This document shows positions 1 through 64,000 of a DNA stretch of 64,000 bases, piece by piece (position 1 is the stretch's first letter; the number at the start of each line of letters is the position of its first letter). The translations under genes and the position numbers were made by a program. The DNA is from Eubacterium ventriosum. GTDB taxonomy: Bacteria; Bacillota; Clostridia; Lachnospirales; Lachnospiraceae. Location of the stretch: assembly GCF_025150745.1 (NCBI RefSeq), contig NZ_CP102282.1, forward strand, positions 1,561,501 through 1,625,500. The letters are read 5' to 3'. The notes under the pieces were generated by a model, which did not search any database, had not been told where the DNA came from, and saw nothing but the letters and a program-made list of their open reading frames with translations.

Positions 1-2
1 AT

Positions 3-719
3 GGTTCAAAAGATGTTAATATACATGATTGTTATTTTGGAAAGTCTAAAAAGAGTACTAGAGAAAAGTACTATATGAAAGAAGCAATTAATATTGACTT
101 GGCAGACAAGGCAACTCATGGATTGCCACTTGATTGGGTCAAGAAAGACAAAACACCATGCTATAATGTTACAGTTGAAAATAATGTTTTTGACAGTACA
201 ACAAGAGGTGTTGGAACACATAAGTATTCACAAAACAGCAAAGGTGAAAATATCTATCATCAGAATATAACAATAAGAAATAATGAATTTAAGAATATTC
301 ATGATAATGGAGTTTTTGTTTTAAACTGGAAGAATACAAAGATTGAAAATAACAAGTTCACCAATATTGGTAATTCATCAAAGAAGAGCTATAGCTCAGG
401 TGCACATGCCATTTCAGGAGGTGGCATTGAAGAAATTAATATTACAGGAAATACTTTTACAAAGATTAAGAGAAATCCTGTATATTTCTGTATCCAGCAA
501 AATGTAGGTAGCGGAAGTAACTACAAAAAAGTTGGAATGAAAATAACAAAGGAAGAAACAAAGGCAATGCTTGATAATAAAGTTTCTGATTGCGGTTATG
601 ATATGAATAGCATATTCCACGGATATGATATTTTGTATTTTAAGGGGTCAGGAGAAAGATCAAGATCTAATGCCGTTGGAGTAAACATAAATAAGCAAAT
701 AATCTCTTATGGATTATAA
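3..719 (+). CDS. Right-handed beta-helix protein, C-terminal part (5' end outside window)
   Basis: The frame is open from the left edge through to the stop, so this is the C-terminal 238 codons of a longer gene. The first internal Met lies at 75 and has no good ribosome site, so it is unlikely to be the start. Repeats of the NNxF type (VENNVF, IRNNEF, IENNKF, ITGNTF) at 20-30 residue spacing mark rungs of a right-handed parallel beta-helix, as in pectate-lyase-like and glycan-degrading or surface proteins. The catalytic part, if any, is not visible. Homologues are usually secreted polysaccharide-active enzymes; the exact substrate cannot be inferred. gpmI follows 24 bases later with its own ribosome site. 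Confidence 0.75.
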   Translation, partial: GSKDVNIHDCYFGKSKKSTREKYYMKEAINIDLADKATHGLPLDWVKKDKTPCYNVTVENNVFDSTTRGVGTHKYSQNSKGENIYHQNITIRNNEFKNIHDNGVFVLNWKNTKIENNKFTNIGNSSKKSYSSGAHAISGGGIEEINITGNTFTKIKRNPVYFCIQQNVGSGSNYKKVGMKITKEETKAMLDNKVSDCGYDMNSIFHGYDILYFKGSGERSRSNAVGVNINKQIISYGL

Positions 720-743
720 ATATATTAAAAAGGAGATAAGACA

Positions 744-2285
744 ATGAGCAAGAAACCTACAGTATTATTAATATTAGATGGTTATGGTTTGAATGACAAA
801 AAAGAAGGCAACGCAGTAGCATTAGCTAACACACCTGTTATGGATAAACTTATGGCTGAATATCCATTTGTAAAAGGACAGGCTAGTGGCATGGCAGTAG
901 GACTTCCTGAAGGACAGATGGGTAACTCAGAAGTTGGACATCTTAACATGGGTGCAGGAAGAATTGTATATCAGGAATTAACAAGAATTACAAAAGAAAT
1001 AGAAGATGGAACATTCTTTGAAAATGAAGAATTAGTAAAAGCAATGGAAAATGCAAAGAAGAATAACAGTGCTCTTCATATTTTCGGACTTTTATCAGAC
1101 GGTGGTGTTCACAGCCATATTACACATATGTATGGAACACTTGAAATGGCTAAGAAATTTGGCCTCGAAAAAGTTTATGTACATGCATTCTTAGATGGTA
1201 GAGATACACCTCCTGCATCAGCAGCAGAGTATATGCAGCAGATGGTAGACAAGATGGCTGAAATCGGTGTTGGTGAAGTTGCTACAATTTCAGGTCGTTA
1301 TTATGCAATGGACAGAGATAACAACTGGGATAGAGAAGAAAAAGCATATGTAGCAATGACAAAGGGTGAAGGTGTTGAAGAAACAGATCCTGTTCAGGCT
1401 ATTAAGAATTCATATGCTAAAGACGTTACAGATGAATTCGTTCTTCCTACAGTAATTAAGAAAGATGGACAGCCTGTAGCTACAATTACAGACGGTGACT
1501 CAGTAGTATTCTGTAACTTTAGACCTGACCGTGCCCGTCAGATTACAAGAGCTTTCTGTGCAGATGATTTTGACGGTTTTGCAAGAGAAAAGAAATTAGA
1601 CCTTACATTCGTATGCTTTACAGAATATGATGTAACAATTCCTAACAAATTAATTGCATTCAAGAAAGTAGAAGTTAAAAATACATTTGGTGAATACCTT
1701 GCAGCTCACAATATGAAGCAGGCAAGAATTGCTGAAACAGAAAAATACGCACACGTAACATTCTTCTTTAACGGTGGTGTTGAAGAACCAAACGAAGGCG
1801 AAGACAGAATCCTTGTTCCTTCACCTAAGGAAGTTGCAACATATGATCAGAAGCCTGAAATGAGCGCACCAAAGGTATGCGAAAAGATGGTAGAAGCCAT
1901 CAAATCAGGAAAATACGATGTAATCATTACAAACTTCGCTAACCCTGATATGGTTGGTCATACAGGAATCGTTGAAGCTGCAGTAAAAGCAGTAGAAACA
2001 ATTGACGAATGTGTAGGCAAAGTAGTAGATGCAATCAAAGAAGTAGACGGACAGATGTTTATCTGTGCTGACCACGGAAACGCTGAACAGTTAATTGACT
2101 ATGAAACAGGCGAACCATTTACAGCACATACAACAAACCCTGTACCATTTATTCTTGTAAATGCTGATCCATCATACAAATTAAGAGAAGGTGGAGTGTT
2201 AGCAGACATCGTTCCTACATTAATCGAATTAATGGGAATGGAACAGCCAAAAGAAATGACAGGAAAATCATTAATTGAAAAATAA
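744..2285 (+). CDS. gpmI: 2,3-bisphosphoglycerate-independent phosphoglycerate mutase
   Basis: Cofactor-independent phosphoglycerate mutase interconverts 3- and 2-phosphoglycerate in cytoplasmic glycolysis using two Mn2+. The 513-residue length is normal for the family. The N-terminal metal-binding LDGYG (Asp12) and the phospho-acceptor Ser62 in [11 protein letters not shown] are present, as are HAFLDGRDT, the FRPDRARQ substrate-binding motif and the metal ligands in [12 protein letters not shown] and ADHGNAEQ. An AAGGAG ribosome site lies 8 bases before the ATG. Enolase, the next enzyme of the pathway, is encoded 0.5 kb downstream, but a terminator lies between them. Family assignment is secure. 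Confidence 0.97.
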
Positions 2286-2416
2286 TGGGAGAATCATTAA
2301 ATGATAAATAATAGAATTAGTACAATATATCAATTAAGTGATATATAGCCAACTAATAGTTATTAGGCAATTAATAGAACAATTGATAATTGAAATTCTA
2401 TAAATATGGTTATACA

Positions 2417-2460
2417 AAAGTCGCTATGCTAACGGAAACGGAAGCGTAGTGGCTTTTTGC
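2417..2460 (+). terminator. Intrinsic terminator after gpmI
   Basis: Arms at 2417-2430 and 2443-2456 pair over 14 positions with several G-U pairs, close a loop of about 12 bases, and are followed by a short T run. It probably ends gpmI transcription. Confidence 0.65.
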
Positions 2461-2745
2461 TTATGTACAAATTTTGATGGCAGAGAACCCGAAAGTCAAC
2501 TTGCAAAGGACATAGACAGGAAAGTGTTTGAAGCCAGAAACAATAAACAGTGGAGGCGAGAGTATATGTCATATCAGATGGAATTGGATAAGCAGTTTAG
2601 GAATGGTCGAGAGGAAGAGCGTAGAAATATAAACAAGTTAAACAAAGCATTATTATCAGAAAAGAAATATGAAGAGCTTGAAAAGTCGACAAGCGATGAA
2701 GAATATCAGAGAGAACTGATGAAGAAATACAAAATAATAGAGTAA
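2449..2745 (+). CDS. Small hypothetical protein, probable C-terminal remnant of an Rpn/PD-(D/E)XK transposase-family protein
   Basis: The reading frame is open from 2404 to 2745, but the GTG at 2449 lies inside the gpmI terminator stem and cannot be a convincing start. A more credible in-frame ATG is at 2566, with GGAGG about 9 bases upstream. The charged tail (NNKQWRREYMSYQMELDKQ, then Glu/Lys-rich helix) resembles the C-terminal tails of Rpn-family recombination-promoting nuclease/putative transposase proteins common in Lachnospiraceae. The nuclease domain is absent. I read this as a decayed fragment that may still be translated; the family link rests on recalled pattern and was not searched. 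Confidence 0.4.
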   Translation: MAFCLCTNFDGREPESQLAKDIDRKVFEARNNKQWRREYMSYQMELDKQFRNGREEERRNINKLNKALLSEKKYEELEKSTSDEEYQRELMKKYKIIE

Positions 2746-2772
2746 AAACAAATTTAGATTATTAATAAAAAT

Positions 2773-2819
2773 CTCCAAAATACGCATACTGATTAAAAAG
2801 TGTATTTTGGAGGTTTTTT
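2773..2819 (+). promoter_or_regulatory. Terminator-like hairpin that buries the ribosome site of the second enolase
   Basis: CTCCAAAATAC (2773-2783) pairs perfectly over 11 bp with GTATTTTGGAG (2802-2812) and is followed at once by GTTTTTT and the ATG at 2820. The Shine-Dalgarno GGAGG (2809-2813) is almost wholly in the 3' arm. The structure looks like an intrinsic terminator and would also block translation initiation. No riboswitch aptamer is recognisable upstream. Confidence 0.75.
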
Positions 2820-4094
2820 ATGTATAAGTATTTGAAAATTGTTGATATAAGAGGTCGCGAGGTTTTGGATTCAAGAGGCAATCCTACTGTTGAGGCACAG
2901 GTAACGGTAAAGGCAGACGGTAAGGCTGGGGAGCTTTTTACTGCAATAGCAGACGTGCCTTCAGGAGCGTCAACAGGAAAGTTTGAGGCGATGGAGCTAC
3001 GCGATGGCGACAAGAGATACAACGGTGCCGGTGTGTCGCAGGCTGTGGAGAATATTAATAAGGAGATTTATCCTGCTTTGGAGGGAATGAATGGTCTGAA
3101 TCAGAGAAAAATTGACAGCACAATGATTGCCATTGATGGAACCGAAAACAAAAAGAAGTTGGGAGCAAATGCTATTCTTGCAGTGTCCATGGCGAATATG
3201 AAAGCTTGCGCCAAGGCTTTGAAACTCCCAGAATATCAATACATTGGTGGAATTTGTGGAGAAAAAATGCCAATTCCAATGATGAATATCCTAAACGGCG
3301 GGGCGCATGCGTCTAACAATATTGATGTTCAGGAATTTATGATTCTTCCAGTGGGCGCGCAGTCTGTCAAGGAGGGCATTAGATGGTGTGCGGAAGTTTA
3401 TACTTGTTTGAAAAAATTGTTAAAGAAAGATAATCTTTCAGTTGCCGTAGGGGATGAAGGCGGCTTTGCACCAAATCTTTCAGGCGAGGAAGAAGCACTT
3501 GACTTGATTATGGCTGCCATAATTGATGCAGGCTACAGACCGGGCAAGGATTTTATGATTTCCCTTGACGTGGCTGCTTCTGAGTGGAAGGGTGACAGGA
3601 AAGGTCATTATCGTATGCCAAAGAAAAATGTAGAAATGGACACAGATCAGCTTATTTCGTTGTGGGAAGATATCGTAACCAATTATCCAATTTTTTCAAT
3701 AGAAGATCCACTGGATGAGGAAGATTGGGAAGGCTGGAAAAAAATAACCGCTGCCCTTGGCGACAAAATCCGATTAGTTGGAGATGATCTTTTTGTTACT
3801 AATGTGGCAAGGCTCAAAAAAGGAATTGATGAAAAGTGTGCTAACGCAATCCTTATAAAACCAAACCAAATCGGTAGTGTGATGGAGACAATCGAGGCGG
3901 TCCGTATGGCACAAAGTCAGGGTTATATTGCCATAATGTCACATCGTTCGGGCGAAACGGAAGACACAACAATAGCCGACCTTGCCGTTGCCCTAAACAC
4001 AGGCTATATCAAAACAGGAGCACCTTGCCGTGGTGAAAGAACTGCAAAATACAACCAGTTGATTAGAATAGAAGAAATGCTAACAATAAAATAA
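2820..4094 (+). CDS. eno: Phosphopyruvate hydratase (second, divergent enolase)
   Basis: Enolase dehydrates 2-phosphoglycerate to phosphoenolpyruvate in the cytoplasm with Mg2+. At 424 residues it is full length. Conserved features are the N-terminal DSRGNPTVE and SGASTG loop, [10 protein letters not shown] with the catalytic Glu, metal ligands in [23 protein letters not shown] and [10 protein letters not shown], catalytic Lys in LIKPNQIG, and [11 protein letters not shown]. Relative to the other enolase in this window (38898-40196) it has a five- to six-residue insertion before the SGASTG loop, IKP instead of IKL, a shorter C-terminus and noticeably more G+C codons. The ATG is fixed by GGAGG six bases upstream, inside a terminator-like hairpin. 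It is probably active, but may be a conditionally expressed or acquired paralogue. Confidence 0.93.
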
Positions 4095-4204
4095 CAGATA
4101 ATTCCTTCTGATTTCGAAACGGAACTCTAATAATTTTACTTGATTTTACCATCTATATATGCTAGAATCATTATGTTTGAATGCGTTATAGGAGGTGGAG
4201 ACTC

Positions 4205-4450
4205 ATGACATTATTAAGAGTACTTACAGTAGTATTTGTATTAATATGCTTAGCAATAACAGTAGTAATCTTACTTCAGGAAGGAAAGCAGGCAGGATTA
4301 ACTGGTGCAATCAGTGGTGCTGCTGACTCATATTGGGGAAAGAACAAAGGACGTTCTATGGAAGGAAAGCTTGAAAAAGCAACAAAGGTTTTCGTAGTAT
4401 TATTCTTTGTAATCGCAATTGTACTTAATATGAAATTCTTAGGATATTAA
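4205..4450 (+). CDS. secG: Preprotein translocase subunit SecG
   Basis: SecG is the small accessory subunit of the SecYEG protein-export channel in the cytoplasmic membrane. The protein has 81 residues: an N-terminal membrane segment (about residues 4-25), the family motif LLQEGKQAGLTGAISGAADSYWGKNKGRSMEG, and a second membrane segment at the C-terminus. The ATG at 4205 is preferred over an upstream one at 4181 because AGGAGG lies 10 bases before it and the extra residues are not SecG-like. It sits directly upstream of rnr and smpB, a gene order common in Firmicutes, although a terminator follows it here. Confidence 0.93.
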   Translation: MTLLRVLTVVFVLICLAITVVILLQEGKQAGLTGAISGAADSYWGKNKGRSMEGKLEKATKVFVVLFFVIAIVLNMKFLGY

Positions 4451-4473
4451 TTTGAAATAATAATTAGTCCATT

Positions 4474-4501
4474 AAAAGGTGTAGGTTTCTACACCTTTTT
4501 T
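4474..4501 (+). terminator. Intrinsic terminator after secG
   Basis: AAAAGGTGTAG (4474-4484), loop GTTT, CTACACCTTTT (4489-4499) and further T residues form a textbook 11-bp terminator. Confidence 0.92.
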
Positions 4502-4665
4502 CTATATAAACAAGAAAAACTATAAAAAATAGATACACAAGAGAAAAAAAGGATTATAATATCAATATAGAAACAAGACAAATTTAATAAAGTTATTAAA
4601 AGAAAAGAGCAAAGTTAATTTTTATTACAAGGTATGTGTCATACATACCATATAGGAGAATAATT

Positions 4666-6786
4666 ATGAACGATATAATGGAGAAAAAGAAGAAGGTCAT
4701 TCTCGAACTTATGAATGACAAGACATATATACCAATGAAGTTCAAGGAACTTGCAGTGGTTTTAAACATTACAAAAGAGAACAGGGACCAGTTAGAGGAA
4801 GTGCTTTCTGAGTTATTGGAAGAGAGAAAGATTTCAATAACCAAGAAGGGCAAGTATGTTATTACAAAGGAACATTATATAGAAGGTTACTTTATAAGTA
4901 ATGATAGAGGTTTCGGCTTCGTTGAAGTTGAAGGACAGGATGAAGATTACTTTATTCCGGAGGATAAGGTTAACGGAGCTTTTCATCATGACATGGTTCT
5001 TATTCAGGTTGAGGATAGCCAGACAGGTAAGCGTAAGGAAGCAAGAGTTGTAAAGGTGCTTTCACACGAGATTCAGCAGGTTGTAGGATATTTTCAGAAG
5101 TCAAAGACTTTCGGATATGTGCTTCCTGATAATCAGAAGATTGCTCAGGACATTTATATTCCGGGAAAAGATACTATGGGAGCTGTTACAGGTCATAAGG
5201 TTGTAGTTCAGATTACTGATTATGGTACTAACGGCAGAAAGCCGGAAGGCAAGATTATAGAGATAATTGGTCACATTAATGATCCGGGAGTTGACATTAT
5301 TTCTATTGTAAAGAACTATGATATACCAACAGAGTTTCCGGAAGAAGTAATGAAGCAGATTGAGAATATTCCTGATGAAGTTCCGGAAGAAGACAAGGTT
5401 GGAAGAAAGGACATTAGAGATTGGCAGACAGTTACAATTGACGGTGAGGATGCAAAGGATCTTGATGATGCAGTTACTTTAACTAAAGAAGATGGAATTT
5501 ATACATTAGGTGTTCACATTGCCGATGTATCACATTATGTAACAGAGAATTCACCACTTGACAAAGAAGCAGTGAAACGTGGTACAAGTGTTTATCTTGT
5601 AGACAGGGTTATTCCAATGATTCCACACAAGCTTTCTAACGGAATCTGCTCATTGAATCATGATGTTGACAGACTTGCTTTAAGTTGCATTATGAAGATT
5701 AACGAAAAAGGTGAAATTATTGACCACGAGATAGTGGAATCACTTATTAATGTTAATGAAAGAATGACATATACAGCAGTTAAGGAGATTATTGTTGATA
5801 AAAATCCTGAAACAATGGAGCGTTATAAGGATTTGGTTCCAATGTTTGAATTAATGGCAGAATTGTCTGAAATTCTTAGAGAAAGAAGATACAAGAGAGG
5901 GGCAATTGATTTTGAATTCCCTGAATGCAAAATTAAATTAAATCAAGGTGGAAAGCCTATTTCCATTGAGCCTTATGACAGAAATAAGGCAACAAAGATT
6001 ATTGAAGATTTTATGTTGGCAGCTAACGAAACAATAGCTGAAGATTTTTATTGGAGACAGCTTCCTTTCGTATACAGAAATCATGAAGAGCCTGATATGG
6101 AAAAAGTTTCACAGCTTACAACATTTATAAACAATTTTGGATATTCTGTAAAAATGTCAAAAGAGCAGATTCATCCAAAGGAACTTCAGAAATTATTAAA
6201 GAATATTGAAGGAACTCCTGAAGAGGCACTTATTAGTAGAATTACTCTTCGTTCAATGAAGCGTGCAGAATATACTCCTGAGTGCAAGGGACATTTTGGA
6301 TTGGCAGCTAAGTATTATTGTCATTTTACTTCACCAATCAGAAGATATCCCGACCTTCAGATTCATAGAATAATTAAGGAAGCTTTAAATAATAAGCTTA
6401 CAGACAAGCATATTTCTCACTTTAATCATATTTTGCCGGAGGTTACAAAGAACTGCTCAATTACTGAAAGAAGAGCAGATGATGCCGAGAGAGATACTGA
6501 AAAGTTAAAGAAGGCAGAGTATATGATGGGCTATATTGGCGAAGAATACGAAGGAGTAATTTCCGGGGTAACAAACTTTGGAATTTATGTTGAACTTCCT
6601 AATACAGTTGAAGGTCTTATTCATGTTTCAAATATGATGGATGATCATTATATTTATGATGAAAATACTTATTCAATGACAGGTGAGAGAACAAAGAAGA
6701 CTTACAAGTTAGGTCAGAAAGTAAAGATTAGAGTAGAAGCGGCCGACAAGGTTGCAAGAACTATTGATTTTAGTTTGGCAGAATGA
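4666..6786 (+). CDS. rnr: Ribonuclease R
   Basis: RNase R is a processive 3'-5' exoribonuclease that degrades structured RNA and, with tmRNA-SmpB, takes part in quality control. The 706-residue protein shows the full order: N-terminal winged-helix region, cold-shock/OB domains (RGFGFVEVEG, DEDYFIPEDK; a second OB near KTFGYVLPDNQ), the RNB catalytic domain with the Asp cluster in TIDGEDAKDLDDAVTL and HIADVSHYV, the YCHFTSPIRRYPDLQIHR motif, and a C-terminal S1 domain (EEYEGVISGVTNFGIYVEL). ATG at 4666 has TAGGAG upstream; an in-frame ATG at 4636 lacks one. smpB follows after 78 bases, supporting a functional link. Confidence 0.96.
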   Translation: MNDIMEKKKKVILELMNDKTYIPMKFKELAVVLNITKENRDQLEEVLSELLEERKISITKKGKYVITKEHYIEGYFISNDRGFGFVEVEGQDEDYFIPEDKVNGAFHHDMVLIQVEDSQTGKRKEARVVKVLSHEIQQVVGYFQKSKTFGYVLPDNQKIAQDIYIPGKDTMGAVTGHKVVVQITDYGTNGRKPEGKIIEIIGHINDPGVDIISIVKNYDIPTEFPEEVMKQIENIPDEVPEEDKVGRKDIRDWQTVTIDGEDAKDLDDAVTLTKEDGIYTLGVHIADVSHYVTENSPLDKEAVKRGTSVYLVDRVIPMIPHKLSNGICSLNHDVDRLALSCIMKINEKGEIIDHEIVESLINVNERMTYTAVKEIIVDKNPETMERYKDLVPMFELMAELSEILRERRYKRGAIDFEFPECKIKLNQGGKPISIEPYDRNKATKIIEDFMLAANETIAEDFYWRQLPFVYRNHEEPDMEKVSQLTTFINNFGYSVKMSKEQIHPKELQKLLKNIEGTPEEALISRITLRSMKRAEYTPECKGHFGLAAKYYCHFTSPIRRYPDLQIHRIIKEALNNKLTDKHISHFNHILPEVTKNCSITERRADDAERDTEKLKKAEYMMGYIGEEYEGVISGVTNFGIYVELPNTVEGLIHVSNMMDDHYIYDENTYSMTGERTKKTYKLGQKVKIRVEAADKVARTIDFSLAE

Positions 6787-6864
6787 TAGATTTTGCTTAT
6801 CAAAAGAAAGAATTTTATTTTATAAGAATAATAGAGTTTATTTTATCATAATAAAGGAGATGTA

Positions 6865-7332
6865 ATGGCAAAAGGTTCAGTTAGAGTTATAGCAAGTAAT
6901 AAAAAAGCCAGACACGACTATTTTATAGAAGATACTTACGAAGCAGGGATTGTGCTTCACGGTACAGAAGTTAAGTCGCTTAGACAGGGACATTGTAGTA
7001 TTAAAGAGTCTTTTGTAAGAATAGACAATGGCGAAGTTATTATTTATGGAATGCATATTAATCCTTATGAAAAAGGAAATATTTTTAATAAGGATCCATT
7101 AAGACCAAAGAAACTTATGCTTCATAAATATGAAATTAATAAATTAGTTGGAAAGCTTAACGAAAAGGGATTGACATTAGTACCTTTACAGGTTTATTTT
7201 AAAGGAAGCCTTGTAAAAGTTGAGATTGGCCTGGCACGAGGCAAGAAGTTATATGACAAGCGTCAGGATATTGCAAAGCGTGACATGAAGCGTGAAAATG
7301 AAAGAGAGTTTAAGCATATTCTTAAGGGGTAA
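6865..7332 (+). CDS. smpB: SsrA-binding protein
   Basis: SmpB binds the tRNA-like domain of tmRNA and brings it to stalled ribosomes for trans-translation. The 155-residue protein has the expected beta-barrel with [24 protein letters not shown] near the N-terminus, LKxHKYEI-type contact ([11 protein letters not shown]), [30 protein letters not shown], and the basic C-terminal tail that mimics a codon-anticodon stem. AAAGGAG precedes the ATG. It lies 78 bases after rnr and is probably co-transcribed. The tmRNA gene, often adjacent in relatives, was not found in the following sequence. Confidence 0.97.
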
Positions 7333-7439
7333 TAAGCAATTAAGAAGATGTTTGAAAGATATAACAGAATTTAATAGCATACTTAAATGATAAATACGGA
7401 TATGTAGTGGATTATGTATCAGACAGCAGGAAGGAGAAT

Positions 7440-8627
7440 ATGATGTATTCAGAGTCATTAGTTAAGTTAGGAAAGGTACGTTCAGAAATCAGAGAGATTT
7501 TTGAATATGGTAATAAGCGTAAGGCAGAAATAGGAGCAGAAAATGTATTTGATTTTAGTATAGGAAATCCAAGCGTTCCGGCTCCAAAGATTGTTGATGA
7601 CACTATTAAGGATTTGGTTGACAATTTTGATTCAGTGGCACTTCACGGCTACACATCAGCACAGGGTGATGCTCATGTAAGACAGAGTGTTTCAGATTAC
7701 ATTAATGGTAGATTTGGAACTAAGCTTACAGCTAATCATATTTATATGACATGTGGTGCTGCATCATCACTTACTATAGTTTTAAATGCTATTATGTTAC
7801 CGGGAGAAGAATGTATTGCATTTACACCTTATTTCCCTGAATATGGCGTTTTTATTGAAAGAACAGGTGCTAAGCTTGTTGCAGTTCAGTCAGAAAATAA
7901 GACTTTTCAGATTGATATGGAGAAGTTTGAAGCTGCAATTAATGAAAAAACTAAAGCAGTTATTATTAATTCACCTAATAATCCTTCAGGTGTTGTTTAC
8001 ACAAAGGAAACAATTGAAAAAATGTGTGACCTTTTAAGAAAGAAAGAAAAAGAATACGGTCATAGCATTTTTGTTATTACAGATGAACCATATAGAGAAT
8101 TGGTTTATGATGATATTGAAGTTCCATACATAATTAATTATTATCACAATACTTTCGTATGTTATTCATACAGCAAGGCTTTGTCACTTCCTGGTGAACG
8201 TATTGGTTATATTGCCGTTTCACCGGATATGGATGATGAAGAAGATGCTTATGCAGCAGTTTGTGGTGCAGGAAGAGCTTTAGGTTATGTTTGTGCTTCA
8301 AGTATGTATCAGAGAGTTATTGAAAAGTGTCTTGATGCTACATCAGATATTTCAATTTATAAGACTAATAGAGATCTTTTATATAACAGCTTAACAGGGA
8401 TGGGTTACGAGTGTGTTTACCCTGATGGAGCTTTTTATTTGTTCGTTAAGGCAATGTGTGATGATTCACATGAATTCTGCGAAAAGGCTAAGGAACATGA
8501 ATTATTATTAGTTCCTGCAGACAGTTTTGGTACACCGGGATATATTAGAGTATCTTATTGTGTACAGACTAAGCAGATTGAAGATGCTTTGCCTGCATTT
8601 AAGAAGTTAGCTGAAGAATACAAATAA
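7440..8627 (+). CDS. Pyridoxal-phosphate aminotransferase, class I/II
   Basis: A fold-type I aminotransferase of about 395 residues. Family marks are the N-terminal FSIGNPSVPAP, GYTSAQGDAHVR, cofactor-phosphate loop region TCGAASSLTIVL, INSPNNPSGVVY, TDEPYRELVYD (Asp that contacts the pyridine nitrogen), and the PLP lysine in SYSKALSLPGERIGY. This resembles aspartate/alanine-type transaminases, but the amino donor cannot be set from sequence. Start at 7440 is preferred because AAGGAG lies four bases upstream; ATG 7443 is an alternative and an ATG at 7407 has no ribosome site. It follows smpB by about 100 bases. Confidence 0.9.
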   Translation: MMYSESLVKLGKVRSEIREIFEYGNKRKAEIGAENVFDFSIGNPSVPAPKIVDDTIKDLVDNFDSVALHGYTSAQGDAHVRQSVSDYINGRFGTKLTANHIYMTCGAASSLTIVLNAIMLPGEECIAFTPYFPEYGVFIERTGAKLVAVQSENKTFQIDMEKFEAAINEKTKAVIINSPNNPSGVVYTKETIEKMCDLLRKKEKEYGHSIFVITDEPYRELVYDDIEVPYIINYYHNTFVCYSYSKALSLPGERIGYIAVSPDMDDEEDAYAAVCGAGRALGYVCASSMYQRVIEKCLDATSDISIYKTNRDLLYNSLTGMGYECVYPDGAFYLFVKAMCDDSHEFCEKAKEHELLLVPADSFGTPGYIRVSYCVQTKQIEDALPAFKKLAEEYK

Positions 8628-8697
8628 GTTGTAAAACGTTACAGGCTTCAATTTGGATTTTAAAGACTAATATTGTATTTACAATTAGATTAATTAT

Positions 8698-8753
8698 AAA
8701 GGTTGAAAGAATGTCTTGGATTTGCTTAAGATGAATTTCAACCTTTAGTTTTG
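8698..8753 (+). terminator. Probable terminator after the aminotransferase
   Basis: AAAGGTTGAAA (8698-8708) and TTTCAACCTTT (8736-8746) are perfect 11-base inverted repeats around a 27-base loop, followed by AGTTTTG. The long loop and weak T run lower certainty. Confidence 0.55.
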
Positions 8754-8778
8754 CAAAAGAAAGGCAAAGGTAGTTAAA

Positions 8779-8958
8779 ATGAGTGGACAGTATAGCTGTG
8801 AATTTTGTAGTAACTATGTTTATGATGAAGAATATGAAGAGTACGCCTGTGTTGTAAGCATGGATGAAGATGACCTTGCAATGCTTATGCAGTTTAAAAA
8901 GGCAACATGTCCATATTTTTCATATGGTGATGAATATAAGCTTGCAAGAAAGCAGTAG
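8779..8958 (+). CDS. DUF6472-like small cysteine-containing protein
   Basis: This 59-codon gene is short but well supported. It begins with ATG after AAAGGTAG, and encodes CEFC near the N-terminus, the YVYDEEYEEYACVVSMDED stretch, then ATCPYFSYGDEYKLARKQ. Four cysteines (a CxxC pair and two later single Cys) suggest a small metal or zinc-binding fold, which is inference. The pattern matches what I recall of DUF6472 proteins found in Lachnospiraceae, of unknown function. It ends just eight bases before the PAP2 gene, and the shared junction supplies that gene's ribosome site, so the two are probably co-translated. Confidence 0.8.
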   Translation: MSGQYSCEFCSNYVYDEEYEEYACVVSMDEDDLAMLMQFKKATCPYFSYGDEYKLARKQ

Positions 8959-8966
8959 AGGTGAAC

Positions 8967-9464
8967 ATGAATCAGCAGACTTATAGGAAAATAACAGATG
9001 GCATAAGAGGATTAGAAAATGGCGAGAAAATAGTTCAGTTTATTAATTCCATTGCCACAAAAATTGTATATATGGCGTATGTTGTTGGCATTATAATTCT
9101 TTTTGATGAGAAAAATAAAGGACTTGCAAGGTTTGTGGCTGTAACAGCCATAAGTTTTATTCTTGTAAGCATTGTCAGAAGATTTATTAACAGTGAGCGC
9201 CCATATACTATGTATGATTTTAAGCCTATTATAGAAAAGAATAAAAAAGGGGAGTCTATGCCTAGTAGACATGTTTTTTCTGCGTTTATCATAGGAATGG
9301 CTTTTCTTTACATAGGAGAGATTCCACTTGGAATAATTGTTTTTGTTTGCGGTTTGATTATTGCAATTGTAAGAGTTATAAGCGGGGTTCATTTTCCTAA
9401 AGATGTTATTGTAGGTGCATTGGTAGGGATTCTGTGCGGTGTAGTAGGGTTCTTCACATTTTAG
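8967..9464 (+). CDS. PAP2-family membrane phosphatase
   Basis: Type 2 phosphatidic-acid-phosphatase superfamily protein with about 165 residues and four to five membrane segments. The three phosphatase signatures can be read in order: the RRFINSERPY region (KxxxxxxRP-like), SMPSRHVFSAF (PSxH with the catalytic His), and RVISGVHFPKDVIVG (RxxxxxHxxxD). Likely substrates are lipid phosphates, undecaprenyl pyrophosphate or phosphatidylglycerol phosphate; the family does not allow a choice. The start may be ATG 8967 or GTG 8961; AGAGG overlapping the preceding stop favours the ATG. Confidence 0.82.
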   Translation: MNQQTYRKITDGIRGLENGEKIVQFINSIATKIVYMAYVVGIIILFDEKNKGLARFVAVTAISFILVSIVRRFINSERPYTMYDFKPIIEKNKKGESMPSRHVFSAFIIGMAFLYIGEIPLGIIVFVCGLIIAIVRVISGVHFPKDVIVGALVGILCGVVGFFTF

Positions 9465-9494
9465 AATTGAGGGAGTGCAAAGCAGGTCTCAAAT
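9465..9494. repeat. Short palindrome with GGGAGTGC core
   Basis: TTGAG and CTCAA arms flank GGGAGTGCAAAGCAGG. The same GGGAGTGC-GCAC core with different self-complementary arms recurs at 12273-12297 and 40331-40362, always just after a gene, so it is a dispersed palindrome family. Confidence 0.5.
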
Positions 9495-9591
9495 CGCACA
9501 ATAAATGTTTAAAATGGGAGTTTAAGTATGGAAGCAAAATTTTTTGACGCAAAATTAGTTTTGCAGTATTTACATAAGAAGAGGTATTAAA

Positions 9592-10959
9592 TTGGAAAAA
9601 CAAAATAAATTTGTAAAGGATATGACTAAGGGAAATCCGATGCAGCTGTTAATTCAGTTCTCCCTTCCCCTTTTAGTAGGAAATATATTTCAGCAGTTGT
9701 ACAATATGGTGGATTCCATTATTGTAGGTAACTTTGTTGGGGCGAATGCGTTAGGCGCAATCGGTACAACTAATTCACTTAATTTTTTCTTTTTCTCATT
9801 GGTAGCAGGACTTTCAGTAGGTATTGGTATTATTGTTGCCCAGTATTTTGGTTTTGGTGATGAAGAAAAAGTTAAGGATGCAATCGGAAATTCAATTTGG
9901 ATTATTACAGTATGTTCTGTAATTATGGCAATTATTGGTTTTGTAACTGCAAGACCTGTTCTTGTTTTGCTTGACACAGACCCGGTTATTCTTAATGATG
10001 CAGTGGCATACCTTAAGGTAGTATCAATTGGTATTGTGTGTGTAGGTTTTTATAATGGCGTGTCAGGTATACTTAGAGCATTGGGAGATTCAAAGACACC
10101 TTTGATTTTCCTTATTGTGGCAAGTGTTTTAAATGTTATATTGGACTTGATTTTTGTATTAAGCTTTGGCTGGGGCGTTGTTGGCGCAGGTGTGGCAACG
10201 GCTTTTTCACAGCTTATTTCAGCTTTGGCATGTATTATTTATGCATACAAAAGTAATACATATTTTAAATTAAAAAAGAAAAACATAAAATTAAATGGCA
10301 ATATTATTAAGAAAAGTTGCAAATTAGGTATTCCGGTAGCTTTGCAGAACAGTTTGATTGCATTTTCATTAATTGTTTTACAGAAAGTTGTTAACGGTTA
10401 CGGAGCTACATTTACAACAGCATTTACAGTTGTTTCAAGAATTGAAACTTTGGTTCAGCAGCCTTTTATGTCTCTTGGTGCAGCAGTTTCAACATACACA
10501 GGGCAGAATATTGGCGCCGGGCTTAAAGACAGAGTTAGAAAAGGATTTAATTCTGCAACATTGGTAAGCTCAATTTTTGCGCTGGCAGTTGGTGTGGTTT
10601 TCTGGATTTTTGCACCGTCAATTGCGTCCATATTCGGTAAAGATGCAGATGTTATAAGAATTGGTGCAAACGGTTTAAGAATTACATGTTGTTTTTATAT
10701 TTTCTTAGGACTTATTTATACAACAAGAAACGTGTTAAACGGTGCAGGAGATGCTATGTTTTCACTGTTTACGGGAATTGTTGAGTGTATAGGAAGGGTA
10801 GGTTTTGCTTATCCTATGACGCTTATTCCTTTTATGGGAAAATACGGTGTGTTTTACGCTACAGGACTTACATGGTTCTTAAATGGTATGTTTAGCCTTA
10901 TAAGATATAAACATGGAAAATGGAAGAAAATTGACGTTATAAGCAAGGTTAAAGGATAA
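9592..10959 (+). CDS. MATE-family efflux transporter
   Basis: A 455-residue, 12-segment membrane protein of the multidrug and toxic compound extrusion family, exporting drugs or metabolites in exchange for Na+ or H+. Typical features are the N-terminal GNPMQLLIQFSLPLLVGNIFQQLYNMVDSIIVG region and the internal repeat containing LQNSLIAFSLIVLQKVVNGYG and VSTYTGQNIGAG. Translation appears to start at TTG (9592) because AGAAGAGG lies just upstream and no in-frame ATG precedes the conserved N-terminus. The sequence belongs to the DinF/NorM-like branch common in Firmicutes. Substrate unknown; no regulator is adjacent, unlike the second MATE gene at 19959-21287. Confidence 0.92.
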   Translation: MEKQNKFVKDMTKGNPMQLLIQFSLPLLVGNIFQQLYNMVDSIIVGNFVGANALGAIGTTNSLNFFFFSLVAGLSVGIGIIVAQYFGFGDEEKVKDAIGNSIWIITVCSVIMAIIGFVTARPVLVLLDTDPVILNDAVAYLKVVSIGIVCVGFYNGVSGILRALGDSKTPLIFLIVASVLNVILDLIFVLSFGWGVVGAGVATAFSQLISALACIIYAYKSNTYFKLKKKNIKLNGNIIKKSCKLGIPVALQNSLIAFSLIVLQKVVNGYGATFTTAFTVVSRIETLVQQPFMSLGAAVSTYTGQNIGAGLKDRVRKGFNSATLVSSIFALAVGVVFWIFAPSIASIFGKDADVIRIGANGLRITCCFYIFLGLIYTTRNVLNGAGDAMFSLFTGIVECIGRVGFAYPMTLIPFMGKYGVFYATGLTWFLNGMFSLIRYKHGKWKKIDVISKVKG

Positions 10960-11021
10960 TAATAAAGTCAGAAATTTTAAGCATAAGGTTTATAAAAAGT
11001 TAGAAGACCGGAGGTGAAAAG

Positions 11022-12254
11022 ATGTACGAAACAGAACAGGAAATTGAAAAAGTAATATTGGTAGCAGTTTGTTCTAATCCTAATCAGGACCCGGAGGAAT
11101 CATTGGATGAATTGGAGGAACTTGTTAAAACAGCAGGTGCCACAGTTGTAGGTAGAATGATTCAGAATCTTGAGCATGCAAGTAGTGCAACTTATATTGG
11201 TTCAGGAAAAGTTGAAGAATTAAAGGATTTGATTTGGGAAACAGAGGCCACAGCTGTAGTTTGTGATGATGAATTAACTCCGGCACAGTATAAAAATCTG
11301 GAAGATGAATTAGATGTTAAGGTAATGGATAGAACTTTAATCATTCTTGATATTTTTGCAGGCAGGGCAAAGACGGCAGAAGGTAAGATTCAGGTAGAGC
11401 TTGCCCAGCTTCGTTACCGCTCCACAAGACTTATTGGTATGAGAAATCTTTCACGTCAGGGTGGTGGTATCGGTACAAGAGGTCCCGGAGAAAAGAAGCT
11501 TGAAGTTGACAGACGATTAATTAGGGATAGAATTTCCCAGTTAAAATCACAGGTGGAAGATTTAGAAAGCCATCGTCAGGTTACAAGAGCAAGAAGACAG
11601 GAAAATCCTGTGCCGGTCATAGCCATTGTAGGTTATACTAACGCAGGAAAATCTACATTACTTAACACTCTTACAGATGCAAGAGTGTTGGAAGAAGATA
11701 AGCTTTTTGCCACACTTGATCCGACAACAAGAAATTATAAATTACCTGACGGTCAGGAAGTTTTGCTTACAGACACAGTAGGTTTTATCAGAAAGTTGCC
11801 ACATCATTTAATTGATGCTTTCAGGAGTACTTTGGAAGAAGCAAAATATTCAGACATTATAATTCACGTTGTAGACAGTTCTAACCCTGTAATGGATAAG
11901 AATGTTCAGGCTGTTTATGATACATTGAAGAATCTTGAAGTTAAGGACAAAATTATAATTACTGTATTTAACAAGATTGATAAGCTTGAAGAAAAACCTA
12001 TAATGAAGGATTTTAATGCAGATTATACGGTGGAAACTGCAATCAAAAAGGGAATAGGCTTGGATGAATTAAATGAGATAATTGAAAAAGCATTAAAGTC
12101 AATGCGTATTCATATTGAAAAATTATTTCCTTACACAGATGCGGGAAAGCCGGGACTTATTAGAAAATACGGTCAGTTAATCAAAGAAGAATACAGAGAA
12201 GATGGTATTTGGGTGGAGGCTTATGTACCTTCAGAATTAATGGATAGATTATAG
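11022..12254 (+). CDS. hflX: Ribosome-associated GTPase HflX
   Basis: HflX is a conserved GTPase that binds the 50S subunit and splits stalled ribosomes under stress. The 410-residue protein has the N-terminal HflX domain (DPEESLDELEELVKTAGA, ATYIGSGKVEEL, VKVMDRTLIILDIFAGRA, glycine-rich loop GGGIGTRGPGEKKLE), a coiled coil, and a G domain with GYTNAGKSTLLN (G1), DTVGFIRKLPHHL (G3) and FNKID (G4). GGAGGTG precedes the ATG. It stands alone between a MATE gene and a terminator. Confidence 0.95.
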   Translation: MYETEQEIEKVILVAVCSNPNQDPEESLDELEELVKTAGATVVGRMIQNLEHASSATYIGSGKVEELKDLIWETEATAVVCDDELTPAQYKNLEDELDVKVMDRTLIILDIFAGRAKTAEGKIQVELAQLRYRSTRLIGMRNLSRQGGGIGTRGPGEKKLEVDRRLIRDRISQLKSQVEDLESHRQVTRARRQENPVPVIAIVGYTNAGKSTLLNTLTDARVLEEDKLFATLDPTTRNYKLPDGQEVLLTDTVGFIRKLPHHLIDAFRSTLEEAKYSDIIIHVVDSSNPVMDKNVQAVYDTLKNLEVKDKIIITVFNKIDKLEEKPIMKDFNADYTVETAIKKGIGLDELNEIIEKALKSMRIHIEKLFPYTDAGKPGLIRKYGQLIKEEYREDGIWVEAYVPSELMDRL

Positions 12255-12272
12255 TAATAATTGAGTAAGAGA

Positions 12273-12318
12273 GTGGGAGTGCAGTGCACCCCCATTATCC
12301 ATATAATGGAGATTTTTG
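12273..12318 (+). terminator. Double hairpin terminator after hflX
   Basis: A first palindrome (GGGAGTGC/GCACCCCC region, 12273-12294) overlaps a second (CATTAT-loop-ATAATG, 12293-12308) followed by a TTTTT run. The second is the likely terminator. Confidence 0.65.
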
Positions 12319-12394
12319 TCTTATCAATGTAAAATTTGTGTAAAATCTTAAAAATTACAAATTAAAAACGATTTAATGCTGCTTGGAGGTCTTT

Positions 12395-12681
12395 GGATTC
12401 CTTGACTTTATATGGGAAAATTCTTATGTAGAGTTATTAAATAAGATATTGAAAGAGAGCAATTATATTGATGCAATATCTCTTTTGAATTTAAGGGAAT
12501 ATACCACGATGAAATAGGCGAAAATGTTGTAGTTACATGTAGTATAGGCGTGGTATTTGCAGACGAAGAAAGAGAAGAGGTAACACTGAAAGTTCTTACA
12601 AAAAGTGCGGATAAAGCAATGTATCAGGCAAAGAACTCCGGAAAGAACAGGTACAGTATAGTTAGGTATGGGGAAAAGTAG
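12395..12681 (+). pseudogene. Decayed GGDEF (diguanylate cyclase) C-terminal fragment
   Basis: From 12472 to the TAG at 12681 one frame encodes the end of a GGDEF domain, with VTCSIGVVFADEE and SADKAMYQAKNSGKNRYS, the standard C-terminal helix signature. Just upstream, another frame (from about 12395) reads like the preceding part (WENSYVELLNKILKESN) and runs into a stop, which implies a frameshift near 12470-12500. No GGDEF catalytic motif or start survives. It is a relic and will not make cyclic di-GMP. Confidence 0.7.
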
Positions 12682-12800
12682 AAAATAGTAAAGACATATT
12701 GTAAGAAGAATAGAAAAATGAAGCAGAAGGCTTTTCATTGGAAAAATCCAATGGAGAGCCTTATTTTATGGAATGAAAAATAGAATAATTTACCACTTTA

Positions 12801-12814
12801 CAAACATACGTTCG
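12801..12814 (+). promoter_or_regulatory. LexA (SOS) box
   Basis: CAAACATACGTTCG matches the Firmicute LexA consensus CGAAC-N4-GTTCG at all but one position. It lies 54 bases before the Y-family polymerase start, where it would overlap the promoter region. DNA-damage induction of the polymerase-YolD pair is therefore likely. Confidence 0.8.
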
Positions 12815-12867
12815 AGATATATAATTGCATTATCAAAAGAGTAATTATTTAGTTATGGTTTAATATT

Positions 12868-14133
12868 ATGAAAAGAAAATATATTTGTATAGATTTAAAG
12901 TCTTTTTATGCTTCAGTAGAATGTGTTGAAAGAGGACTTGATCCTATGACTACAAGATTGGTTGTGGCTGATATTGGGAGAACAGAGAAGACTATATGCC
13001 TTGCCATTACGCCGGCGATGAAGGCATTAGGGATTAAGAACAGATGTAGAATATTTGAAATTCCAAAGGGGATTGACTATATAGTGGCAATGCCAAGAAT
13101 GCAGAAGTATATTGATTATGCTGCAGAGATATATGGAATATACCTTAAATATATCTCGAAGGATGATATTCATGTATATTCAATTGATGAAGCTTTTATG
13201 GATGTTACTGATTATTTAAACTTATATAATTTGACAGCCAGAGAATTAGGGCAGTTAATTATGAATGACATATATAATAGTCTGGGAATTAGAGCAACCT
13301 GTGGGATAGGCAGCAATCTTTATCTTGCAAAGATTGCCTTGGACATAACAGCTAAGCATTCTAAGAACTTTATTGGGGAATTAGATGAAGAAAGCTTTAA
13401 AAGCAAGTTGTGGAATTATAGACCATTGACGGATTTTTGGAGAATTGGCAGTGGCATAGCAAGAAGACTTGATTCTTATGGGATAATGACCATGGGTGAT
13501 ATTGCAAAGTGTCAGGAAGATTTTTTATATAATATTTTTGGTATAGATGCAGAATTGCTTATTGACCATGCATGGGGAAGAGAGAGTACAACAATAAAAC
13601 AGATTAAGGCTTATAAGCCGGGGAGTAATAGTATTTCAAGTGGTCAGGTTTTGGCTTGTGATTATAATCATAAGGATGGTGAGATTATTATAAAGGAGAT
13701 GGCAGATATGGTATGCCTTGAAATGGTGGAAAAGAACCTTATTACAAAATCATTGACGCTTCATGTAGGATATTCTAACAGATTAAACAGGAAGGCAGCC
13801 CACGGAACGGTAAGTCTTGATTTTGAAACGAACTCTGATTTGGTAATAATTCCGGCAGTAGTTGATTTGTACAATAGAATTGTGAATCCTAATTTTCCTA
13901 TTAGAAGAGTTAATTTAACCTGCAACGGTGTTGTGCAGGAAGAGTGTAGGCAATATAGCTTTTTTGTGGATATAGGAGAACTTGAAAGAAATAACAAGAT
14001 TCAAAAAGCAATGATAGAGATTAAAAACAAATATGGTAAGAATGCAATTGTAAAGGGAATGGATTTACAGGATAGGGCAACTACAATGGAAAGAAATGAG
14101 CAAATAGGAGGACATAGAGCAGGAAGGGAATAA
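12868..14133 (+). CDS. Y-family translesion DNA polymerase (UmuC/UvrX type)
   Basis: A 421-residue error-prone polymerase that bypasses DNA lesions. Catalytic acidic residues are visible in CIDLKSFYASVECVERG near the N-terminus and in YSIDEAFMDVTDY around residues 108-115. The little-finger region includes RRLDSYGIMTMGDIAK (helix-hairpin-helix) and WGRES. It resembles UvrX/UmuC proteins that travel with YolD in Firmicutes rather than core DinB. A near-perfect LexA box lies upstream and the YolD-like gene begins two bases after its stop, so the two form an SOS-inducible operon. Such cassettes are often carried on mobile elements, but no integrase was seen here. Confidence 0.93.
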   Translation: MKRKYICIDLKSFYASVECVERGLDPMTTRLVVADIGRTEKTICLAITPAMKALGIKNRCRIFEIPKGIDYIVAMPRMQKYIDYAAEIYGIYLKYISKDDIHVYSIDEAFMDVTDYLNLYNLTARELGQLIMNDIYNSLGIRATCGIGSNLYLAKIALDITAKHSKNFIGELDEESFKSKLWNYRPLTDFWRIGSGIARRLDSYGIMTMGDIAKCQEDFLYNIFGIDAELLIDHAWGRESTTIKQIKAYKPGSNSISSGQVLACDYNHKDGEIIIKEMADMVCLEMVEKNLITKSLTLHVGYSNRLNRKAAHGTVSLDFETNSDLVIIPAVVDLYNRIVNPNFPIRRVNLTCNGVVQEECRQYSFFVDIGELERNNKIQKAMIEIKNKYGKNAIVKGMDLQDRATTMERNEQIGGHRAGRE

Positions 14134-14135
14134 CA

Positions 14136-14489
14136 ATGGCAGGAAGACCTAGAACTAAGATGAGCATAGAAAACAGAGCCAAGCAATTTATGCCTTTTGC
14201 AGCATTGAAAGGTTTGCCTGATGCTTTGGCGGCAAAGGAGAAAATAGTAGTTGAAAAAATTGAACTTTCCAGTGACATGGAAGAAGAATTGAACCGAAAA
14301 ATGCACGGACTATGCAAAGGGATGATTGCTACAGTAGTTTATTTTGAAAATTATGAATACCTTAAGGTTACAGGGATGGTGGCAAAGATTGATATTGATA
14401 ATAGAGTACTTCAGATAGTTGACCATAAGATTAGTTTTGAAAATATTTATACTTTAGATTATATTATAAGTTATGGTATTGAAAAATAG
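14136..14489 (+). CDS. YolD-like protein
   Basis: A 117-residue YolD-like family protein. It starts MAGRPRTKMSIENRAKQFMPFAALKGLPDAL, the typical conserved N-terminal block (RAKQFxPFAALxG), followed by a compact beta-rich domain with GMIATVVYFENYEYLKVTG. YolD proteins are encoded beside Y-family polymerases and are proposed to play a UmuD-like accessory role; the mechanism is not settled. The gene is two bases downstream of the polymerase and shares the same SOS-regulated transcript. AGGAAGGG before the ATG acts as ribosome site. Confidence 0.9.
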   Translation: MAGRPRTKMSIENRAKQFMPFAALKGLPDALAAKEKIVVEKIELSSDMEEELNRKMHGLCKGMIATVVYFENYEYLKVTGMVAKIDIDNRVLQIVDHKISFENIYTLDYIISYGIEK

Positions 14490-14530
14490 AGAGTACCTAG
14501 ATACAAAGTATTGAAAGGATATATTTTTAA

Positions 14531-14632
14531 TTAATAGGAAATGAATTTCACCGTGGGGCAGATATGCTTGGTTGGACATTGGAAGAATTAATAGAAAATA
14601 CCATTGAGGCATTAAAGACATTTAGACCGTAA
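14531..14632 (+). other. Short open fragment of unknown origin
   Basis: An open stretch of 33 codons ends with GADMLGWTLEELIENTIEAL and a TAA. It has no start codon with a ribosome site at its head and looks like the C-terminal tail of a lost gene. I do not recognise the family. Confidence 0.25.
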
Positions 14633-14667
14633 AGAGTTAAGAATATAAAACATAAAGAGTATAGAAT

Positions 14668-14738
14668 ATAAAAAAAGTATACTATAAGTATATGTGTATG
14701 TGGTCTTCATATTCACAGCATATACTTATAATATACTT
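14668..14738 (-). terminator. Long hairpin terminator for mgtE
   Basis: Twenty-base arms at 14675-14694 and 14719-14738 pair with one mismatch. On the minus strand the hairpin is followed by a run of seven T residues, so it terminates mgtE and perhaps also shields the yolD side. Confidence 0.75.
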
Positions 14739-14781
14739 AATAAAAAATTCTATTGAAAATATTTATGTTTTTTTAATCAAA

Positions 14782-16119
14782 TTATATTTTAAATATTGTT
14801 GTTGCAATGTTAAAGTATACAATAATGGAACAAGTATCTACTAATGTTGTGATTAATGGTGAAGCCATTAATGCAGGATCAAGGCCTATCTTCTTAGCAA
14901 ATAGTGGAAGAGTGCAGCCTATGATTTTTGAAAGAGTTACAGTTACTATTAATGACAGGGCAATTACTATTGCAAGTCCGGAATTGTGATATTCAATGAA
15001 TATTCTAAGTCCGTTGGCTGTAGCAAGAACAATGCCTACAATAATAGATATCTGAAATTCCTTAAAAACTACACGGAAGAAGTCACCAAAATGTACTTCG
15101 TCCAAAGCAAGACCACGGATTATAAGTGTTGAACTCTGTGAACCACAGTTTCCGCCTGTATCCATAAGCATTGGAATAAAGGAAACAAGAAGTGGAATTG
15201 CAGCAAAAGCATTTTCATATTTTGTAATAATGCTACCTGTTATAATTGATGAAAACATAAGTACAAGTAGCCATGGGATTCTTCTTTTGGCGTGAGCAAA
15301 CGAAGAAGTTTCAAAATATGTTTTCTCACTTGGAGCAACGGCAGCCATTTTTGTAATATCTTCTGTAGCTTCATCGATTACAACATCCATGGCATCGTCA
15401 ACAGTAACTATGCCAACAAGTCTGTTGTCTGTGTCAAGAACAGGAAGTGCAAGAAGGTCATATTTTCTAAAAAGTCCAGCAACTTCTTCCTGGTCAGTGT
15501 GAGTTGAAACAGAGATAAGTTCAGTTTCCATAATGTCTTTTATGAGAGTATTGTCATCTGAAGTCATTAAGTCTTTTGCAGAAACAATACCAATGAGTGT
15601 GCGCTGCCATGTTACGTAGCAGGTATAGATGGTTTCTTTATGAATACCTGTTTCTTTAATATGGTTCATTGCTTTTGCAACAGTCCATTCAGGACTTAAA
15701 TCAACATATTCAGTTGTCATAATGCTGCCGGCACTATCGTCAGGATAGTTAAGCAACTGATTAATAATGTTACGCTCGTTCTGTGGAGTAACATTTAATA
15801 TACGTGTAACAAGGTTAGCAGGAAGTTCCTCTAACATATCAACCGTATCATCCATATAAAGGTTGTCTAACAGTTCACGTAATTCTTTTTCAGAAAAGAT
15901 TTCCACAAGTGTAGACTGCATTGAGCTGTTCATATTAGAAAAAACTTCAGCAGCCTTATCTTTTGGAACAAGTCTGAAAACAATTGCTATTTCTTTGTCA
16001 TCTAACTGTGAAAGCAGTGAGGCAATATCTACTGCATTCATTGTCATTAAATCTTCTTTTAATTCTCTGAAGCGACGTTCTGATAGAAGTCTGATAAATA
16101 ATTCTTTTTTCATTTTCAT
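14782..16119 (-). CDS. mgtE: Magnesium transporter MgtE
   Basis: MgtE is a homodimeric Mg2+ channel gated by cytoplasmic Mg2+. The 445-residue protein has the N-terminal superhelical MgtE_N domain (LLSQLDDKEIAIVFRLVPKDKAAEVF), two CBS domains (around MTTEYVDLSPEWTVAKAM and DIMETELISVSTHTDQEEVA), the plug helix and a five-segment membrane domain with PLLVSFIPMLMDTGGNCGSQSSTLIIRGLALDE, which holds the pore motif. GGAGG lies ten bases before the fourth codon of the longest frame, so the ATG at 16119 is chosen. An M-box riboswitch and terminator lie upstream, giving repression at high Mg2+. Confidence 0.96.
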   Translation of the reverse strand: MKMKKELFIRLLSERRFRELKEDLMTMNAVDIASLLSQLDDKEIAIVFRLVPKDKAAEVFSNMNSSMQSTLVEIFSEKELRELLDNLYMDDTVDMLEELPANLVTRILNVTPQNERNIINQLLNYPDDSAGSIMTTEYVDLSPEWTVAKAMNHIKETGIHKETIYTCYVTWQRTLIGIVSAKDLMTSDDNTLIKDIMETELISVSTHTDQEEVAGLFRKYDLLALPVLDTDNRLVGIVTVDDAMDVVIDEATEDITKMAAVAPSEKTYFETSSFAHAKRRIPWLLVLMFSSIITGSIITKYENAFAAIPLLVSFIPMLMDTGGNCGSQSSTLIIRGLALDEVHFGDFFRVVFKEFQISIIVGIVLATANGLRIFIEYHNSGLAIVIALSLIVTVTLSKIIGCTLPLFAKKIGLDPALMASPLITTLVDTCSIIVYFNIATTIFKI

Positions 16120-16270
16120 AATACACATACCTCCGAATAATTAAATTTTTAAGCTTTATAAAACAATGGGCTCCAGAATTCATAACCTCACCACCTTTCA
16201 TTGATTAAAATCACTACTTTAAGAATATAGGAAACATTACAAATGCAATCTTTTTTACAAAATTCAAACA

Positions 16271-16306
16271 AAATAAAAATCCTCCAAAGCCTGAGCAATG
16301 AAGGAT
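16271..16306 (-). terminator. Expression-platform terminator of the M-box
   Basis: On the minus strand ATCCTTC pairs with GGAGGAT and is followed by TTTTTATTTTG. It lies between the aptamer and mgtE and is the switchable terminator. Confidence 0.75.
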
Positions 16307-16319
16307 ATAAATCACAAAT

Positions 16320-16490
16320 AAAATCACCGTTCAAGCTTTAGCATCATAGGGCGTATATTAATTGCATTAGGTTATGCCTTAACGACACATCCTGCTAACC
16401 AACTAATTGTGTCTCCACAATCTCGCGGCAGCAATCTTAGGATTAAACCGAATCCCTATGGTAACCTCACCTACCGATAAAGTAGTTATA
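16320..16490 (-). ncRNA. M-box (ykoK) magnesium riboswitch
   Basis: The minus strand contains the M-box signature in order: CGGTAGGTGAGGTTACCATA, the GATTGCTGCCGC segment, GGAGACAC, and the 3' block CCCTATGATGCTAAAGC. The element precedes the Mg2+ transporter mgtE, the usual target. Mg2+ binding would favour the downstream terminator. Boundaries are approximate. Confidence 0.9.
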
Positions 16491-16506
16491 TTTTCTTTTC
16501 GGACTC

Positions 16507-16535
16507 ATAATACATTCAAAAAATAGAAAAGTCAA
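16507..16535 (-). promoter_or_regulatory. Sigma-A promoter for the M-box/mgtE transcript
   Basis: On the minus strand TTGACT, 17 bases, TATTAT, placed just upstream of the aptamer. Confidence 0.75.
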
Positions 16536-16811
16536 CCCCCTTTTTGATAAAAATGTGAGAAAAATATAATGTGAAGAATAAAATTTTAATATGCAGAAAA
16601 GTAAATTTGTTTAGACACAATAATTGTTAAGTCACAAAATGATAAATATTTACATAATGTAAACAAATTAAACAATATAACTAAAAAATACTATAAATTG
16701 ACAAATGTAGACTTTTACCACAAAAGTAGGACATTTTTACTTTTTTAATTATTTAAAAATTTTTTAAAATGACTAAACTATTTGTAACGACAAATTTTGG
16801 AGGAAGTACAA

Positions 16812-18182
16812 ATGGGAAATTTAACATATGCTGCAACTAGAGCAACGCTGGGAAAGACTATTGACATTATCTTAAAAAATGCTAACAAAGACAGTGACAA
16901 GGAAATTGGCAAGTTAGTAGACCGAATGGGAAAGTACATGGATGGAGAGGATTTAGGTGTTGATTTTGACAAGCTTAAAGAAATGGTTTGCAATAAGGAT
17001 GCTACTCTTAATAAATATATTAATAGAGTGTTAGATGAAGTTGATCCTAAGGTTTTGAAAACAATGGCTTTGAATCTTGGCTATGAAGCATTTATGTATG
17101 GAACAAAAACTATAAGAAAAAATAGAGAAATACATAATTGTAATGTGCCATGGTTGATTTTGATGGACCCTACAAGTGCCTGCAACCTTCATTGTACAGG
17201 ATGTTGGGCAGCAGAGTATGGCAATAGATTGAATTTGACATTGGACGAAATGGACAGTGTTGTAACACAGGGCAAGAAACTTGGAACATATTTGTATATG
17301 TTTACAGGTGGTGAGCCTTTAGTTAGAAAAGATGACTTAATTAAATTATGTAAAAAGCACAAAGAATGTGCATTTCTTGCTTTTACCAACGGAACATTGG
17401 TTGATGAAGCTTTTTGCCAGGAAATGTTAAATGTGGGAAACCTTTATCTGGCAATAAGTCTTGAAGGTTTTGAGGCAGTTAATGATTTAAGAAGAGGTCA
17501 GGGCGTTTACGGCAAAGTAATGCACACTATGGAATTACTTAAGAGCCATGGTTTAGTTTTTGGCACGTCAATATGTTACACTTCAAAAAATATTGAAACA
17601 GTAACAAGTGATGAGTTTGTAGATTTGATGATTGAAAATGGATGTAGATATGCACTTTATTTCCACTATATGCCGGTTGGAAATGATGCTTCACTTGACT
17701 TACTTCCAACTCCTGAGCAGAGAATTTATATGAAGGACAGAGTTCGTGAAATAAGAAATATGACTACAGGAAAAGGAATTTTCACAATGGATTTCCAAAA
17801 TGACGGAGAGTTCGTTGGCGGTTGTATCGCAGGTGGCAGAAACTATTTCCATATCAACGCCAACGGCGATGCAGAACCATGCGTATTCATTCATTATTCA
17901 GGTGCAAATATAAGAGAAAACACACTGCTTGAAATTTTGAAACAGCCATTATTTATGGCGTATCACGATAATCAGCCATTTAACGAAAATCCACTTAGAC
18001 CATGTCCAATGCTTGAAAATCCGGATATTTTGCAAAGATTAGTTAAAGAGACAGGTGCAAAGTCAACAGATTTACAGTCGCCTGAATCAGCAGAACATCT
18101 TTGTGAAAAATGCCGTGACTATGCAGAAAAGTGGAAGCCATGCGCAGAAAAATTGTGGGCGGAGAGTAAGAAGAGCAGGTAA
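16812..18182 (+). CDS. Radical SAM protein with C-terminal cysteine-rich (SPASM-like) region
   Basis: A radical S-adenosylmethionine enzyme of 456 residues. The [4Fe-4S] cluster motif is DPTSACNLHCTGCWAAEYG (CxxxCxxC, near residue 115), followed by the glycine-rich TGGEPLVRK. After the barrel, GGCIAGGRNYFHINANGDAEPCVFIHYSG and a Cys-rich tail (LCEKCRDYAEKWKPC) suggest an auxiliary-cluster domain. The first 100 residues form a helical extension. GGAGGAAG fixes the ATG at 16812; a TTG five codons upstream falls on that ribosome site. It stands alone and no peptide substrate or partner is evident, so the reaction is unknown. Confidence 0.85.
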   Translation: MGNLTYAATRATLGKTIDIILKNANKDSDKEIGKLVDRMGKYMDGEDLGVDFDKLKEMVCNKDATLNKYINRVLDEVDPKVLKTMALNLGYEAFMYGTKTIRKNREIHNCNVPWLILMDPTSACNLHCTGCWAAEYGNRLNLTLDEMDSVVTQGKKLGTYLYMFTGGEPLVRKDDLIKLCKKHKECAFLAFTNGTLVDEAFCQEMLNVGNLYLAISLEGFEAVNDLRRGQGVYGKVMHTMELLKSHGLVFGTSICYTSKNIETVTSDEFVDLMIENGCRYALYFHYMPVGNDASLDLLPTPEQRIYMKDRVREIRNMTTGKGIFTMDFQNDGEFVGGCIAGGRNYFHINANGDAEPCVFIHYSGANIRENTLLEILKQPLFMAYHDNQPFNENPLRPCPMLENPDILQRLVKETGAKSTDLQSPESAEHLCEKCRDYAEKWKPCAEKLWAESKKSR

Positions 18183-18238
18183 TAGCCCTTGACAAAATTT
18201 AACAAAAACACTTAACTAACATATGAATTTAATATATT

Positions 18239-18325
18239 CATTCGCTAGGGGTGCCTGAAGGCTGAGAGATTTTATCAACCCTTATTACTTGATACGGTTA
18301 ATACCGTCGTAAGGAAGCAATATGT
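18239..18325 (+). ncRNA. TPP (THI-box) riboswitch
   Basis: The hallmark blocks AGGGGTGCC, GGCTGAGA, ACCCTTATTACTTGAT and the ACGGTTAATACCGTCGTAAGGAA segment appear in correct order. It precedes the thiamine transporter gene thiT, as expected for thiamine pyrophosphate control. A TTGACA box at 18189-18194 with TTAACT 17 bases later could be its promoter. Confidence 0.97.
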
Positions 18326-18333
18326 TGGTTAAT

Positions 18334-18370
18334 TATCCTCTGGCGATTTGCGTATAATCTAAGGAGGATT
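18334..18370 (+). promoter_or_regulatory. TPP riboswitch expression platform
   Basis: ATCCTC (18335-18340) pairs with GAGGAT (18364-18369), followed by a T run and the thiT ATG. The thiT ribosome site AAGGAGG lies in the 3' arm, so one hairpin could control both transcription termination and translation. Confidence 0.7.
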
Positions 18371-18375
18371 TTTTT

Positions 18376-19179
18376 ATGGAAAAAACAAAAACATCTACAA
18401 CGATAGTTGAGTGTGCAATTTTAATTGCTATGGCATTTGCATTAAGTTTTATTAAGATTATTGATATGCCTTATGGCGGCTCAGTTACAGCAGCAAGCAT
18501 GGTGCCTATTATTGTTGCAGGATACAGACATGGTTTAAAATGGGGACTTTTAACAGGCTTTACATATAGTATTTTGCAGTTGTTAATGGGACTTGCCAAC
18601 GTTTCATATGCTACATCATGGGTTGCAGCAGTTGCGATTATTTTGCTTGACTATGTTGGAGCTTTTACAGTTTTGGGACTTGTAGGAATTTTTAAGAAAA
18701 ACAAGAATCAGACACCTGTTTTGGTAATCGGAGCAGCAGTTGTTTGTGTTTTAAGATACATCTGCCACGTAATTACAGGTTGTACTGTGTGGGCAGGAGT
18801 TTCAATTCCAACAGCAGACGGAATGGCATATTCATTAGTTTACAACGCAGCATATATGATACCTGAAACAGTAGTGACAGTATATGTGATTGCACTTATT
18901 TCAAATGCAGTGGATTTAAGAGTGGAAAAGCCGGTAACAAAGAAAAAATCAGAAAACGTTATGGCAATCTTAAATGGAGCATTGGTATTCGGCATTGCAG
19001 TTTTAATTGACTTCTTATATTTGTTCCAGCAGATACAGACAGAAAAAGGCTTTGATATTACATTAATTGTTAATTCAAACTGGGGACTTGTAGCAATTAT
19101 CACAGTAGTAGGCGTGGTAGTTGGAGCTATAGTATATTTAGGAACAAAAATTGTAAGTAGAAAAAAAGCAGTGGCTTAG
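18376..19179 (+). CDS. thiT: Energy-coupled thiamine transporter ThiT with C-terminal extension
   Basis: ThiT is the substrate-binding S component of an ECF-type vitamin importer in the cytoplasmic membrane. The N-terminal 190 residues show the family pattern (ILIAMAFALSFIKI, MPYGGSVTAASMVPI, GLLTGFTYSILQLLMG, and the C-terminal YNAAYMIPE). The protein is 267 residues, longer than the roughly 180-200 typical of ThiT; the extra part adds two hydrophobic segments (about residues 200-225 and 238-258) after a KKKSEN linker. A TPP riboswitch immediately upstream confirms the thiamine role. The ECF ATPase and T component are not in this window and are presumably shared. Confidence 0.93.
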   Translation: MEKTKTSTTIVECAILIAMAFALSFIKIIDMPYGGSVTAASMVPIIVAGYRHGLKWGLLTGFTYSILQLLMGLANVSYATSWVAAVAIILLDYVGAFTVLGLVGIFKKNKNQTPVLVIGAAVVCVLRYICHVITGCTVWAGVSIPTADGMAYSLVYNAAYMIPETVVTVYVIALISNAVDLRVEKPVTKKKSENVMAILNGALVFGIAVLIDFLYLFQQIQTEKGFDITLIVNSNWGLVAIITVVGVVVGAIVYLGTKIVSRKKAVA

Positions 19180-19360
19180 AATTGAAGTGTAAAAGAACTA
19201 AAGCTGATGTGTAGAAGTACTAAATTATGAAAGAACTAAGATTGAAGTACAAGAGTATTGAATTATAAAAGAGCTAAAGTTGAAGTACAAGAGTATTGAA
19301 TTATTAAAGAGCTAAAGTTGAAGTACAAGAATATTGAATTATTAAAGCGCTATAAATGGA
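19179..19360. repeat. 38-bp tandem repeat, four copies
   Basis: Four consecutive 38-bp units start at 19195, 19233, 19271 and 19309, with partial units on both sides. Units share GAGCTAAAGTTGAAGTAC and AAGAGTATTGAATTA; the later copies are nearly identical. The array fills the space between thiT and its terminator. No gene is visible in it. Confidence 0.9.
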
Positions 19361-19367
19361 GATTAAG

Positions 19368-19402
19368 AAAGGCTTGTTGGGTAAAACTGACAAGCTTTTT
19401 TT
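19368..19402 (+). terminator. Intrinsic terminator downstream of thiT
   Basis: AAAGGCTTGT (19368-19377) pairs with ACAAGCTTTT (19390-19399), loop of 12 bases, then more T residues. Confidence 0.85.
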
Positions 19403-19453
19403 ACAGGAAAATCTTATTGATAGAAGATATACAAATCCAATGGAGGTGTGAAA

Positions 19454-19486
19454 ATGGAGAATTTCCTTAAAATAATAAGCTTTTAG
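19454..19486 (+). other. Ten-codon ORF with strong ribosome site
   Basis: TGGAGGTG lies five bases before an ATG that opens only MENFLKIISF before a stop. It may be a leader peptide or the 5' stump of a deleted gene; nothing downstream appears to depend on it. Confidence 0.25.
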
Positions 19487-19608
19487 GAAGAATTTTTTAC
19501 AATTATACAAGCTTTTGTAGAAAGCGTTTAAGTAAAATTTCCACCATTATCACATTTTAATATTACAATATAGTATGTGATATAATATGAAACATAAATT
19601 AGATACTC

Positions 19609-19875
19609 GTACCCCAAAAAAAATGAAAAATGAAATGTCGGGGTACGTTTCTTGCAAACTTAAACTTTATGTTGCATAAAATAAGCAGGGGTTTGAAAAT
19701 ATGTACCCCAAAAAACAAGAAAAAGTGTATAGAGGGGTACAGTCATATATTACATATACAGTATGTTGTGAGAATGAACGCGTTAATTTGAAAAACGTAC
19801 CCCGATAATTAAAGAAATTTATATTTTGGGGTACATTACCACAACATTCAATAAAAATCAAAAATGTTGTGGTAA
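19609..19875. repeat. Array of GTACCCC...GGGGTAC palindromes at 94-bp pitch
   Basis: Three 38-base palindromes with GTACCCC/GGGGTAC arms start at 19609, 19703 and 19797, exactly 94 bp apart. A fourth with 13-base TTACCACAACATT arms follows directly at 19836-19875. Loops are A-rich and not conserved. The 780-base gap between thiT and the MATE gene holds the 38-bp repeats, a terminator and this array, and no credible gene. Confidence 0.85.
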
Positions 19876-19958
19876 AATTATGAAAACACGTCGGAAATTC
19901 CAAAAATGAAAAAACCCCAAATAATATAGACAATCATCCAGGGTGGTAAAAAATCTTT

Positions 19959-21287
19959 TTAATAGTGATATACTTTTCTTTGCTTTATAAAGAATGTAGC
20001 TGTGAAGCATAGTGTAAGAAGTTCAGCCATTGCCACGGCAATCCATATTCCATTGATTCCAAAGATTGCAGGAAGTATAAGGATTGCTGCAATCTGGAAG
20101 ATAAGTGTTCTAAGAAATGAAATGGTTGCTGAAATAAGTCCATTGCTTAGTGCAGTAAAGAAAGCTGAACCATAAATGTTAAAGCCGTTAATAAGGAATG
20201 TTACACAGTAAATTCTAAAGCCATGTCTTGTAAGCAGGAACAGGTCGTGGTCGTAACCTACGAAAATTGTTGCCAAAGGCGTTGAAATAACCTGAGCAAG
20301 AACAAACAGACCAACAGCCCAAATGCTTATAAGAGACAAACTCTTTTTTGACATGTTTTGTAATTCTTTATTATTTCCGGAACCGTAATTGTAGCTAATA
20401 ATTGGCGCACTACCAATAGAATAGCCGATGAATATGGCAACAAAAATAAAACTTACATACATAATTGTTCCGTAAGCGGCAACGCCGTCTTCTCCTGTAA
20501 ACTTCAAAAGCTGAACGTTATAAAGTGAGTTAACAACTGAGCTTGAAAGGTTTGTCATAAGTTCGGAAGAACCGTTGGTGCAAGTCTTAAGAAGAATTGA
20601 ACCATTAAATTTGGTTCGACCAAGTTTAAGCAGACTTGAGTTTTTCCTTGAAAAATAAAATATAGGGAAAAGTCCGCCAATAAGCTCGCCACAAACAGTT
20701 GCAATTGCAGCTCCTGCAAGACCAAAGCCAAGTACGGCAATAAAAAGATAGTCAAGAACCATATTCGTTACGCCGGCAGACACAATAACTGCAAGTCCTA
20801 ATTTGGGTTTTGTGGCAGTTACAAAAAAGCTTTGGAAAACATTTTGAAGCATAAAAGCTGTCAAAGAAATAAAAGTAATACGTCCGTAAAGAACACAGTT
20901 TTCCAACAATTCACCTTCAGCGCCCAAAAGAATGCTGACAGGACGAACCAAAAACATTCCTAAAATGGAAAGGATTAGTCCACCAATAATAGTTGTGTAA
21001 ACGATTAATGAAAAATATTCGTTGGCTTTTTCAGGTTTTCCTTCACCAAGAGTTTTTGCAACAATGGCGCTGCCACCGGTTCCCATCATAAATCCCAAAG
21101 CGGTAAGCCCCATAATAAAAGGCATAATAAGATTGATTGAAGCAAAAGCTGTTTTCCCAACAAAGTTAGAAACAAAAAGTCCGTCAACAACGCAATAGAT
21201 AGATGTAAAAACCATCATGACAATAGAAGGAAAAACAAACTTAAGCAGTTTCCCATAAGTAAAATGTTGTGCTAATTTAGTATCCAT
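19959..21287 (-). CDS. MATE-family efflux transporter
   Basis: A second MATE exporter, 442 residues and 12 membrane segments, only distantly like the one at 9592-10959. Recognisable blocks are the N-terminal FVFPSIVMMVFTSIYCVVDGLFVSNFVG, MGTGGSAIVAKTLGEGK and, in the second half, SAPIISYNYGSGN, as in MepA-like multidrug exporters. GGAG lies five bases before the ATG. It begins 18 bases after the stop of a MarR-type regulator, so the two genes form an operon that the regulator probably represses until a drug or metabolite binds. Confidence 0.93.
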   Translation of the reverse strand: MDTKLAQHFTYGKLLKFVFPSIVMMVFTSIYCVVDGLFVSNFVGKTAFASINLIMPFIMGLTALGFMMGTGGSAIVAKTLGEGKPEKANEYFSLIVYTTIIGGLILSILGMFLVRPVSILLGAEGELLENCVLYGRITFISLTAFMLQNVFQSFFVTATKPKLGLAVIVSAGVTNMVLDYLFIAVLGFGLAGAAIATVCGELIGGLFPIFYFSRKNSSLLKLGRTKFNGSILLKTCTNGSSELMTNLSSSVVNSLYNVQLLKFTGEDGVAAYGTIMYVSFIFVAIFIGYSIGSAPIISYNYGSGNNKELQNMSKKSLSLISIWAVGLFVLAQVISTPLATIFVGYDHDLFLLTRHGFRIYCVTFLINGFNIYGSAFFTALSNGLISATISFLRTLIFQIAAILILPAIFGINGIWIAVAMAELLTLCFTATFFIKQRKVYHY

Positions 21288-21305
21288 AAAATCTCCATTC
21301 GTAAA

Positions 21306-21755
21306 TTAAAGTTCCTTAAATTTATTTTTCAATGCATTATTATACTTCTCGTAAAGTTCAAGCATTAAACGGCATTCTTCATCGGTCATACATAGAAATG
21401 CTTCGTTTTCTTTTTTTATAATAGGATAAATTTTTTCATCCAAAAGCTGCCTGCCCTTATCTGTAAGAAAAATCTGCATAACCCTGCCTTTTCCCGGCTT
21501 AAAAGTTAAGTAGTTAAGACTTGCCATTTTTTTAATGGAAGAATTAACAGTCTGCTTTGAAAGGCATGAATATTTGCAAATATCACTCTGGGAACAACCA
21601 TCGCCTAGGTCAACAATAGAATACAAAATGTCAAAGGCGCTGTCTGAAAGCCCCATTTTCAGAGTGGCTTCGTGATAAATTTCATTAAACTCTTTGTATA
21701 TGTGGTTAAACATAGAAAGAGCAGGACTCATTTTATTTTCAAAAGATTTATTCAT
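21306..21755 (-). CDS. MarR-family transcriptional regulator
   Basis: A 149-residue winged-helix repressor of the MarR family. The recognition region reads GCSQSDICKYSCLSKQTVNSSIKKMASLNYLTF and the wing KPGKGRVMQIFLTDKGRQLL. MarR proteins bind palindromic DNA as dimers and release it on binding phenolic or drug-like ligands. It heads an operon with a MATE exporter. The ATG at 21755 lacks its own strong ribosome site and overlaps the stop of a ten-codon upstream ORF, which suggests translational coupling. A longer TTG start at 21785 sits directly on the AGGAGG and is unlikely. Confidence 0.9.
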   Translation of the reverse strand: MNKSFENKMSPALSMFNHIYKEFNEIYHEATLKMGLSDSAFDILYSIVDLGDGCSQSDICKYSCLSKQTVNSSIKKMASLNYLTFKPGKGRVMQIFLTDKGRQLLDEKIYPIIKKENEAFLCMTDEECRLMLELYEKYNNALKNKFKEL

Positions 21756-21780
21756 AATAAAAATAAGCGATGAAAAACAT
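21748..21780 (-). other. Upstream ORF (10 codons) coupled to marR
   Basis: AGGAGG lies five bases before an ATG that opens MFFIAYFYYE and stops in TAA overlapping the marR ATG. The start codon lies in a GCGATG-AAAAA-CATCGC type hairpin (21767-21783). Coupled reinitiation is the simplest reading. Confidence 0.5.
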
Positions 21781-21797
21781 CGCAACCTCCTAGTGTT

Positions 21798-21852
21798 TAT
21801 AGTCCGAAATCATACTTAAAAAGAGTATAGTCCGAAATCAGACATAAGTCAA
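21798..21852 (-). promoter_or_regulatory. marR-MATE promoter with repeated operator
   Basis: Minus strand: TTGACT (21847-21852), 17 bases, TATACT (21824-21829). The 15-base sequence TGATTTCGGACTATA occurs twice in direct orientation, at 21826-21840 across the -10 box and at 21798-21812 just downstream. Probable MarR binding sites. Confidence 0.7.
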
Positions 21853-21880
21853 ACGATTTTTAAGAAAAAATAAAAATAAA

Positions 21881-21909
21881 TTGCCTTTTTGTAGTTAAAT
21901 ACATATAAT
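21881..21909 (+). promoter_or_regulatory. Sigma-A promoter for the LuxR-type gene
   Basis: TTGCCT, 17-base spacer, TATAAT, about 95 bases before the start at 22004. Confidence 0.65.
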
Positions 21910-22003
21910 ACAAGTACAAAGGGGTATAGCTTGCACAAATAAATTAAGAGTAAGGAATGAAAACATATTAAAGCAATATTTATCCCGTTAGGAACGTTAA
22001 TAT

Positions 22004-23458
22004 ATGAACAAAGATTTTTTTTCAAAAGAGAGATTTAAATACATAATAATTTTGGCACTGTTCAATTATATTTTTCTTGGAACAGAATATTTATTTGATA
22101 ACATTGTGGGAGACATAAAGCCACAGTCAGTTGTTACTGCGCAAAGCTACATTTTGGGTGCAAGTGTATTGGGCTTTTTATTTTTTGCCATTATAAAAAA
22201 ATATATAAATAAAAAATTAAAGCATGGCTTATTGTCAGCGTTTATCGTAGTGGAAACGTTGCTTTTTGCACTTATGGAGTATAGTGAAAGTTATGGATTT
22301 GTGGTAATCACAGGTTGCGTGATGTTTGCATTATTTGGAGTAATGGGCAGCGCAGTTTATTATATTGCATCGGTTTATTTAAAGAGTAACAGAAATGTTG
22401 CAAGCACAATAGGTTTGGCGTATGGTCTGGGAATAATGTTTCAGTTCGGTGACAATAATATTGTTGCTTCGAAAATTGCAAGATTGATAATTTTTGCGAT
22501 TGTGCTTGTTGTATGGATTGCCATAATATTAAACTTATATTTAGAAGAAAATGCAGAATCCCAAAATGAAAAATCAAGAAAATTGAAATATGAAAAGACA
22601 GAATCAAAAAATATTGAATGTAAAAACACAGCTTCAAAAAATGCAGAATATATAAACAGCCGTATAACAGCAATTGTTCTTATAATTACAATAATGCTTA
22701 TGGCATGTATTTTTTCAACCCTTGACAATATTGTCACATATTATCATTCAAAGGGAATAATGGATATTGGGCAGTATCCAAGACTGCTTTTGGCAATTAG
22801 CGGCGTTGTGGCAGGAGTTTTATTTGACTTAAAAGAAAGAAAACTAATGTGCCTAATAATGTATAGCGTAACGTTGCTATCAACAATATGTATGCTGGTA
22901 ATAACAATGGGCGAGCCTTTTATAATCGGATTGGTTGTGTTTTATTTATCAGCAGGTTTCTTCTCTGTATTTTTCACTACAGCTTTTGTGAATTTATCAT
23001 TTGAAATGAAAACCCCGGAACTTTGAGCAGGAATGGGAAGAGCGACCAACAACCTTTGCGCGGTATTAATGGGAACGGTATTTTTCTCATTATTTAATTC
23101 AACAAATATGCTTAGCAACAGCATTGTCATAATTATTTTGTTTGTTTTTGTAAGCATTTTTATGGCAATTTATTATGGAAAAAATTCGAAAAAAAGTTAC
23201 GTTGCGGAAAGTTTGGAGAGCGATGACAACAAAATGGAAAATTTTGTACAGCAGTTTTCTTTGTCAAAAAGAGAGTGCGAGGTGCTTGAGACTTTGCTTA
23301 AGTCGGACAAAAATGTAAAAGAGATTGCACAGGAACTTTATATTTCAAGAGCGGCTTTGTATAGGCACATATCAAATATGAACGAGAAGACTGACACAAA
23401 ATCAAGAGAAGGTCTCATAAAATTCTATTATCAATGGGAAAAAAGTGGGAAAAATTAA
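22004..23458 (+). pseudogene. Membrane-anchored LuxR-family regulator interrupted by an in-frame TGA
   Basis: The intact reading frame would encode about 484 residues: some ten to twelve hydrophobic segments arranged like a transporter, then a LuxR-type HTH (SLSKRECEVLETLLKSDKNVKEIAQELYISRAALYRHISNMNEK). A single TGA at 23024-23026 (after MKTPEL) splits it, and the same frame continues at once with AGMGRATNNLCAVLMG. A Trp codon TGG changed to TGA explains this best. The frame downstream keeps full coding character, so the mutation looks recent. Related genes regulate unknown targets; the neighbouring secreted protein could be one. No selenocysteine element is evident. Confidence 0.8.
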
Positions 23459-23546
23459 CTTTGAGACATATGTAAACTTAAAATAAAAGCCTAAATATGG
23501 CACATTATTCATAGATTCTATTGGAAAAGTTTGAAAGGAGTAATCT

Positions 23547-25130
23547 ATGAAGAAATTTTTAAGTTTATTGTTAAGTATTGGATTGGTTATAGGAATGGTT
23601 CCTATGAATGTAATGGCACAAAACGGACCGTGCCAGGATGAGTACCCGCCGGCGTATATTGAATTTTTTGACGGTGAGAATGGAACTTATATTTATTCTA
23701 CTTTTTCTCAGGATCAGATTGGAAAAATTGAAGGTGTAAGTTACGACAAGGCAAGCAACACTCTTACATTAGACAATGTAAAAAGAGACGAAAAGCTAAT
23801 TACGAATGTAATGGGCGACGATTTCAAGATTCTTTTAAAAGGTGATAATTCCCTTAAGTCGATTATTGTCTGGGGTGACGGTTATGGTGGAAATCTTACA
23901 ATAACAGGCGATGGCAAACTTACTCTTAATAGTGAAAAAACAGAGAACACGGCAATAACTATTCAGGCTGAATATACTGAAGGCAAGGTTAAAATAGAGA
24001 AAAATGTTCAGATGGAGATGTATGCCAAAGAAGGTTATCCTATTATTGAAATTGTAGGCGCGAACAATTCTGATAAAGACAAAGCAGTTGTAATTGATGG
24101 CAAGGTAACACAAAATTATGAAGTGGAACAACATATTACCGAAGTGACAAATAATGTGTATGTTGTGGCAAAGGATTCAACAGCCAGATGTTATTTTACT
24201 AAGTTTGAAAAAAACGGCAAATATTATGGTGGACGCAGCAAATTTGATGATAATTTTAAACTCACAGGCCGTTACGATATGTTTGAAATAATTGAAGATG
24301 AAGAGTTGGGCTATGTTGCAAGGCAAATTGAAGACCAAAGTAATATTGTGCCTGAAGAAAATGGCTATACAATTGTAATGAAGGATGAGTATAACGAAGA
24401 TAGTTTCACGGACACGCTGGAACTTGACAAATGGAAGTATTCATATGAAATTTATACTTATGATGGAAAAGAGTATGGTGTGTTGGAAATGACTGTTACT
24501 TCAAATGGTGTAACAAGACATTTTTTCAATGTAGTTAAATTTATTGATTTTGAAGACTATGGAAAAATAGCAATTCCAATTGAAGGATGGGAAGAATTGG
24601 ACGCATTGCCTGAGGGTTTTGTAAGAAAAACATCTGATCCTTACAATATTTATGGATATACAATAATGCAGCAGACATTAAATATAAATAGGGATAATAG
24701 TAACCCTGGCACAACAGAGCCTGGAACTACTGAACCGGGTGGAAACAATTCAGGAGTAACTAATCCTGGAACAAATAACTCTGGCGCAAATAACTCTGGT
24801 ACAAATAATTCAAGTACCATTAAACCGGGCACAGAAAATAATTTAGTTCCGGGCAAGGCTAAAGCACCTGCTGTAAAGAAAGCAAAAAAGAAGTCTGTAA
24901 AATTAGTTTGGAGCAAAATAAAAAATGCTAAAAAGTATCAGGTTCAGTATTCTTTAAACAAAAAGTTTAAGAAGGGCAAAAAATACGGAACAAAAACAGT
25001 AACAACAGCAAACATTAAAATTACAATTAAGAAATTGAATAAGAAGACATATTATGTTAGAATCCGTGGTATAAACGGAAAAAACATTGGAAAATGGTCT
25101 AAAGTAAAGAAAATTACAATGAAGAAATAA
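23547..25130 (+). CDS. Secreted protein with Gly/Asn/Thr linker and fibronectin-III-like C-terminus
   Basis: A 527-residue exported protein. The first 25 residues are a signal peptide (KKFLSLLLSIGLVIGMVPMNVMA). Residues 25-385 contain a beta-rich region with SYDKASNTLTLDNVKRDEKL and the GNLTITGDGKLTL type seen in carbohydrate-binding-domain proteins of gut Clostridia. A low-complexity linker of PGTTEPG and NNSG repeats spans about residues 388-430. The Lys-rich end (KKKSVKLVWSKIKNAKKYQV to GKWSKVKKITMKK) has the shape of a fibronectin type III domain. A polysaccharide or cell-wall contact role is inference. AAAGGAG precedes the ATG. Confidence 0.7.
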   Translation: MKKFLSLLLSIGLVIGMVPMNVMAQNGPCQDEYPPAYIEFFDGENGTYIYSTFSQDQIGKIEGVSYDKASNTLTLDNVKRDEKLITNVMGDDFKILLKGDNSLKSIIVWGDGYGGNLTITGDGKLTLNSEKTENTAITIQAEYTEGKVKIEKNVQMEMYAKEGYPIIEIVGANNSDKDKAVVIDGKVTQNYEVEQHITEVTNNVYVVAKDSTARCYFTKFEKNGKYYGGRSKFDDNFKLTGRYDMFEIIEDEELGYVARQIEDQSNIVPEENGYTIVMKDEYNEDSFTDTLELDKWKYSYEIYTYDGKEYGVLEMTVTSNGVTRHFFNVVKFIDFEDYGKIAIPIEGWEELDALPEGFVRKTSDPYNIYGYTIMQQTLNINRDNSNPGTTEPGTTEPGGNNSGVTNPGTNNSGANNSGTNNSSTIKPGTENNLVPGKAKAPAVKKAKKKSVKLVWSKIKNAKKYQVQYSLNKKFKKGKKYGTKTVTTANIKITIKKLNKKTYYVRIRGINGKNIGKWSKVKKITMKK

Positions 25131-25223
25131 TAATGAAAAATAACAATGAGTAATAAAAGGTATTGGCAAAAAACAAAAGGTACTAAAAATTTTATGAAAA
25201 TTGTTTGGAAAAGGCTGGAAGTT

Positions 25224-25793
25224 ATGATTAGGTTTGCTACAGAAGAAGATGCAGAAGAGTTACTTAGAATTTATTCATATTATGTTGAAAATACGGCAAT
25301 AACATTTGAGTATGATACGCCTGCGTTGGATGAATTTAAGTATCGTATTAGAACAATAAAGGCAATGTATCCATATTTGGTTTCAGAGGTTGACGGAAAA
25401 ATAGTAGGCTACGCCTATGCCAACACATTTAAGGATAGGGCAGCCTATGATTGGGCAGTTGAAACAACAATCTATTTAGATAAGGATGCACGGGGAAAAG
25501 GCTATGGCAAGGAACTTTACGAAGCTTTGGAGAAAGCACTGAAAGCCCAGAACATAACAAATCTTTATGCCTGTATTGGGTATCCTGAAGTAGAAGACCA
25601 ATACTTAACAAAGAATAGCGTTCAATACCATGAACATTTAGGCTATAGATTTATCGGCACATTCAAAAAATGTGGCTACAAATTTAACAGATGGTACGAT
25701 ATGGTATGGATGGAAAAAATGATAGGAGAGCATAGCAAGAACCAGAAAGAAGTGATTCTTTTTAGAGAGATAGAAAAGAATTATGAATTGTAA
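25224..25793 (+). CDS. GNAT-family N-acetyltransferase
   Basis: An acetyl-CoA dependent acetyltransferase of 189 residues. It opens MIRFATEEDAEELLRIYSYYVENTAITFEY, typical of the phosphinothricin/methionine-sulfoximine acetyltransferase branch, and has the acetyl-CoA loop YLDKDARGKGYGKELY followed by HLGYRFIGTFKKCGYKFNRWYDMVWMEK. Substrate is not certain; family members detoxify amino-acid analogues. The ATG at 25224 is chosen because the domain begins there; upstream in-frame starts (25146, 25194) have only weak ribosome sites. It converges on the glucosidase gene across a strong hairpin. Confidence 0.85.
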   Translation: MIRFATEEDAEELLRIYSYYVENTAITFEYDTPALDEFKYRIRTIKAMYPYLVSEVDGKIVGYAYANTFKDRAAYDWAVETTIYLDKDARGKGYGKELYEALEKALKAQNITNLYACIGYPEVEDQYLTKNSVQYHEHLGYRFIGTFKKCGYKFNRWYDMVWMEKMIGEHSKNQKEVILFREIEKNYEL

Positions 25794-25864
25794 CTGAATT
25801 TTGGTAAATTATGTTGTCTTTAAGAATAGTTATAGGATTACAAAAAATTGAAAATAGTTTAATT

Positions 25865-25897
25865 GGTGGAGAGGGTGATTCGAACCCTCTCCTTTTT
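25865..25897 (+). terminator. Terminator made of a tRNA 3'-end-like sequence
   Basis: GGAGAGGGT (25868-25876), loop GATTCGA, ACCCTCTCC (25884-25892) and TTTTT form a strong terminator between convergent genes. Read on the minus strand it contains GGGTTCGAATCACCC and ends CTCCACCA, the look of a tRNA T arm, acceptor strand and CCA end. No complete tRNA is present. Confidence 0.75.
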
Positions 25898-25918
25898 GAA
25901 TAAAATTAATAGCTTTAC

Positions 25919-27592
25919 CTATTCCCCACATTCAATTACTATAACTTCACAACTATCTAATTTAAGTGAAACTTCATTAATTTCCTTTCTTCCAACATTT
26001 GAAAGAACAACTTTTTTAACAGGAAAATTCAATTCTATAGTTTTAGCATCTTTTCCAAAGTTTGCAGCTACAAGGATGCGCTGGTTGTCTGATACACGAT
26101 AATAAGCCATTACATATTCAGTATCTTCATAGGCAGGTTCAAATACACCGTAAGTGAATACTTCTTTGTATTCAGGAGATTTACGTGTAGCCACTAACTT
26201 TCGGTAGTAATTTAAAACAGAGTCAGGGTCGTTTTCCTGATTTTGTACGTTAATGTCCTTATAGTTAGAATTAACTTTAAGCCAAGGAGTTCCTGTTGTA
26301 AAACCGGCATTATCAGAATCACTCCATTGTACAGGAGTTCTGGCATTGTCACGACTCATTTTGCTACATACAGCCAAAGCTTCTTTATCTGACAGACCGG
26401 CACTTATGGCGAGATTATACTGGTCAATTGTGTTAATGTCGTTATATTCTTTAACATCGTTCCAAACGGCATTCTGCATTCCGATTTCCTGTCCCTGATA
26501 AATAAAAGGGATTCCGCGAAGAAGTACGCTTACAGTTCCGAGCATCTTTGTTCCAAGAGGATTTCTTGCATATTCAGGCAAAAATCTTGAAACACCTCTA
26601 GGTTCATCATGGTTTTCAATAATATTAGCTTCAATACCACATTTTTGAACCTGAAGTTGTGAGTTTATAATGGTTTTACGCCAATCATTAAAATTAATAT
26701 CAGGTGCATCGTACCAGCCATGAGCACCGTTGCTAAGGGCATGGGCACTAAAATCAAAAATAGTAGAGAAGTGTCCGTTTTCACCGATAAATTGTGAAAG
26801 CTCATCTTTATGCATATTGAAAACCTCAGCAACGGTAAAGGCATCGTACTTTTCAAAAGTATTTTTCTTAAGGTCTTCTAAGTATTCACCAACACCTTCA
26901 ACATTTTCAACCATTCGCCAACAACCGGCAAGACCGTCTGCACCGTCAGGTTCAAGATTAGGAAAGTCTAAATCTTTTTTGATGTTAATAATTGCATCAA
27001 TTCTAAAACCGGCCAAACCTTTTTCAAGCCACCAGTTAATCATATCGTAAAGTTTCTTGCGTAATGTAGGATTTTCCCAATTTAGATCAGGCTGTTCTTT
27101 GGCAAACATATGGAAATAATATTTGTCAGTTCCGGGAACCGGTTCCCAACAATTGCCACCAAAATAAGAACGGTAATTGCTAGGTGGATTGCCGTCTTTA
27201 CCTTTTCTAAAATAGAAATAATCGGCGTATTCCCCATCAGGGTCAGCTAAAGCTTTTTGGAACCATTCGTGTTTATCTGAACAGTGATTAATAACCAAGT
27301 CCATAATAATATACATGTTACGTTTTTTAGCTTCTGCCAGCAATTCGTCAAATTCTTCCATTGTACCAAATTCTTCAGCAATAGAATAATAGTCAGAAAT
27401 ATCATATCCCTGATCTACAAAAGGTGATTTGTAAATAGGAGAAAGCCAAATAATATCAACTCCTAAATCCTTTAAATAATCAAGCTTAGAAATAATACCT
27501 CTTAAATCTCCGATTCCATCTCCATTACTGTCTAGAAAACTTTTTGGATATATCTGATAAGCTACTTTGTCATGCCACCACTTTTTTTTCAT
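25919..27592 (-). CDS. Alpha-glucosidase, GH13 family (oligo-1,6-glucosidase type)
   Basis: A cytoplasmic (no signal peptide) GH13 glycoside hydrolase of 557 residues. It starts KKWWHDKVAYQIYPKSFLDSNGDGIGDLRGI, typical of the GH13_31 group. Catalytic residues are the nucleophile Asp in GFRIDAI, the acid/base Glu in TVAEVF and the transition-state Asp in IENHDE; region I is DLVINHCSDKH. Members hydrolyse isomaltose, short alpha-1,6 or alpha-1,4 glucosides. It lies beside an AraC regulator and glucan phosphorylase, so it likely clears branch-point oligosaccharides from imported maltodextrin. Confidence 0.93.
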   Translation of the reverse strand: MKKKWWHDKVAYQIYPKSFLDSNGDGIGDLRGIISKLDYLKDLGVDIIWLSPIYKSPFVDQGYDISDYYSIAEEFGTMEEFDELLAEAKKRNMYIIMDLVINHCSDKHEWFQKALADPDGEYADYFYFRKGKDGNPPSNYRSYFGGNCWEPVPGTDKYYFHMFAKEQPDLNWENPTLRKKLYDMINWWLEKGLAGFRIDAIINIKKDLDFPNLEPDGADGLAGCWRMVENVEGVGEYLEDLKKNTFEKYDAFTVAEVFNMHKDELSQFIGENGHFSTIFDFSAHALSNGAHGWYDAPDINFNDWRKTIINSQLQVQKCGIEANIIENHDEPRGVSRFLPEYARNPLGTKMLGTVSVLLRGIPFIYQGQEIGMQNAVWNDVKEYNDINTIDQYNLAISAGLSDKEALAVCSKMSRDNARTPVQWSDSDNAGFTTGTPWLKVNSNYKDINVQNQENDPDSVLNYYRKLVATRKSPEYKEVFTYGVFEPAYEDTEYVMAYYRVSDNQRILVAANFGKDAKTIELNFPVKKVVLSNVGRKEINEVSLKLDSCEVIVIECGE

Positions 27593-27840
27593 TGCTTTTA
27601 CCTCATTATTGCCATATTAATTAAGGCAAACTCTTTCTTTTGTATTGATTATTTGATTACACGGATTATTCCATGCCTTGCAATCTTACAATTCTTTAAT
27701 TATAGAATCATATTTGGAAATATTGCTTTGTGTATTATACTGCTATTATAAAATAAAAAAAACTATAATTCTTGCATAATTTTTACAAAGTATAACACAA
27801 TACTGCTTTTAGAGGAGAGATTTACGATAATGTTTAAAAA

Positions 27841-28722
27841 TTAATCTCTGGCATCTTTTCTATATTTACCCGGTGTAATTCCGTATTTCTTTTTGAAACA
27901 CCTGTTAAAATAGGACAAATTATCAAAACCGGTATTTATTGCAATATTAATTATGTCATCAGAAGTTGTGGTAAGAAGTTTTGCTGCAACTTCGAGTCTG
28001 TAATCGTTAAGATATTGTACAAAACTCATCCCCATGGTTTCTTTAAAGAACTTCATAAAATATGATTTACTATAGAAGCAATGACCGGCAATTTCTTCTA
28101 TGGAGATATTATCCTGAAAATGTTCAGCAACATAAGAAAGAATTGTTTTTATTTTTTCAAGAGCTTTTTTGCTAATTGGTTTAATTTGATTTAGCCCACA
28201 ATTGGATATCAGAAGGTAAAAAATCTGAAAAAGATAAGATTTAACAGCTAGCTGATATGCATAAGGACGTTTGTCACACAATTTATCTATTTCGTTAATT
28301 AAAGAATAGAGAGAGTCGTGAAAATCAAAGTTACTATTAATTACAGGATATATATTTAGATTTCCTGAAAGTAAAGGTTGAATAAACTTGTCATTGCACA
28401 AATCATAGCCTGAAGATTTAAGAAGACTTGATTTAAAAAGAATATTTTCATATTCCATAATACTATAATCTTTTTGGCTAATAGAATGAAGTTGTCCCGG
28501 AAAGACGAAAACAACATCACCGGCGTTAACAGTATACGTTACAAGATTAACATTAACTAACCCCTGTCCTTTTTTGATTACAATTAGTTCAACTTCGTTA
28601 TGCCAGTGAAGATTAACTGATTTGAAATCTAGTGGAATAGAGCACAAATAAGTATTATAAGGAAAATCATTGGGCGTATGTTTTTTGTTTTCGTGGTAAA
28701 TTTCGTATTGATTCTTCTCCAT
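27841..28722 (-). CDS. AraC-family transcriptional regulator
   Basis: A 293-residue regulator with an N-terminal cupin sugar-sensing domain (residues 20-100; LHWHNEVELIVIKKGQG, FPGQLHSI) and a C-terminal double HTH of the AraC/XylS type (IEEIAGHCFYSKSYFMKFFKETMGMSFVQYLNDYRLEVAAKLL, then GFDNLSYFNRCFKKKYGITPGKYRK). GGGAGG lies seven bases before the ATG at 28722, so the longer frame start is rejected. It is divergent from the phosphorylase gene 130 bases away and upstream of the glucosidase on the same strand, which makes both likely targets. Confidence 0.9.
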   Translation of the reverse strand: MEKNQYEIYHENKKHTPNDFPYNTYLCSIPLDFKSVNLHWHNEVELIVIKKGQGLVNVNLVTYTVNAGDVVFVFPGQLHSISQKDYSIMEYENILFKSSLLKSSGYDLCNDKFIQPLLSGNLNIYPVINSNFDFHDSLYSLINEIDKLCDKRPYAYQLAVKSYLFQIFYLLISNCGLNQIKPISKKALEKIKTILSYVAEHFQDNISIEEIAGHCFYSKSYFMKFFKETMGMSFVQYLNDYRLEVAAKLLTTTSDDIINIAINTGFDNLSYFNRCFKKKYGITPGKYRKDARD

Positions 28723-28852
28723 AAAGTACCTCCCAAAATCAAAAAAAGATAGTATTGTGCAAAAAAACAAAACTATAATGCAATATTTTTAATGATAACA
28801 ATATTATAATATAGTCACAAATATAAAACCACATTTTTTTGGAGGTATTAAA

Positions 28853-31111
28853 ATGAATCTTTCGGAAATTATTAAATCAGAGTATAATAAGTCAATTTCA
28901 GAATGTATAAACGAGGAAATTTACAATGCTTTACTTACTTTGGTAAAAACAATGGCAGAAGGAAAACAGCATAAAAATTCAAAGAAGAAATTATACTATA
29001 TTTCAGCAGAATTTTTAATAGGAAAGCTTTTGTCTAATAACCTTATTAATCTTGGAATTTATGATGATATAAAAGAAGAACTTGCAAAAAATGGCAAGGA
29101 TTTATGTGAAATAGAAGAATTTGAAAAGGAGCCATCTCTTGGAAACGGAGGACTTGGAAGACTTGCAGCTTGCTTTCTGGATTCTATTGCAACATTAGGA
29201 CTTAATGGTGACGGAGTAGGATTAAACTATCATTTCGGATTATTCAGACAGGTATTTAAGAATAATGCACAGACTACAATTCCAGATCCATGGCTTACAG
29301 AAAAAAGTTGGCTTACAAAGACTGATGTAACATATACAGTTAAGTTTAGAGATATGAATGTTACTTCAAGAATGTATGATATTGATGTGACAGGTTATGA
29401 CAGCACAACTAATAAACTTCACTTATTTGATATTGAAAGTGTAGATGAAAATATTGTAGAAGACGGAATTAATTTTAACAAAGAGGATATTGAAAAGAAT
29501 CTTACACTATTCCTTTATCCTGACGACAGTGATGATGCAGGTAGAATTCTTAGAATTTATCAGCAGTATTTTATGGTATCAAGTGCAGCTCAATTAATTC
29601 TTGATGAAGCAGTGGAAAAAGGATGCAAGTTATATGACTTAGCTGATTATGCAGTTATACAGATTAATGATACACATCCAACAATGATTATTCCTGAACT
29701 TATCCGTTTAATGGTAGAAAGAGGACTTGAAATGGATGATGCCATTGAAGCTGTAACAAGGGCATGTGCGTATACTAATCATACAATTTTAGCAGAAGCT
29801 CTAGAAAAGTGGCCTATATCATATCTTAAGAAGGCGGTGCCACAGCTTATTCCTATTATTGAAGTATTAGATGATAAAGTAAGAAGAAAGTATGATGATG
29901 GTTCAGTTTACATTATCGATAGAGAAGAAAGAGTACACATGGCTCACATTGACATTCATTATTCATCAAGTGTTAATGGCGTGGCGTCACTTCATACAGA
30001 TATTCTTAAGAATGTAGAATTAAATAATTTTTATAAAATCTATCCTGAAAAGTTTAATAATAAGACTAATGGAATTACGTTTAGAAGATGGCTTATTCAT
30101 AGCAATCCACAGCTTACAGAGCTTGTTACATCACTTATTGGGGATGGATTTAAGAAAGATGCGACAGAATTAGAAAAACTTTTGGATTATAAAGACAATG
30201 AGGAAGTATTAAACAAGATTCTTAGTATTAAAAACACAAAGAAAGCAGAATTAAAGAATGCCTTAATGGAAAGACAGAATGTAGAAATTAATGAAAACTC
30301 TATTTTTGATATTCAAATTAAGAGACTTCACGAATATAAACGTCAGCAATTAAACGCATTATATATAATTCATAAATATTTAGAAATTAAAGCAGGCAAA
30401 AAGCCAACAACTCCAATAACAGTAATTTTTGGAGCAAAGGCAGCTCCTGCATACATTATTGCACAGGACATAATTCATCTTATACTTTGCCTTCAGGAAT
30501 TAATAAATAATGACCCTGAGGTTAGTCCATACCTTAAAGTTGTAATGGTTGAAAACTATAATGTAACATGGGCTGAAAAGTTAATTCCTGCATGCGACAT
30601 TTCAGAACAGATTTCACTTGCATCAAAAGAAGCAAGTGGCACAGGTAATATGAAATTTATGCTTAATGGAGCAGTAACTTTAGGTACTGAAGATGGTGCT
30701 AATGTAGAAATCCATGATTTTGTTGGAGATGACAATATTTACATTTTTGGTGATTTAAGTGAAACTGTTGTAGAAAGATATGCTAACGGAAGCTATTGTG
30801 CTGCACAGTACTATAACAATAATCCGGTTATTAAAGAAGCAGTTGATTTTATAACAGGAAGCGAACTTATGTCCATAGGTGACAAGGAACGTCTTGAAAG
30901 ACTTTCAAATGAACTTATTGGAAAAGACTGGTTTATGACATTCCCTGATTTTGATGCATATGTAAAAACAAGAGAGCAGGCCTATACTGATTATGAAAAT
31001 AGACATGATTGGGCTAAGAAGATGCTTGTAAATATTGCAAAAGCAGGATATTTCTCATCAGATAGAACAATTGAAGAATATAATAGAGATATTTGGAAAT
31101 TGGAACAGTAG
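28853..31111 (+). CDS. glgP: Alpha-glucan (glycogen/maltodextrin) phosphorylase
   Basis: A PLP-dependent GT35 enzyme that releases glucose 1-phosphate from the non-reducing ends of alpha-1,4-glucans. At 752 residues it is on the short side but within range. Visible features are [14 protein letters not shown], the glycine-rich [37 protein letters not shown], the [11 protein letters not shown] motif and the PLP lysine within [23 protein letters not shown]. The promoter region is shared with the divergent AraC gene, and a TTTTGGAGG ribosome site precedes the ATG. It is the central degrading enzyme of this glucan locus. Confidence 0.95.
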
Positions 31112-31152
31112 CATATTATGCTCAGATAATAAATAATTTTTAGCTTTAAAAG

Positions 31153-31192
31153 AGAAGTCGCACATATAAGTGTGTGGCTTCTTCTTTATTAA
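31153..31192 (+). terminator. Intrinsic terminator after glgP
   Basis: AGAAGTCGCAC (31153-31163) pairs with GTGTGGCTTCT (31172-31182) over 11 bp including G-U pairs, then TCTTTATT. Confidence 0.75.
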
Positions 31193-31441
31193 AACTGAAT
31201 TAAACAAATCTAAAATATATGGAATTAAATACTTTTAAAATCGTATCTGAAAACTATAAAAATCAAGAAAAAACTCAAAAAAAATACCAATAAAACAAAA
31301 AAAACACCCTCATATAATAGCATATTCACTAGAAAGAAAAATAACAAATATATTCCAAATGCATAAAAAATATATAAAAACGTTACTAATACTATACAAT
31401 ATGCACAAAAGAAAGGACTGAAAATTAGCTAAAAGGCCGAA

Positions 31442-31516
31442 TTGCGAAAAAAAGGTGAAAATAGTATTGTAAACGTTTCCGAAAAGTGCTACTATCAGGA
31501 CATAGGAAACGTTTCC
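31442..31516 (+). promoter_or_regulatory. mal operon promoter with two LacI-type operators
   Basis: Promoter TTGCGA (31442-31447), 17 bases, TATTGT (31465-31470). Operator 1, GTAAACGTTTCC (31469-31480), overlaps the -10 region; operator 2, GGAAACGTTTCC, is a perfect palindrome at 31505-31516. Centres are 36 bp apart. Both fit LacI-family (MalR/CcpA-like) half sites, and a LacI-family gene lies at the end of the locus. The rest of the 480-base gap after glgP is A-rich and shows nothing else. Confidence 0.8.
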
Positions 31517-31598
31517 AAATAAATTGTAAGTACCAACATTTATTTGAAAATGACGGATAACCTAAATACATATTTTAAAATAAAAAGGAGAAATGAAT

Positions 31599-32894
31599 AT
31601 GCGTAAGAAATTATTAAGTGTAGCATTGTGTGCAACAATGGTAGCAGGGTTATTAGCAGGTTGCGGTAGCAGTTCAAAGAGCGACAAAGCAAGCTCAGAT
31701 TCAAAGGGTTCAGTTTATTGGTTAAACTTTAAACCGGAAGCAGATGAAGCTTTACAGGGAATTGCAAAGACATACGAAAAAGAAAATGGAGTAAAAGTAA
31801 AAGTAGTTACAGCAGCTTCAGGAAACTACAATTCAACATTAACATCTGAGATGGGTAAATCAGCAGCTCCAACATTATTTGTTGTTGGTAACCAGGCAGC
31901 AGTTAAGACTTGGGATGATTATTGCATCGATCTTAAAGATACAGATGTTTACAAAGAATTAAGTACAGATGCATTTAACTTAAAAGATGAAAATGGCAAG
32001 GTTGCGTCAATGGGTTATTGTTATGAAAGTTACGGAATTATTGTAAATAAGAAATTACTTAAGAAAGCAGGATATGAAATTACAGACATTAAGGATTTCG
32101 CTTCATTAAAGTCAGTTGCAGAAGATATCCACAAGAGAGCAGACAAGCTTGGATTTGATGCATTTACATCATCAGGTATGGATGACGCTTCATCTTGGAG
32201 ATTCACAGGACATTTAGCTAATATGCCTTTATTCTATGAAGGAAGAGATGACGGATGGAAAGAAGCTCCTGCAGAAATTAAGGGAACATACTTAGATAAC
32301 TTCAAAAATGTTTGGGATTTATATATCAACAACAGCAAATACGACAAGAAAACTTTGGCAACAGGTGGTTACGATGCTGAAGCCGAATTCAAGAAGGGCG
32401 AAGCAGTATTCTACCAGAATGGTACATGGGAATATGATGCTTTGAAAAAGTCAATTTCAGACGATGATATGCAGATGATTCCAATTTACTGTGGAGTTGA
32501 AGGTGAAGAAAAAGCAGGTCTTTGTTCAGGAACAGAAAACTGTTGGGCAGTTAATGCTAAGGCTTCAAAAGCAGATCAGAAGGCAACACTTGAATTTATG
32601 AAATGGTTAGTAACATCAAAAGAAGGAACAAAAGTTATGGCAGAACAGTTTGGTGCAATCCCTTATAAGAAGGCAGCAGACAGCGGTAACGTATTCTTAA
32701 AGAATGCTAACGATTTACTTGAAGCAGGAAATTACAATGTTGACTGGTCATTTAACTACACACCTAACGTAGATGAATGGAGAGCAAGTCTTGTAGCAGC
32801 AATGAACAAATATGATGCAGGCGGATCATGGGATGATGTTAAGACAGCATTCGTTCAGGGCTGGGCTACTCAGTACAAAGCAGCTAACAAGTAA
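31599..32894 (+). CDS. Sugar ABC transporter substrate-binding lipoprotein
   Basis: A MalE-type extracellular binding protein of about 431 residues. It has a lipoprotein signal peptide (KKLLSVALCATMVAGLLAGCG) with the lipobox Cys, a Ser/Lys-rich tether, and an SBP_bac_1 type body (EADEALQGIAKTYEKENGVKVKV, FVVGNQAAVKTW, KKGEAVFYQNGTWEYDAL). AAGGAG favours ATG 31599 over ATG 31593. It is the first gene of an operon with two permeases and malQ, so the likely ligand is maltodextrin or another alpha-glucan oligosaccharide. Twin operators lie upstream. Confidence 0.93.
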   Translation: MRKKLLSVALCATMVAGLLAGCGSSSKSDKASSDSKGSVYWLNFKPEADEALQGIAKTYEKENGVKVKVVTAASGNYNSTLTSEMGKSAAPTLFVVGNQAAVKTWDDYCIDLKDTDVYKELSTDAFNLKDENGKVASMGYCYESYGIIVNKKLLKKAGYEITDIKDFASLKSVAEDIHKRADKLGFDAFTSSGMDDASSWRFTGHLANMPLFYEGRDDGWKEAPAEIKGTYLDNFKNVWDLYINNSKYDKKTLATGGYDAEAEFKKGEAVFYQNGTWEYDALKKSISDDDMQMIPIYCGVEGEEKAGLCSGTENCWAVNAKASKADQKATLEFMKWLVTSKEGTKVMAEQFGAIPYKKAADSGNVFLKNANDLLEAGNYNVDWSFNYTPNVDEWRASLVAAMNKYDAGGSWDDVKTAFVQGWATQYKAANK

Positions 32895-32947
32895 TAAGGT
32901 TTTAGATTGATAAATATAAAATCATAATTAAATTATTAATACATTGT

Positions 32948-32973
32948 GGGGCAGGCAGTGTCTGCCCCTTTAT
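32948..32973 (+). terminator. Intra-operon attenuator hairpin between binding protein and permease
   Basis: GGGGCAG (32948-32954), loop GCAGTGT, CTGCCCC (32962-32968), TTTATT. In binding-protein operons such hairpins raise the ratio of binding protein to permease by partial termination or mRNA protection. Confidence 0.7.
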
Positions 32974-33031
32974 TAAAAAATAGAAAAATTTTGAAAATTC
33001 TATTTTGAATAAGAATTAGGAGGAGATTGAA

Positions 33032-33958
33032 GTGAAAGGAAAAAAGAAAAAACATAATGGTGGAACATCTGTAAATTCTAAACTTCTTCGCAAACCTATT
33101 CAAAGATGCTTTCTTCTATTTTTAGCACCTACATTTTTAGCATTTTGCATTGGATTTATATATCCTTTCTTGAGAGGTATTTATTTATCATTTTGTAAAT
33201 TTGTTACAATAGGTGATGCTTCTTTTGTAGGTTTTAGAAATTATATGGATGCATTTAAGGATGCGTCATTTATACATGCATTTTGGTATACAGCTTTGTA
33301 TGCAATAGTATCCCTATTTATAATAAATGTGTTAGCTTTCTTAATAGCATATTTATTAACATTGGGGATTAAGGGAGCAAACTTATTCAGAACAGCATTT
33401 TTTATGCCTAACCTTATAGGTGGTATTGTTCTTGGTTATATTTGGAGTATGATTTTCAATGGCGTTTTAGGAAAAATTAATACTTCAATTCTTATGGAAA
33501 CAAGATATGGCTTCTGGGGATTAATTATTCTCATGTGCTGGCAACAGGTAGGATATATGATGATTATCTATATTGCAGGTTTGCAGGCAGTTCCGGGAGA
33601 ATTAATTGAAGCAGCAAAAATTGATGGAGCAACAAAATGGCAGACATTGACAAGAGTTACAATTCCAAATATTATGCCATCAATTACAATTTGTTTATTC
33701 TTAACAATAACAAATGGATTTAAACTTTTTGATCAGAACTTAGCTTTAACAAACGGACAGCCGTTTGAACAGTTAAAGGATGGTTCAGTTATAAAGACAA
33801 CAGAAATGTTGGCACTTAACATTTACAATACATTTTACGGACAGTCTCTTACAGGTAAGGGAGTTGCCCAGGCGAAAGCCGTTATATTCTTTATCTTAGT
33901 TGCAGGTATATCAATTATCCAGCTTAAGGCAACAAGATCTAAGGAGGTGCAGCAGTAA
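33032..33958 (+). CDS. Sugar ABC transporter permease, MalF type
   Basis: A membrane-spanning subunit of 308 residues with six segments. The N-terminus is basic (KKKKHNGGTSVNSK) and cytoplasmic. The EAA loop that contacts the ATPase reads ELIEAAKIDGATKWQTLTRVTIPNIMP. The gene starts with GTG after AGGAGGAG, and its stop overlaps the next gene's start by one base (TAATG), so the two permeases are translated in a coupled way. No ATPase gene lies in the locus; a shared MsmK/MsmX-type ATPase is assumed. Confidence 0.92.
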   Translation: MKGKKKKHNGGTSVNSKLLRKPIQRCFLLFLAPTFLAFCIGFIYPFLRGIYLSFCKFVTIGDASFVGFRNYMDAFKDASFIHAFWYTALYAIVSLFIINVLAFLIAYLLTLGIKGANLFRTAFFMPNLIGGIVLGYIWSMIFNGVLGKINTSILMETRYGFWGLIILMCWQQVGYMMIIYIAGLQAVPGELIEAAKIDGATKWQTLTRVTIPNIMPSITICLFLTITNGFKLFDQNLALTNGQPFEQLKDGSVIKTTEMLALNIYNTFYGQSLTGKGVAQAKAVIFFILVAGISIIQLKATRSKEVQQ

Positions 33959-34884
33959 TGAACAATGAGAAAACAGTGAATTCAACAATTAAAGATTCTA
34001 CAGTGAAAGCTACACCGAAAAAGAAAAAAATGAAAGAGACAAGTGAAATTCCATTAAAACATGGAAAACTGTTGACTACAATAATGACAATTGTAACTTT
34101 AGTTTATGTTTGCCCTATATTTATTGTGTTAATGAACTCTTTCAAAGCTAACACCTTTGTAAAAACAGACACATTTGCATGGCCTACTGGTGAGGCGTTA
34201 GTAGGTTGGGCAAACTATATCAAAGGTTTTACATTTGGAAATTATCCGTTTTTTAAATCGGTATTATATAGTTTTGTAATTACAGTTTTATCAACAGCGT
34301 TGATTTTGATTTGTACATCAATGGCAGCATGGTACATAGCAAGAGTTGACAGCATGGTTTGTAAGATAGTATATTACTTGTTTGTATTTTCAATGGTAGT
34401 ACCATTCCAGATGGTAATGTTCACATTGTCAAATACAGCAGATTCATTGGGACTTAATACACCTTGGACTATTCCGGTTATATATTTAGGATTTGGTGCA
34501 GGTATGGCAGTATTTATGTTCACAGGATTTATTAAAGGTTTACCACTTGAGATTGAAGAAGCAGCAGCAATTGATGGATGTGGACCAATCAGAACATTCT
34601 TTATTGTTATTATTCCAATGTTAAAACCAACATTAATATCTGTAGGTATTCTTGAAATTATGTGGATATGGAACGATTACTTACTTCCATATTTGGTTCT
34701 TGATCTTGATCAGTACAGAACTATTCCAATTCATATTCAGTACTTACAGGGAAGCTACGGTTCAGTAGATTTAGGTGCAATAATGGCACTTATCATTTTA
34801 AGTATTATACCTGTAATATTCTTCTACTTAACATGTCAGAAGCATATTATTAAGGGTGTAGCTGCAGGAGCAGTAAAAGGTTAA
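33958..34884 (+). CDS. Sugar ABC transporter permease, MalG type
   Basis: The second membrane subunit, 308 residues and six segments, partner of the MalF-type protein. The EAA loop reads GLPLEIEEAAAIDGCGPIRTFFIVIIPMLKP. A 35-residue basic N-terminal extension precedes the first membrane segment. Translation starts at the ATG overlapping the previous stop. malQ follows after 20 bases, which supports maltodextrin or related alpha-glucans as the transported substrate. Confidence 0.92.
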   Translation: MNNEKTVNSTIKDSTVKATPKKKKMKETSEIPLKHGKLLTTIMTIVTLVYVCPIFIVLMNSFKANTFVKTDTFAWPTGEALVGWANYIKGFTFGNYPFFKSVLYSFVITVLSTALILICTSMAAWYIARVDSMVCKIVYYLFVFSMVVPFQMVMFTLSNTADSLGLNTPWTIPVIYLGFGAGMAVFMFTGFIKGLPLEIEEAAAIDGCGPIRTFFIVIIPMLKPTLISVGILEIMWIWNDYLLPYLVLDLDQYRTIPIHIQYLQGSYGSVDLGAIMALIILSIIPVIFFYLTCQKHIIKGVAAGAVKG

Positions 34885-34904
34885 GTAACATATGAGGAGA
34901 AGCT

Positions 34905-36395
34905 ATGAGGGCTAGTGGAATTTTATTACCAATTTCAAGTTTGCCGGGAAAATATGGCATTGGAAGTTTTTCAAAGGAAGCATATAAGTTTGTGGATTTT
35001 TTGAAAAATTCCAATCAAAAATATTGGCAGATACTACCTATAGGACCAACAAGTTATGGAGATTCACCATATCAGTCATTTTCTACATACGCAGGAAATC
35101 CTTACTTTATCAGTTTAGAAGATCTAATAGATCAGGGATTGTTAACAGAAGAGGAATGTAAAAAGGTAAAGTTTGGCAACAGGGCTGACACAGTTGACTA
35201 TGAAAAATTGTATAACGGCAGATTTAAACTTTTAAAGAAAGCGTACAAGAAAAGTAACATTGGTGAAAAAGAGGAGTTCAAAAAGTTTAAAGATGAAAAC
35301 TGCTATTGGTTAAATGATTATGCAATGTTCATGGCCATAAAGGAAAGATTTGAAGGCAGAAGCTTTGATAATTGGGCTGAAGATATAAAGCTTAGATGGA
35401 AATATTCTATGGAATATTACAAAAAAGAGCTAAGTGAAGAAATTGAATTTTATGAATTTGTCCAATATGAATTTTATAGGCAGTGGTATAAATTGAAAAA
35501 ATATGCCAACGACAATGGTATAAAAATTATTGGAGATATTCCAATATATGTGGCTTATGATAGTGCAGATGTTTGGTCACATCCTGAGTTATTCCAAATG
35601 GATAATGAGGGAAAACCTACAGCTGTTGCAGGTTGTCCACCGGATGGATTTTCTGCAACAGGACAGCTTTGGGGAAATCCCTTATACAAGTGGGAATATC
35701 ATAAGCAGACTAATTATGATTGGTGGATAAAGCGAATAGAAAGAAGTGTTCAGTTATATGATGTTGTACGAATAGATCATTTTAGAGGGTTTGATGAATA
35801 TTATTCAATACCTGCAGGTGATAAGGATGCAACGAACGGACATTGGGAGAAAGGACCTGGAATAGATTTATTTAATGCTATAAAATATTGCTTAGGTAAT
35901 GTTAATATTATAGCTGAGGATTTGGGATACATAACTGATTCAGTAAGACAGCTGGTTAATGATTCGGGATTTCCGAATATGAAGGTTTTGGAATTTGCTT
36001 TTGACAGCAGGGATTCATCCGGACCGAGAGATTATTTACCATACAATTATGACAAAAACTGTGTAGTGTATACAGGAACTCATGATAACGAAACGTTAAA
36101 GGGATGGTTAGACAGTATTGAACCGGAAGAAATAGAGATGATTCAAAAATACATAGGAAGAAAAGTAGAAGACAAGTCAGAATTAGTTGATGAAGTTATT
36201 CGCATGGCTCAGGCATCTACTGCCAATACATGTATTATTCCTATGCAGGATTATTTACATCTTGATAACAAGGCAAGAATGAATACACCATCAACGTTGG
36301 GAGGTAACTGGTGCTGGCGTGCAAAATCCACACAAATTACAAAGAAATTATCTAATACAATAAAAGAATTAACAGTTATTTATGGTAGAGGATAA
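34905..36395 (+). CDS. malQ: 4-alpha-glucanotransferase (amylomaltase)
   Basis: MalQ transfers alpha-1,4-glucan segments between maltodextrins, producing longer chains for phosphorylase plus glucose. The 496-residue GH77 protein starts RASGILLPISSLPGKYGIGSF and has the WQILPIGPTSYGDSPYQSFS region, GDIPIYVAYDSADVW, the nucleophile Asp in VVRIDHFRGFDEYY, the acid/base Glu in IIAEDLGYIT and the third carboxylate in TGTHDNETLKGW. AGGAGA precedes the ATG. It is the last gene of the import operon and ends in a strong terminator. Confidence 0.95.
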   Translation: MRASGILLPISSLPGKYGIGSFSKEAYKFVDFLKNSNQKYWQILPIGPTSYGDSPYQSFSTYAGNPYFISLEDLIDQGLLTEEECKKVKFGNRADTVDYEKLYNGRFKLLKKAYKKSNIGEKEEFKKFKDENCYWLNDYAMFMAIKERFEGRSFDNWAEDIKLRWKYSMEYYKKELSEEIEFYEFVQYEFYRQWYKLKKYANDNGIKIIGDIPIYVAYDSADVWSHPELFQMDNEGKPTAVAGCPPDGFSATGQLWGNPLYKWEYHKQTNYDWWIKRIERSVQLYDVVRIDHFRGFDEYYSIPAGDKDATNGHWEKGPGIDLFNAIKYCLGNVNIIAEDLGYITDSVRQLVNDSGFPNMKVLEFAFDSRDSSGPRDYLPYNYDKNCVVYTGTHDNETLKGWLDSIEPEEIEMIQKYIGRKVEDKSELVDEVIRMAQASTANTCIIPMQDYLHLDNKARMNTPSTLGGNWCWRAKSTQITKKLSNTIKELTVIYGRG

Positions 36396-36401
36396 AATAA
36401 T

Positions 36402-36436
36402 AAAAAGCTGCGAAAATTAATTTTCGCAGCTTTTTG
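36402..36436 (+). terminator. Intrinsic terminator after malQ
   Basis: AAAAAGCTGCGAAAA pairs perfectly with TTTTCGCAGCTTTTT across a short loop. Confidence 0.93.
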
Positions 36437-36516
36437 CATAAATAACATGTATATGATAGAATACCAGATTGTGGAATTAAAAAATATATAATTATATATA
36501 ACGAAAGGGGAAAGGC

Positions 36517-37545
36517 GTGGCAAATTTAACTATTAAAGACATAGCGAAAATATGCGGAGTTGGAATTAGCACTGTCTCTCGAGCAATTAATGATGATCCA
36601 GGAATTAATCAGAATACCAGAAAAAGAATTCTTAAGGTTATAAAAGAATATAATTATGTTCCTAACAATAGTGCCAGAAATTTGAAAATGACAGAATCTA
36701 ATACGATAGCACTGTTAATAAAAGGTATTGATAACCAGTTCTTTCAGGGAATGTTAAAAATATTTGAGGAAGAACTTAAAAAACATGAATATACATTTTT
36801 ACTTCATGCAGTAGGTGAGGACCAGGATGATGTAAGTGTAGCAGTACAGCTTGCAAAGGAGAAACGATTAAAGGGCTTAATTTTTCTTGGTGGACAGATG
36901 GATTATCTTGACACAAGGCTTGAAGAAATAGGAGTACCATATGTACTGTGTACTGTAGCTGTTAATATGACAGCACCAAAAAGAAAGTGTTCATCAGTTT
37001 CTATTGATGATAAAAAGGAAAGCTACAGAGCAGTAGATTATCTTTGCAAAAAAGGTCATAAGAAGATAGCTATGATTTCAGGTAAAAGTAGTGATCAGGC
37101 AGTAGGTGGTCTTCGATTAAAGGGGTACAGGGAAGCTTTGGCAGATAATGGCATTAAAGTGAATGAAAACCTTGTAAGATATATGAAAGATGATATTCCT
37201 GAATATTCAGTGGCAAACGGTTATGAAGTAACAAAAGAATTATTGCAGTCAAAAGAAGAGTTTACTGCACTTTATGCTATTTCTGATTTAACAGCTTTTG
37301 GTGCATATAAGGCTATTTCAGAGGCAGGTAAGAAAATACCAGATGATTATTCAGTGTTAGGGTTCGATGGAATTGAAATGTCAAAATATTTTCAACCATC
37401 ACTTTCCACAATGAAGCAACCATGTGAACAGATGGTAAAATCATCAATAGAACTATTAATGGATATCATAAATGGAAAAGATGAAAAGAAGCAGTTGATT
37501 TTCCAAGCTGAACTTTTGGAGAGAGATTCTGTAAAAGAAATATAA
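36517..37545 (+). CDS. LacI-family transcriptional regulator
   Basis: A 342-residue repressor. The N-terminal HTH and hinge read ANLTIKDIAKICGVGISTVSRAINDDPGINQNTRKRILKVIKEYNYVPNNSARNL, followed by a periplasmic-binding-protein-like effector domain (LIKGIDNQFFQGML, GLIFLGGQ, SVSIDDKKESYRAVDYL, GFDGIEMSKYFQPSLSTM). It begins with GTG after AAAGGGGAAAGG. Its position after malQ and the two GTTTCC/GGAAAC type operators before the binding-protein gene make it the probable maltodextrin-responsive regulator of that operon. Confidence 0.92.
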   Translation: MANLTIKDIAKICGVGISTVSRAINDDPGINQNTRKRILKVIKEYNYVPNNSARNLKMTESNTIALLIKGIDNQFFQGMLKIFEEELKKHEYTFLLHAVGEDQDDVSVAVQLAKEKRLKGLIFLGGQMDYLDTRLEEIGVPYVLCTVAVNMTAPKRKCSSVSIDDKKESYRAVDYLCKKGHKKIAMISGKSSDQAVGGLRLKGYREALADNGIKVNENLVRYMKDDIPEYSVANGYEVTKELLQSKEEFTALYAISDLTAFGAYKAISEAGKKIPDDYSVLGFDGIEMSKYFQPSLSTMKQPCEQMVKSSIELLMDIINGKDEKKQLIFQAELLERDSVKEI

Positions 37546-37677
37546 AAATGATTAAAGATTGTATTTGCGTCTTGTATAAAATGATTAATAATTGTACTTG
37601 TGTCTTGTTATCAGAAGAAAATAATAGACTTGGAGATATTAAATTAAGTATAAGAGCAGTTTAGAGAGGGAAAAACA

Positions 37678-38292
37678 GTGTTTGGAATAGACAGTAAATT
37701 TTATGAAGTGGTATCAAAAATAGCGGATTTGGTAGTTGTAAATTTGTTATTTGTTTTATGCTCATTGCCTATAATTACTATAGGTGCTTCAACTACAGCA
37801 CTTTACGGGGTGACCAAGAAGATGGCAGAAAACAGAGAAGGATATATTTTCAGAAACTATTTCAGACTGTTTAAAGAGAATTTTAAACAGTCAACAATTA
37901 TGTGGATTATATTATTATTGTTGGCATTAATAATAACAATTGATTTGTACATAATTAATAGTTTTGAAAAAACAATAGTAACAACAGCGCTAAAAGGTTT
38001 AATGCTTGCAGCAGCGCTTGCTATTTTGTTTGTGTTTTTATATGCAATGGCACTTCAAAGTACATTTGAAAATACCATCAAAAACACACTGAAAAACGCT
38101 TTCCTTATGGGAATAGGATATTTCCCATGGACACTGTTAATAGTATTTATAACATTGTTGCCTATTATATTGCTTGTGCTATTAGGTAGATCCGCAGGAA
38201 GCGTTGTTTATGTAATGCTGTTTGTGGGATTCGCAGTGCTTGCCTATTTAAATTCATATATATTCAATCACATCTTTAAGAGGTATATGTGA
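37678..38292 (+). CDS. YesL-family (DUF624) membrane protein
   Basis: A 204-residue integral membrane protein with about five segments. The N-terminal FGIDSKFYEVVSKIADLVVVNLLFVLCSLPIITIGAS and the following TTALYGVTKKMAENREGYIFRNYFRLFKENFKQS are typical of YesL/DUF624 proteins, which lie in sugar-uptake loci of Firmicutes and have no proven function. Translation starts at GTG with AGAGAGGG upstream. It closes the glucan locus and may assist the ABC importer or its signalling, which is inference from context. Confidence 0.88.
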   Translation: MFGIDSKFYEVVSKIADLVVVNLLFVLCSLPIITIGASTTALYGVTKKMAENREGYIFRNYFRLFKENFKQSTIMWIILLLLALIITIDLYIINSFEKTIVTTALKGLMLAAALAILFVFLYAMALQSTFENTIKNTLKNAFLMGIGYFPWTLLIVFITLLPIILLVLLGRSAGSVVYVMLFVGFAVLAYLNSYIFNHIFKRYM

Positions 38293-38392
38293 TTTGATTA
38301 TATTTCTAAGAAGCATATTTAAGCATGTTTTAAAATGTATATGTAAAACAGAATATTTATAACCCAAGTATAGAAGGTTAGCTGGATACTAG

Positions 38393-38426
38393 GAGAGATG
38401 CCAAGGAGTGGTGTCTCTCTTTTTTG
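38393..38426 (+). terminator. Intrinsic terminator after the YesL gene
   Basis: GAGAGATGCC (38393-38402) pairs with GGTGTCTCTC (38410-38419), followed by a T-rich run. Confidence 0.88.
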
Positions 38427-38470
38427 TGGAATCGAATTTTTTGAGGGGTTGCCAATCTATTTGAGTGTGA

Positions 38471-38704
38471 ATTACGTGTCATACAATAAAAGTCTAATGT
38501 GACACGTAATTCTAAGAAAAATTCATTAAATTTAAAGTTCAATTACGTGTCATACAATAAAAGTTCAATCTGACAAGTAATTTGAAGAAGAATTGTTTAT
38601 TTCCAGCGCAAAATTACGTGTCGTAGAACAAAAATGCTGTCCCACACGTAATGAACAAGATCAATTACGGAAGCCACAGAAATTTCGCTCTCAGATTCCG
38701 TAAT
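38471..38704. repeat. Palindrome array, ATTACGTGTC and ATTACGG types
   Basis: Forty-base palindromes with ATTACGTGTC/GACACGTAAT type arms start at 38471, 38542 and 38613, exactly 71 bp apart. A palindrome with ATTACGG/CCGTAAT arms follows at 38664-38704, a step of 51 bp. Spacers differ from one another. The same families occur at 47691 and 54021. Confidence 0.9.
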
Positions 38705-38740
38705 TGGCGACGGCAGAACAAGAATAATTCAAAAAACATC

Positions 38741-38769
38741 TTGCATTTTCATAGAAATTAGTTTAATAT
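38741..38769 (+). promoter_or_regulatory. Sigma-A promoter for enolase
   Basis: TTGCAT, 17-base spacer, TAATAT. The predicted transcript would begin near 38776, at the first stem of the leader. Confidence 0.65.
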
Positions 38770-38775
38770 AATTAT

Positions 38776-40196
<1,421 letters not shown>

Positions 40197-40211
40197 TATA
40201 ATAATATTACA

Positions 40212-40362
40212 GTGTCAAAAGGTCTTTTCCACCTGTGCTTGCACAAAGGTGGAAAAATGACCTTGGGACACGCCCACAATATGAGCAAAAAAGTGGAGCG
40301 TAAGCTTCACGATATGCGAATATTGTGGTAGGATTGTGGGAGTGCGAAGCACGTAACAATCC
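40212..40362. repeat. Three consecutive long palindromes after enolase
   Basis: Palindrome 1: GTGTC/GACAC outer arms (40212-40271) with AGGTC, TTTTCCACCT and GTGC inner pairings. Palindrome 2: CCACAATAT/ATATTGTGG (40274-40328) with GTGgAGC/GCTtCAC inside. Palindrome 3: GGATTGT/ACAATCC (40331-40362) around GGGAGTGCGAAGCACG. Confidence 0.75.
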
Positions 40363-40412
40363 GGTAATAAATAATTTAAAGAAAAATAAAAACTAAGTAA
40401 ACATATACGAAC

Positions 40413-40460
40413 AAAAAGGCATCGGAACTGACTTTCAAAGCAGTTACCGGTGCCTTTTTT
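40413..40460 (+). terminator. Intrinsic terminator after enolase
   Basis: AAAAAGGCA-CGG-ACTG pairs with CAGT-CCG-TGCCTTTTTT across a loop of about ten bases. Confidence 0.85.
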
Positions 40461-40550
40461 GTGGAAAACAAGAGAATTGACACATTTCCATAAATATGCT
40501 AAGGTTTGACATAGATATAAGAACATAGAGATGCATATGTTTGCAATAAA

Positions 40551-40643
40551 TAAAAGGGAATGAGGTTCTCCCTCGATTTAATCGAAACCGCTTATAACAA
40601 GCTGATGACTTCTGTGCAATACACAGGGGAAGTCAGCTTTTTA
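40551..40643 (+). ncRNA. Fluoride (crcB) riboswitch with terminator
   Basis: The aptamer blocks GGGAATGAGGTTCTCCC, AAACCGC and GCTGATGACTTCT occur in the order of the crcB motif. A terminator (AAGCTGATGACTTC region at 40599-40612 paired with GAAGTCAGCTT, then TTTT, to 40643) overlaps the aptamer's 3' end as expected for a transcriptional ON switch. The gene downstream is a CLC-type fluoride exporter, an established target class. Confidence 0.9.
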
Positions 40644-40674
40644 CGCGTTATGAGCTAAATTTTATGCGTTATAT

Positions 40675-40856
40675 ATATCGTTAGAGAGAAAATGCCTTCA
40701 AACACGTTGATTTTCTTATTTTGCTCCGCCGTCTATCGTACAGCGAAAACTTAAACTCGCCTTCGGCTCAAACAGTAAGTTTATCGCTGTACACTATGCT
40801 CGCAAAATTTCAAAAATCTTCCTATTGTTTGCAGTCATTTTCTCTCTGCCGATATG
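40675..40856. repeat. Long hairpin element, copy A
   Basis: About 180 bases fold into one long hairpin. Outer arms carry AGAGAGAAAATG (40683-40694) and its complement (40836-40847). The core includes GTACAGCG/CGCTGTAC (40738-40745 with 40785-40792) and GCCTTCGGC at the tip. The core is homologous, in opposite orientation, to 43002-43170. It lies between the fluoride riboswitch and its gene. Confidence 0.85.
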
Positions 40857-40885
40857 ATAAAAAATAAAAGTAAGGAGAAATAACA

Positions 40886-42118
40886 ATGGAAATAGAAAAA
40901 AGCAATGTCAACATTAAAATTACGCTTGGCATTAAGTACATAGCAATGGCATTGCTTATTGGTATTATTGTCGGAATAGTGGACACAATTTTTGGCAGAG
41001 GATTACTTGCCATTTCAGATTTTAGGACAGCTAATTACAAATATCTGATACCTTTTTTGCCAATAGCAGGTTTGTTTATTGTTTGGATGTATTCATATTT
41101 TAGCAAGGTTAGTCTAAAGGGAATGACTTTGGTTTTTGAGGCAGGACAGAATAAAAGGGATTCAATCCCTATGGCTTTGGTACCACTTGTAATGATTGGT
41201 ACTTGGATTACCCATTTGTTTGGCGGAAGTGCAGGAAGAGAAGGTGTGGCGGTTCAGATAGGTGCAACATTGTCGCATTATATGGGAAGAAAGTTAAAAA
41301 CTCCTGATAATAGCAGGATTATGTTAATAACCGGTATGGCAGCAGGTTTTGGTGGATTATTTCAGACACCGTTGGCGGCAACTTTCTTTGCAATGGAAGT
41401 AATTGTGGCAGGTTACATGGATTATCAGGCATTGCTCCCGGCAATAACGGCAGCTTTTGTGGCATCCTTTACATCACATTCTTTGGGACTGGAAAAGTTT
41501 GCAGTAGAATTAAATGAAACAATTAATATGTCAGATGCAAAAACAGTAATTATAATCATAATTTTAGGGTTAGCATTTGGAATTGTAGGAAGAATTTTTT
41601 CTTATTTACTTCAATTACTGAAAAAAATAATGGCTGAAAAAATTGTAAATCCATACTTAAGAATAGGCTTGGTTTCAATACCATTGGCAATAATTTTATT
41701 ATTACTTTGGCAGGGCAGATACAGCGGACTTGGCACAAATTTAATTTTAAATGCATTTAATAATGGAGAAATTTTTCTGGCGGATTGGTTACTTAAATTG
41801 TTGCTTACAGTTTTAACTTTATCAATAGGATTTCAGGGAGGAGAGGTTACACCATTATTTTCAATTGGAGCTTCTCTTGGAATAATACTTGGTAGCTTTC
41901 TTGGAATTTCTCCGATGTTATGTGCAGCACTTGGTTATGCGGCAGTTTTTGGCAGTGCCACTAATACATTAATGGCACCGATTATGCTTGGAATAGAGGT
42001 TTTTGGTGGAAACAATATGCTTGCATCTGTGGTAGTATGCAGTCTTGCTTACGTTGTAAATGGCAATAGATCCATATATGGAGCACAGGAAAATATTGAC
42101 AAAATCATTAGCAGATAG
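40886..42118 (+). CDS. CLC-F type fluoride/proton antiporter
   Basis: A CLC-superfamily membrane protein of 410 residues, about ten to eleven segments. The gating-glutamate region is GGSAGREGVAVQIGATLSHYMGR and the second conserved site GFQGGEVTPLFSIGASLG; the canonical Cl- channel GSGIP motif is absent, as in the fluoride-selective CLC-F (EriC-F) branch. A fluoride riboswitch upstream strongly supports export of F- as substrate. AAGGAG lies before the ATG. A 180-base hairpin element separates riboswitch and start codon. Confidence 0.92.
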   Translation: MEIEKSNVNIKITLGIKYIAMALLIGIIVGIVDTIFGRGLLAISDFRTANYKYLIPFLPIAGLFIVWMYSYFSKVSLKGMTLVFEAGQNKRDSIPMALVPLVMIGTWITHLFGGSAGREGVAVQIGATLSHYMGRKLKTPDNSRIMLITGMAAGFGGLFQTPLAATFFAMEVIVAGYMDYQALLPAITAAFVASFTSHSLGLEKFAVELNETINMSDAKTVIIIIILGLAFGIVGRIFSYLLQLLKKIMAEKIVNPYLRIGLVSIPLAIILLLLWQGRYSGLGTNLILNAFNNGEIFLADWLLKLLLTVLTLSIGFQGGEVTPLFSIGASLGIILGSFLGISPMLCAALGYAAVFGSATNTLMAPIMLGIEVFGGNNMLASVVVCSLAYVVNGNRSIYGAQENIDKIISR

Positions 42119-42122
42119 TATC

Positions 42123-42148
42123 ATAACAGTGTTATATAACACTGTTAT
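42123..42148 (+). promoter_or_regulatory. Perfect 26-bp palindromic operator before tetR
   Basis: ATAACAGTGTTAT is followed directly by its own reverse complement. No T run follows, so it is not a terminator. Its place 18 bases before a TetR-family start suggests autoregulation. Confidence 0.75.
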
Positions 42149-42166
42149 AGAAGTCGGGAGGTTAAA

Positions 42167-42802
42167 GTGACTAAACAAGTTGAAGGTGTTTATGAGAGAG
42201 TTTTAGCTTGTGCTAAAGAAGAATTCCTTGAAAAAGGTTTTTCCAAATCATCATTAAGAACAATTGCAGCAAAGGCTGACACAACAACAGGAACGATATA
42301 TTCCAGATTTGGTGGCAAGGAGGGATTATTCAGTGCCATTGTAGAGCCGGTATCAGACAGAATTATTAAGATGTTTTTGGAAACACAGGAAAGCTTCCAT
42401 GCGTTAGATGCCAAAGAACAACCATCAATGATGGAAACATATGTCAGTGAAGGAATGAAAACAATACTTGACTATGTTTACGATAACTTTGAGGAATTTG
42501 AGTTGTTACTTGATGCATCATATGGAACAAAATTTCAAAACTTTGTGGAAAGTCTGGTTGAAATTGAAACAGAGTACACATATAAATATATGGAGGCAAT
42601 CAACTTTCAGGGAGAAGAAGGTGAAGTAATCACCGAAGAATTTATACACATAATGACAAGAGCAATGTTTGAAAGCATGTTCGAAGTCGTAAGACACAAA
42701 ATGCCAAAAGAAAAAGCACTGAAATATATGATGATGTTAGAAAAATTCCATTACGGCGGATGGGACACAATAATGAAATTCAGCAACAGCGTGGAAAAAT
42801 AA
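42167..42802 (+). CDS. TetR-family transcriptional regulator
   Basis: A 211-residue regulator. The N-terminal HTH reads RVLACAKEEFLEKGFSKSSLRTIAAKADTTTGTIYSRFGGKEGLFSAIV, the standard TetR DNA-binding block, followed by a helical ligand-binding domain with no recognisable signature. It starts at GTG after GGGAGG. A perfect 26-bp palindrome lies just upstream. The next genes on the same strand, 0.4 kb on, are paired ABC exporters, a frequent target of TetR regulators, though the palindrome is not repeated before them. Confidence 0.9.
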   Translation: MTKQVEGVYERVLACAKEEFLEKGFSKSSLRTIAAKADTTTGTIYSRFGGKEGLFSAIVEPVSDRIIKMFLETQESFHALDAKEQPSMMETYVSEGMKTILDYVYDNFEEFELLLDASYGTKFQNFVESLVEIETEYTYKYMEAINFQGEEGEVITEEFIHIMTRAMFESMFEVVRHKMPKEKALKYMMMLEKFHYGGWDTIMKFSNSVEK

Positions 42803-43001
42803 TGCAAACGTCATAAGACATTAGAAGGAAGCATTAAAAATAAAGTGCTAAAAAAATAATAAAGAATATTAAGTATAGGCTGCTTTGAAAAAGCAGTCAA
42901 TATTTAAACCACACAGTTAGAACACCCTAACTTCAATAAGTCAAAACAACCTCCAAACAACATTTCATAAAAACACATATTAAGGAGCTTTACTACAATA
43001 A

Positions 43002-43170
43002 ATATGGAAAATTTAATTACAAATAATAGGCAGATTTTTGAAATTTTGCGAGCATAGTGTAAGGCGCAAAACCTGCCGTCCGAGCCGAAGGCAAGTTTAG
43101 GTTTTCGCCTTACAAAAGACGGCGGAGCAAAATGATAAAATCAACGTATTTGAAATTAAATTTTCCATAT
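43002..43170. repeat. Long hairpin element, copy B
   Basis: Outer arms ATATGGAAAATTTAATT (43002-43018) and complement (43154-43170). Core GTAAGGCG/CGCCTTAC (43059-43066 with 43106-43113) and GCCGAAGGC tip. Homologous core in inverted orientation to 40675-40856. The rest of the 400-base gap after tetR is A+T-rich with one small GCTGCTTT/AAAGCAG hairpin near 42883. Confidence 0.85.
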
Positions 43171-43208
43171 GTTCTAGAGAAAAAAAGCAACTTTTGAAAG
43201 GAGAAGAA

Positions 43209-44975
43209 ATGAAAAAAGAAAGTGCGTTATCAAAACTTTTTAAGTATGCAGGAAATTACAAATACTTAACCATTGCATCCTGGGTACTTTCAGCAGTTAG
43301 TGCATTAATTGCACTGTCACCATTTTATTTTATTTGGAAAATCATTAAGGAAGTGTTAGATGTTTCGCCTAAATTCAGTCAGGCGCAGAATCTTTCAGAG
43401 TATGGCTGGAAAGCGGTAGGTTTTGCATTGCTTTCAATGATTATTTATATTGGAGCATTAATGTGCTCACATATTGCGGCTTTCCGCGTACAGGCAGCCA
43501 TACGTTCAAGCCTTATGAAACATATTTTAACATTACCAATGGGAATAATGGAAAGCGAGGGAACGGGAAAAATAAGAAAAATCGTAAATGAATCAAGTGC
43601 GGCAACTGAAACTTATCTTGCCCATCAGCTTCCGGACAAAGCGGGAGCAGTGGCAACACCTGTAGGTTTGCTTGCTTTGCTTTTGGTATTTGACTGGAGA
43701 CTTGGGCTGTTAAGCTTAATTCCCGTAGTTTTGTCTTTTGCAATAATGGGTACAATGGCAGGAAGCCGCATGAAAACTAAGATGGAAGAATATCAGAACG
43801 CCCTTGAAGAAATGTCAGCAGAGGCAGTGGAATATGTAAGAGGTATTCCGGTAGTTAAAACTTTCGGTCAGTCAGTTTTTTCTTTTAAGAAATTTAAAAA
43901 TTCAATTGAAAAATATAAAAAGTGGGTAATCGCTTATACTAAGGAACTTAGACTTCCTATGACTTTTTATACAACAATTATTAATGCAGTTTTTGCAGTT
44001 TTAATAGGGGCAGGTTTTATGCTTGCAGGTGGAAATTATGACAATAAGTTTTTATTGAATTTATTATTTTATATTATTATCACTCCGATTATTACAGTTA
44101 CATTAAGTAAGATAATGTATTCAAGTGAAAATGAGATGATTGTTGAAGATGCCATTAAGCGAATCGAAAGTATTCTTGAAAAAAGACCTCTTCCTGAAGC
44201 TAAGGAGGAAAAGAAGATTTCTAAGGCATCGATTAAGTTTGATAATGTAACTTTCCGTTATGAAAATGCAGGAAAGAATGCTCTTAATAATGTAAGGTTG
44301 GAAATAAAAGAAGGTGAGCATGTTGCTTTTGTTGGTCCTTCAGGCGGTGGAAAAACTACTTTGGCAAGTCTGATTGCAAGATTTTTTGACACAACAGAAG
44401 GGGCAATTACAATTGGCGGAGTTAATATAAAGGATATTCCTACAAAACAGTTAATGAGTATGGTTTCTTTTGTATTTCAGGATAGCAAACTTTTGAAAAT
44501 GTCTATTTTGGATAATGTTAAGATGGGAAGAAAAGATGCCACAAGAGAAGAGGTTATTGAGGCTTTGAAAAATGCCCAGTGTGAGGATATTATTGAAAAA
44601 TTCCCTAACGGAGTGGATACGGTAATCGGTTCAAAGGGGACTTATGTATCAGGTGGAGAGGCACAGAGACTTTCAATTGCAAGGGCAATGCTTAAAGATG
44701 CACCTATATTGATTTTGGATGAGGCAACAGCTTTCGCTGATCCTGACAATGAAACAAAAGTTCAGCAGGCTTTTTCACAATTGTCAAAAGGCAAGACAGT
44801 TATTATGATAGCTCATCGTTTGTCTTCAGTAGTTGACGCTGACAAAACTTTTGTTTTGAAAGATGGCGAGATTGTGGAAGTTGGAACTCATAAAGAATTA
44901 GTTGAAAAAGACGGTTTGTATGCACATATGTGGAATGAATATAACAAATCAGTAAAATGGAAGGTAGGTGCTTAA
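43209..44975 (+). CDS. ABC transporter, fused permease/ATPase (first of pair)
   Basis: A half-transporter of 588 residues: six membrane segments in the first 300 residues, then the ATPase with Walker A GPSGGGKTT, signature VSGGEAQRLSIARAML, Walker B ILILDEATAFADPDN and the switch His in IAHRL. AAAGGAG fixes the ATG at 43209. Its stop overlaps the start of the second half-transporter, so they likely form a heterodimeric exporter. The divergence from the usual DEATSALD D-loop (ATAFAD) is typical of one partner. Substrate unknown; the family includes peptide, lipid and siderophore exporters. Confidence 0.92.
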   Translation: MKKESALSKLFKYAGNYKYLTIASWVLSAVSALIALSPFYFIWKIIKEVLDVSPKFSQAQNLSEYGWKAVGFALLSMIIYIGALMCSHIAAFRVQAAIRSSLMKHILTLPMGIMESEGTGKIRKIVNESSAATETYLAHQLPDKAGAVATPVGLLALLLVFDWRLGLLSLIPVVLSFAIMGTMAGSRMKTKMEEYQNALEEMSAEAVEYVRGIPVVKTFGQSVFSFKKFKNSIEKYKKWVIAYTKELRLPMTFYTTIINAVFAVLIGAGFMLAGGNYDNKFLLNLLFYIIITPIITVTLSKIMYSSENEMIVEDAIKRIESILEKRPLPEAKEEKKISKASIKFDNVTFRYENAGKNALNNVRLEIKEGEHVAFVGPSGGGKTTLASLIARFFDTTEGAITIGGVNIKDIPTKQLMSMVSFVFQDSKLLKMSILDNVKMGRKDATREEVIEALKNAQCEDIIEKFPNGVDTVIGSKGTYVSGGEAQRLSIARAMLKDAPILILDEATAFADPDNETKVQQAFSQLSKGKTVIMIAHRLSSVVDADKTFVLKDGEIVEVGTHKELVEKDGLYAHMWNEYNKSVKWKVGA

Positions 44976-46710
44976 CATAGGATTAAAAGAAAAAATACAG
45001 CATAAATATGCACTTTCAAAACAGGGTGCAAATGATATGATTAAGGCTTTTGTTTCAGTAACAGTTTCGAACATTGTATTAATGTTCCCTGTTGGAGTAC
45101 TTTATTTCTTTGTTAAAGATTACCTGAACGGAGTTGCTTTCCAAAAGGGGATGTTTTATCTCTTAGCATGCATTGGCTGCCTTGTTCTTATTGGCATTAC
45201 AACTTACATACAGTACAACTCAACATTTCTTGCTACATATGTTGAAAGTGGTGTAAGAAGAATTACTTTGGCAGAAAAATTAAGAAAAATACCGTTATCT
45301 TATTTTGGCAAAAAAGACTTGTCAGACCTTACAAGTACAATTATGGCTGACTGTGCAACAATTGAAACAGCATCTTCGCATTGGATTCCTGAACTTTTCG
45401 GTTCTTGCATCTCAACATTGTTAGTTGCAATCAGTTTGTTTTTCTTTAATTGGAGAATGGCAATTGCGGCGCTTTGGGTACTACCTGTTTCATTTATAAT
45501 TGTTATTTGTTCAGGAAATGTTCAGAAGAAACTGGGCAGACATCAGATGAAGTTGAAAATGGCATGTGCCGACGGCATTCAGGAATGCCTTGAAACTGTC
45601 AGAGATTTAAGAGCCAACAGTGCAGAAGATGATTATATGGTTGGTCTTGATAAGAAAATTAAAGCAGTGGAAAAACATTCTATTGTAACAGAACTTGGAA
45701 CTGCTGTTTTTGTTGCAAGTGCCCAGATGATTTTGAAACTTGGAATTGCAACTGTAGCATTAACAGGTGGAATACTTCTTTCAAAGGGAAGCTTGGATGT
45801 TTTAACATTCTTTATGTTTTTGTTGTTAGTTTCAAGATTGTATGACCCGATGCAGGTATCATTACAGAATCTTGCTGCAATTATCAGTGCAGATGTTCAG
45901 TGCGAAAGAATGGATGAAATTTTATCCCATAAGGTTCAGAACGGAACAACTGAAATGAATAACAATGGTTTTGATATTAAATTTGAAAATGTAGGATTTT
46001 CTTATGACACTAATAATGAAGTTTTGTCTGATGTAAGTTTTATCGCAAAACAGGGCGAAGTTACAGCGATTATTGGACCTTCAGGTGGAGGAAAAACTAC
46101 AGTTTCAAGATTGGCTTCACGATTCTGGGATATTACAAAAGGAAAAATCACAGTAGGTGGTATGGATATTTCAAATGTTGATCCTGAATCTTTAATGTCA
46201 CTTTATTCCATAGTATTTCAGGATGTAACTTTGTTTAACAACACAATTATGGAAAATATCAGAATTGGTAAAAAAGACGCAACAGACGAAGAGGTAATGG
46301 CAGCGGCAAAGCTTGCCCATTGCGATGAGTTCGTTAACAAGCTTCCTAATGGATGGCAGACAACAATTGGCGAAAACGGTTCAGAGCTGTCAGGGGGTGA
46401 ACGACAGAGGGTTTCAATTGCCCGTGCCTTCTTAAAAGATGCACCAATTATCTTACTGGACGAAGCCACAGCTTCACTTGACGTAGACAACGAAACATTA
46501 ATTCAGGAATCTTTGTCCAAATTAATACAAAACAAAACAGTTATGATTATTGCTCATAGAATGAGAACAGTCGCCAACGCAGACAAAATAGTTGTACTAA
46601 AAGATGGAAAAGTTGCCGAGCAGGGTAAGCCGGATGAACTTGCAAAGACAGGTGGAATCTACAGCAATATGGTAGAAAAACAATTGGCAAGTGCAGAGTG
46701 GAAGTTGTAG
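44968..46710 (+). CDS. ABC transporter, fused permease/ATPase (second of pair)
   Basis: The 580-residue partner half-transporter. Membrane segments occupy about residues 20-300; the ATPase shows Walker A GPSGGGKTT, signature LSGGERQRVSIARAFL, Walker B IILLDEATASLDVDN and IAHRM. It starts at a GTG that overlaps the end of the upstream gene by eight bases, indicating translational coupling. The canonical ATPase motifs here suggest this subunit carries the main catalytic site of a heterodimer. Control by the TetR gene upstream is likely but unproven. Confidence 0.92.
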   Translation: MLNIGLKEKIQHKYALSKQGANDMIKAFVSVTVSNIVLMFPVGVLYFFVKDYLNGVAFQKGMFYLLACIGCLVLIGITTYIQYNSTFLATYVESGVRRITLAEKLRKIPLSYFGKKDLSDLTSTIMADCATIETASSHWIPELFGSCISTLLVAISLFFFNWRMAIAALWVLPVSFIIVICSGNVQKKLGRHQMKLKMACADGIQECLETVRDLRANSAEDDYMVGLDKKIKAVEKHSIVTELGTAVFVASAQMILKLGIATVALTGGILLSKGSLDVLTFFMFLLLVSRLYDPMQVSLQNLAAIISADVQCERMDEILSHKVQNGTTEMNNNGFDIKFENVGFSYDTNNEVLSDVSFIAKQGEVTAIIGPSGGGKTTVSRLASRFWDITKGKITVGGMDISNVDPESLMSLYSIVFQDVTLFNNTIMENIRIGKKDATDEEVMAAAKLAHCDEFVNKLPNGWQTTIGENGSELSGGERQRVSIARAFLKDAPIILLDEATASLDVDNETLIQESLSKLIQNKTVMIIAHRMRTVANADKIVVLKDGKVAEQGKPDELAKTGGIYSNMVEKQLASAEWKL

Positions 46711-46794
46711 GAGATGCTTTGCAGTGAAAAGTAGTTTGGAAAATTGCATTATAAATGCGTTAAACTAGGAGGCGGAAAGATTAGTAATCATAAT

Positions 46795-47636
46795 ATGAAA
46801 AAAAGTTTTCAGCTAATGAATGGGGGATTACGGAAGCAGGGAAGTTTTTGTTTATTTGTGCGTCGGCTGGTATCAGGCACATCATATTTGGCAGAAGGAT
46901 TACACAATAAAGACAGACAAAAAAGTTGGCAATATTAAGGTGGCACTGTTGTCCGACTCTCATGTTGGAACGACTTTTCACGGAGAAGGTTTTGCAGAGC
47001 GAATGAAAGAAATTGAAAAACAAAATCCTGATGTGATTTTGGTGGCGGGGATTTTGTGGACGAGGATACTACAAAGGAAGATATGATTAGTTGTTGCAAA
47101 ACATTAGGAAGTGCGAAAACAAAATACGGTGTTTATTATGTTTTTGGAAATCACGACAAGGGCTATTACCCGGATTCATACCGTGGTTACGGTGAGGCTG
47201 ATTTGGTGAAAGAATTGAAGGATAATAATGTTAAAGTTTTACAGGATGAAAATGTTCTAATAGATTTTATATAATCGGTCGTCAGGATCGTTCAGAAGAA
47301 GTGGAAAAGAATAAAGGACGAGCTACAATGAGTGAACTTACTTCAAGTCTTGATGACAGCAAGTTTTCAATTGTAATGAATCACCAGCTATGTGATTATG
47401 CAAATCAGGCAAAATCAGGCGTGGACTTGGTAGTGTCAGGTCACACACACGGCGGCCAGCTATTTCCGTTAATGAATATTGAAAACCTGACAGGTTTAGG
47501 TGACGATAGAGTTTATGGATATGAAAAGCGTGATAACACAAACTTCATAGTAACATCAGGAATTTCAGACTGGGCAATCAAGTTTAAAACAGGCTGCAAG
47601 TCAGAATATGTTATAGTGAACATACAGGGAAAATAG
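46795..47636 (+). pseudogene. Metallophosphoesterase, broken by frameshifts
   Basis: Three to four overlapping frames together encode a YkuE-like calcineurin-type phosphoesterase: an N-terminal membrane or linker region, IKVALLSDSHVGTTF (metal site 1), LVAGDFVDEDTTKED, YYVFGNHDKGYY (site 2), MNHQLCDYA, and LVVSGHTHGGQLFP (site 3). One break lies in a GGGG run near 47047-47050, one in a TTTTA stretch near 47265, and another near 46820. Every motif remains, so decay is recent, or the indels are assembly errors in homopolymers. Confidence 0.85.
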
Positions 47637-47690
47637 GAGAAATATAATTGGGTGTATCAGAAATGGTGCGCTCATTTATTTTTGTTTTGG

Positions 47691-47801
47691 ATTACGTGTC
47701 GTGTGGAAAAAACGCTGTGTGACACGTAAATGATTGAAATATTTGATTATTTATGCCTGAGATTACGTGTCAGAGAGAAAAATGCTATTCCACAAGTAAT
47801 T
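47691..47801. repeat. Two ATTACGTGTC palindromes 71 bp apart
   Basis: Palindromes at 47691-47730 and 47762-47801, arms ATTACGTGTC with GACACGTAA (second copy decayed to ACAAGTAAT). The pitch of 71 bp is the same as in the other arrays. No gene lies in this 350-base gap. Confidence 0.85.
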
Positions 47802-47990
47802 TGAACATATGAGTTTCTTAGAATTACCATAGATTTTCACAGCCTACTTCTGTATAATAAATAGTGTGAAATCGGGGAAATACAAATTAAGATAAAGCTA
47901 TTAATAAAAAAAGAAATAATGGTAGCAAGAAGTATCAGTAAATATCAACAAATAACCATAAATAAAAACAAAAAATATAAGGAGGACACT

Positions 47991-48488
47991 ATGAGAAGAA
48001 GCGATAGAGAGATAAAAGATTTTGATGAAATAATTGAAGTAATAAATAAATGTGACGTTTGCCGATTGGCGATTAATGATGGAGATTATCCATACATTGT
48101 GCCAATGAATTTTGGGCTTAATATAGAAGATGGTAAGGTGGTTCTTTATTTTCACTGCGCAAGCGAGGGAAAGAAGCTTGAATTACTTAGAAAAAATAAC
48201 AAGGTAGCTTTTGAAATGGACTGTGGACATGAGTTTATTTTAAATGATGAAAAGATGAGTTGCACTATGGCATACGAAAGTGTAATGGGACGCGGTCAGA
48301 TTCAGTTTGTTGAAGATGAGGATAAGTTTGCGGCACTTAAGATAATTATGAAGCAGTATCATTCAGAAGATTTTGAATTTGGGACAAAAGTAATTCCGGT
48401 AACAACAGTATTTAAAATGGTTGTAGAGGAAATGACAGGAAAAAGAAGAAAGAACAATACCAAAAGAAATAATAAAAAGCAAGATTAG
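47991..48488 (+). CDS. Pyridoxamine 5'-phosphate oxidase-fold flavoprotein (NimA-like)
   Basis: A 165-residue split-barrel flavin-binding protein. It opens MRRSDREIKDFDEIIEVINKCDVCRLAINDGDYPYIVPMNFG, characteristic of the PNPOx/NimA group in gut anaerobes, followed by HCASEGKKLELLRKNNKVAFEMD. Members reduce small organic substrates, including nitroimidazoles in some cases; the actual substrate here is unknown. AAGGAGG sets the ATG at 47991. The last codons (NNKKQD) are the first unit of a 26-bp tandem repeat that continues past the stop. Confidence 0.87.
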   Translation: MRRSDREIKDFDEIIEVINKCDVCRLAINDGDYPYIVPMNFGLNIEDGKVVLYFHCASEGKKLELLRKNNKVAFEMDCGHEFILNDEKMSCTMAYESVMGRGQIQFVEDEDKFAALKIIMKQYHSEDFEFGTKVIPVTTVFKMVVEEMTGKRRKNNTKRNNKKQD

Positions 48489-48551
48489 AAAGTAATAATA
48501 AAAAGCAAGATTAGAAAGCAATAATAAAAAGCAAGATTAAAAAGTAATATT
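48474..48551. repeat. 26-bp tandem repeat, three copies
   Basis: Units starting at 48474, 48500 and 48526, consensus AAAAAGCAAGATTAGAAAGT plus AATAAT. The first unit overlaps the end of the PNPOx-like gene and supplies its TAG. Further degenerate copies continue to about 48585. Confidence 0.85.
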
Positions 48552-48633
48552 AAAAAGTAATATTAAAAACAAGACTAAAAAGTATAACAGTAATGACAAG
48601 TTTAGAAAATCAATCCAAAGAAAGAGGAACACA

Positions 48634-50478
48634 ATGAACATTCTATCATTAGAAAACATAACACATTCATATACAGAAAGAAAATTATTTGACGAGGCAA
48701 GTTTTTACCTTCACGAAGGGGAGAAGGTAGGAATTATAGGAATTAATGGGACAGGGAAGTCCACTTTGCTTAAGATTATGGCAGGTCTTGAAATCCCGGA
48801 TGAAGGACAGGTAATTAAGGCAGCCAATATGATGATTCATTATTTGCCACAGAATCCTATTTTTAATGAAGAAGACACGGTGCTTGAAAGTGTTCAGAAC
48901 ATGATTCACCATCATGCCAATGAAGATGAATTGGTTAAGGCTAAAGCGATGATGACAAGACTTGGAATTACTGATTTTGAGCAGAAAACTTCAGAACTTT
49001 CAGGTGGACAGAGAAAGAGACTGGCGTTGGTTTCTGTATTGATTACACCTTGTGATATTTTGATTTTGGACGAGCCTACTAACCATTTGGATAGCGAAAT
49101 GGCAGAATGGCTTGAAAATCAGTTGCGCGGTTTTAGGGGGGCGCTTGTTATGGTTACTCATGACAGATATTTTCTAGACAGCGTAACTAACAGGATTATC
49201 GAGCTTGATAAAGGAAAAATCTATAGTTACAACGAAAAATACTCAGGATTTTTGGAGAGAAAAGCTGAGCGTGAGGCAAGTGCCAAGGCAAGCGAGAGAA
49301 AGCGTCAGAGCATTCTTCGAAAAGAAATTGAATGGATGCAGCGTGGGGCAAGAGCAAGGTCTACTAAGCAGAAAGCACATATTCAAAGATATGAAAATCT
49401 AAAGAATCAAAAAGGGATTGTTCAGGACGAAAAAATTGAGTTAAGTAGCATTAAGTCAAGAATGGGCAAGACGACTATTGAACTTGAAAATATTTCAAAG
49501 GCATATGACTGCAAAGTTTTGATAAATGATTTTTCTTATAATTTTCTAAAGGGCGACCGAGTAGGCTTTGTGGGCAAAAATGGTTGTGGAAAAACTACCT
49601 TAATGAAGATTATTGATGGAAGAATTGAGCCTGACAGCGGTAGTGTAAACATTGGACAGACTATCAAAATAGGTTATTATACACAGGAGATTGAAAATAA
49701 CAAAGAGGCAGGAATTGCTTATATGAATCCTGATGATAGGGTTATTGATTATATAAAAAATACTGCCGAGTTTGTAAGAACAGAGGAAGGGCTTGTGTCA
49801 GCCTCGGTTATGCTTGAAAGATTTCTTTTTGAACCGTCACAGCAGTATAGTAAGATTGAAAAATTGTCAGGTGGGGAAAAACGTCGCTTAAATCTTTTGC
49901 GTGTGCTTATGGAAGCCCCAAATGTGCTTATACTTGATGAGCCAACTAACGATTTGGACATTGAAACAATGACAATTCTTGAAGATTATTTGGATAGTTT
50001 TGATGGAATTGTAATTACCGTATCCCACGACAGATATTTTCTAGACAGAGTTGTCAGAAGAATTTTTTCCTTTGAGGAAAATGGGGTAATCGACCAGTAC
50101 GAAGGTGGTTACACAGACTACATAAATCGAAAGAAGGAAAAGGGACTGCTTGAAGAAAATGCTTTGTTAAAAACAAAAAGTAGCAGTGCAGGAAAGTCAG
50201 ATTCAGACAAAACCGAAAAAGAGGAATACAAAATAAGAAACAAAAAGCTTAAGTTTTCTTACAATGAACAAAGAGAATACGAGACAATTGAGGACGATAT
50301 TGCAAAATTAGAAGAGAAGATTGAAAAGCTTGACGGTGAAATAGTCAAGAATGCAACTAATTCAGTTAAGCTTAGGGAACTTATGGAAAGTAAGGAAGAA
50401 ACGGAAACACTTCTTATGGAAAAAATGGACCGTTGGGAGTATTTGGAAGATTTGGCAAAGAAAATTGAGGAACAATAA
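48634..50478 (+). CDS. ABC-F family ATP-binding protein (Uup-like)
   Basis: A soluble protein of 614 residues with two ATPase domains and no membrane segment. Domain 1: Walker A GINGTGKST, signature LSGGQRKR, Walker B ILILDEPTNHLD. Domain 2: GKNGCGKTT, LSGGEKRR, LILDEPTNDLD. The linker between them carries EWMQRGARARSTKQKAHIQRYENL, and a coiled-coil C-terminus begins about residue 500. ABC-F proteins act on the ribosome as translation factors or antibiotic protection proteins; the Uup-like layout suggests a housekeeping role. The start has AAAGAGG upstream. Confidence 0.93.
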   Translation: MNILSLENITHSYTERKLFDEASFYLHEGEKVGIIGINGTGKSTLLKIMAGLEIPDEGQVIKAANMMIHYLPQNPIFNEEDTVLESVQNMIHHHANEDELVKAKAMMTRLGITDFEQKTSELSGGQRKRLALVSVLITPCDILILDEPTNHLDSEMAEWLENQLRGFRGALVMVTHDRYFLDSVTNRIIELDKGKIYSYNEKYSGFLERKAEREASAKASERKRQSILRKEIEWMQRGARARSTKQKAHIQRYENLKNQKGIVQDEKIELSSIKSRMGKTTIELENISKAYDCKVLINDFSYNFLKGDRVGFVGKNGCGKTTLMKIIDGRIEPDSGSVNIGQTIKIGYYTQEIENNKEAGIAYMNPDDRVIDYIKNTAEFVRTEEGLVSASVMLERFLFEPSQQYSKIEKLSGGEKRRLNLLRVLMEAPNVLILDEPTNDLDIETMTILEDYLDSFDGIVITVSHDRYFLDRVVRRIFSFEENGVIDQYEGGYTDYINRKKEKGLLEENALLKTKSSSAGKSDSDKTEKEEYKIRNKKLKFSYNEQREYETIEDDIAKLEEKIEKLDGEIVKNATNSVKLRELMESKEETETLLMEKMDRWEYLEDLAKKIEEQ

Positions 50479-50569
50479 AGAGAATATCTGAGTTTATCCT
50501 AGCAATTCCTACCACAGTGGTATTATATATAAAAATCTACTAATCTGGTAGAAAAAATCAAAATCAGGG

Positions 50570-50599
50570 TTGACATCCCAACCATCAGATGTTACTCTA
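50570..50599 (+). promoter_or_regulatory. Promoter for the glucose PTS transcript
   Basis: TTGACA (50570-50575) and an extended -10, TGTTACTCT (50591-50599), spacing 18. Confidence 0.65.
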
Positions 50600-50626
50600 A
50601 AGAAGTAAATTAAATAATTTTAAATA

Positions 50627-50703
50627 GTATGTAACTTTAAGTAGGCATTAACTATACACACATCTCAAAGGGAGTCGTGTATCTGTTATACCTACTTTTT
50701 TTG
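50627..50703 (+). promoter_or_regulatory. RAT antiterminator site overlapping a terminator
   Basis: ATGTAACT...GTAGGCATTAAC (50627-50654) matches the ribonucleic-antiterminator pattern bound by LicT/GlcT proteins. It overlaps the 5' arm of a terminator: AAGTAGG (50640-50646) pairs with CCTACTT (50692-50698), with TAAC/GTTA and ATACAC/GTGTAT inside, then a T run. Antiterminator binding would let transcription reach ptsG. Confidence 0.8.
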
Positions 50704-50800
50704 TGTTTAAAAGAGCTGCAACTTATAACAAAAATAGTCGTAAATGTATGATACATGCCCAAATGAACCAAAATATTATTAGTGTTTGAAAGGAGAAAAA

Positions 50801-52957
50801 ATGAAAGACAAAATTTTTGGTGTTTTACAACGTGTAGGAAGATCATTTATGCTTCCAATAGCTATCCTTCCTGTAGCAGGTTTGTTACTTGGACTTGGTA
50901 GCTCATTTACAAATGAAACAATGCTTAAAGCATACGGATTATTAGGTATTATGGGACCTGGAACAGTATTTAATGCAATATTTCAGGTAATGAGTGATGC
51001 GGGAAATATAGTTTTTACTAACCTGCCGATTATTTTTGCAATGGGTGTTGCAATAGGTATGGCAAAAAAAGAAAAGGAAGTTGCAGCACTTGCAGCAGCT
51101 ATAGCTTTCTTCATTATGCACGCATCAATTGGTGCCATGATTACAATTAACGGTGGCGCAGAAAAAATGCTTGAAGGTGCCACAACAGATGTCGTAGGTA
51201 TTACTTCATTACAGATGGGTGTGTTTGGTGGTATTATTGTTGGTCTTGGTGTTGCAGCACTTCATAACAAATTTTACAAAATCGAATTGCCACAGGTATT
51301 ATCATTCTTTGGCGGAACAAGATTTGTTCCAATTATTTGTTCATTAGTTTTCACATTAGTTGGCATTTTAATGTTCTTTATCTGGCCGGTTATCCAGAGC
51401 GGAATTTACTCTGTTGGAGATTTAGTACTTAATTCAGGTTACGCAGGAACATGGGTATACGGATTTATGGAAAGACTTCTTATTCCATTTGGTCTTCATC
51501 ACGTATTTTATCTTCCATTCTGGCAGACAGGCGTTGGCGGAACAATGGAAGTTGGAGGTCAGTTAATTGAAGGTGCACAGAATATTTTCTTTGCACAGCT
51601 TGCAGATCCATCAGTTACAAAATTTGCAGTTTCAGCAACAAGATTTATGTCAGGTAAGTTCCCACTTATGATTTTCGGACTTCCTGGAGCAGCACTTGCA
51701 ATGTATAGAACAGCAAATCCTGAAAAGAAGAAAGCAGTAGCAGGTCTTCTTTTGTCAGCAGCTTTAACATCAATGATTACAGGTATTACAGAACCATTGG
51801 AATTTACATTCCTTTTTGTTGCACCATTACTTTATGGTATTCACTGCGTATTTGCAGGACTTGCATATATGTTAATGCATGTATTTAAAGTAGGTGTAGG
51901 TATGACATTCTCAGGCGGTCTTATTGATATGTTCCTGTTTGGAATAATGCAGGGAAATGGAAAGACTAACTGGATTTGGATTGTTATTGTAGGTATTGTT
52001 TACTTTATCGTATATTATTTCTTATTTAGCTTCTTAATTAAAAAATTAGATTTGAAGACACCTGGTAGGGATGACAGTGAGGAAGTCAAACTTTATAGAA
52101 GAAGCGATGTTGAAGCTAAGAAAAACGGCAAGTCAGAAAACGGAGAAAATAGTGATGTTGACGAATTATCAGAAATGATTACTAATGGTTTAGGCGGAAA
52201 GAAAAATATTTCTGATGTTGATTGCTGTGCAACAAGACTTAGATGTACAGTTTTTAAAGCTGAATTGGTTAATGACGGAATGCTTAAGGCAACAGGAGCG
52301 TCAGGTGTAGTACACAAGGGTAACGGTGTTCAGGTGATTTATGGACCAAAAGTAACAGTAATTAAGTCTAACTTAGAAGATTATCTGGAAACAGCTCCAA
52401 ATATAGAGTATAATGGTAGCAATAGTCAGTCAGACGAAGTTGAAAACAAGACTGAGGATGGAAATAATCAGAAGGAGCAAGAGACAAAAATAGTAAAATC
52501 AATTATTATCTCAAGCCCTATTACAGGGATAGCCGCAGATTTAGGTACAGCGCCGGATGAAGCTTTTGCAAGCAGAATGATGGGAGACGGTGCAGTTGTA
52601 ACTCCAACAGATTCAGTTGTTAAGGCACCTGCTGATGGTGAAATTGTATTTGTTTTTGATACTAAGCACGCAGTAGGATTTACAACAGAAGATGGTATTA
52701 GTATGATTATCCATGTTGGTATTGACACAGTAAAACTTAACGGCGAAGGCTTTGATGTAATGGTAGAAGCAGGACAGAAAGTTAAAAAGGGTGATCCTAT
52801 TATGAAACTTGATTTGGATTATTTATCTGCCAATGCACCATCATTGGCATCACCTGTAATGTGTACAGAGCTTAGCGACAATCAAAAAATCAGATTACTT
52901 AAGGAAGGCGATATACAGGCAGGGGAATCACTTTTTGCTATTGATATTTACGAATAA
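50801..52957 (+). CDS. ptsG: Glucose-family PTS transporter, EIICBA
   Basis: A 718-residue phosphotransferase permease that imports and phosphorylates glucose (or a related sugar). The membrane EIIC domain (residues 1-400) has FMLPIAILPVAGLLLGLG and GITEPLEFTFLFVAPLLY; the EIIB domain carries the phospho-Cys in DVDCCATRLRCTV; a linker rich in Asn/Glu/Lys leads to EIIA with SPITGIAADLG and the phospho-His in MIIHVGIDTVKLNG. AAAGGAG sets ATG 50801. A RAT/terminator precedes it and an antiterminator gene follows, so the operon is induced by its own substrate. Confidence 0.95.
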   Translation: MKDKIFGVLQRVGRSFMLPIAILPVAGLLLGLGSSFTNETMLKAYGLLGIMGPGTVFNAIFQVMSDAGNIVFTNLPIIFAMGVAIGMAKKEKEVAALAAAIAFFIMHASIGAMITINGGAEKMLEGATTDVVGITSLQMGVFGGIIVGLGVAALHNKFYKIELPQVLSFFGGTRFVPIICSLVFTLVGILMFFIWPVIQSGIYSVGDLVLNSGYAGTWVYGFMERLLIPFGLHHVFYLPFWQTGVGGTMEVGGQLIEGAQNIFFAQLADPSVTKFAVSATRFMSGKFPLMIFGLPGAALAMYRTANPEKKKAVAGLLLSAALTSMITGITEPLEFTFLFVAPLLYGIHCVFAGLAYMLMHVFKVGVGMTFSGGLIDMFLFGIMQGNGKTNWIWIVIVGIVYFIVYYFLFSFLIKKLDLKTPGRDDSEEVKLYRRSDVEAKKNGKSENGENSDVDELSEMITNGLGGKKNISDVDCCATRLRCTVFKAELVNDGMLKATGASGVVHKGNGVQVIYGPKVTVIKSNLEDYLETAPNIEYNGSNSQSDEVENKTEDGNNQKEQETKIVKSIIISSPITGIAADLGTAPDEAFASRMMGDGAVVTPTDSVVKAPADGEIVFVFDTKHAVGFTTEDGISMIIHVGIDTVKLNGEGFDVMVEAGQKVKKGDPIMKLDLDYLSANAPSLASPVMCTELSDNQKIRLLKEGDIQAGESLFAIDIYE

Positions 52958-52977
52958 TGTCACAGAGTAATTAGGAT

Positions 52978-53811
52978 ATGTATAGAGTAAAAAAAGCGTT
53001 AAACCACAATGCGGTTGTGGCAATTGATGCAGAAAAATGTCAGGAATTTTTGATTTTGGGAAAAGGCATCGGGTTCGGTAAGAAAGTTACTGAGTATGTT
53101 GAACCAAGAGCAGAAGACACTGTATATTCAATGAAAGAATGTACGGAAAGAGGAGAGGCAGAAGACATTGTTAATGAAGTTTCTCCAGTTTGTTTAGAGA
53201 TTGCAGATGCAGTTTTAAACAAGGCGGAAGAAGAATTTGGAAATATTGACAGAAGAATACTTTTTCCATTGGCAGACCACATTGAGTTTGCAGTCAAAAG
53301 AATAAAGAACAATGAGCAAATAAGCAATCCGTTAACAGCGGATATAAGAGTTCTTTTTCATTCAGAATATAAAGTGGCAGAGGGGATTAAACCATTGTTG
53401 CTTGAAAAGATGGGTATAGAAATAGATGAACATGAAGTAGGCTATATTGCACTTCACATTCATTCAGCCATTGATACAGAGAACGTATCCCAGTCAATGA
53501 TTATAGCTCAGGGTGTGCGTGAGTGTATTTCTATGGTAGAAGCTGAAACAGGAAGAAAAATAAATGTTCTATCTATTTCATACAACCGTCTAATGAACCA
53601 CATTAAATATATGATAGCAAGAGCCCTTAAAGGTGAAAAAATCAAGCTTAATCTGAACGACTATATGGAAAACAAATTTCCACAGGAATTTCAGATGGCA
53701 ATCACCATATGTGACAATATAAGCCATTTGCTTAAGTTGTCCTTTGATGAGTCAGAAATAGGATATCTTGCAATGCATATCCAAAGGGTAACAAGCGGAG
53801 AGCTTGACTAA
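52978..53811 (+). CDS. Transcription antiterminator of the BglG/LicT family
   Basis: A 277-residue antiterminator with an N-terminal CAT RNA-binding domain (MYRVKKALNHNAVVAIDAEKCQEFLILGKGIGFGKK) and two PRD domains with conserved histidines (ADHIEFAVKRI, YIALHIHSA; RLMNHIKYMIARA, YLAMHIQRV) that are phosphorylated by the PTS. It follows ptsG by 20 bases in the same transcript and presumably binds the RAT upstream, as GlcT does for ptsG in bacilli. Confidence 0.94.
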   Translation: MYRVKKALNHNAVVAIDAEKCQEFLILGKGIGFGKKVTEYVEPRAEDTVYSMKECTERGEAEDIVNEVSPVCLEIADAVLNKAEEEFGNIDRRILFPLADHIEFAVKRIKNNEQISNPLTADIRVLFHSEYKVAEGIKPLLLEKMGIEIDEHEVGYIALHIHSAIDTENVSQSMIIAQGVRECISMVEAETGRKINVLSISYNRLMNHIKYMIARALKGEKIKLNLNDYMENKFPQEFQMAITICDNISHLLKLSFDESEIGYLAMHIQRVTSGELD

Positions 53812-53838
53812 AAGTTGTGAAAGAAAAATAAAGAAAGT

Positions 53839-53882
53839 AAAACTAGTCAGATTAACCATAGTTGATTTGGCTAGTTTTTTTT
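53839..53882 (+). terminator. Intrinsic terminator after the antiterminator gene
   Basis: AAAACTAGtCAgAT pairs with ATtTGgCTAGTTTT, followed by more T residues. Confidence 0.88.
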
Positions 53883-53890
53883 GTGGGTGC

Positions 53891-53983
53891 GAAAGTGGTT
53901 TGTTTTGCAATTGTGGAAGTGGTTTGTTTGCAATTGCGGAAGTGGTTTGTTTGCAATTGCGGAAGTGGTTTGTTTGCAATTGC
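53891..53983. repeat. 23-bp tandem repeat with GCAATTGC palindrome
   Basis: Units at 53915, 53938 and 53961 read GGAAGTGGTTTGTTTGCAAT then TGC; a slightly longer first unit starts at 53891. Each carries the 8-bp palindrome GCAATTGC. Confidence 0.9.
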
Positions 53984-54020
53984 GGGAAAAGATTGTTTGT
54001 TTTGTCTTGTTTCGTTGCTG

Positions 54021-54824
54021 ATTACGTGTCGTAGAGCGAAAATGCTGTGGCACACGTAAAATATTGAAATATTTGTCTTGATTCGCAGCCGATTACGTGT
54101 CGTAGAGCAAAAATGTTGTGGCACACGTAAAATATTGAAATATTTGTCTTGATTCGCAGCCGATTACGTGTCGTAGAGCGAAAATGCTGTGGCACACGTA
54201 AAATATTGAAATATTTGTCTTGATTCGCAACCGATTACGTGTCGTAGAGCAAAAATGTTGTAGCACACGTAAAATATTGAAATATTTGTCTTGATTCGCA
54301 ACCGATTACGTGTCGTAGAGCGAAAACGCTGTGGCACACGTAAAATATTGAAATATTTGTCTTGATTCGCAACCGATTACGTGTCGTAGAGCGAAAATGC
54401 TGTGTGACAAGTAATTTATTGAAATTAAGCTTGTATTTTTGCATGGGATTACGTGTCGGTGAACGAAAATGTTATATGACACGTAATTCTCCAAAAGTTC
54501 ATTGATATTTTATGAATAATTACGTGTCAGCGAAAGAAAATAGTGTATGATACGTAATTGAAAACAGTATTACGGATATATGAGCAAAAACATCTCATAA
54601 ACCGTAAAATTAGGAAAAAATCTTATCCTATCGTATCCCATTACGGAATCTGGCAGCCAAAATATTTCAGAATCCGTAATTTATATTCAAGAATCCTTGA
54701 GCAGGACGAATATTACGGAACTATAGGAAGACAATCTCTCAGAATCCGTAATTTATATTCAAGAATCCTTGAGCAGGACGAATATTACGGAATTTCAGTA
54801 TAAAGTTTTCCAAAAATCCGTAAT
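54021..54824. repeat. Large palindrome array, 12 palindromes at 71-72 bp pitch
   Basis: ATTACGTGTC palindromes (40 bases) begin at 54021, 54092, 54163, 54234, 54305, 54376, 54448 and 54519; the first five units, spacer included, are near-identical tandem copies. ATTACGG palindromes follow at 54569, 54640, 54712 and 54784. All steps are 71 or 72 bp except the 50-bp change of type. With the 23-bp repeats and 200 bases of plain A+T-rich DNA this fills the gap between the PTS and GntR loci. Confidence 0.92.
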
Positions 54825-55029
54825 GCTCCAAATCAAGCCTGTCCACAGAGCAAAAAAATCAAGTCTACCGCATTAGAAAATCATAACAAATAATCTAAAC
54901 CCCTCATATGGTTATAAAAATAAAGAATAAATTACATGAATCCATGCTAAAAGTCATAACAATCAGATGAAAATATTAAGGAGGTTATGATTTTGGCATA
55001 AAACCACTTGACTTCTAACTACCACAGGG

Positions 55030-55061
55030 CTATACTACATTATATCAGTAATGTAGTATAG
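55030..55061 (+). promoter_or_regulatory. Inverted-repeat operator before the GntR gene
   Basis: CTATACTACATTA (55030-55042), spacer TATCAG, TAATGTAGTATAG (55049-55061): perfect 13-base arms, 33 bases before the start. Likely binding site of the YtrA-type regulator. Confidence 0.8.
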
Positions 55062-55094
55062 TTGATAAAAGATATTATACAAGGAGGTACATCA

Positions 55095-55466
55095 TTGAAA
55101 ATTGATGAAAACAGTATGATTCCAATCTATGTGCAAATTGCTGATTCCATTGAAGATGACATACTATCAGGAAAATTGAAGGAGAACGATACATGTTACT
55201 CACAATTAGTTTTGGCGAAGGAGCTTAAAGTCAATCCGGCTACTGCGGCGAAAGGAATTAATCTTTTGGTTAGCAGAGGGATTCTTATAAAGCACAGAGG
55301 CCAGGCAATGACAGTTGCAGGCGATGCCATAAGTATGATTTCAGAAAGGAAGAGGCATAGTGAAGTGGAACAGATAGCAGAACAATTAATTAAACTAAGT
55401 AAGAAATTGTCAATTACAAAAGAGGAGTTACTTAAACTAATAGCAGAACAATACGATAAGAAGTAA
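55095..55466 (+). CDS. GntR-family regulator, YtrA type
   Basis: A 123-residue regulator of the short YtrA subfamily: only a winged HTH (IPIYVQIADSIEDDILSGKLKENDTCYSQLVLAKELKVNPATAAKGINLLVSRGILIKHRGQAMTV) and a helical tail. The start is TTG at 55095 because AAGGAGGT lies seven bases before it; an earlier in-frame TTG (55062) abuts the operator. Such regulators repress adjacent ABC transporter operons, and the two genes that follow are an ATPase and a membrane protein. A perfect inverted repeat upstream suggests autoregulation. Confidence 0.9.
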   Translation: MKIDENSMIPIYVQIADSIEDDILSGKLKENDTCYSQLVLAKELKVNPATAAKGINLLVSRGILIKHRGQAMTVAGDAISMISERKRHSEVEQIAEQLIKLSKKLSITKEELLKLIAEQYDKK

Positions 55467-55649
55467 ATAAGACAAAAAAGCTAAACATAAAGTTAAACAA
55501 TCAAAAAAATTAAATACTAAGCTAAAAAGAAAAACAGACACATAATTAAATACAAAGCTAAGTACAAAAGCCAGAAAAAACAAACAAAAAAGAAGTAATT
55601 TACAACAAGTAGTAGTAACAACAATTTTAGTCAGGAGGGAAGTGCAGTA

Positions 55650-56582
55650 ATGCATAATGAAAACATGGAAGAGATTAAAAGCATAAGCATGCAGAATGTA
55701 ACTTTCTCATACAAGGGAAAGAAAAGATATGTTTTTGAAGATTTTTCTGTAGATATTGAGCCAAATCACATTACGGGAATAATTGGTAGAAACGGACAGG
55801 GAAAAACAACATTAATGAATTTAATAGCCGGCAAGTTTGAACCGGATGAAGGAATAATTGAAATAGACGGAAAGAATCCGGCAACTGATATAGGGACAGC
55901 TAAGCGCATTGTTTATGTGGCAGGGGTAATGAGTTACAGCGAAATTAAGTTAAAAAAGATAATCGAAGAGTATAGGTTGATGTATGAAAAATTTGATGAA
56001 GAGTTTGCTCATAAGTTAATGGAATTATTTGGTTTAAATAAAAAAGCAAAAATTAAAAACCTGTCAAAAGGTCAGGAAACAATTTTTAATTTTTGTTGTG
56101 GAATGGCAACAAGAGCAGACATAACAATACTTGATGAGCCGGTTTCGGGAGTTGATGCAATAAGCAGAAACAAAATATATGAAATTATTTTAAGAGACTA
56201 CATAGAACATCCAAGAACAATATTAATTTCAAGTCATATGTTAGGTGAAATGGAAAAGATTTTGTCACATATGATAATGATAGGAAACAAAGATGTACTT
56301 TTTGCAGGAGATATTGAAGAACTGAAAGACAGCGTTTACAGGGTAGACGGCGAACTTGCAAATATTGAAAAATATTGTGAAGAAAAGAAAGTTTTATATA
56401 AGAAAAATCAGACATTGGGAGCTATGGCAGTTATCGAAGGCAGACTTAACAAAGAGGAAGCAGAGAAAGCCGATGAATTGGAACTTGCCACAAGCAAGCT
56501 TTCAGGGGAAGAAATTTATATGTATAAGACAGATTTGAAAAACACAAATCAGATGGAGGCATTATGGGAAAAGAAGAACTAA
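55650..56582 (+). CDS. ABC transporter ATP-binding protein
   Basis: A 310-residue ATPase with Walker A GRNGQGKTT, a signature that reads LSKGQETIFNF rather than LSGGQ, and Walker B ITILDEPVSGVD. The C-terminal 90 residues form a regulatory tail. This matches the YtrB/BcrA-like drug-exporter ATPases that lie downstream of YtrA regulators. AGGAGGG precedes the ATG at about ten bases. The end overlaps the permease gene by 19 bases. The 180 bases before it are A-rich and hold nothing recognisable. Confidence 0.88.
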   Translation: MHNENMEEIKSISMQNVTFSYKGKKRYVFEDFSVDIEPNHITGIIGRNGQGKTTLMNLIAGKFEPDEGIIEIDGKNPATDIGTAKRIVYVAGVMSYSEIKLKKIIEEYRLMYEKFDEEFAHKLMELFGLNKKAKIKNLSKGQETIFNFCCGMATRADITILDEPVSGVDAISRNKIYEIILRDYIEHPRTILISSHMLGEMEKILSHMIMIGNKDVLFAGDIEELKDSVYRVDGELANIEKYCEEKKVLYKKNQTLGAMAVIEGRLNKEEAEKADELELATSKLSGEEIYMYKTDLKNTNQMEALWEKKN

Positions 56583-57985
56583 ATAATATTAAAAAAATGT
56601 ATTTGCTAAGAATGCACACAAATAAAAAATATGCAATAATAGTATTTTGTGTTGCCATTGTATTTGCATTAGTAGATATATTGTCAATGGTTATAAATTT
56701 TTCAACAGACAAAGATGTATTTTATCTGAATCTTAACCGCAATAGCGTTGCATTGTTTTGGATAGTAATTTTGGTATTGGTTATCACATCCTTTAATATT
56801 GGTGAATACAAAAACAATTATATGGTATTTCCACAGAACAGTGTTACAAGATATGTATCAGCATATTTGGCCGATGTAACAACCTTTGGAATTGCGTCAT
56901 TGTTTCAGGTAATGAACCAGTTGATTTTGTTTGGTGCGGTATCATTAGTTTCATTATTTAATAAAAACATAAAACTAATAAATGTTTTTTCAATGAAAAC
57001 TGTTTTTGCTGAGTTTGTATATTTATTGGGATATTTTTTACTTATTACAGCAATTATCAAATTATTTGCAGTTATTTATAGAAAAAGCATGGCAGTATTT
57101 GGCGTTATTACAATTACACTAATTGTAGGAGCTTTAAGCTATAGGAATATTTTGCAGAACATTGCAGCTTATGCTAAGGAAAATAACAAATTATTCCTAT
57201 ATGAAAAAGCTATAGATTTAGTTTCAGCTATAGCTGGATTTTATAAAAGAGAATATAATATGGGATTATTTTTCTTAAAAATCGTAGTGACTCTTGTAAT
57301 AGCATTCTTCATAGGATTTATTATTGAAAAGAAAATCCGTGATAGCAAGTCATTGACTTTTGGCGGAAATCAAAGAGCAATATTAATAAGAATAATGGCA
57401 GTTTGCGGTTTTACAATGGCAATAGCAGGGGTTACTATGCATTATGACAGTAACGTAATATCTAAAACAGCTACTGAAAAGAAAACATATCCGCTACAAA
57501 TAAAAGAAGATGACAAGTACCCGCAGACAATTTCAACTTCTTATGATATGAGTGCAGTTGGAGTAGGAAACATTGATATAAGTAAAAGCAAAAATCCAAG
57601 AATTGTAATTGAAAGGATGGAATTAGATTCAAAGAGCAAAAATAAATATATTAAAGATGTGTTTAAGGATTGCCAGATAAGTGCAGAAGTTAAAGATGGA
57701 AAAATTCAAGTTACAAGCAGTGCAAAAGATAACAAATTTGTTTACATATCAAATATGTATCAGGAAAATAACCACGTAAGAAGATTTTTAAACAAAGATC
57801 AGACAGCGGATTCAATTATGGGTACGGATATTGAAAACATGGCTAACAGTTATATGACAGAATATTTTGTTACGCTGTATGTTCCAAAGGCAAACATAGT
57901 CAAAGATGATGAAGACTACAATATGAAATTGTTTGTTAATGGAAGAGATATGAGTGATAACTTGGGATATTTTGATGAAGAATAA
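56564..57985 (+). CDS. ABC transporter membrane protein with extracytoplasmic domain
   Basis: A 473-residue membrane protein that overlaps the ATPase gene. Five to six hydrophobic segments lie in residues 20-270 (ALVDILSMVINF, VALFWIVILVLVITSF, FGAVSLVSLF, YFLLITAIIKLFAVIY, VTLVIAFFIGFII), then another at about 285-300, followed by a 170-residue domain probably outside the membrane. It is the likely permease of an ATPase-permease pair controlled by the GntR regulator. I do not recognise the C-terminal domain; roles in envelope stress or peptide-antibiotic resistance are inferred from operon type only. Confidence 0.75.
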   Translation: MGKEELNNIKKMYLLRMHTNKKYAIIVFCVAIVFALVDILSMVINFSTDKDVFYLNLNRNSVALFWIVILVLVITSFNIGEYKNNYMVFPQNSVTRYVSAYLADVTTFGIASLFQVMNQLILFGAVSLVSLFNKNIKLINVFSMKTVFAEFVYLLGYFLLITAIIKLFAVIYRKSMAVFGVITITLIVGALSYRNILQNIAAYAKENNKLFLYEKAIDLVSAIAGFYKREYNMGLFFLKIVVTLVIAFFIGFIIEKKIRDSKSLTFGGNQRAILIRIMAVCGFTMAIAGVTMHYDSNVISKTATEKKTYPLQIKEDDKYPQTISTSYDMSAVGVGNIDISKSKNPRIVIERMELDSKSKNKYIKDVFKDCQISAEVKDGKIQVTSSAKDNKFVYISNMYQENNHVRRFLNKDQTADSIMGTDIENMANSYMTEYFVTLYVPKANIVKDDEDYNMKLFVNGRDMSDNLGYFDEE

Positions 57986-58001
57986 ATAATATATTACAGT
58001 G

Positions 58002-58053
58002 CAGGGCTGTTGCTTTAACGGTAAAAAACGTTAAGGTGACAGCTCTGTTTTGA
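58002..58053 (+). terminator. Intrinsic terminator after the ABC operon
   Basis: CAGgGCTGT..TTAACG pairs with CGTTAA..ACAGCtCTG around GTAAAAAA, followed by TTTTG. Confidence 0.78.
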
Positions 58054-58141
58054 TGTTCCAAAATAAAAAGTCAATTCAGGAAAAAAATTTTTGGAAAAAT
58101 TTGGTATACTGAAAATATAATATTATTTAGGAGCGTTTACG

Positions 58142-59248
58142 TTGAGAAATAACTTAGTGACAGAGATAGAAAAATATTTAACTAAATATAAGGAATACAC
58201 TGTAGAAGATAAGCTGGCGTGGAACCAGGGAGGAGTATGTTTTAAAGTTATTTTAAATAAAAAAGAGAAAACGTTATTTGCCACAAGTCTTGAAGAAAAT
58301 CAAATGTATTTGGAAGACTATTTTGTTAAGGTATATAATTTTTGTAAGAATAATGACAGAACAATAAAGTGCGAAGATATGTACATAAAGAAATACGAAA
58401 AGGTCATGTATATTTTTGTAATTATGGAAAAATTAACGCCTATGACTAATTTAATTCTTGGAAAAGAATATACAAAAGCTAACGAAAGCGAAAACAATAA
58501 AAAGTTAAAGATGTTAAACAATATAATTGAATCAATAGACAATGTTAGAATTATTGAAGAAAATTTTCCGGAAATAAAGATTAATATTGGGAATCAGCAG
58601 ATTTGTATTAATGAAAATGGAGTGGCAAAAGTTCAGATTTTTGATTTGATAAAAAACAGAGTTTATGACAATGATTACATTTCTCAATTTATACATATAG
58701 TAAATAGAATGTCAAAAATTCTTAAAGTAAAAATTGAATTAGGTTCGAATGAAATAAATAGTCCGAATTTATTGGCTTATTGTGTTAATGAAAAGAAAAA
58801 AATAGAGGAATTGGAAGAAACGTACAAGAGTATTTTGAAAGAAAATTTGGAATTATCACAAACGGAAAATCCTTTAATATATACCAATTTGGGATATATG
58901 TATGAGAAAGGAAGAGGAACGAATATTGATTATAAGGAAGCACTGAAATGGTATGAAAAGGCAGCAGAGTATAATAGTGCCAATGCATACAATAATATGG
59001 CTCATATGTACCAAAAAGGATTAGGTGTGGAAAAAGATTATGGGAAAGCCATAGAATATTTGCAAAAGGCTACGGATTTGAAAGATAATGTGGCACAGTT
59101 TAATTTAGCATTAGCTTATCAAAAAGGGCAGGGTGTGGAAAAGAATTATAAGAAAGCATCATATTGGTATAAAAAATCTGCAAGAAATGGAAATAGTATT
59201 GCAAAAAAAGCATACCGACAACTAAAAGAAAAACAGGATGGAAAATGA
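58142..59248 (+). CDS. Sel1-repeat protein with a pseudokinase-like N-terminus
   Basis: A 368-residue protein. The C-terminal third holds three Sel1-like repeats (NLGYMYEKGRGTNIDYKEAL, then NMAHMYQKGLGVEKDYGKAI and NLALAYQKGQGVEKNYKKAS), a protein-binding solenoid. The first 220 residues resemble a degraded protein-kinase fold: VMYIFVIMEKL in the hinge position and EIKINIGNQQICINENGVAK where active kinases have the HRDxKxxN catalytic loop; the catalytic Asp and DFG are missing. This reading is inference. It starts at TTG with TAGGAG upstream and opens a four-gene cluster with an intact kinase. Confidence 0.7.
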   Translation: MRNNLVTEIEKYLTKYKEYTVEDKLAWNQGGVCFKVILNKKEKTLFATSLEENQMYLEDYFVKVYNFCKNNDRTIKCEDMYIKKYEKVMYIFVIMEKLTPMTNLILGKEYTKANESENNKKLKMLNNIIESIDNVRIIEENFPEIKINIGNQQICINENGVAKVQIFDLIKNRVYDNDYISQFIHIVNRMSKILKVKIELGSNEINSPNLLAYCVNEKKKIEELEETYKSILKENLELSQTENPLIYTNLGYMYEKGRGTNIDYKEALKWYEKAAEYNSANAYNNMAHMYQKGLGVEKDYGKAIEYLQKATDLKDNVAQFNLALAYQKGQGVEKNYKKASYWYKKSARNGNSIAKKAYRQLKEKQDGK

Positions 59249-60335
59249 AATGAACAGTATAAAAACCAGAGATATGTACGAAAAAATAATTAATTGTGAA
59301 GAAATAGATGAATTAAAACAGGTTCTTAATCAATATAGTCCATATTATGCAGCATGGAATAATTACATAAATGATGTTTTGTTAAACAATGGTTTAACAT
59401 ATGAAAATTTAGGGGACTTGTGTGGCTTTAGTAAGAATACAATAAAAGCATGGGCTACGGAGAATAGAATTCCAAGAAGTCGTGAAAAATTTATTCAGTT
59501 TGGGCTTGGAATAAGATGTTCTTTAAATGAAATGAATTATATATTACAAAGATATGGAAAATATCCAAGGCTATATTCTAAATCGTTGGAAGATGCCATT
59601 TGCATATTTGTAATATCTCATTATACTGAAGACGAAAATGTAAAAGCATATGATATTTATAATGAATTGAAAAAGAAATTTTTGGAAGAAATACAAATAA
59701 AAAACAAACGAAGATTTTTACTGGATTCAAAAAATGAAACTTCAAAAATGGAAAATGAAATAGTTGAAATGAAGGATTTACAGGAATTTAAGAAATTCGT
59801 TAAAGACAAAGAAATGGAATTTATGAACAGTTATTACAAATTGCTTGATTATATTGTAGCTTTTGTAAAAACAGAAAACCTTGGAAGATCATATCATAGT
59901 CTTGTGCTTGGAAAAGAAATGGATAAGGGTTATGAGAAAATGATATCTAATCTTAGAAACTGGGGAGAAGTTCCAAACAGAAAGAAATTAATAAATCTTG
60001 GAATAACATTAAATATGTCTTTGGCAGAAATAAATACTATGCTAGAGTATGCAAATATGGAAAAGTTGTGTCCAAAAGACAAATTAGAATGTATAATATT
60101 ATATGTATTGGCAAATGTTGACGTAACAAGTCCATACCATGAAATTAATCATGCGGTACTTGTGGCTCAATATACGGAAAATCAGGAAATAAAACAACAG
60201 TGTAATAAGCTGTTAGAAGAATTAATTGGATTAAAAAATGCAGATGAAGTAAGGGAAGATGTTGAATTCTATGTTCGAAATGCCCTTGAAACTTTAGAAA
60301 TAGACGAAAGAGAAATACTTATGATAAGTGAGTAG
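59238..60335 (+). CDS. Protein with two HTH-like halves, unknown function
   Basis: A 365-residue cytoplasmic protein I do not recognise. Two regions look like an internal duplication: residues about 45-130 (LTYENLGDLCGFSKNTIKAWATENRIPRSREKFIQFGLGIRCSLNEMNYILQRYG) and about 210-300 (SYHSLVLGKEMDKGYEKMISNLRNWGEVPNRKKLINLGITLNMSLAEINTMLEYA). Each has an HTH-type start, then a 'xLGIxxxxSLxEIxxxL' helical block. They are joined by a charged Lys/Glu-rich helix. It overlaps the preceding gene by 11 bases and precedes a kinase gene, so it may be a regulator or kinase substrate. Confidence 0.65.
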   Translation: MENEMNSIKTRDMYEKIINCEEIDELKQVLNQYSPYYAAWNNYINDVLLNNGLTYENLGDLCGFSKNTIKAWATENRIPRSREKFIQFGLGIRCSLNEMNYILQRYGKYPRLYSKSLEDAICIFVISHYTEDENVKAYDIYNELKKKFLEEIQIKNKRRFLLDSKNETSKMENEIVEMKDLQEFKKFVKDKEMEFMNSYYKLLDYIVAFVKTENLGRSYHSLVLGKEMDKGYEKMISNLRNWGEVPNRKKLINLGITLNMSLAEINTMLEYANMEKLCPKDKLECIILYVLANVDVTSPYHEINHAVLVAQYTENQEIKQQCNKLLEELIGLKNADEVREDVEFYVRNALETLEIDEREILMISE

Positions 60336-60380
60336 ACAAAACAGGAAAAGAACTAAAAAGAAGTAAATGAGGAAATAAAA

Positions 60381-62030
60381 GTGGATTCTATATTAGGTAG
60401 AACTATATTAGGATACGAAGTAAAAGAAAAAATAGGCACAGGCGGTTTTGGAAATGTATACAGAGTAGAGCGAACAAATATAGTTGGAAATGTAAACAGA
60501 GCCTTAAAAGTAATAACTTTGCCTGAAGATAATCAATATTTGGAAATACTTAATTCTATGGGTGGTGATTATGGAAAGGCAGACCAGTATTTAAAAACTG
60601 AACTTGACAGAGTGGTAAATGAAATAAGAGTTTTTTCAATGATATCTGAGAAAGATAATCATCACATAGTTTCTTATTATGAAAATGACATAGAAAAAAC
60701 AGAAAAGTATAAATACAATATTTATATTCTTATGGAATTAATGATGCCTCTTGATAAATGGTTATACGAAAATAATTTAACGGTGTCACAGGCAATAGAC
60801 ATAAGTCTTGATGTTGCCAAAGGAATAAAGATTTGTCATGACAATAATATTGTGCACAGAGATATAAAACTAAATAATATCTTTGTTTCTAAGGATGGAA
60901 AGTTTAAGCTGGGGGATTTTGGCATATCTAAGAAAATAGGAGAACTGACAAGGTCTCATACGATAAAAGGAACACCTCATTACATAGCTCCGGAAATATA
61001 TGTAAAAAATGAAAAGTATAGCAACTCGTCAGATATATATTCACTGGGCATTTTAATGTATTATCTGTTTAATAAGAGACGTTATCCTTTTTATCCTAAC
61101 TATCCTGAAATTTATAAAAGAGAGGACGAAGATAGGGCATTCTATGAAAGGATGCAGTATGAGAAGCTTGCTTATCCCATTTGTGCACCGGATAATGTGG
61201 CTGAAATCATATTAAAGGCAATGGAAAAGCCAGGAAAGAGATACAAAAATATTAAGGCGCTGATAAATGATTTGGAGAAAGCCAAAGCCAATTTGGATGA
61301 AAAAACTCTAAACATAAAAGTAGGATTTGAACCTAAAACTTTTGACAAAGGCAGAGAGAACAAGGTTGATTCACCTACTGAAAAAGAACTTCTTGAAGCA
61401 TTAGAGCGAAATATTGGAAAGAGCATAAGCTTTCAGGAACACAGCATACAGAAGAAAGTGAATGTTAACAAATCTAAAACAAGAAAAAAAATCGCTTTTG
61501 GAATTATCTCTTTGATAACTGTGGCAATAGTTTTATTTTTTGTTTTTAGAATGAATAACACGAAGAAAGTATCGGATTCAGATAGTGATTCAATGGTAAT
61601 AACAACAACTTATAATCAGAAAAAGACAACTGACAAAGAAACTAATAAACCAACTAAGTTAATTGAACCGACTACATACATTCAGGTTATAAAAGTTGAA
61701 AATTACAGAAACTGCAAATACAGCAAAGTAAGCAGAAAAATAGAAAAGTCAGGCTTAGTTGTAAAAAAGAGATTAGCATATAGTGAAAGTGTAAAAAAGG
61801 GATTAATTATTTCCCAAAGCATAGCATCCGGTACGGAAGTTGTTAAGGGGACGACTATTGTATTGAAGGTAAGTAAAGGTAGCAAAAAAACAACAACTTC
61901 GAAAAATGTTGTTAATGAAACAACAGGGAGATCTACAAATATTCCTAAAACAACAGGTCAAAGCAATCCTGATAAAGGCAAATCAAACTCATCAAAGAAA
62001 CAGTTTGATTTTGGAGAGATAGTGGAATAA
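60381..62030 (+). CDS. Membrane Ser/Thr protein kinase with PASTA domain
   Basis: A Hanks-type kinase of 549 residues. The N-terminal catalytic domain has IGTGGFGNVY (19-27), Lys43 in RALKV, an extra 25-residue stretch before the alpha-C Glu, HRDIKLNN (catalytic Asp161), DFG (179-181) and APE near residue 200. A membrane segment follows at about 372-392 (IAFGIISLITVAIVLFF), then a Thr-rich outer linker and one PASTA-like domain (about 433-505). PknB/PrkC kinases usually carry three or more PASTA domains, so this is a reduced relative. GTG start with weak ribosome site. Its neighbours are a Sel1 protein, a duplicated HTH-like protein and a surface protein. Confidence 0.9.
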   Translation: MDSILGRTILGYEVKEKIGTGGFGNVYRVERTNIVGNVNRALKVITLPEDNQYLEILNSMGGDYGKADQYLKTELDRVVNEIRVFSMISEKDNHHIVSYYENDIEKTEKYKYNIYILMELMMPLDKWLYENNLTVSQAIDISLDVAKGIKICHDNNIVHRDIKLNNIFVSKDGKFKLGDFGISKKIGELTRSHTIKGTPHYIAPEIYVKNEKYSNSSDIYSLGILMYYLFNKRRYPFYPNYPEIYKREDEDRAFYERMQYEKLAYPICAPDNVAEIILKAMEKPGKRYKNIKALINDLEKAKANLDEKTLNIKVGFEPKTFDKGRENKVDSPTEKELLEALERNIGKSISFQEHSIQKKVNVNKSKTRKKIAFGIISLITVAIVLFFVFRMNNTKKVSDSDSDSMVITTTYNQKKTTDKETNKPTKLIEPTTYIQVIKVENYRNCKYSKVSRKIEKSGLVVKKRLAYSESVKKGLIISQSIASGTEVVKGTTIVLKVSKGSKKTTTSKNVVNETTGRSTNIPKTTGQSNPDKGKSNSSKKQFDFGEIVE

Positions 62031-62046
62031 TTATTGAGGTACAATA

Positions 62047-64000
62047 ATGAATACAAAGATTAAAAGGATAATTGCATACATTTTAACAATAACACTACTT
62101 GTAACAATGACGGGCATAAATAACTATGTTAAGGCAGATGAAAACATAGATCAGGGAAAGTGCGGCTTAAAGGCAAGTTATGTTATAGACAATGATGGAA
62201 TACTTACAATATCTGGTAGTGGTAAGGTTACTAATAAAAATTGGTCAAGCTTCAAAGAACAAATAAAGAAAGTTGTTATAGAAGAAGGAGTAACAGAACT
62301 TCCGTATGGAGCATTTAGTAACCATAAGAATCTAACCGATGTGATTATGGCTGATAGTGTAAGAAAGATTGGTAGTTGTACTTTTGATGGGTGCATATCT
62401 CTTCTAAAAATAACATTATCAAAATCTTTGAAAGAAATTCCACTTAAAACATTTAATAATTGTGCTACATTAAAGGAAATTCAAATTCCTGATAGTGTTA
62501 CAAAAATCAGTGATTATGGATTTTATAATTGCGTACAGTTAAAGGACATAACTATGTCTTCCAATATAGAAGAGGTGGGAAATGAAGTATTTGACAATAC
62601 TGTTTTTTATAATGACAGTGATAATTGGACAGATGGAGTGCTTTATTGTGGAAATGTAGTGGCAGCATCTGATGAAAATATTTCCGGAGAGATTGTAATA
62701 AAAGAAGGTACAAGAGTTATAAGTGAACATGCTTTTGAAGAAAGAAAAATCAGTGGGGTTAGTTTTCCTGAAAGTATGATTAGAATAGGCAATTGTTCAT
62801 TTTATGAATGCAATTCATTAAAATCGGTTATTACAAAACCAGGTCTAAAGTATATAGGGGTGAATACTTTTTATCATAATGATTTGTTAAAGAATGTACA
62901 ATTACCGGATACAGTAATCGAAATAGGTGCTGGAGCTTTTCAAGTATGTATAAGATTGGTAAGTATAAAGATGCCGGAAAATCTTGCAAAGTTAGGCGAA
63001 AAGGCATTTTATGGGTGTGCTTCGCTTGAAAGTTTTGAAGTGCCTAAGAGTGTATCAATAATTGGCGAAAATTGCTTTGAAGGATGTGAGCAACTTTCGG
63101 AATTTACTTCACATAGTACTGCTTATCCAGGAAACTATAAGAATGCATTGGCAGAATTAAAACTTTCAGAAACAATTGAAAAGATAAGAGCCATAGAAGG
63201 TTCAGCTTATGAAGAATATGCAAAGTCAAAGGGGATAACTTTTGAAAAGGTGGACGATTGGCAGACCATTGAATCAGAAAATGAATACGGAAAAATAACT
63301 GTTACAAAAAATCATAAGCAATATTCTAAAAATATTATTGATAATGGAAAAACATATTTGGACTATGCAAATATATCGAATAATAGTTCAGTTATAGCAA
63401 AAATCGAAAGTGAGTATTATAATCAGAATGAAGTACAGAATATTTTGAATGGGGATTTGATTAAGTATTTTCAAACAAAATATTTATATAAGGATTGTTG
63501 TATAACAATAGACTTAGGAAAAAGTATATCTTTTGACAAAATAAAATTATGGATTTGTAATACAGGTTTGGAATATGAAGTAAATATATCTAATGATAAT
63601 ATATATTTTCAAAGAGTAATGTATGTAACTAATCCATGTTTTAACGCTCGAACAGATGAATTAACATTAAGAGAAAATGTAAGTGCAAGATATGTACAGA
63701 TTAACAGGTTGTATGACAGTGGAGGAAGTGATTATTTATACGAAGTTGGAGTATATGGTGTGGAAGGTCAGGTGGAAAAAACGGACGAACCAGAAACCAC
63801 AACTAAAGAATCTGAACAGGAAGTTACCACAATAGATGAACAACAGGAAAGCACAGGGGAAAACATATATGAAACCACAACATATGAACGTGAATCCGTA
63901 ACAACAAGTGAAAAGCAGGGATGCGAATCGGAATCTGTGACAACAACCGATGCAAAAGATAATGAGGAATCGGCTACAACTACAGGAAAACAAGACCACG
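62047..64000 (+). CDS. BspA-type leucine-rich-repeat surface protein with discoidin-like domain (3' end outside window)
   Basis: The frame opens at ATG 62047 and is still open at the right edge (651 codons seen). A signal peptide (KRIIAYILTITLLVTMTG) leads into a short beta domain (CGLKASYVIDNDGILTISGSG) and about ten BspA-like repeats of the type 'VxxIGxxxFxxCxxLxxIxLPxSVxxI' (residues 70-400). Residues about 440-570 resemble a discoidin/F5-8-type-C carbohydrate-binding domain (DCCITIDLGKSISFDKIKLW, VSARYVQINRLY). The visible end is a Thr/Glu-rich linker (ETTTKESEQEVTT), likely a cell-wall spacer. It starts 16 bases after the kinase and is probably co-transcribed. Confidence 0.87.
   Translation, partial: MNTKIKRIIAYILTITLLVTMTGINNYVKADENIDQGKCGLKASYVIDNDGILTISGSGKVTNKNWSSFKEQIKKVVIEEGVTELPYGAFSNHKNLTDVIMADSVRKIGSCTFDGCISLLKITLSKSLKEIPLKTFNNCATLKEIQIPDSVTKISDYGFYNCVQLKDITMSSNIEEVGNEVFDNTVFYNDSDNWTDGVLYCGNVVAASDENISGEIVIKEGTRVISEHAFEERKISGVSFPESMIRIGNCSFYECNSLKSVITKPGLKYIGVNTFYHNDLLKNVQLPDTVIEIGAGAFQVCIRLVSIKMPENLAKLGEKAFYGCASLESFEVPKSVSIIGENCFEGCEQLSEFTSHSTAYPGNYKNALAELKLSETIEKIRAIEGSAYEEYAKSKGITFEKVDDWQTIESENEYGKITVTKNHKQYSKNIIDNGKTYLDYANISNNSSVIAKIESEYYNQNEVQNILNGDLIKYFQTKYLYKDCCITIDLGKSISFDKIKLWICNTGLEYEVNISNDNIYFQRVMYVTNPCFNARTDELTLRENVSARYVQINRLYDSGGSDYLYEVGVYGVEGQVEKTDEPETTTKESEQEVTTIDEQQESTGENIYETTTYERESVTTSEKQGCESESVTTTDAKDNEESATTTGKQDH

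Follow-up and report, generated by a model that had tools for sequence, protein, structure and literature searches.

The closest described relatives of the arrays presented here are the REP and BIME elements of Escherichia coli and other Proteobacteria, portrayed in PMC2817692 as small, many-copy palindromes between genes with regular spacing and composite arrays; gyrase and IHF are reported there among the proteins that BIMEs bind. REP tags are given as GTAG or CGTC (PMC3733652), and the BOX element of Streptococcus pneumoniae is presented as a modular composite with a tandem middle and a distinct end module (PMC3049150). CRISPR arrays also contain palindromic repeats at regular spacing. Typical bacterial palindromic repeats are identified by their sequence; in Eubacterium ventriosum and its relatives, the sequence changes between sister species and a 33-bp spacing persists, so that the geometry itself is the conserved trait.

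The present arrays are BIME-like in placement and, like REP and BIME elements, consist of extragenic palindromes in the 20- to 40-bp class at high copy, with 73 sequence model matches in E. ventriosum and at least 150 in a close relative of the same genus, G022 (some of which may be doubled by counting both strands). Unlike REP elements with the tags named in PMC3733652, the units carry no GTAG or CGTC tag and end in TTAC and GTAA. Whereas BIME units alternate in orientation, all units of an array here have one inner-sequence orientation and only the half-sites alternate, and what is conserved between species is the linker, not the sequence of the palindrome. A search with PF01797 for the RAYT (Y1) transposase gave no match in E. 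ventriosum and was positive in 5 of 14 control genomes, so REP/RAYT membership was rejected or at least weakened. The likeness to BOX lies only in the modular plan of a repeated middle with a distinct end module: BOX is given in PMC3049150 as boxA-boxB(n)-boxC modules whose RNA is predicted to fold and for which an IS partner has been proposed, whereas the arrays here, compared by plan and not by sequence, are palindromes at a probably helical spacing with no known partner. CRISPR membership was likewise rejected or weakened, because here near copies of the linkers recur and it is the palindromes that vary, in contrast to near-identical repeats with unique spacers. CRISPR-looking arrays in relatives (L151:40-940 in G004 and L183:65-826 in G002, with 36-bp repeats and unique spacers of about 30 bp) look quite unlike the palindrome arrays. 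No description of arrays resembling these palindrome arrays was among the results of literature searches.

Palindrome arrays in the E. ventriosum genome

The window (the whole stretch of 64,000 nucleotides that was analyzed) contains an array of 12 dyad-symmetric units at 54021-54824, listed on the forward strand. Eight A units (ATTACGTGTC, 40 nt) at 54021-54060, 54092-54131, 54163-54202, 54234-54273, 54305-54344, 54376-54415, 54448-54487, and 54519-54558 are followed by four B units (ATTACGG, 40 to 41 nt) at 54569-54608, 54640-54680, 54712-54752, and 54784-54824. Start-to-start steps are 71, 71, 71, 71, 71, 72, 71, 50, 71, 72, and 72 bp, with the 50-bp step leading from the final A unit to the first B unit. 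An initial sequence-only reading had described 12 palindromes at a pitch of 71 to 72 bp with one 50-bp step, which the relisted units bore out, and the five full tandem copies that it had noted agree with TRF, which returned 6.0 copies of a 71-bp unit with 93% match at 54001-54425. Upstream of the array lie, in order, a gene end (53811), an intrinsic-terminator-like site of that gene (53839-53878, forward strand; 1 found versus 0.6 expected in shuffled sequence), and a short 23-bp tandem repeat of four copies (53888-53985). A second array in the window (38471-38704, forward strand) has the order A, A, A, B with steps of 71, 71, and 51 bp, and a third (47691-47801, forward strand) has two A units with a step of 71 bp. 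Another palindrome family, three copies of GTACCCC...GGGGTAC at a 94-bp pitch, was found at 19609-19840.

BLAST with the window array against the E. ventriosum genome (2,856,089 bp, a closed-looking contig) found 16 places, and the 73 matches noted above (E ≤ 1e-3; some are both strands of one palindrome and some are partial) were obtained with a model of the A palindrome sequence, so the window array is not a chance occurrence. Counting all units in the extracted stretches, the genome contains 13 arrays of more than one unit and 3 units that stand alone. The step from one unit to its neighbor was 71 bp in 45 of 75 cases and 72 bp in 16. The pitch was to be read as the trace of a single, later diverged tandem duplication if copies elsewhere in the genome showed no 71-bp preference; that preference is present, because other E. 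ventriosum loci have the same 71- and 72-bp steps, and the initial observation proved bigger than first noted, with further arrays across this genome and in relatives.

A units precede B units in all seven E. ventriosum loci with both types, with a changeover step of 48 to 51 bp. At one locus (L032), A units alternate with hybrid units at steps of 51, 60, 52, 60, and 52 bp, and at another (L036, 0.12 Mb) half an A unit is fused to another repeat. The A palindrome sequence was found in 0 of 39 relatives; searches elsewhere gave five stretches in genome_contigs, one of which (L113) is an array of its own, and two in viral_contigs. Within the collections searched, this sequence appears to be private to E. 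ventriosum. A third repeat (GGGGTGTGGACACC...ACTTTGTACGAAAAAT) adjoins four arrays (L024, L026, L030, and L031) and the half-unit relic (L036:4108-4170) and is seemingly tandem at L026, with a period of about 57 bp. A dispersed repeat of about 37 to 40 bp at L034:11437-11478 has several more copies in the genome.

Linker length and palindrome sequence across species

A linker was defined as the stretch between GTAA and the TTAC that follows it. With these boundaries the A palindrome is 38 bp and the B palindrome 39 bp long, so that a 33-bp linker gives a pitch of 71 or 72 bp. Among 75 E. ventriosum linkers, 52 were 33 bp long and 9 were 34 bp; the others were 32 (1), 38 (1), 22 (2), 13 (5), 12 (2), and 10 bp (3). 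Six relatives of the same genus (G022, G012, G002, G014, G013, and G006) yielded 198 linkers in chains of at least three units, with lengths of 33 (177), 34 (17), 32 (1), 23 (2), and 37 bp (1). The palindromes of these six differ from those of E. ventriosum, and their pitch is mostly 74 bp (74 to 75 bp). A fixed pitch without sequence identity, as initially proposed, therefore stood with respect to geometry, in the form of a 33-bp linker across species, but not with 71 bp as the constant.

Palindrome length ranges from 37 to 42 bp while linker length stays, and where palindromes differ in length by a single base, the linker is usually still 33 bp and the pitch shifts instead. Arrays of G022 identified by TRF have a period of 74 bp, an unrelated-looking arm (ATTACATATA), and palindromes mostly of 41 bp, and their linkers are again 33 bp. 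Linkers of E. ventriosum and G022 are 33% identical, compared with 28% when shuffled, and are nearly unalignable yet equal in length; this identity may be underestimated, since the orientation of linkers in the relatives was set by T/A count. Within a genome, linker identity is 43% in E. ventriosum and 60% in G022, and common descent accounts for part of the constancy, because linkers of one genome are partly alike. Different species have different arms, and array geometry is kept where sequence is lost. Selection for geometry over sequence, as originally suggested, is supported by the genome-wide 71- and 72-bp steps together with the 33-bp linker beside other palindromes in other species.

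The 33-bp peak was kept when the linker detection ceiling was raised from 45 to 200 bp, and a reversed-sequence control gave 306 candidates with no peak and none with a 33-bp linker. The G022 stretches came partly from blind samples (390,058 bases) and partly from a palindrome model blind to linkers, and every chain counted in G012, G002, G014, G013, and G006 came from stretches aimed by such a linker-blind model. Length differed in 9 of 9 orthologous intergenic pairs of E. ventriosum and G022, so intergenic length is not generally conserved between these two genomes. An indel-rate control had a single alignable pair and was left out of the argument.

Linkers other than 33 bp fall mostly at 22 to 24 and 10 to 13 bp, lengths that lie roughly one and two turns of the helix below 33 bp. 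They occur at A-to-B junctions, in the L032 array, at two G022 end-unit junctions (23 bp), and in a separate array from a MAG titled Lachnospiraceae bacterium RUI241, which has five TTAC palindromes of 39 to 40 bp and linkers of 22, 24, 24, and 22 bp (lengths derived from unit positions). The seven A-to-B junctions are homologous, with three at 10 rather than 12 bp, L032 owes its repeated units to duplication, and two linkers of 37 to 38 bp match no whole helical turn. Because independent non-33-bp events are few, helical phasing of the linkers is graded as likely but not proven.

Genomic placement and candidate explanations

The arrays are intergenic. Flanking genes, taken from ORFs called by a simple script, could be classified for 42 of the 47 chains in the six relatives: 15 were convergent, 27 tandem, and 0 divergent. 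Convergent flanks were more frequent at G022 arrays (11 of 27) than at other gaps of that genome (22 of 207; P = 2.3e-4), and divergent flanks were less frequent (0 of 27 versus 38 of 207; P = 0.010). The 16 E. ventriosum loci included 6 convergent, 8 tandem, 1 unclear (L033), and 1 divergent locus, the last (L029) being a single B unit. A crude terminator scan, run without a baseline, flagged 26 of the 42 arrays in relatives. A nearly constant unit, unlike the core units, starts 14 of 30 G022 arrays, always at the same end, and B units hold one constant array end in 7 of 7 E. ventriosum loci with both types, which suggests a common plan of an end module and a repeated core.

The gap at the malic-enzyme locus is about 1.08 kb in E. 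ventriosum and roughly 20 to 130 bp in G005, G006, G012, and G015, and the gap at the enolase locus is 442 bp in E. ventriosum and 92 bp in G022; these two loci, the two tested, look array-free in the relatives examined. A TTAC detector applied to 29 orthologous-gene loci found an array at L105 only, and LicT was not conserved across the genus. Skew and coding strand in E. ventriosum switch near 0.505 to 0.55 Mb and again near 1.87 to 2.09 Mb, which were taken as the putative origin and terminus. None of the 16 loci comes closer than 0.553 Mb to 0.515 Mb (P = 4e-4, and 1.7e-3 for 13 merged loci; post hoc), and the region from 0 to 1.08 Mb, about 1.1 Mb around the presumed origin, contains no complete A unit. 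The half-unit relic at 0.12 Mb falls inside this origin-side gap.

Conserved geometry without conserved sequence is best explained by a cooperative DNA-binding protein, and the arrays are best read as phased sites for such a candidate protein, a reading held with about even confidence. Each TTAC...GTAA palindrome would be a double-stranded site for a dimer of the putative protein, and sites would be joined by 33-bp linkers, which span about 3.1 turns of the helix, or by linkers shorter by one or two turns (22 to 24 and 10 to 13 bp). Such linkers would bring adjacent dimers into contact on the same side of the helix each time and let them bind cooperatively. Beside gene 3' ends, the arrays could form a nucleoprotein barrier, a topological insulator, or a chromosome-organizing site. 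The protein filament or nucleoid site proposed in the sequence-only reading is still a fair interpretation, although the protein is a candidate only. A broader scheme is rather unlikely, namely, a genus-level chromosome-organizing system in which a cooperative protein, with specificity drifting by species, would recognize TTAC half-sites at whole-turn spacing and form nucleoprotein blocks beside gene 3' ends, excluded from the origin third of the chromosome. Spacing that is kept as sequence changes offers a way to ask whether extragenic repeats serve protein assembly or are mere parasites, and array DNA could be a handle for isolating the putative binding protein.

The main and serious rival, itself somewhat doubtful, is a mobile or selfish repeat (as REP/REPIN or BOX), in which a transposase or recombinase would recognize the folded or duplex unit and set the 33-bp linker, any host function being incidental. 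Such an element would fit the dispersed multicopy loci, the composite arrays of both species, in which one end has a unit of its own type, and the malic-enzyme and enolase loci that look array-free in relatives, and selection against harmful insertions would leave those away from promoters. However, the PF01797 search for a Y1 (IS200/RAYT-type) transposase returned none in E. ventriosum, target-site duplication was demonstrated for no unit, and mobility alone leaves the 22- to 24-bp and 10- to 13-bp linkers unexplained.

Old tandem duplications that have since diverged, with a pitch merely inherited, are already weakened as an explanation and appear decidedly unlikely. Units in an array are often near copies, and linkers of one genome have a weak common consensus, as such descent would leave; yet 33 bp recurs in seven species with near-random identity between E. 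ventriosum and G022 linkers, palindrome length drifts where linker length does not, and the other intergenic lengths compared between these two genomes differ in every pair.

Transcribed hairpins that are processed or that stabilize or terminate transcripts are very improbable: the complementary arms pair in 76.7% of cells (versus at most 45% when slid, an excess due to their being palindromic), they differ on both sides between the A, B, and G022 types, and the arrays adjoin gene 3' ends, but a terminator-like site already lies 5' of the window array, G022 arms are almost pure A/T, RNA would have no need of a fixed 33-nt linker, and a two-sided arm change is expected of a stem or a dimer site alike. 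Paired columns showed no covariation relative to shuffles in A (51 rows) or G022-type (29 rows) palindromes, which favors DNA over RNA; RNAalifold returned no pair for the A palindromes, and an Rfam search of 53000-56000 gave one subthreshold match, outside the window array, and no described family. The processed RNA array initially put forward is thus unsupported.

Distribution in the genus and order

Matches to a sequence-blind pattern, GTAA-33-TTAC-30..33-GTAA-33-TTAC, were tallied across the genus (23 genomes); they overlap within arrays and so do not represent independent loci. The pattern was present in seven of these genomes: E. ventriosum (30), G022 (127), G012 (70), G006 (63), G002 (5), G013 (4), and G014 (1). 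The other 16 genomes had no match, and the reversed control had none in any of the 23. An order-wide scan of 392 genomes, which detects the 33-bp geometry only and took in just three genomes of the genus, gave 30 matches in E. ventriosum, 1 in G014, and single matches in three others; the reversed control gave 12 matches in 8 genomes, and the singletons outside E. ventriosum were no more frequent than this control rate. Among the matches listed, the 33-bp pattern in viral contigs looks like chance. Two members of the genus without the TTAC type, G004 and G007, have other tandem palindrome arrays (L149:17306-17540 and L170:3992-4429, respectively), with different arms and linkers of about 26 and 18 bp.
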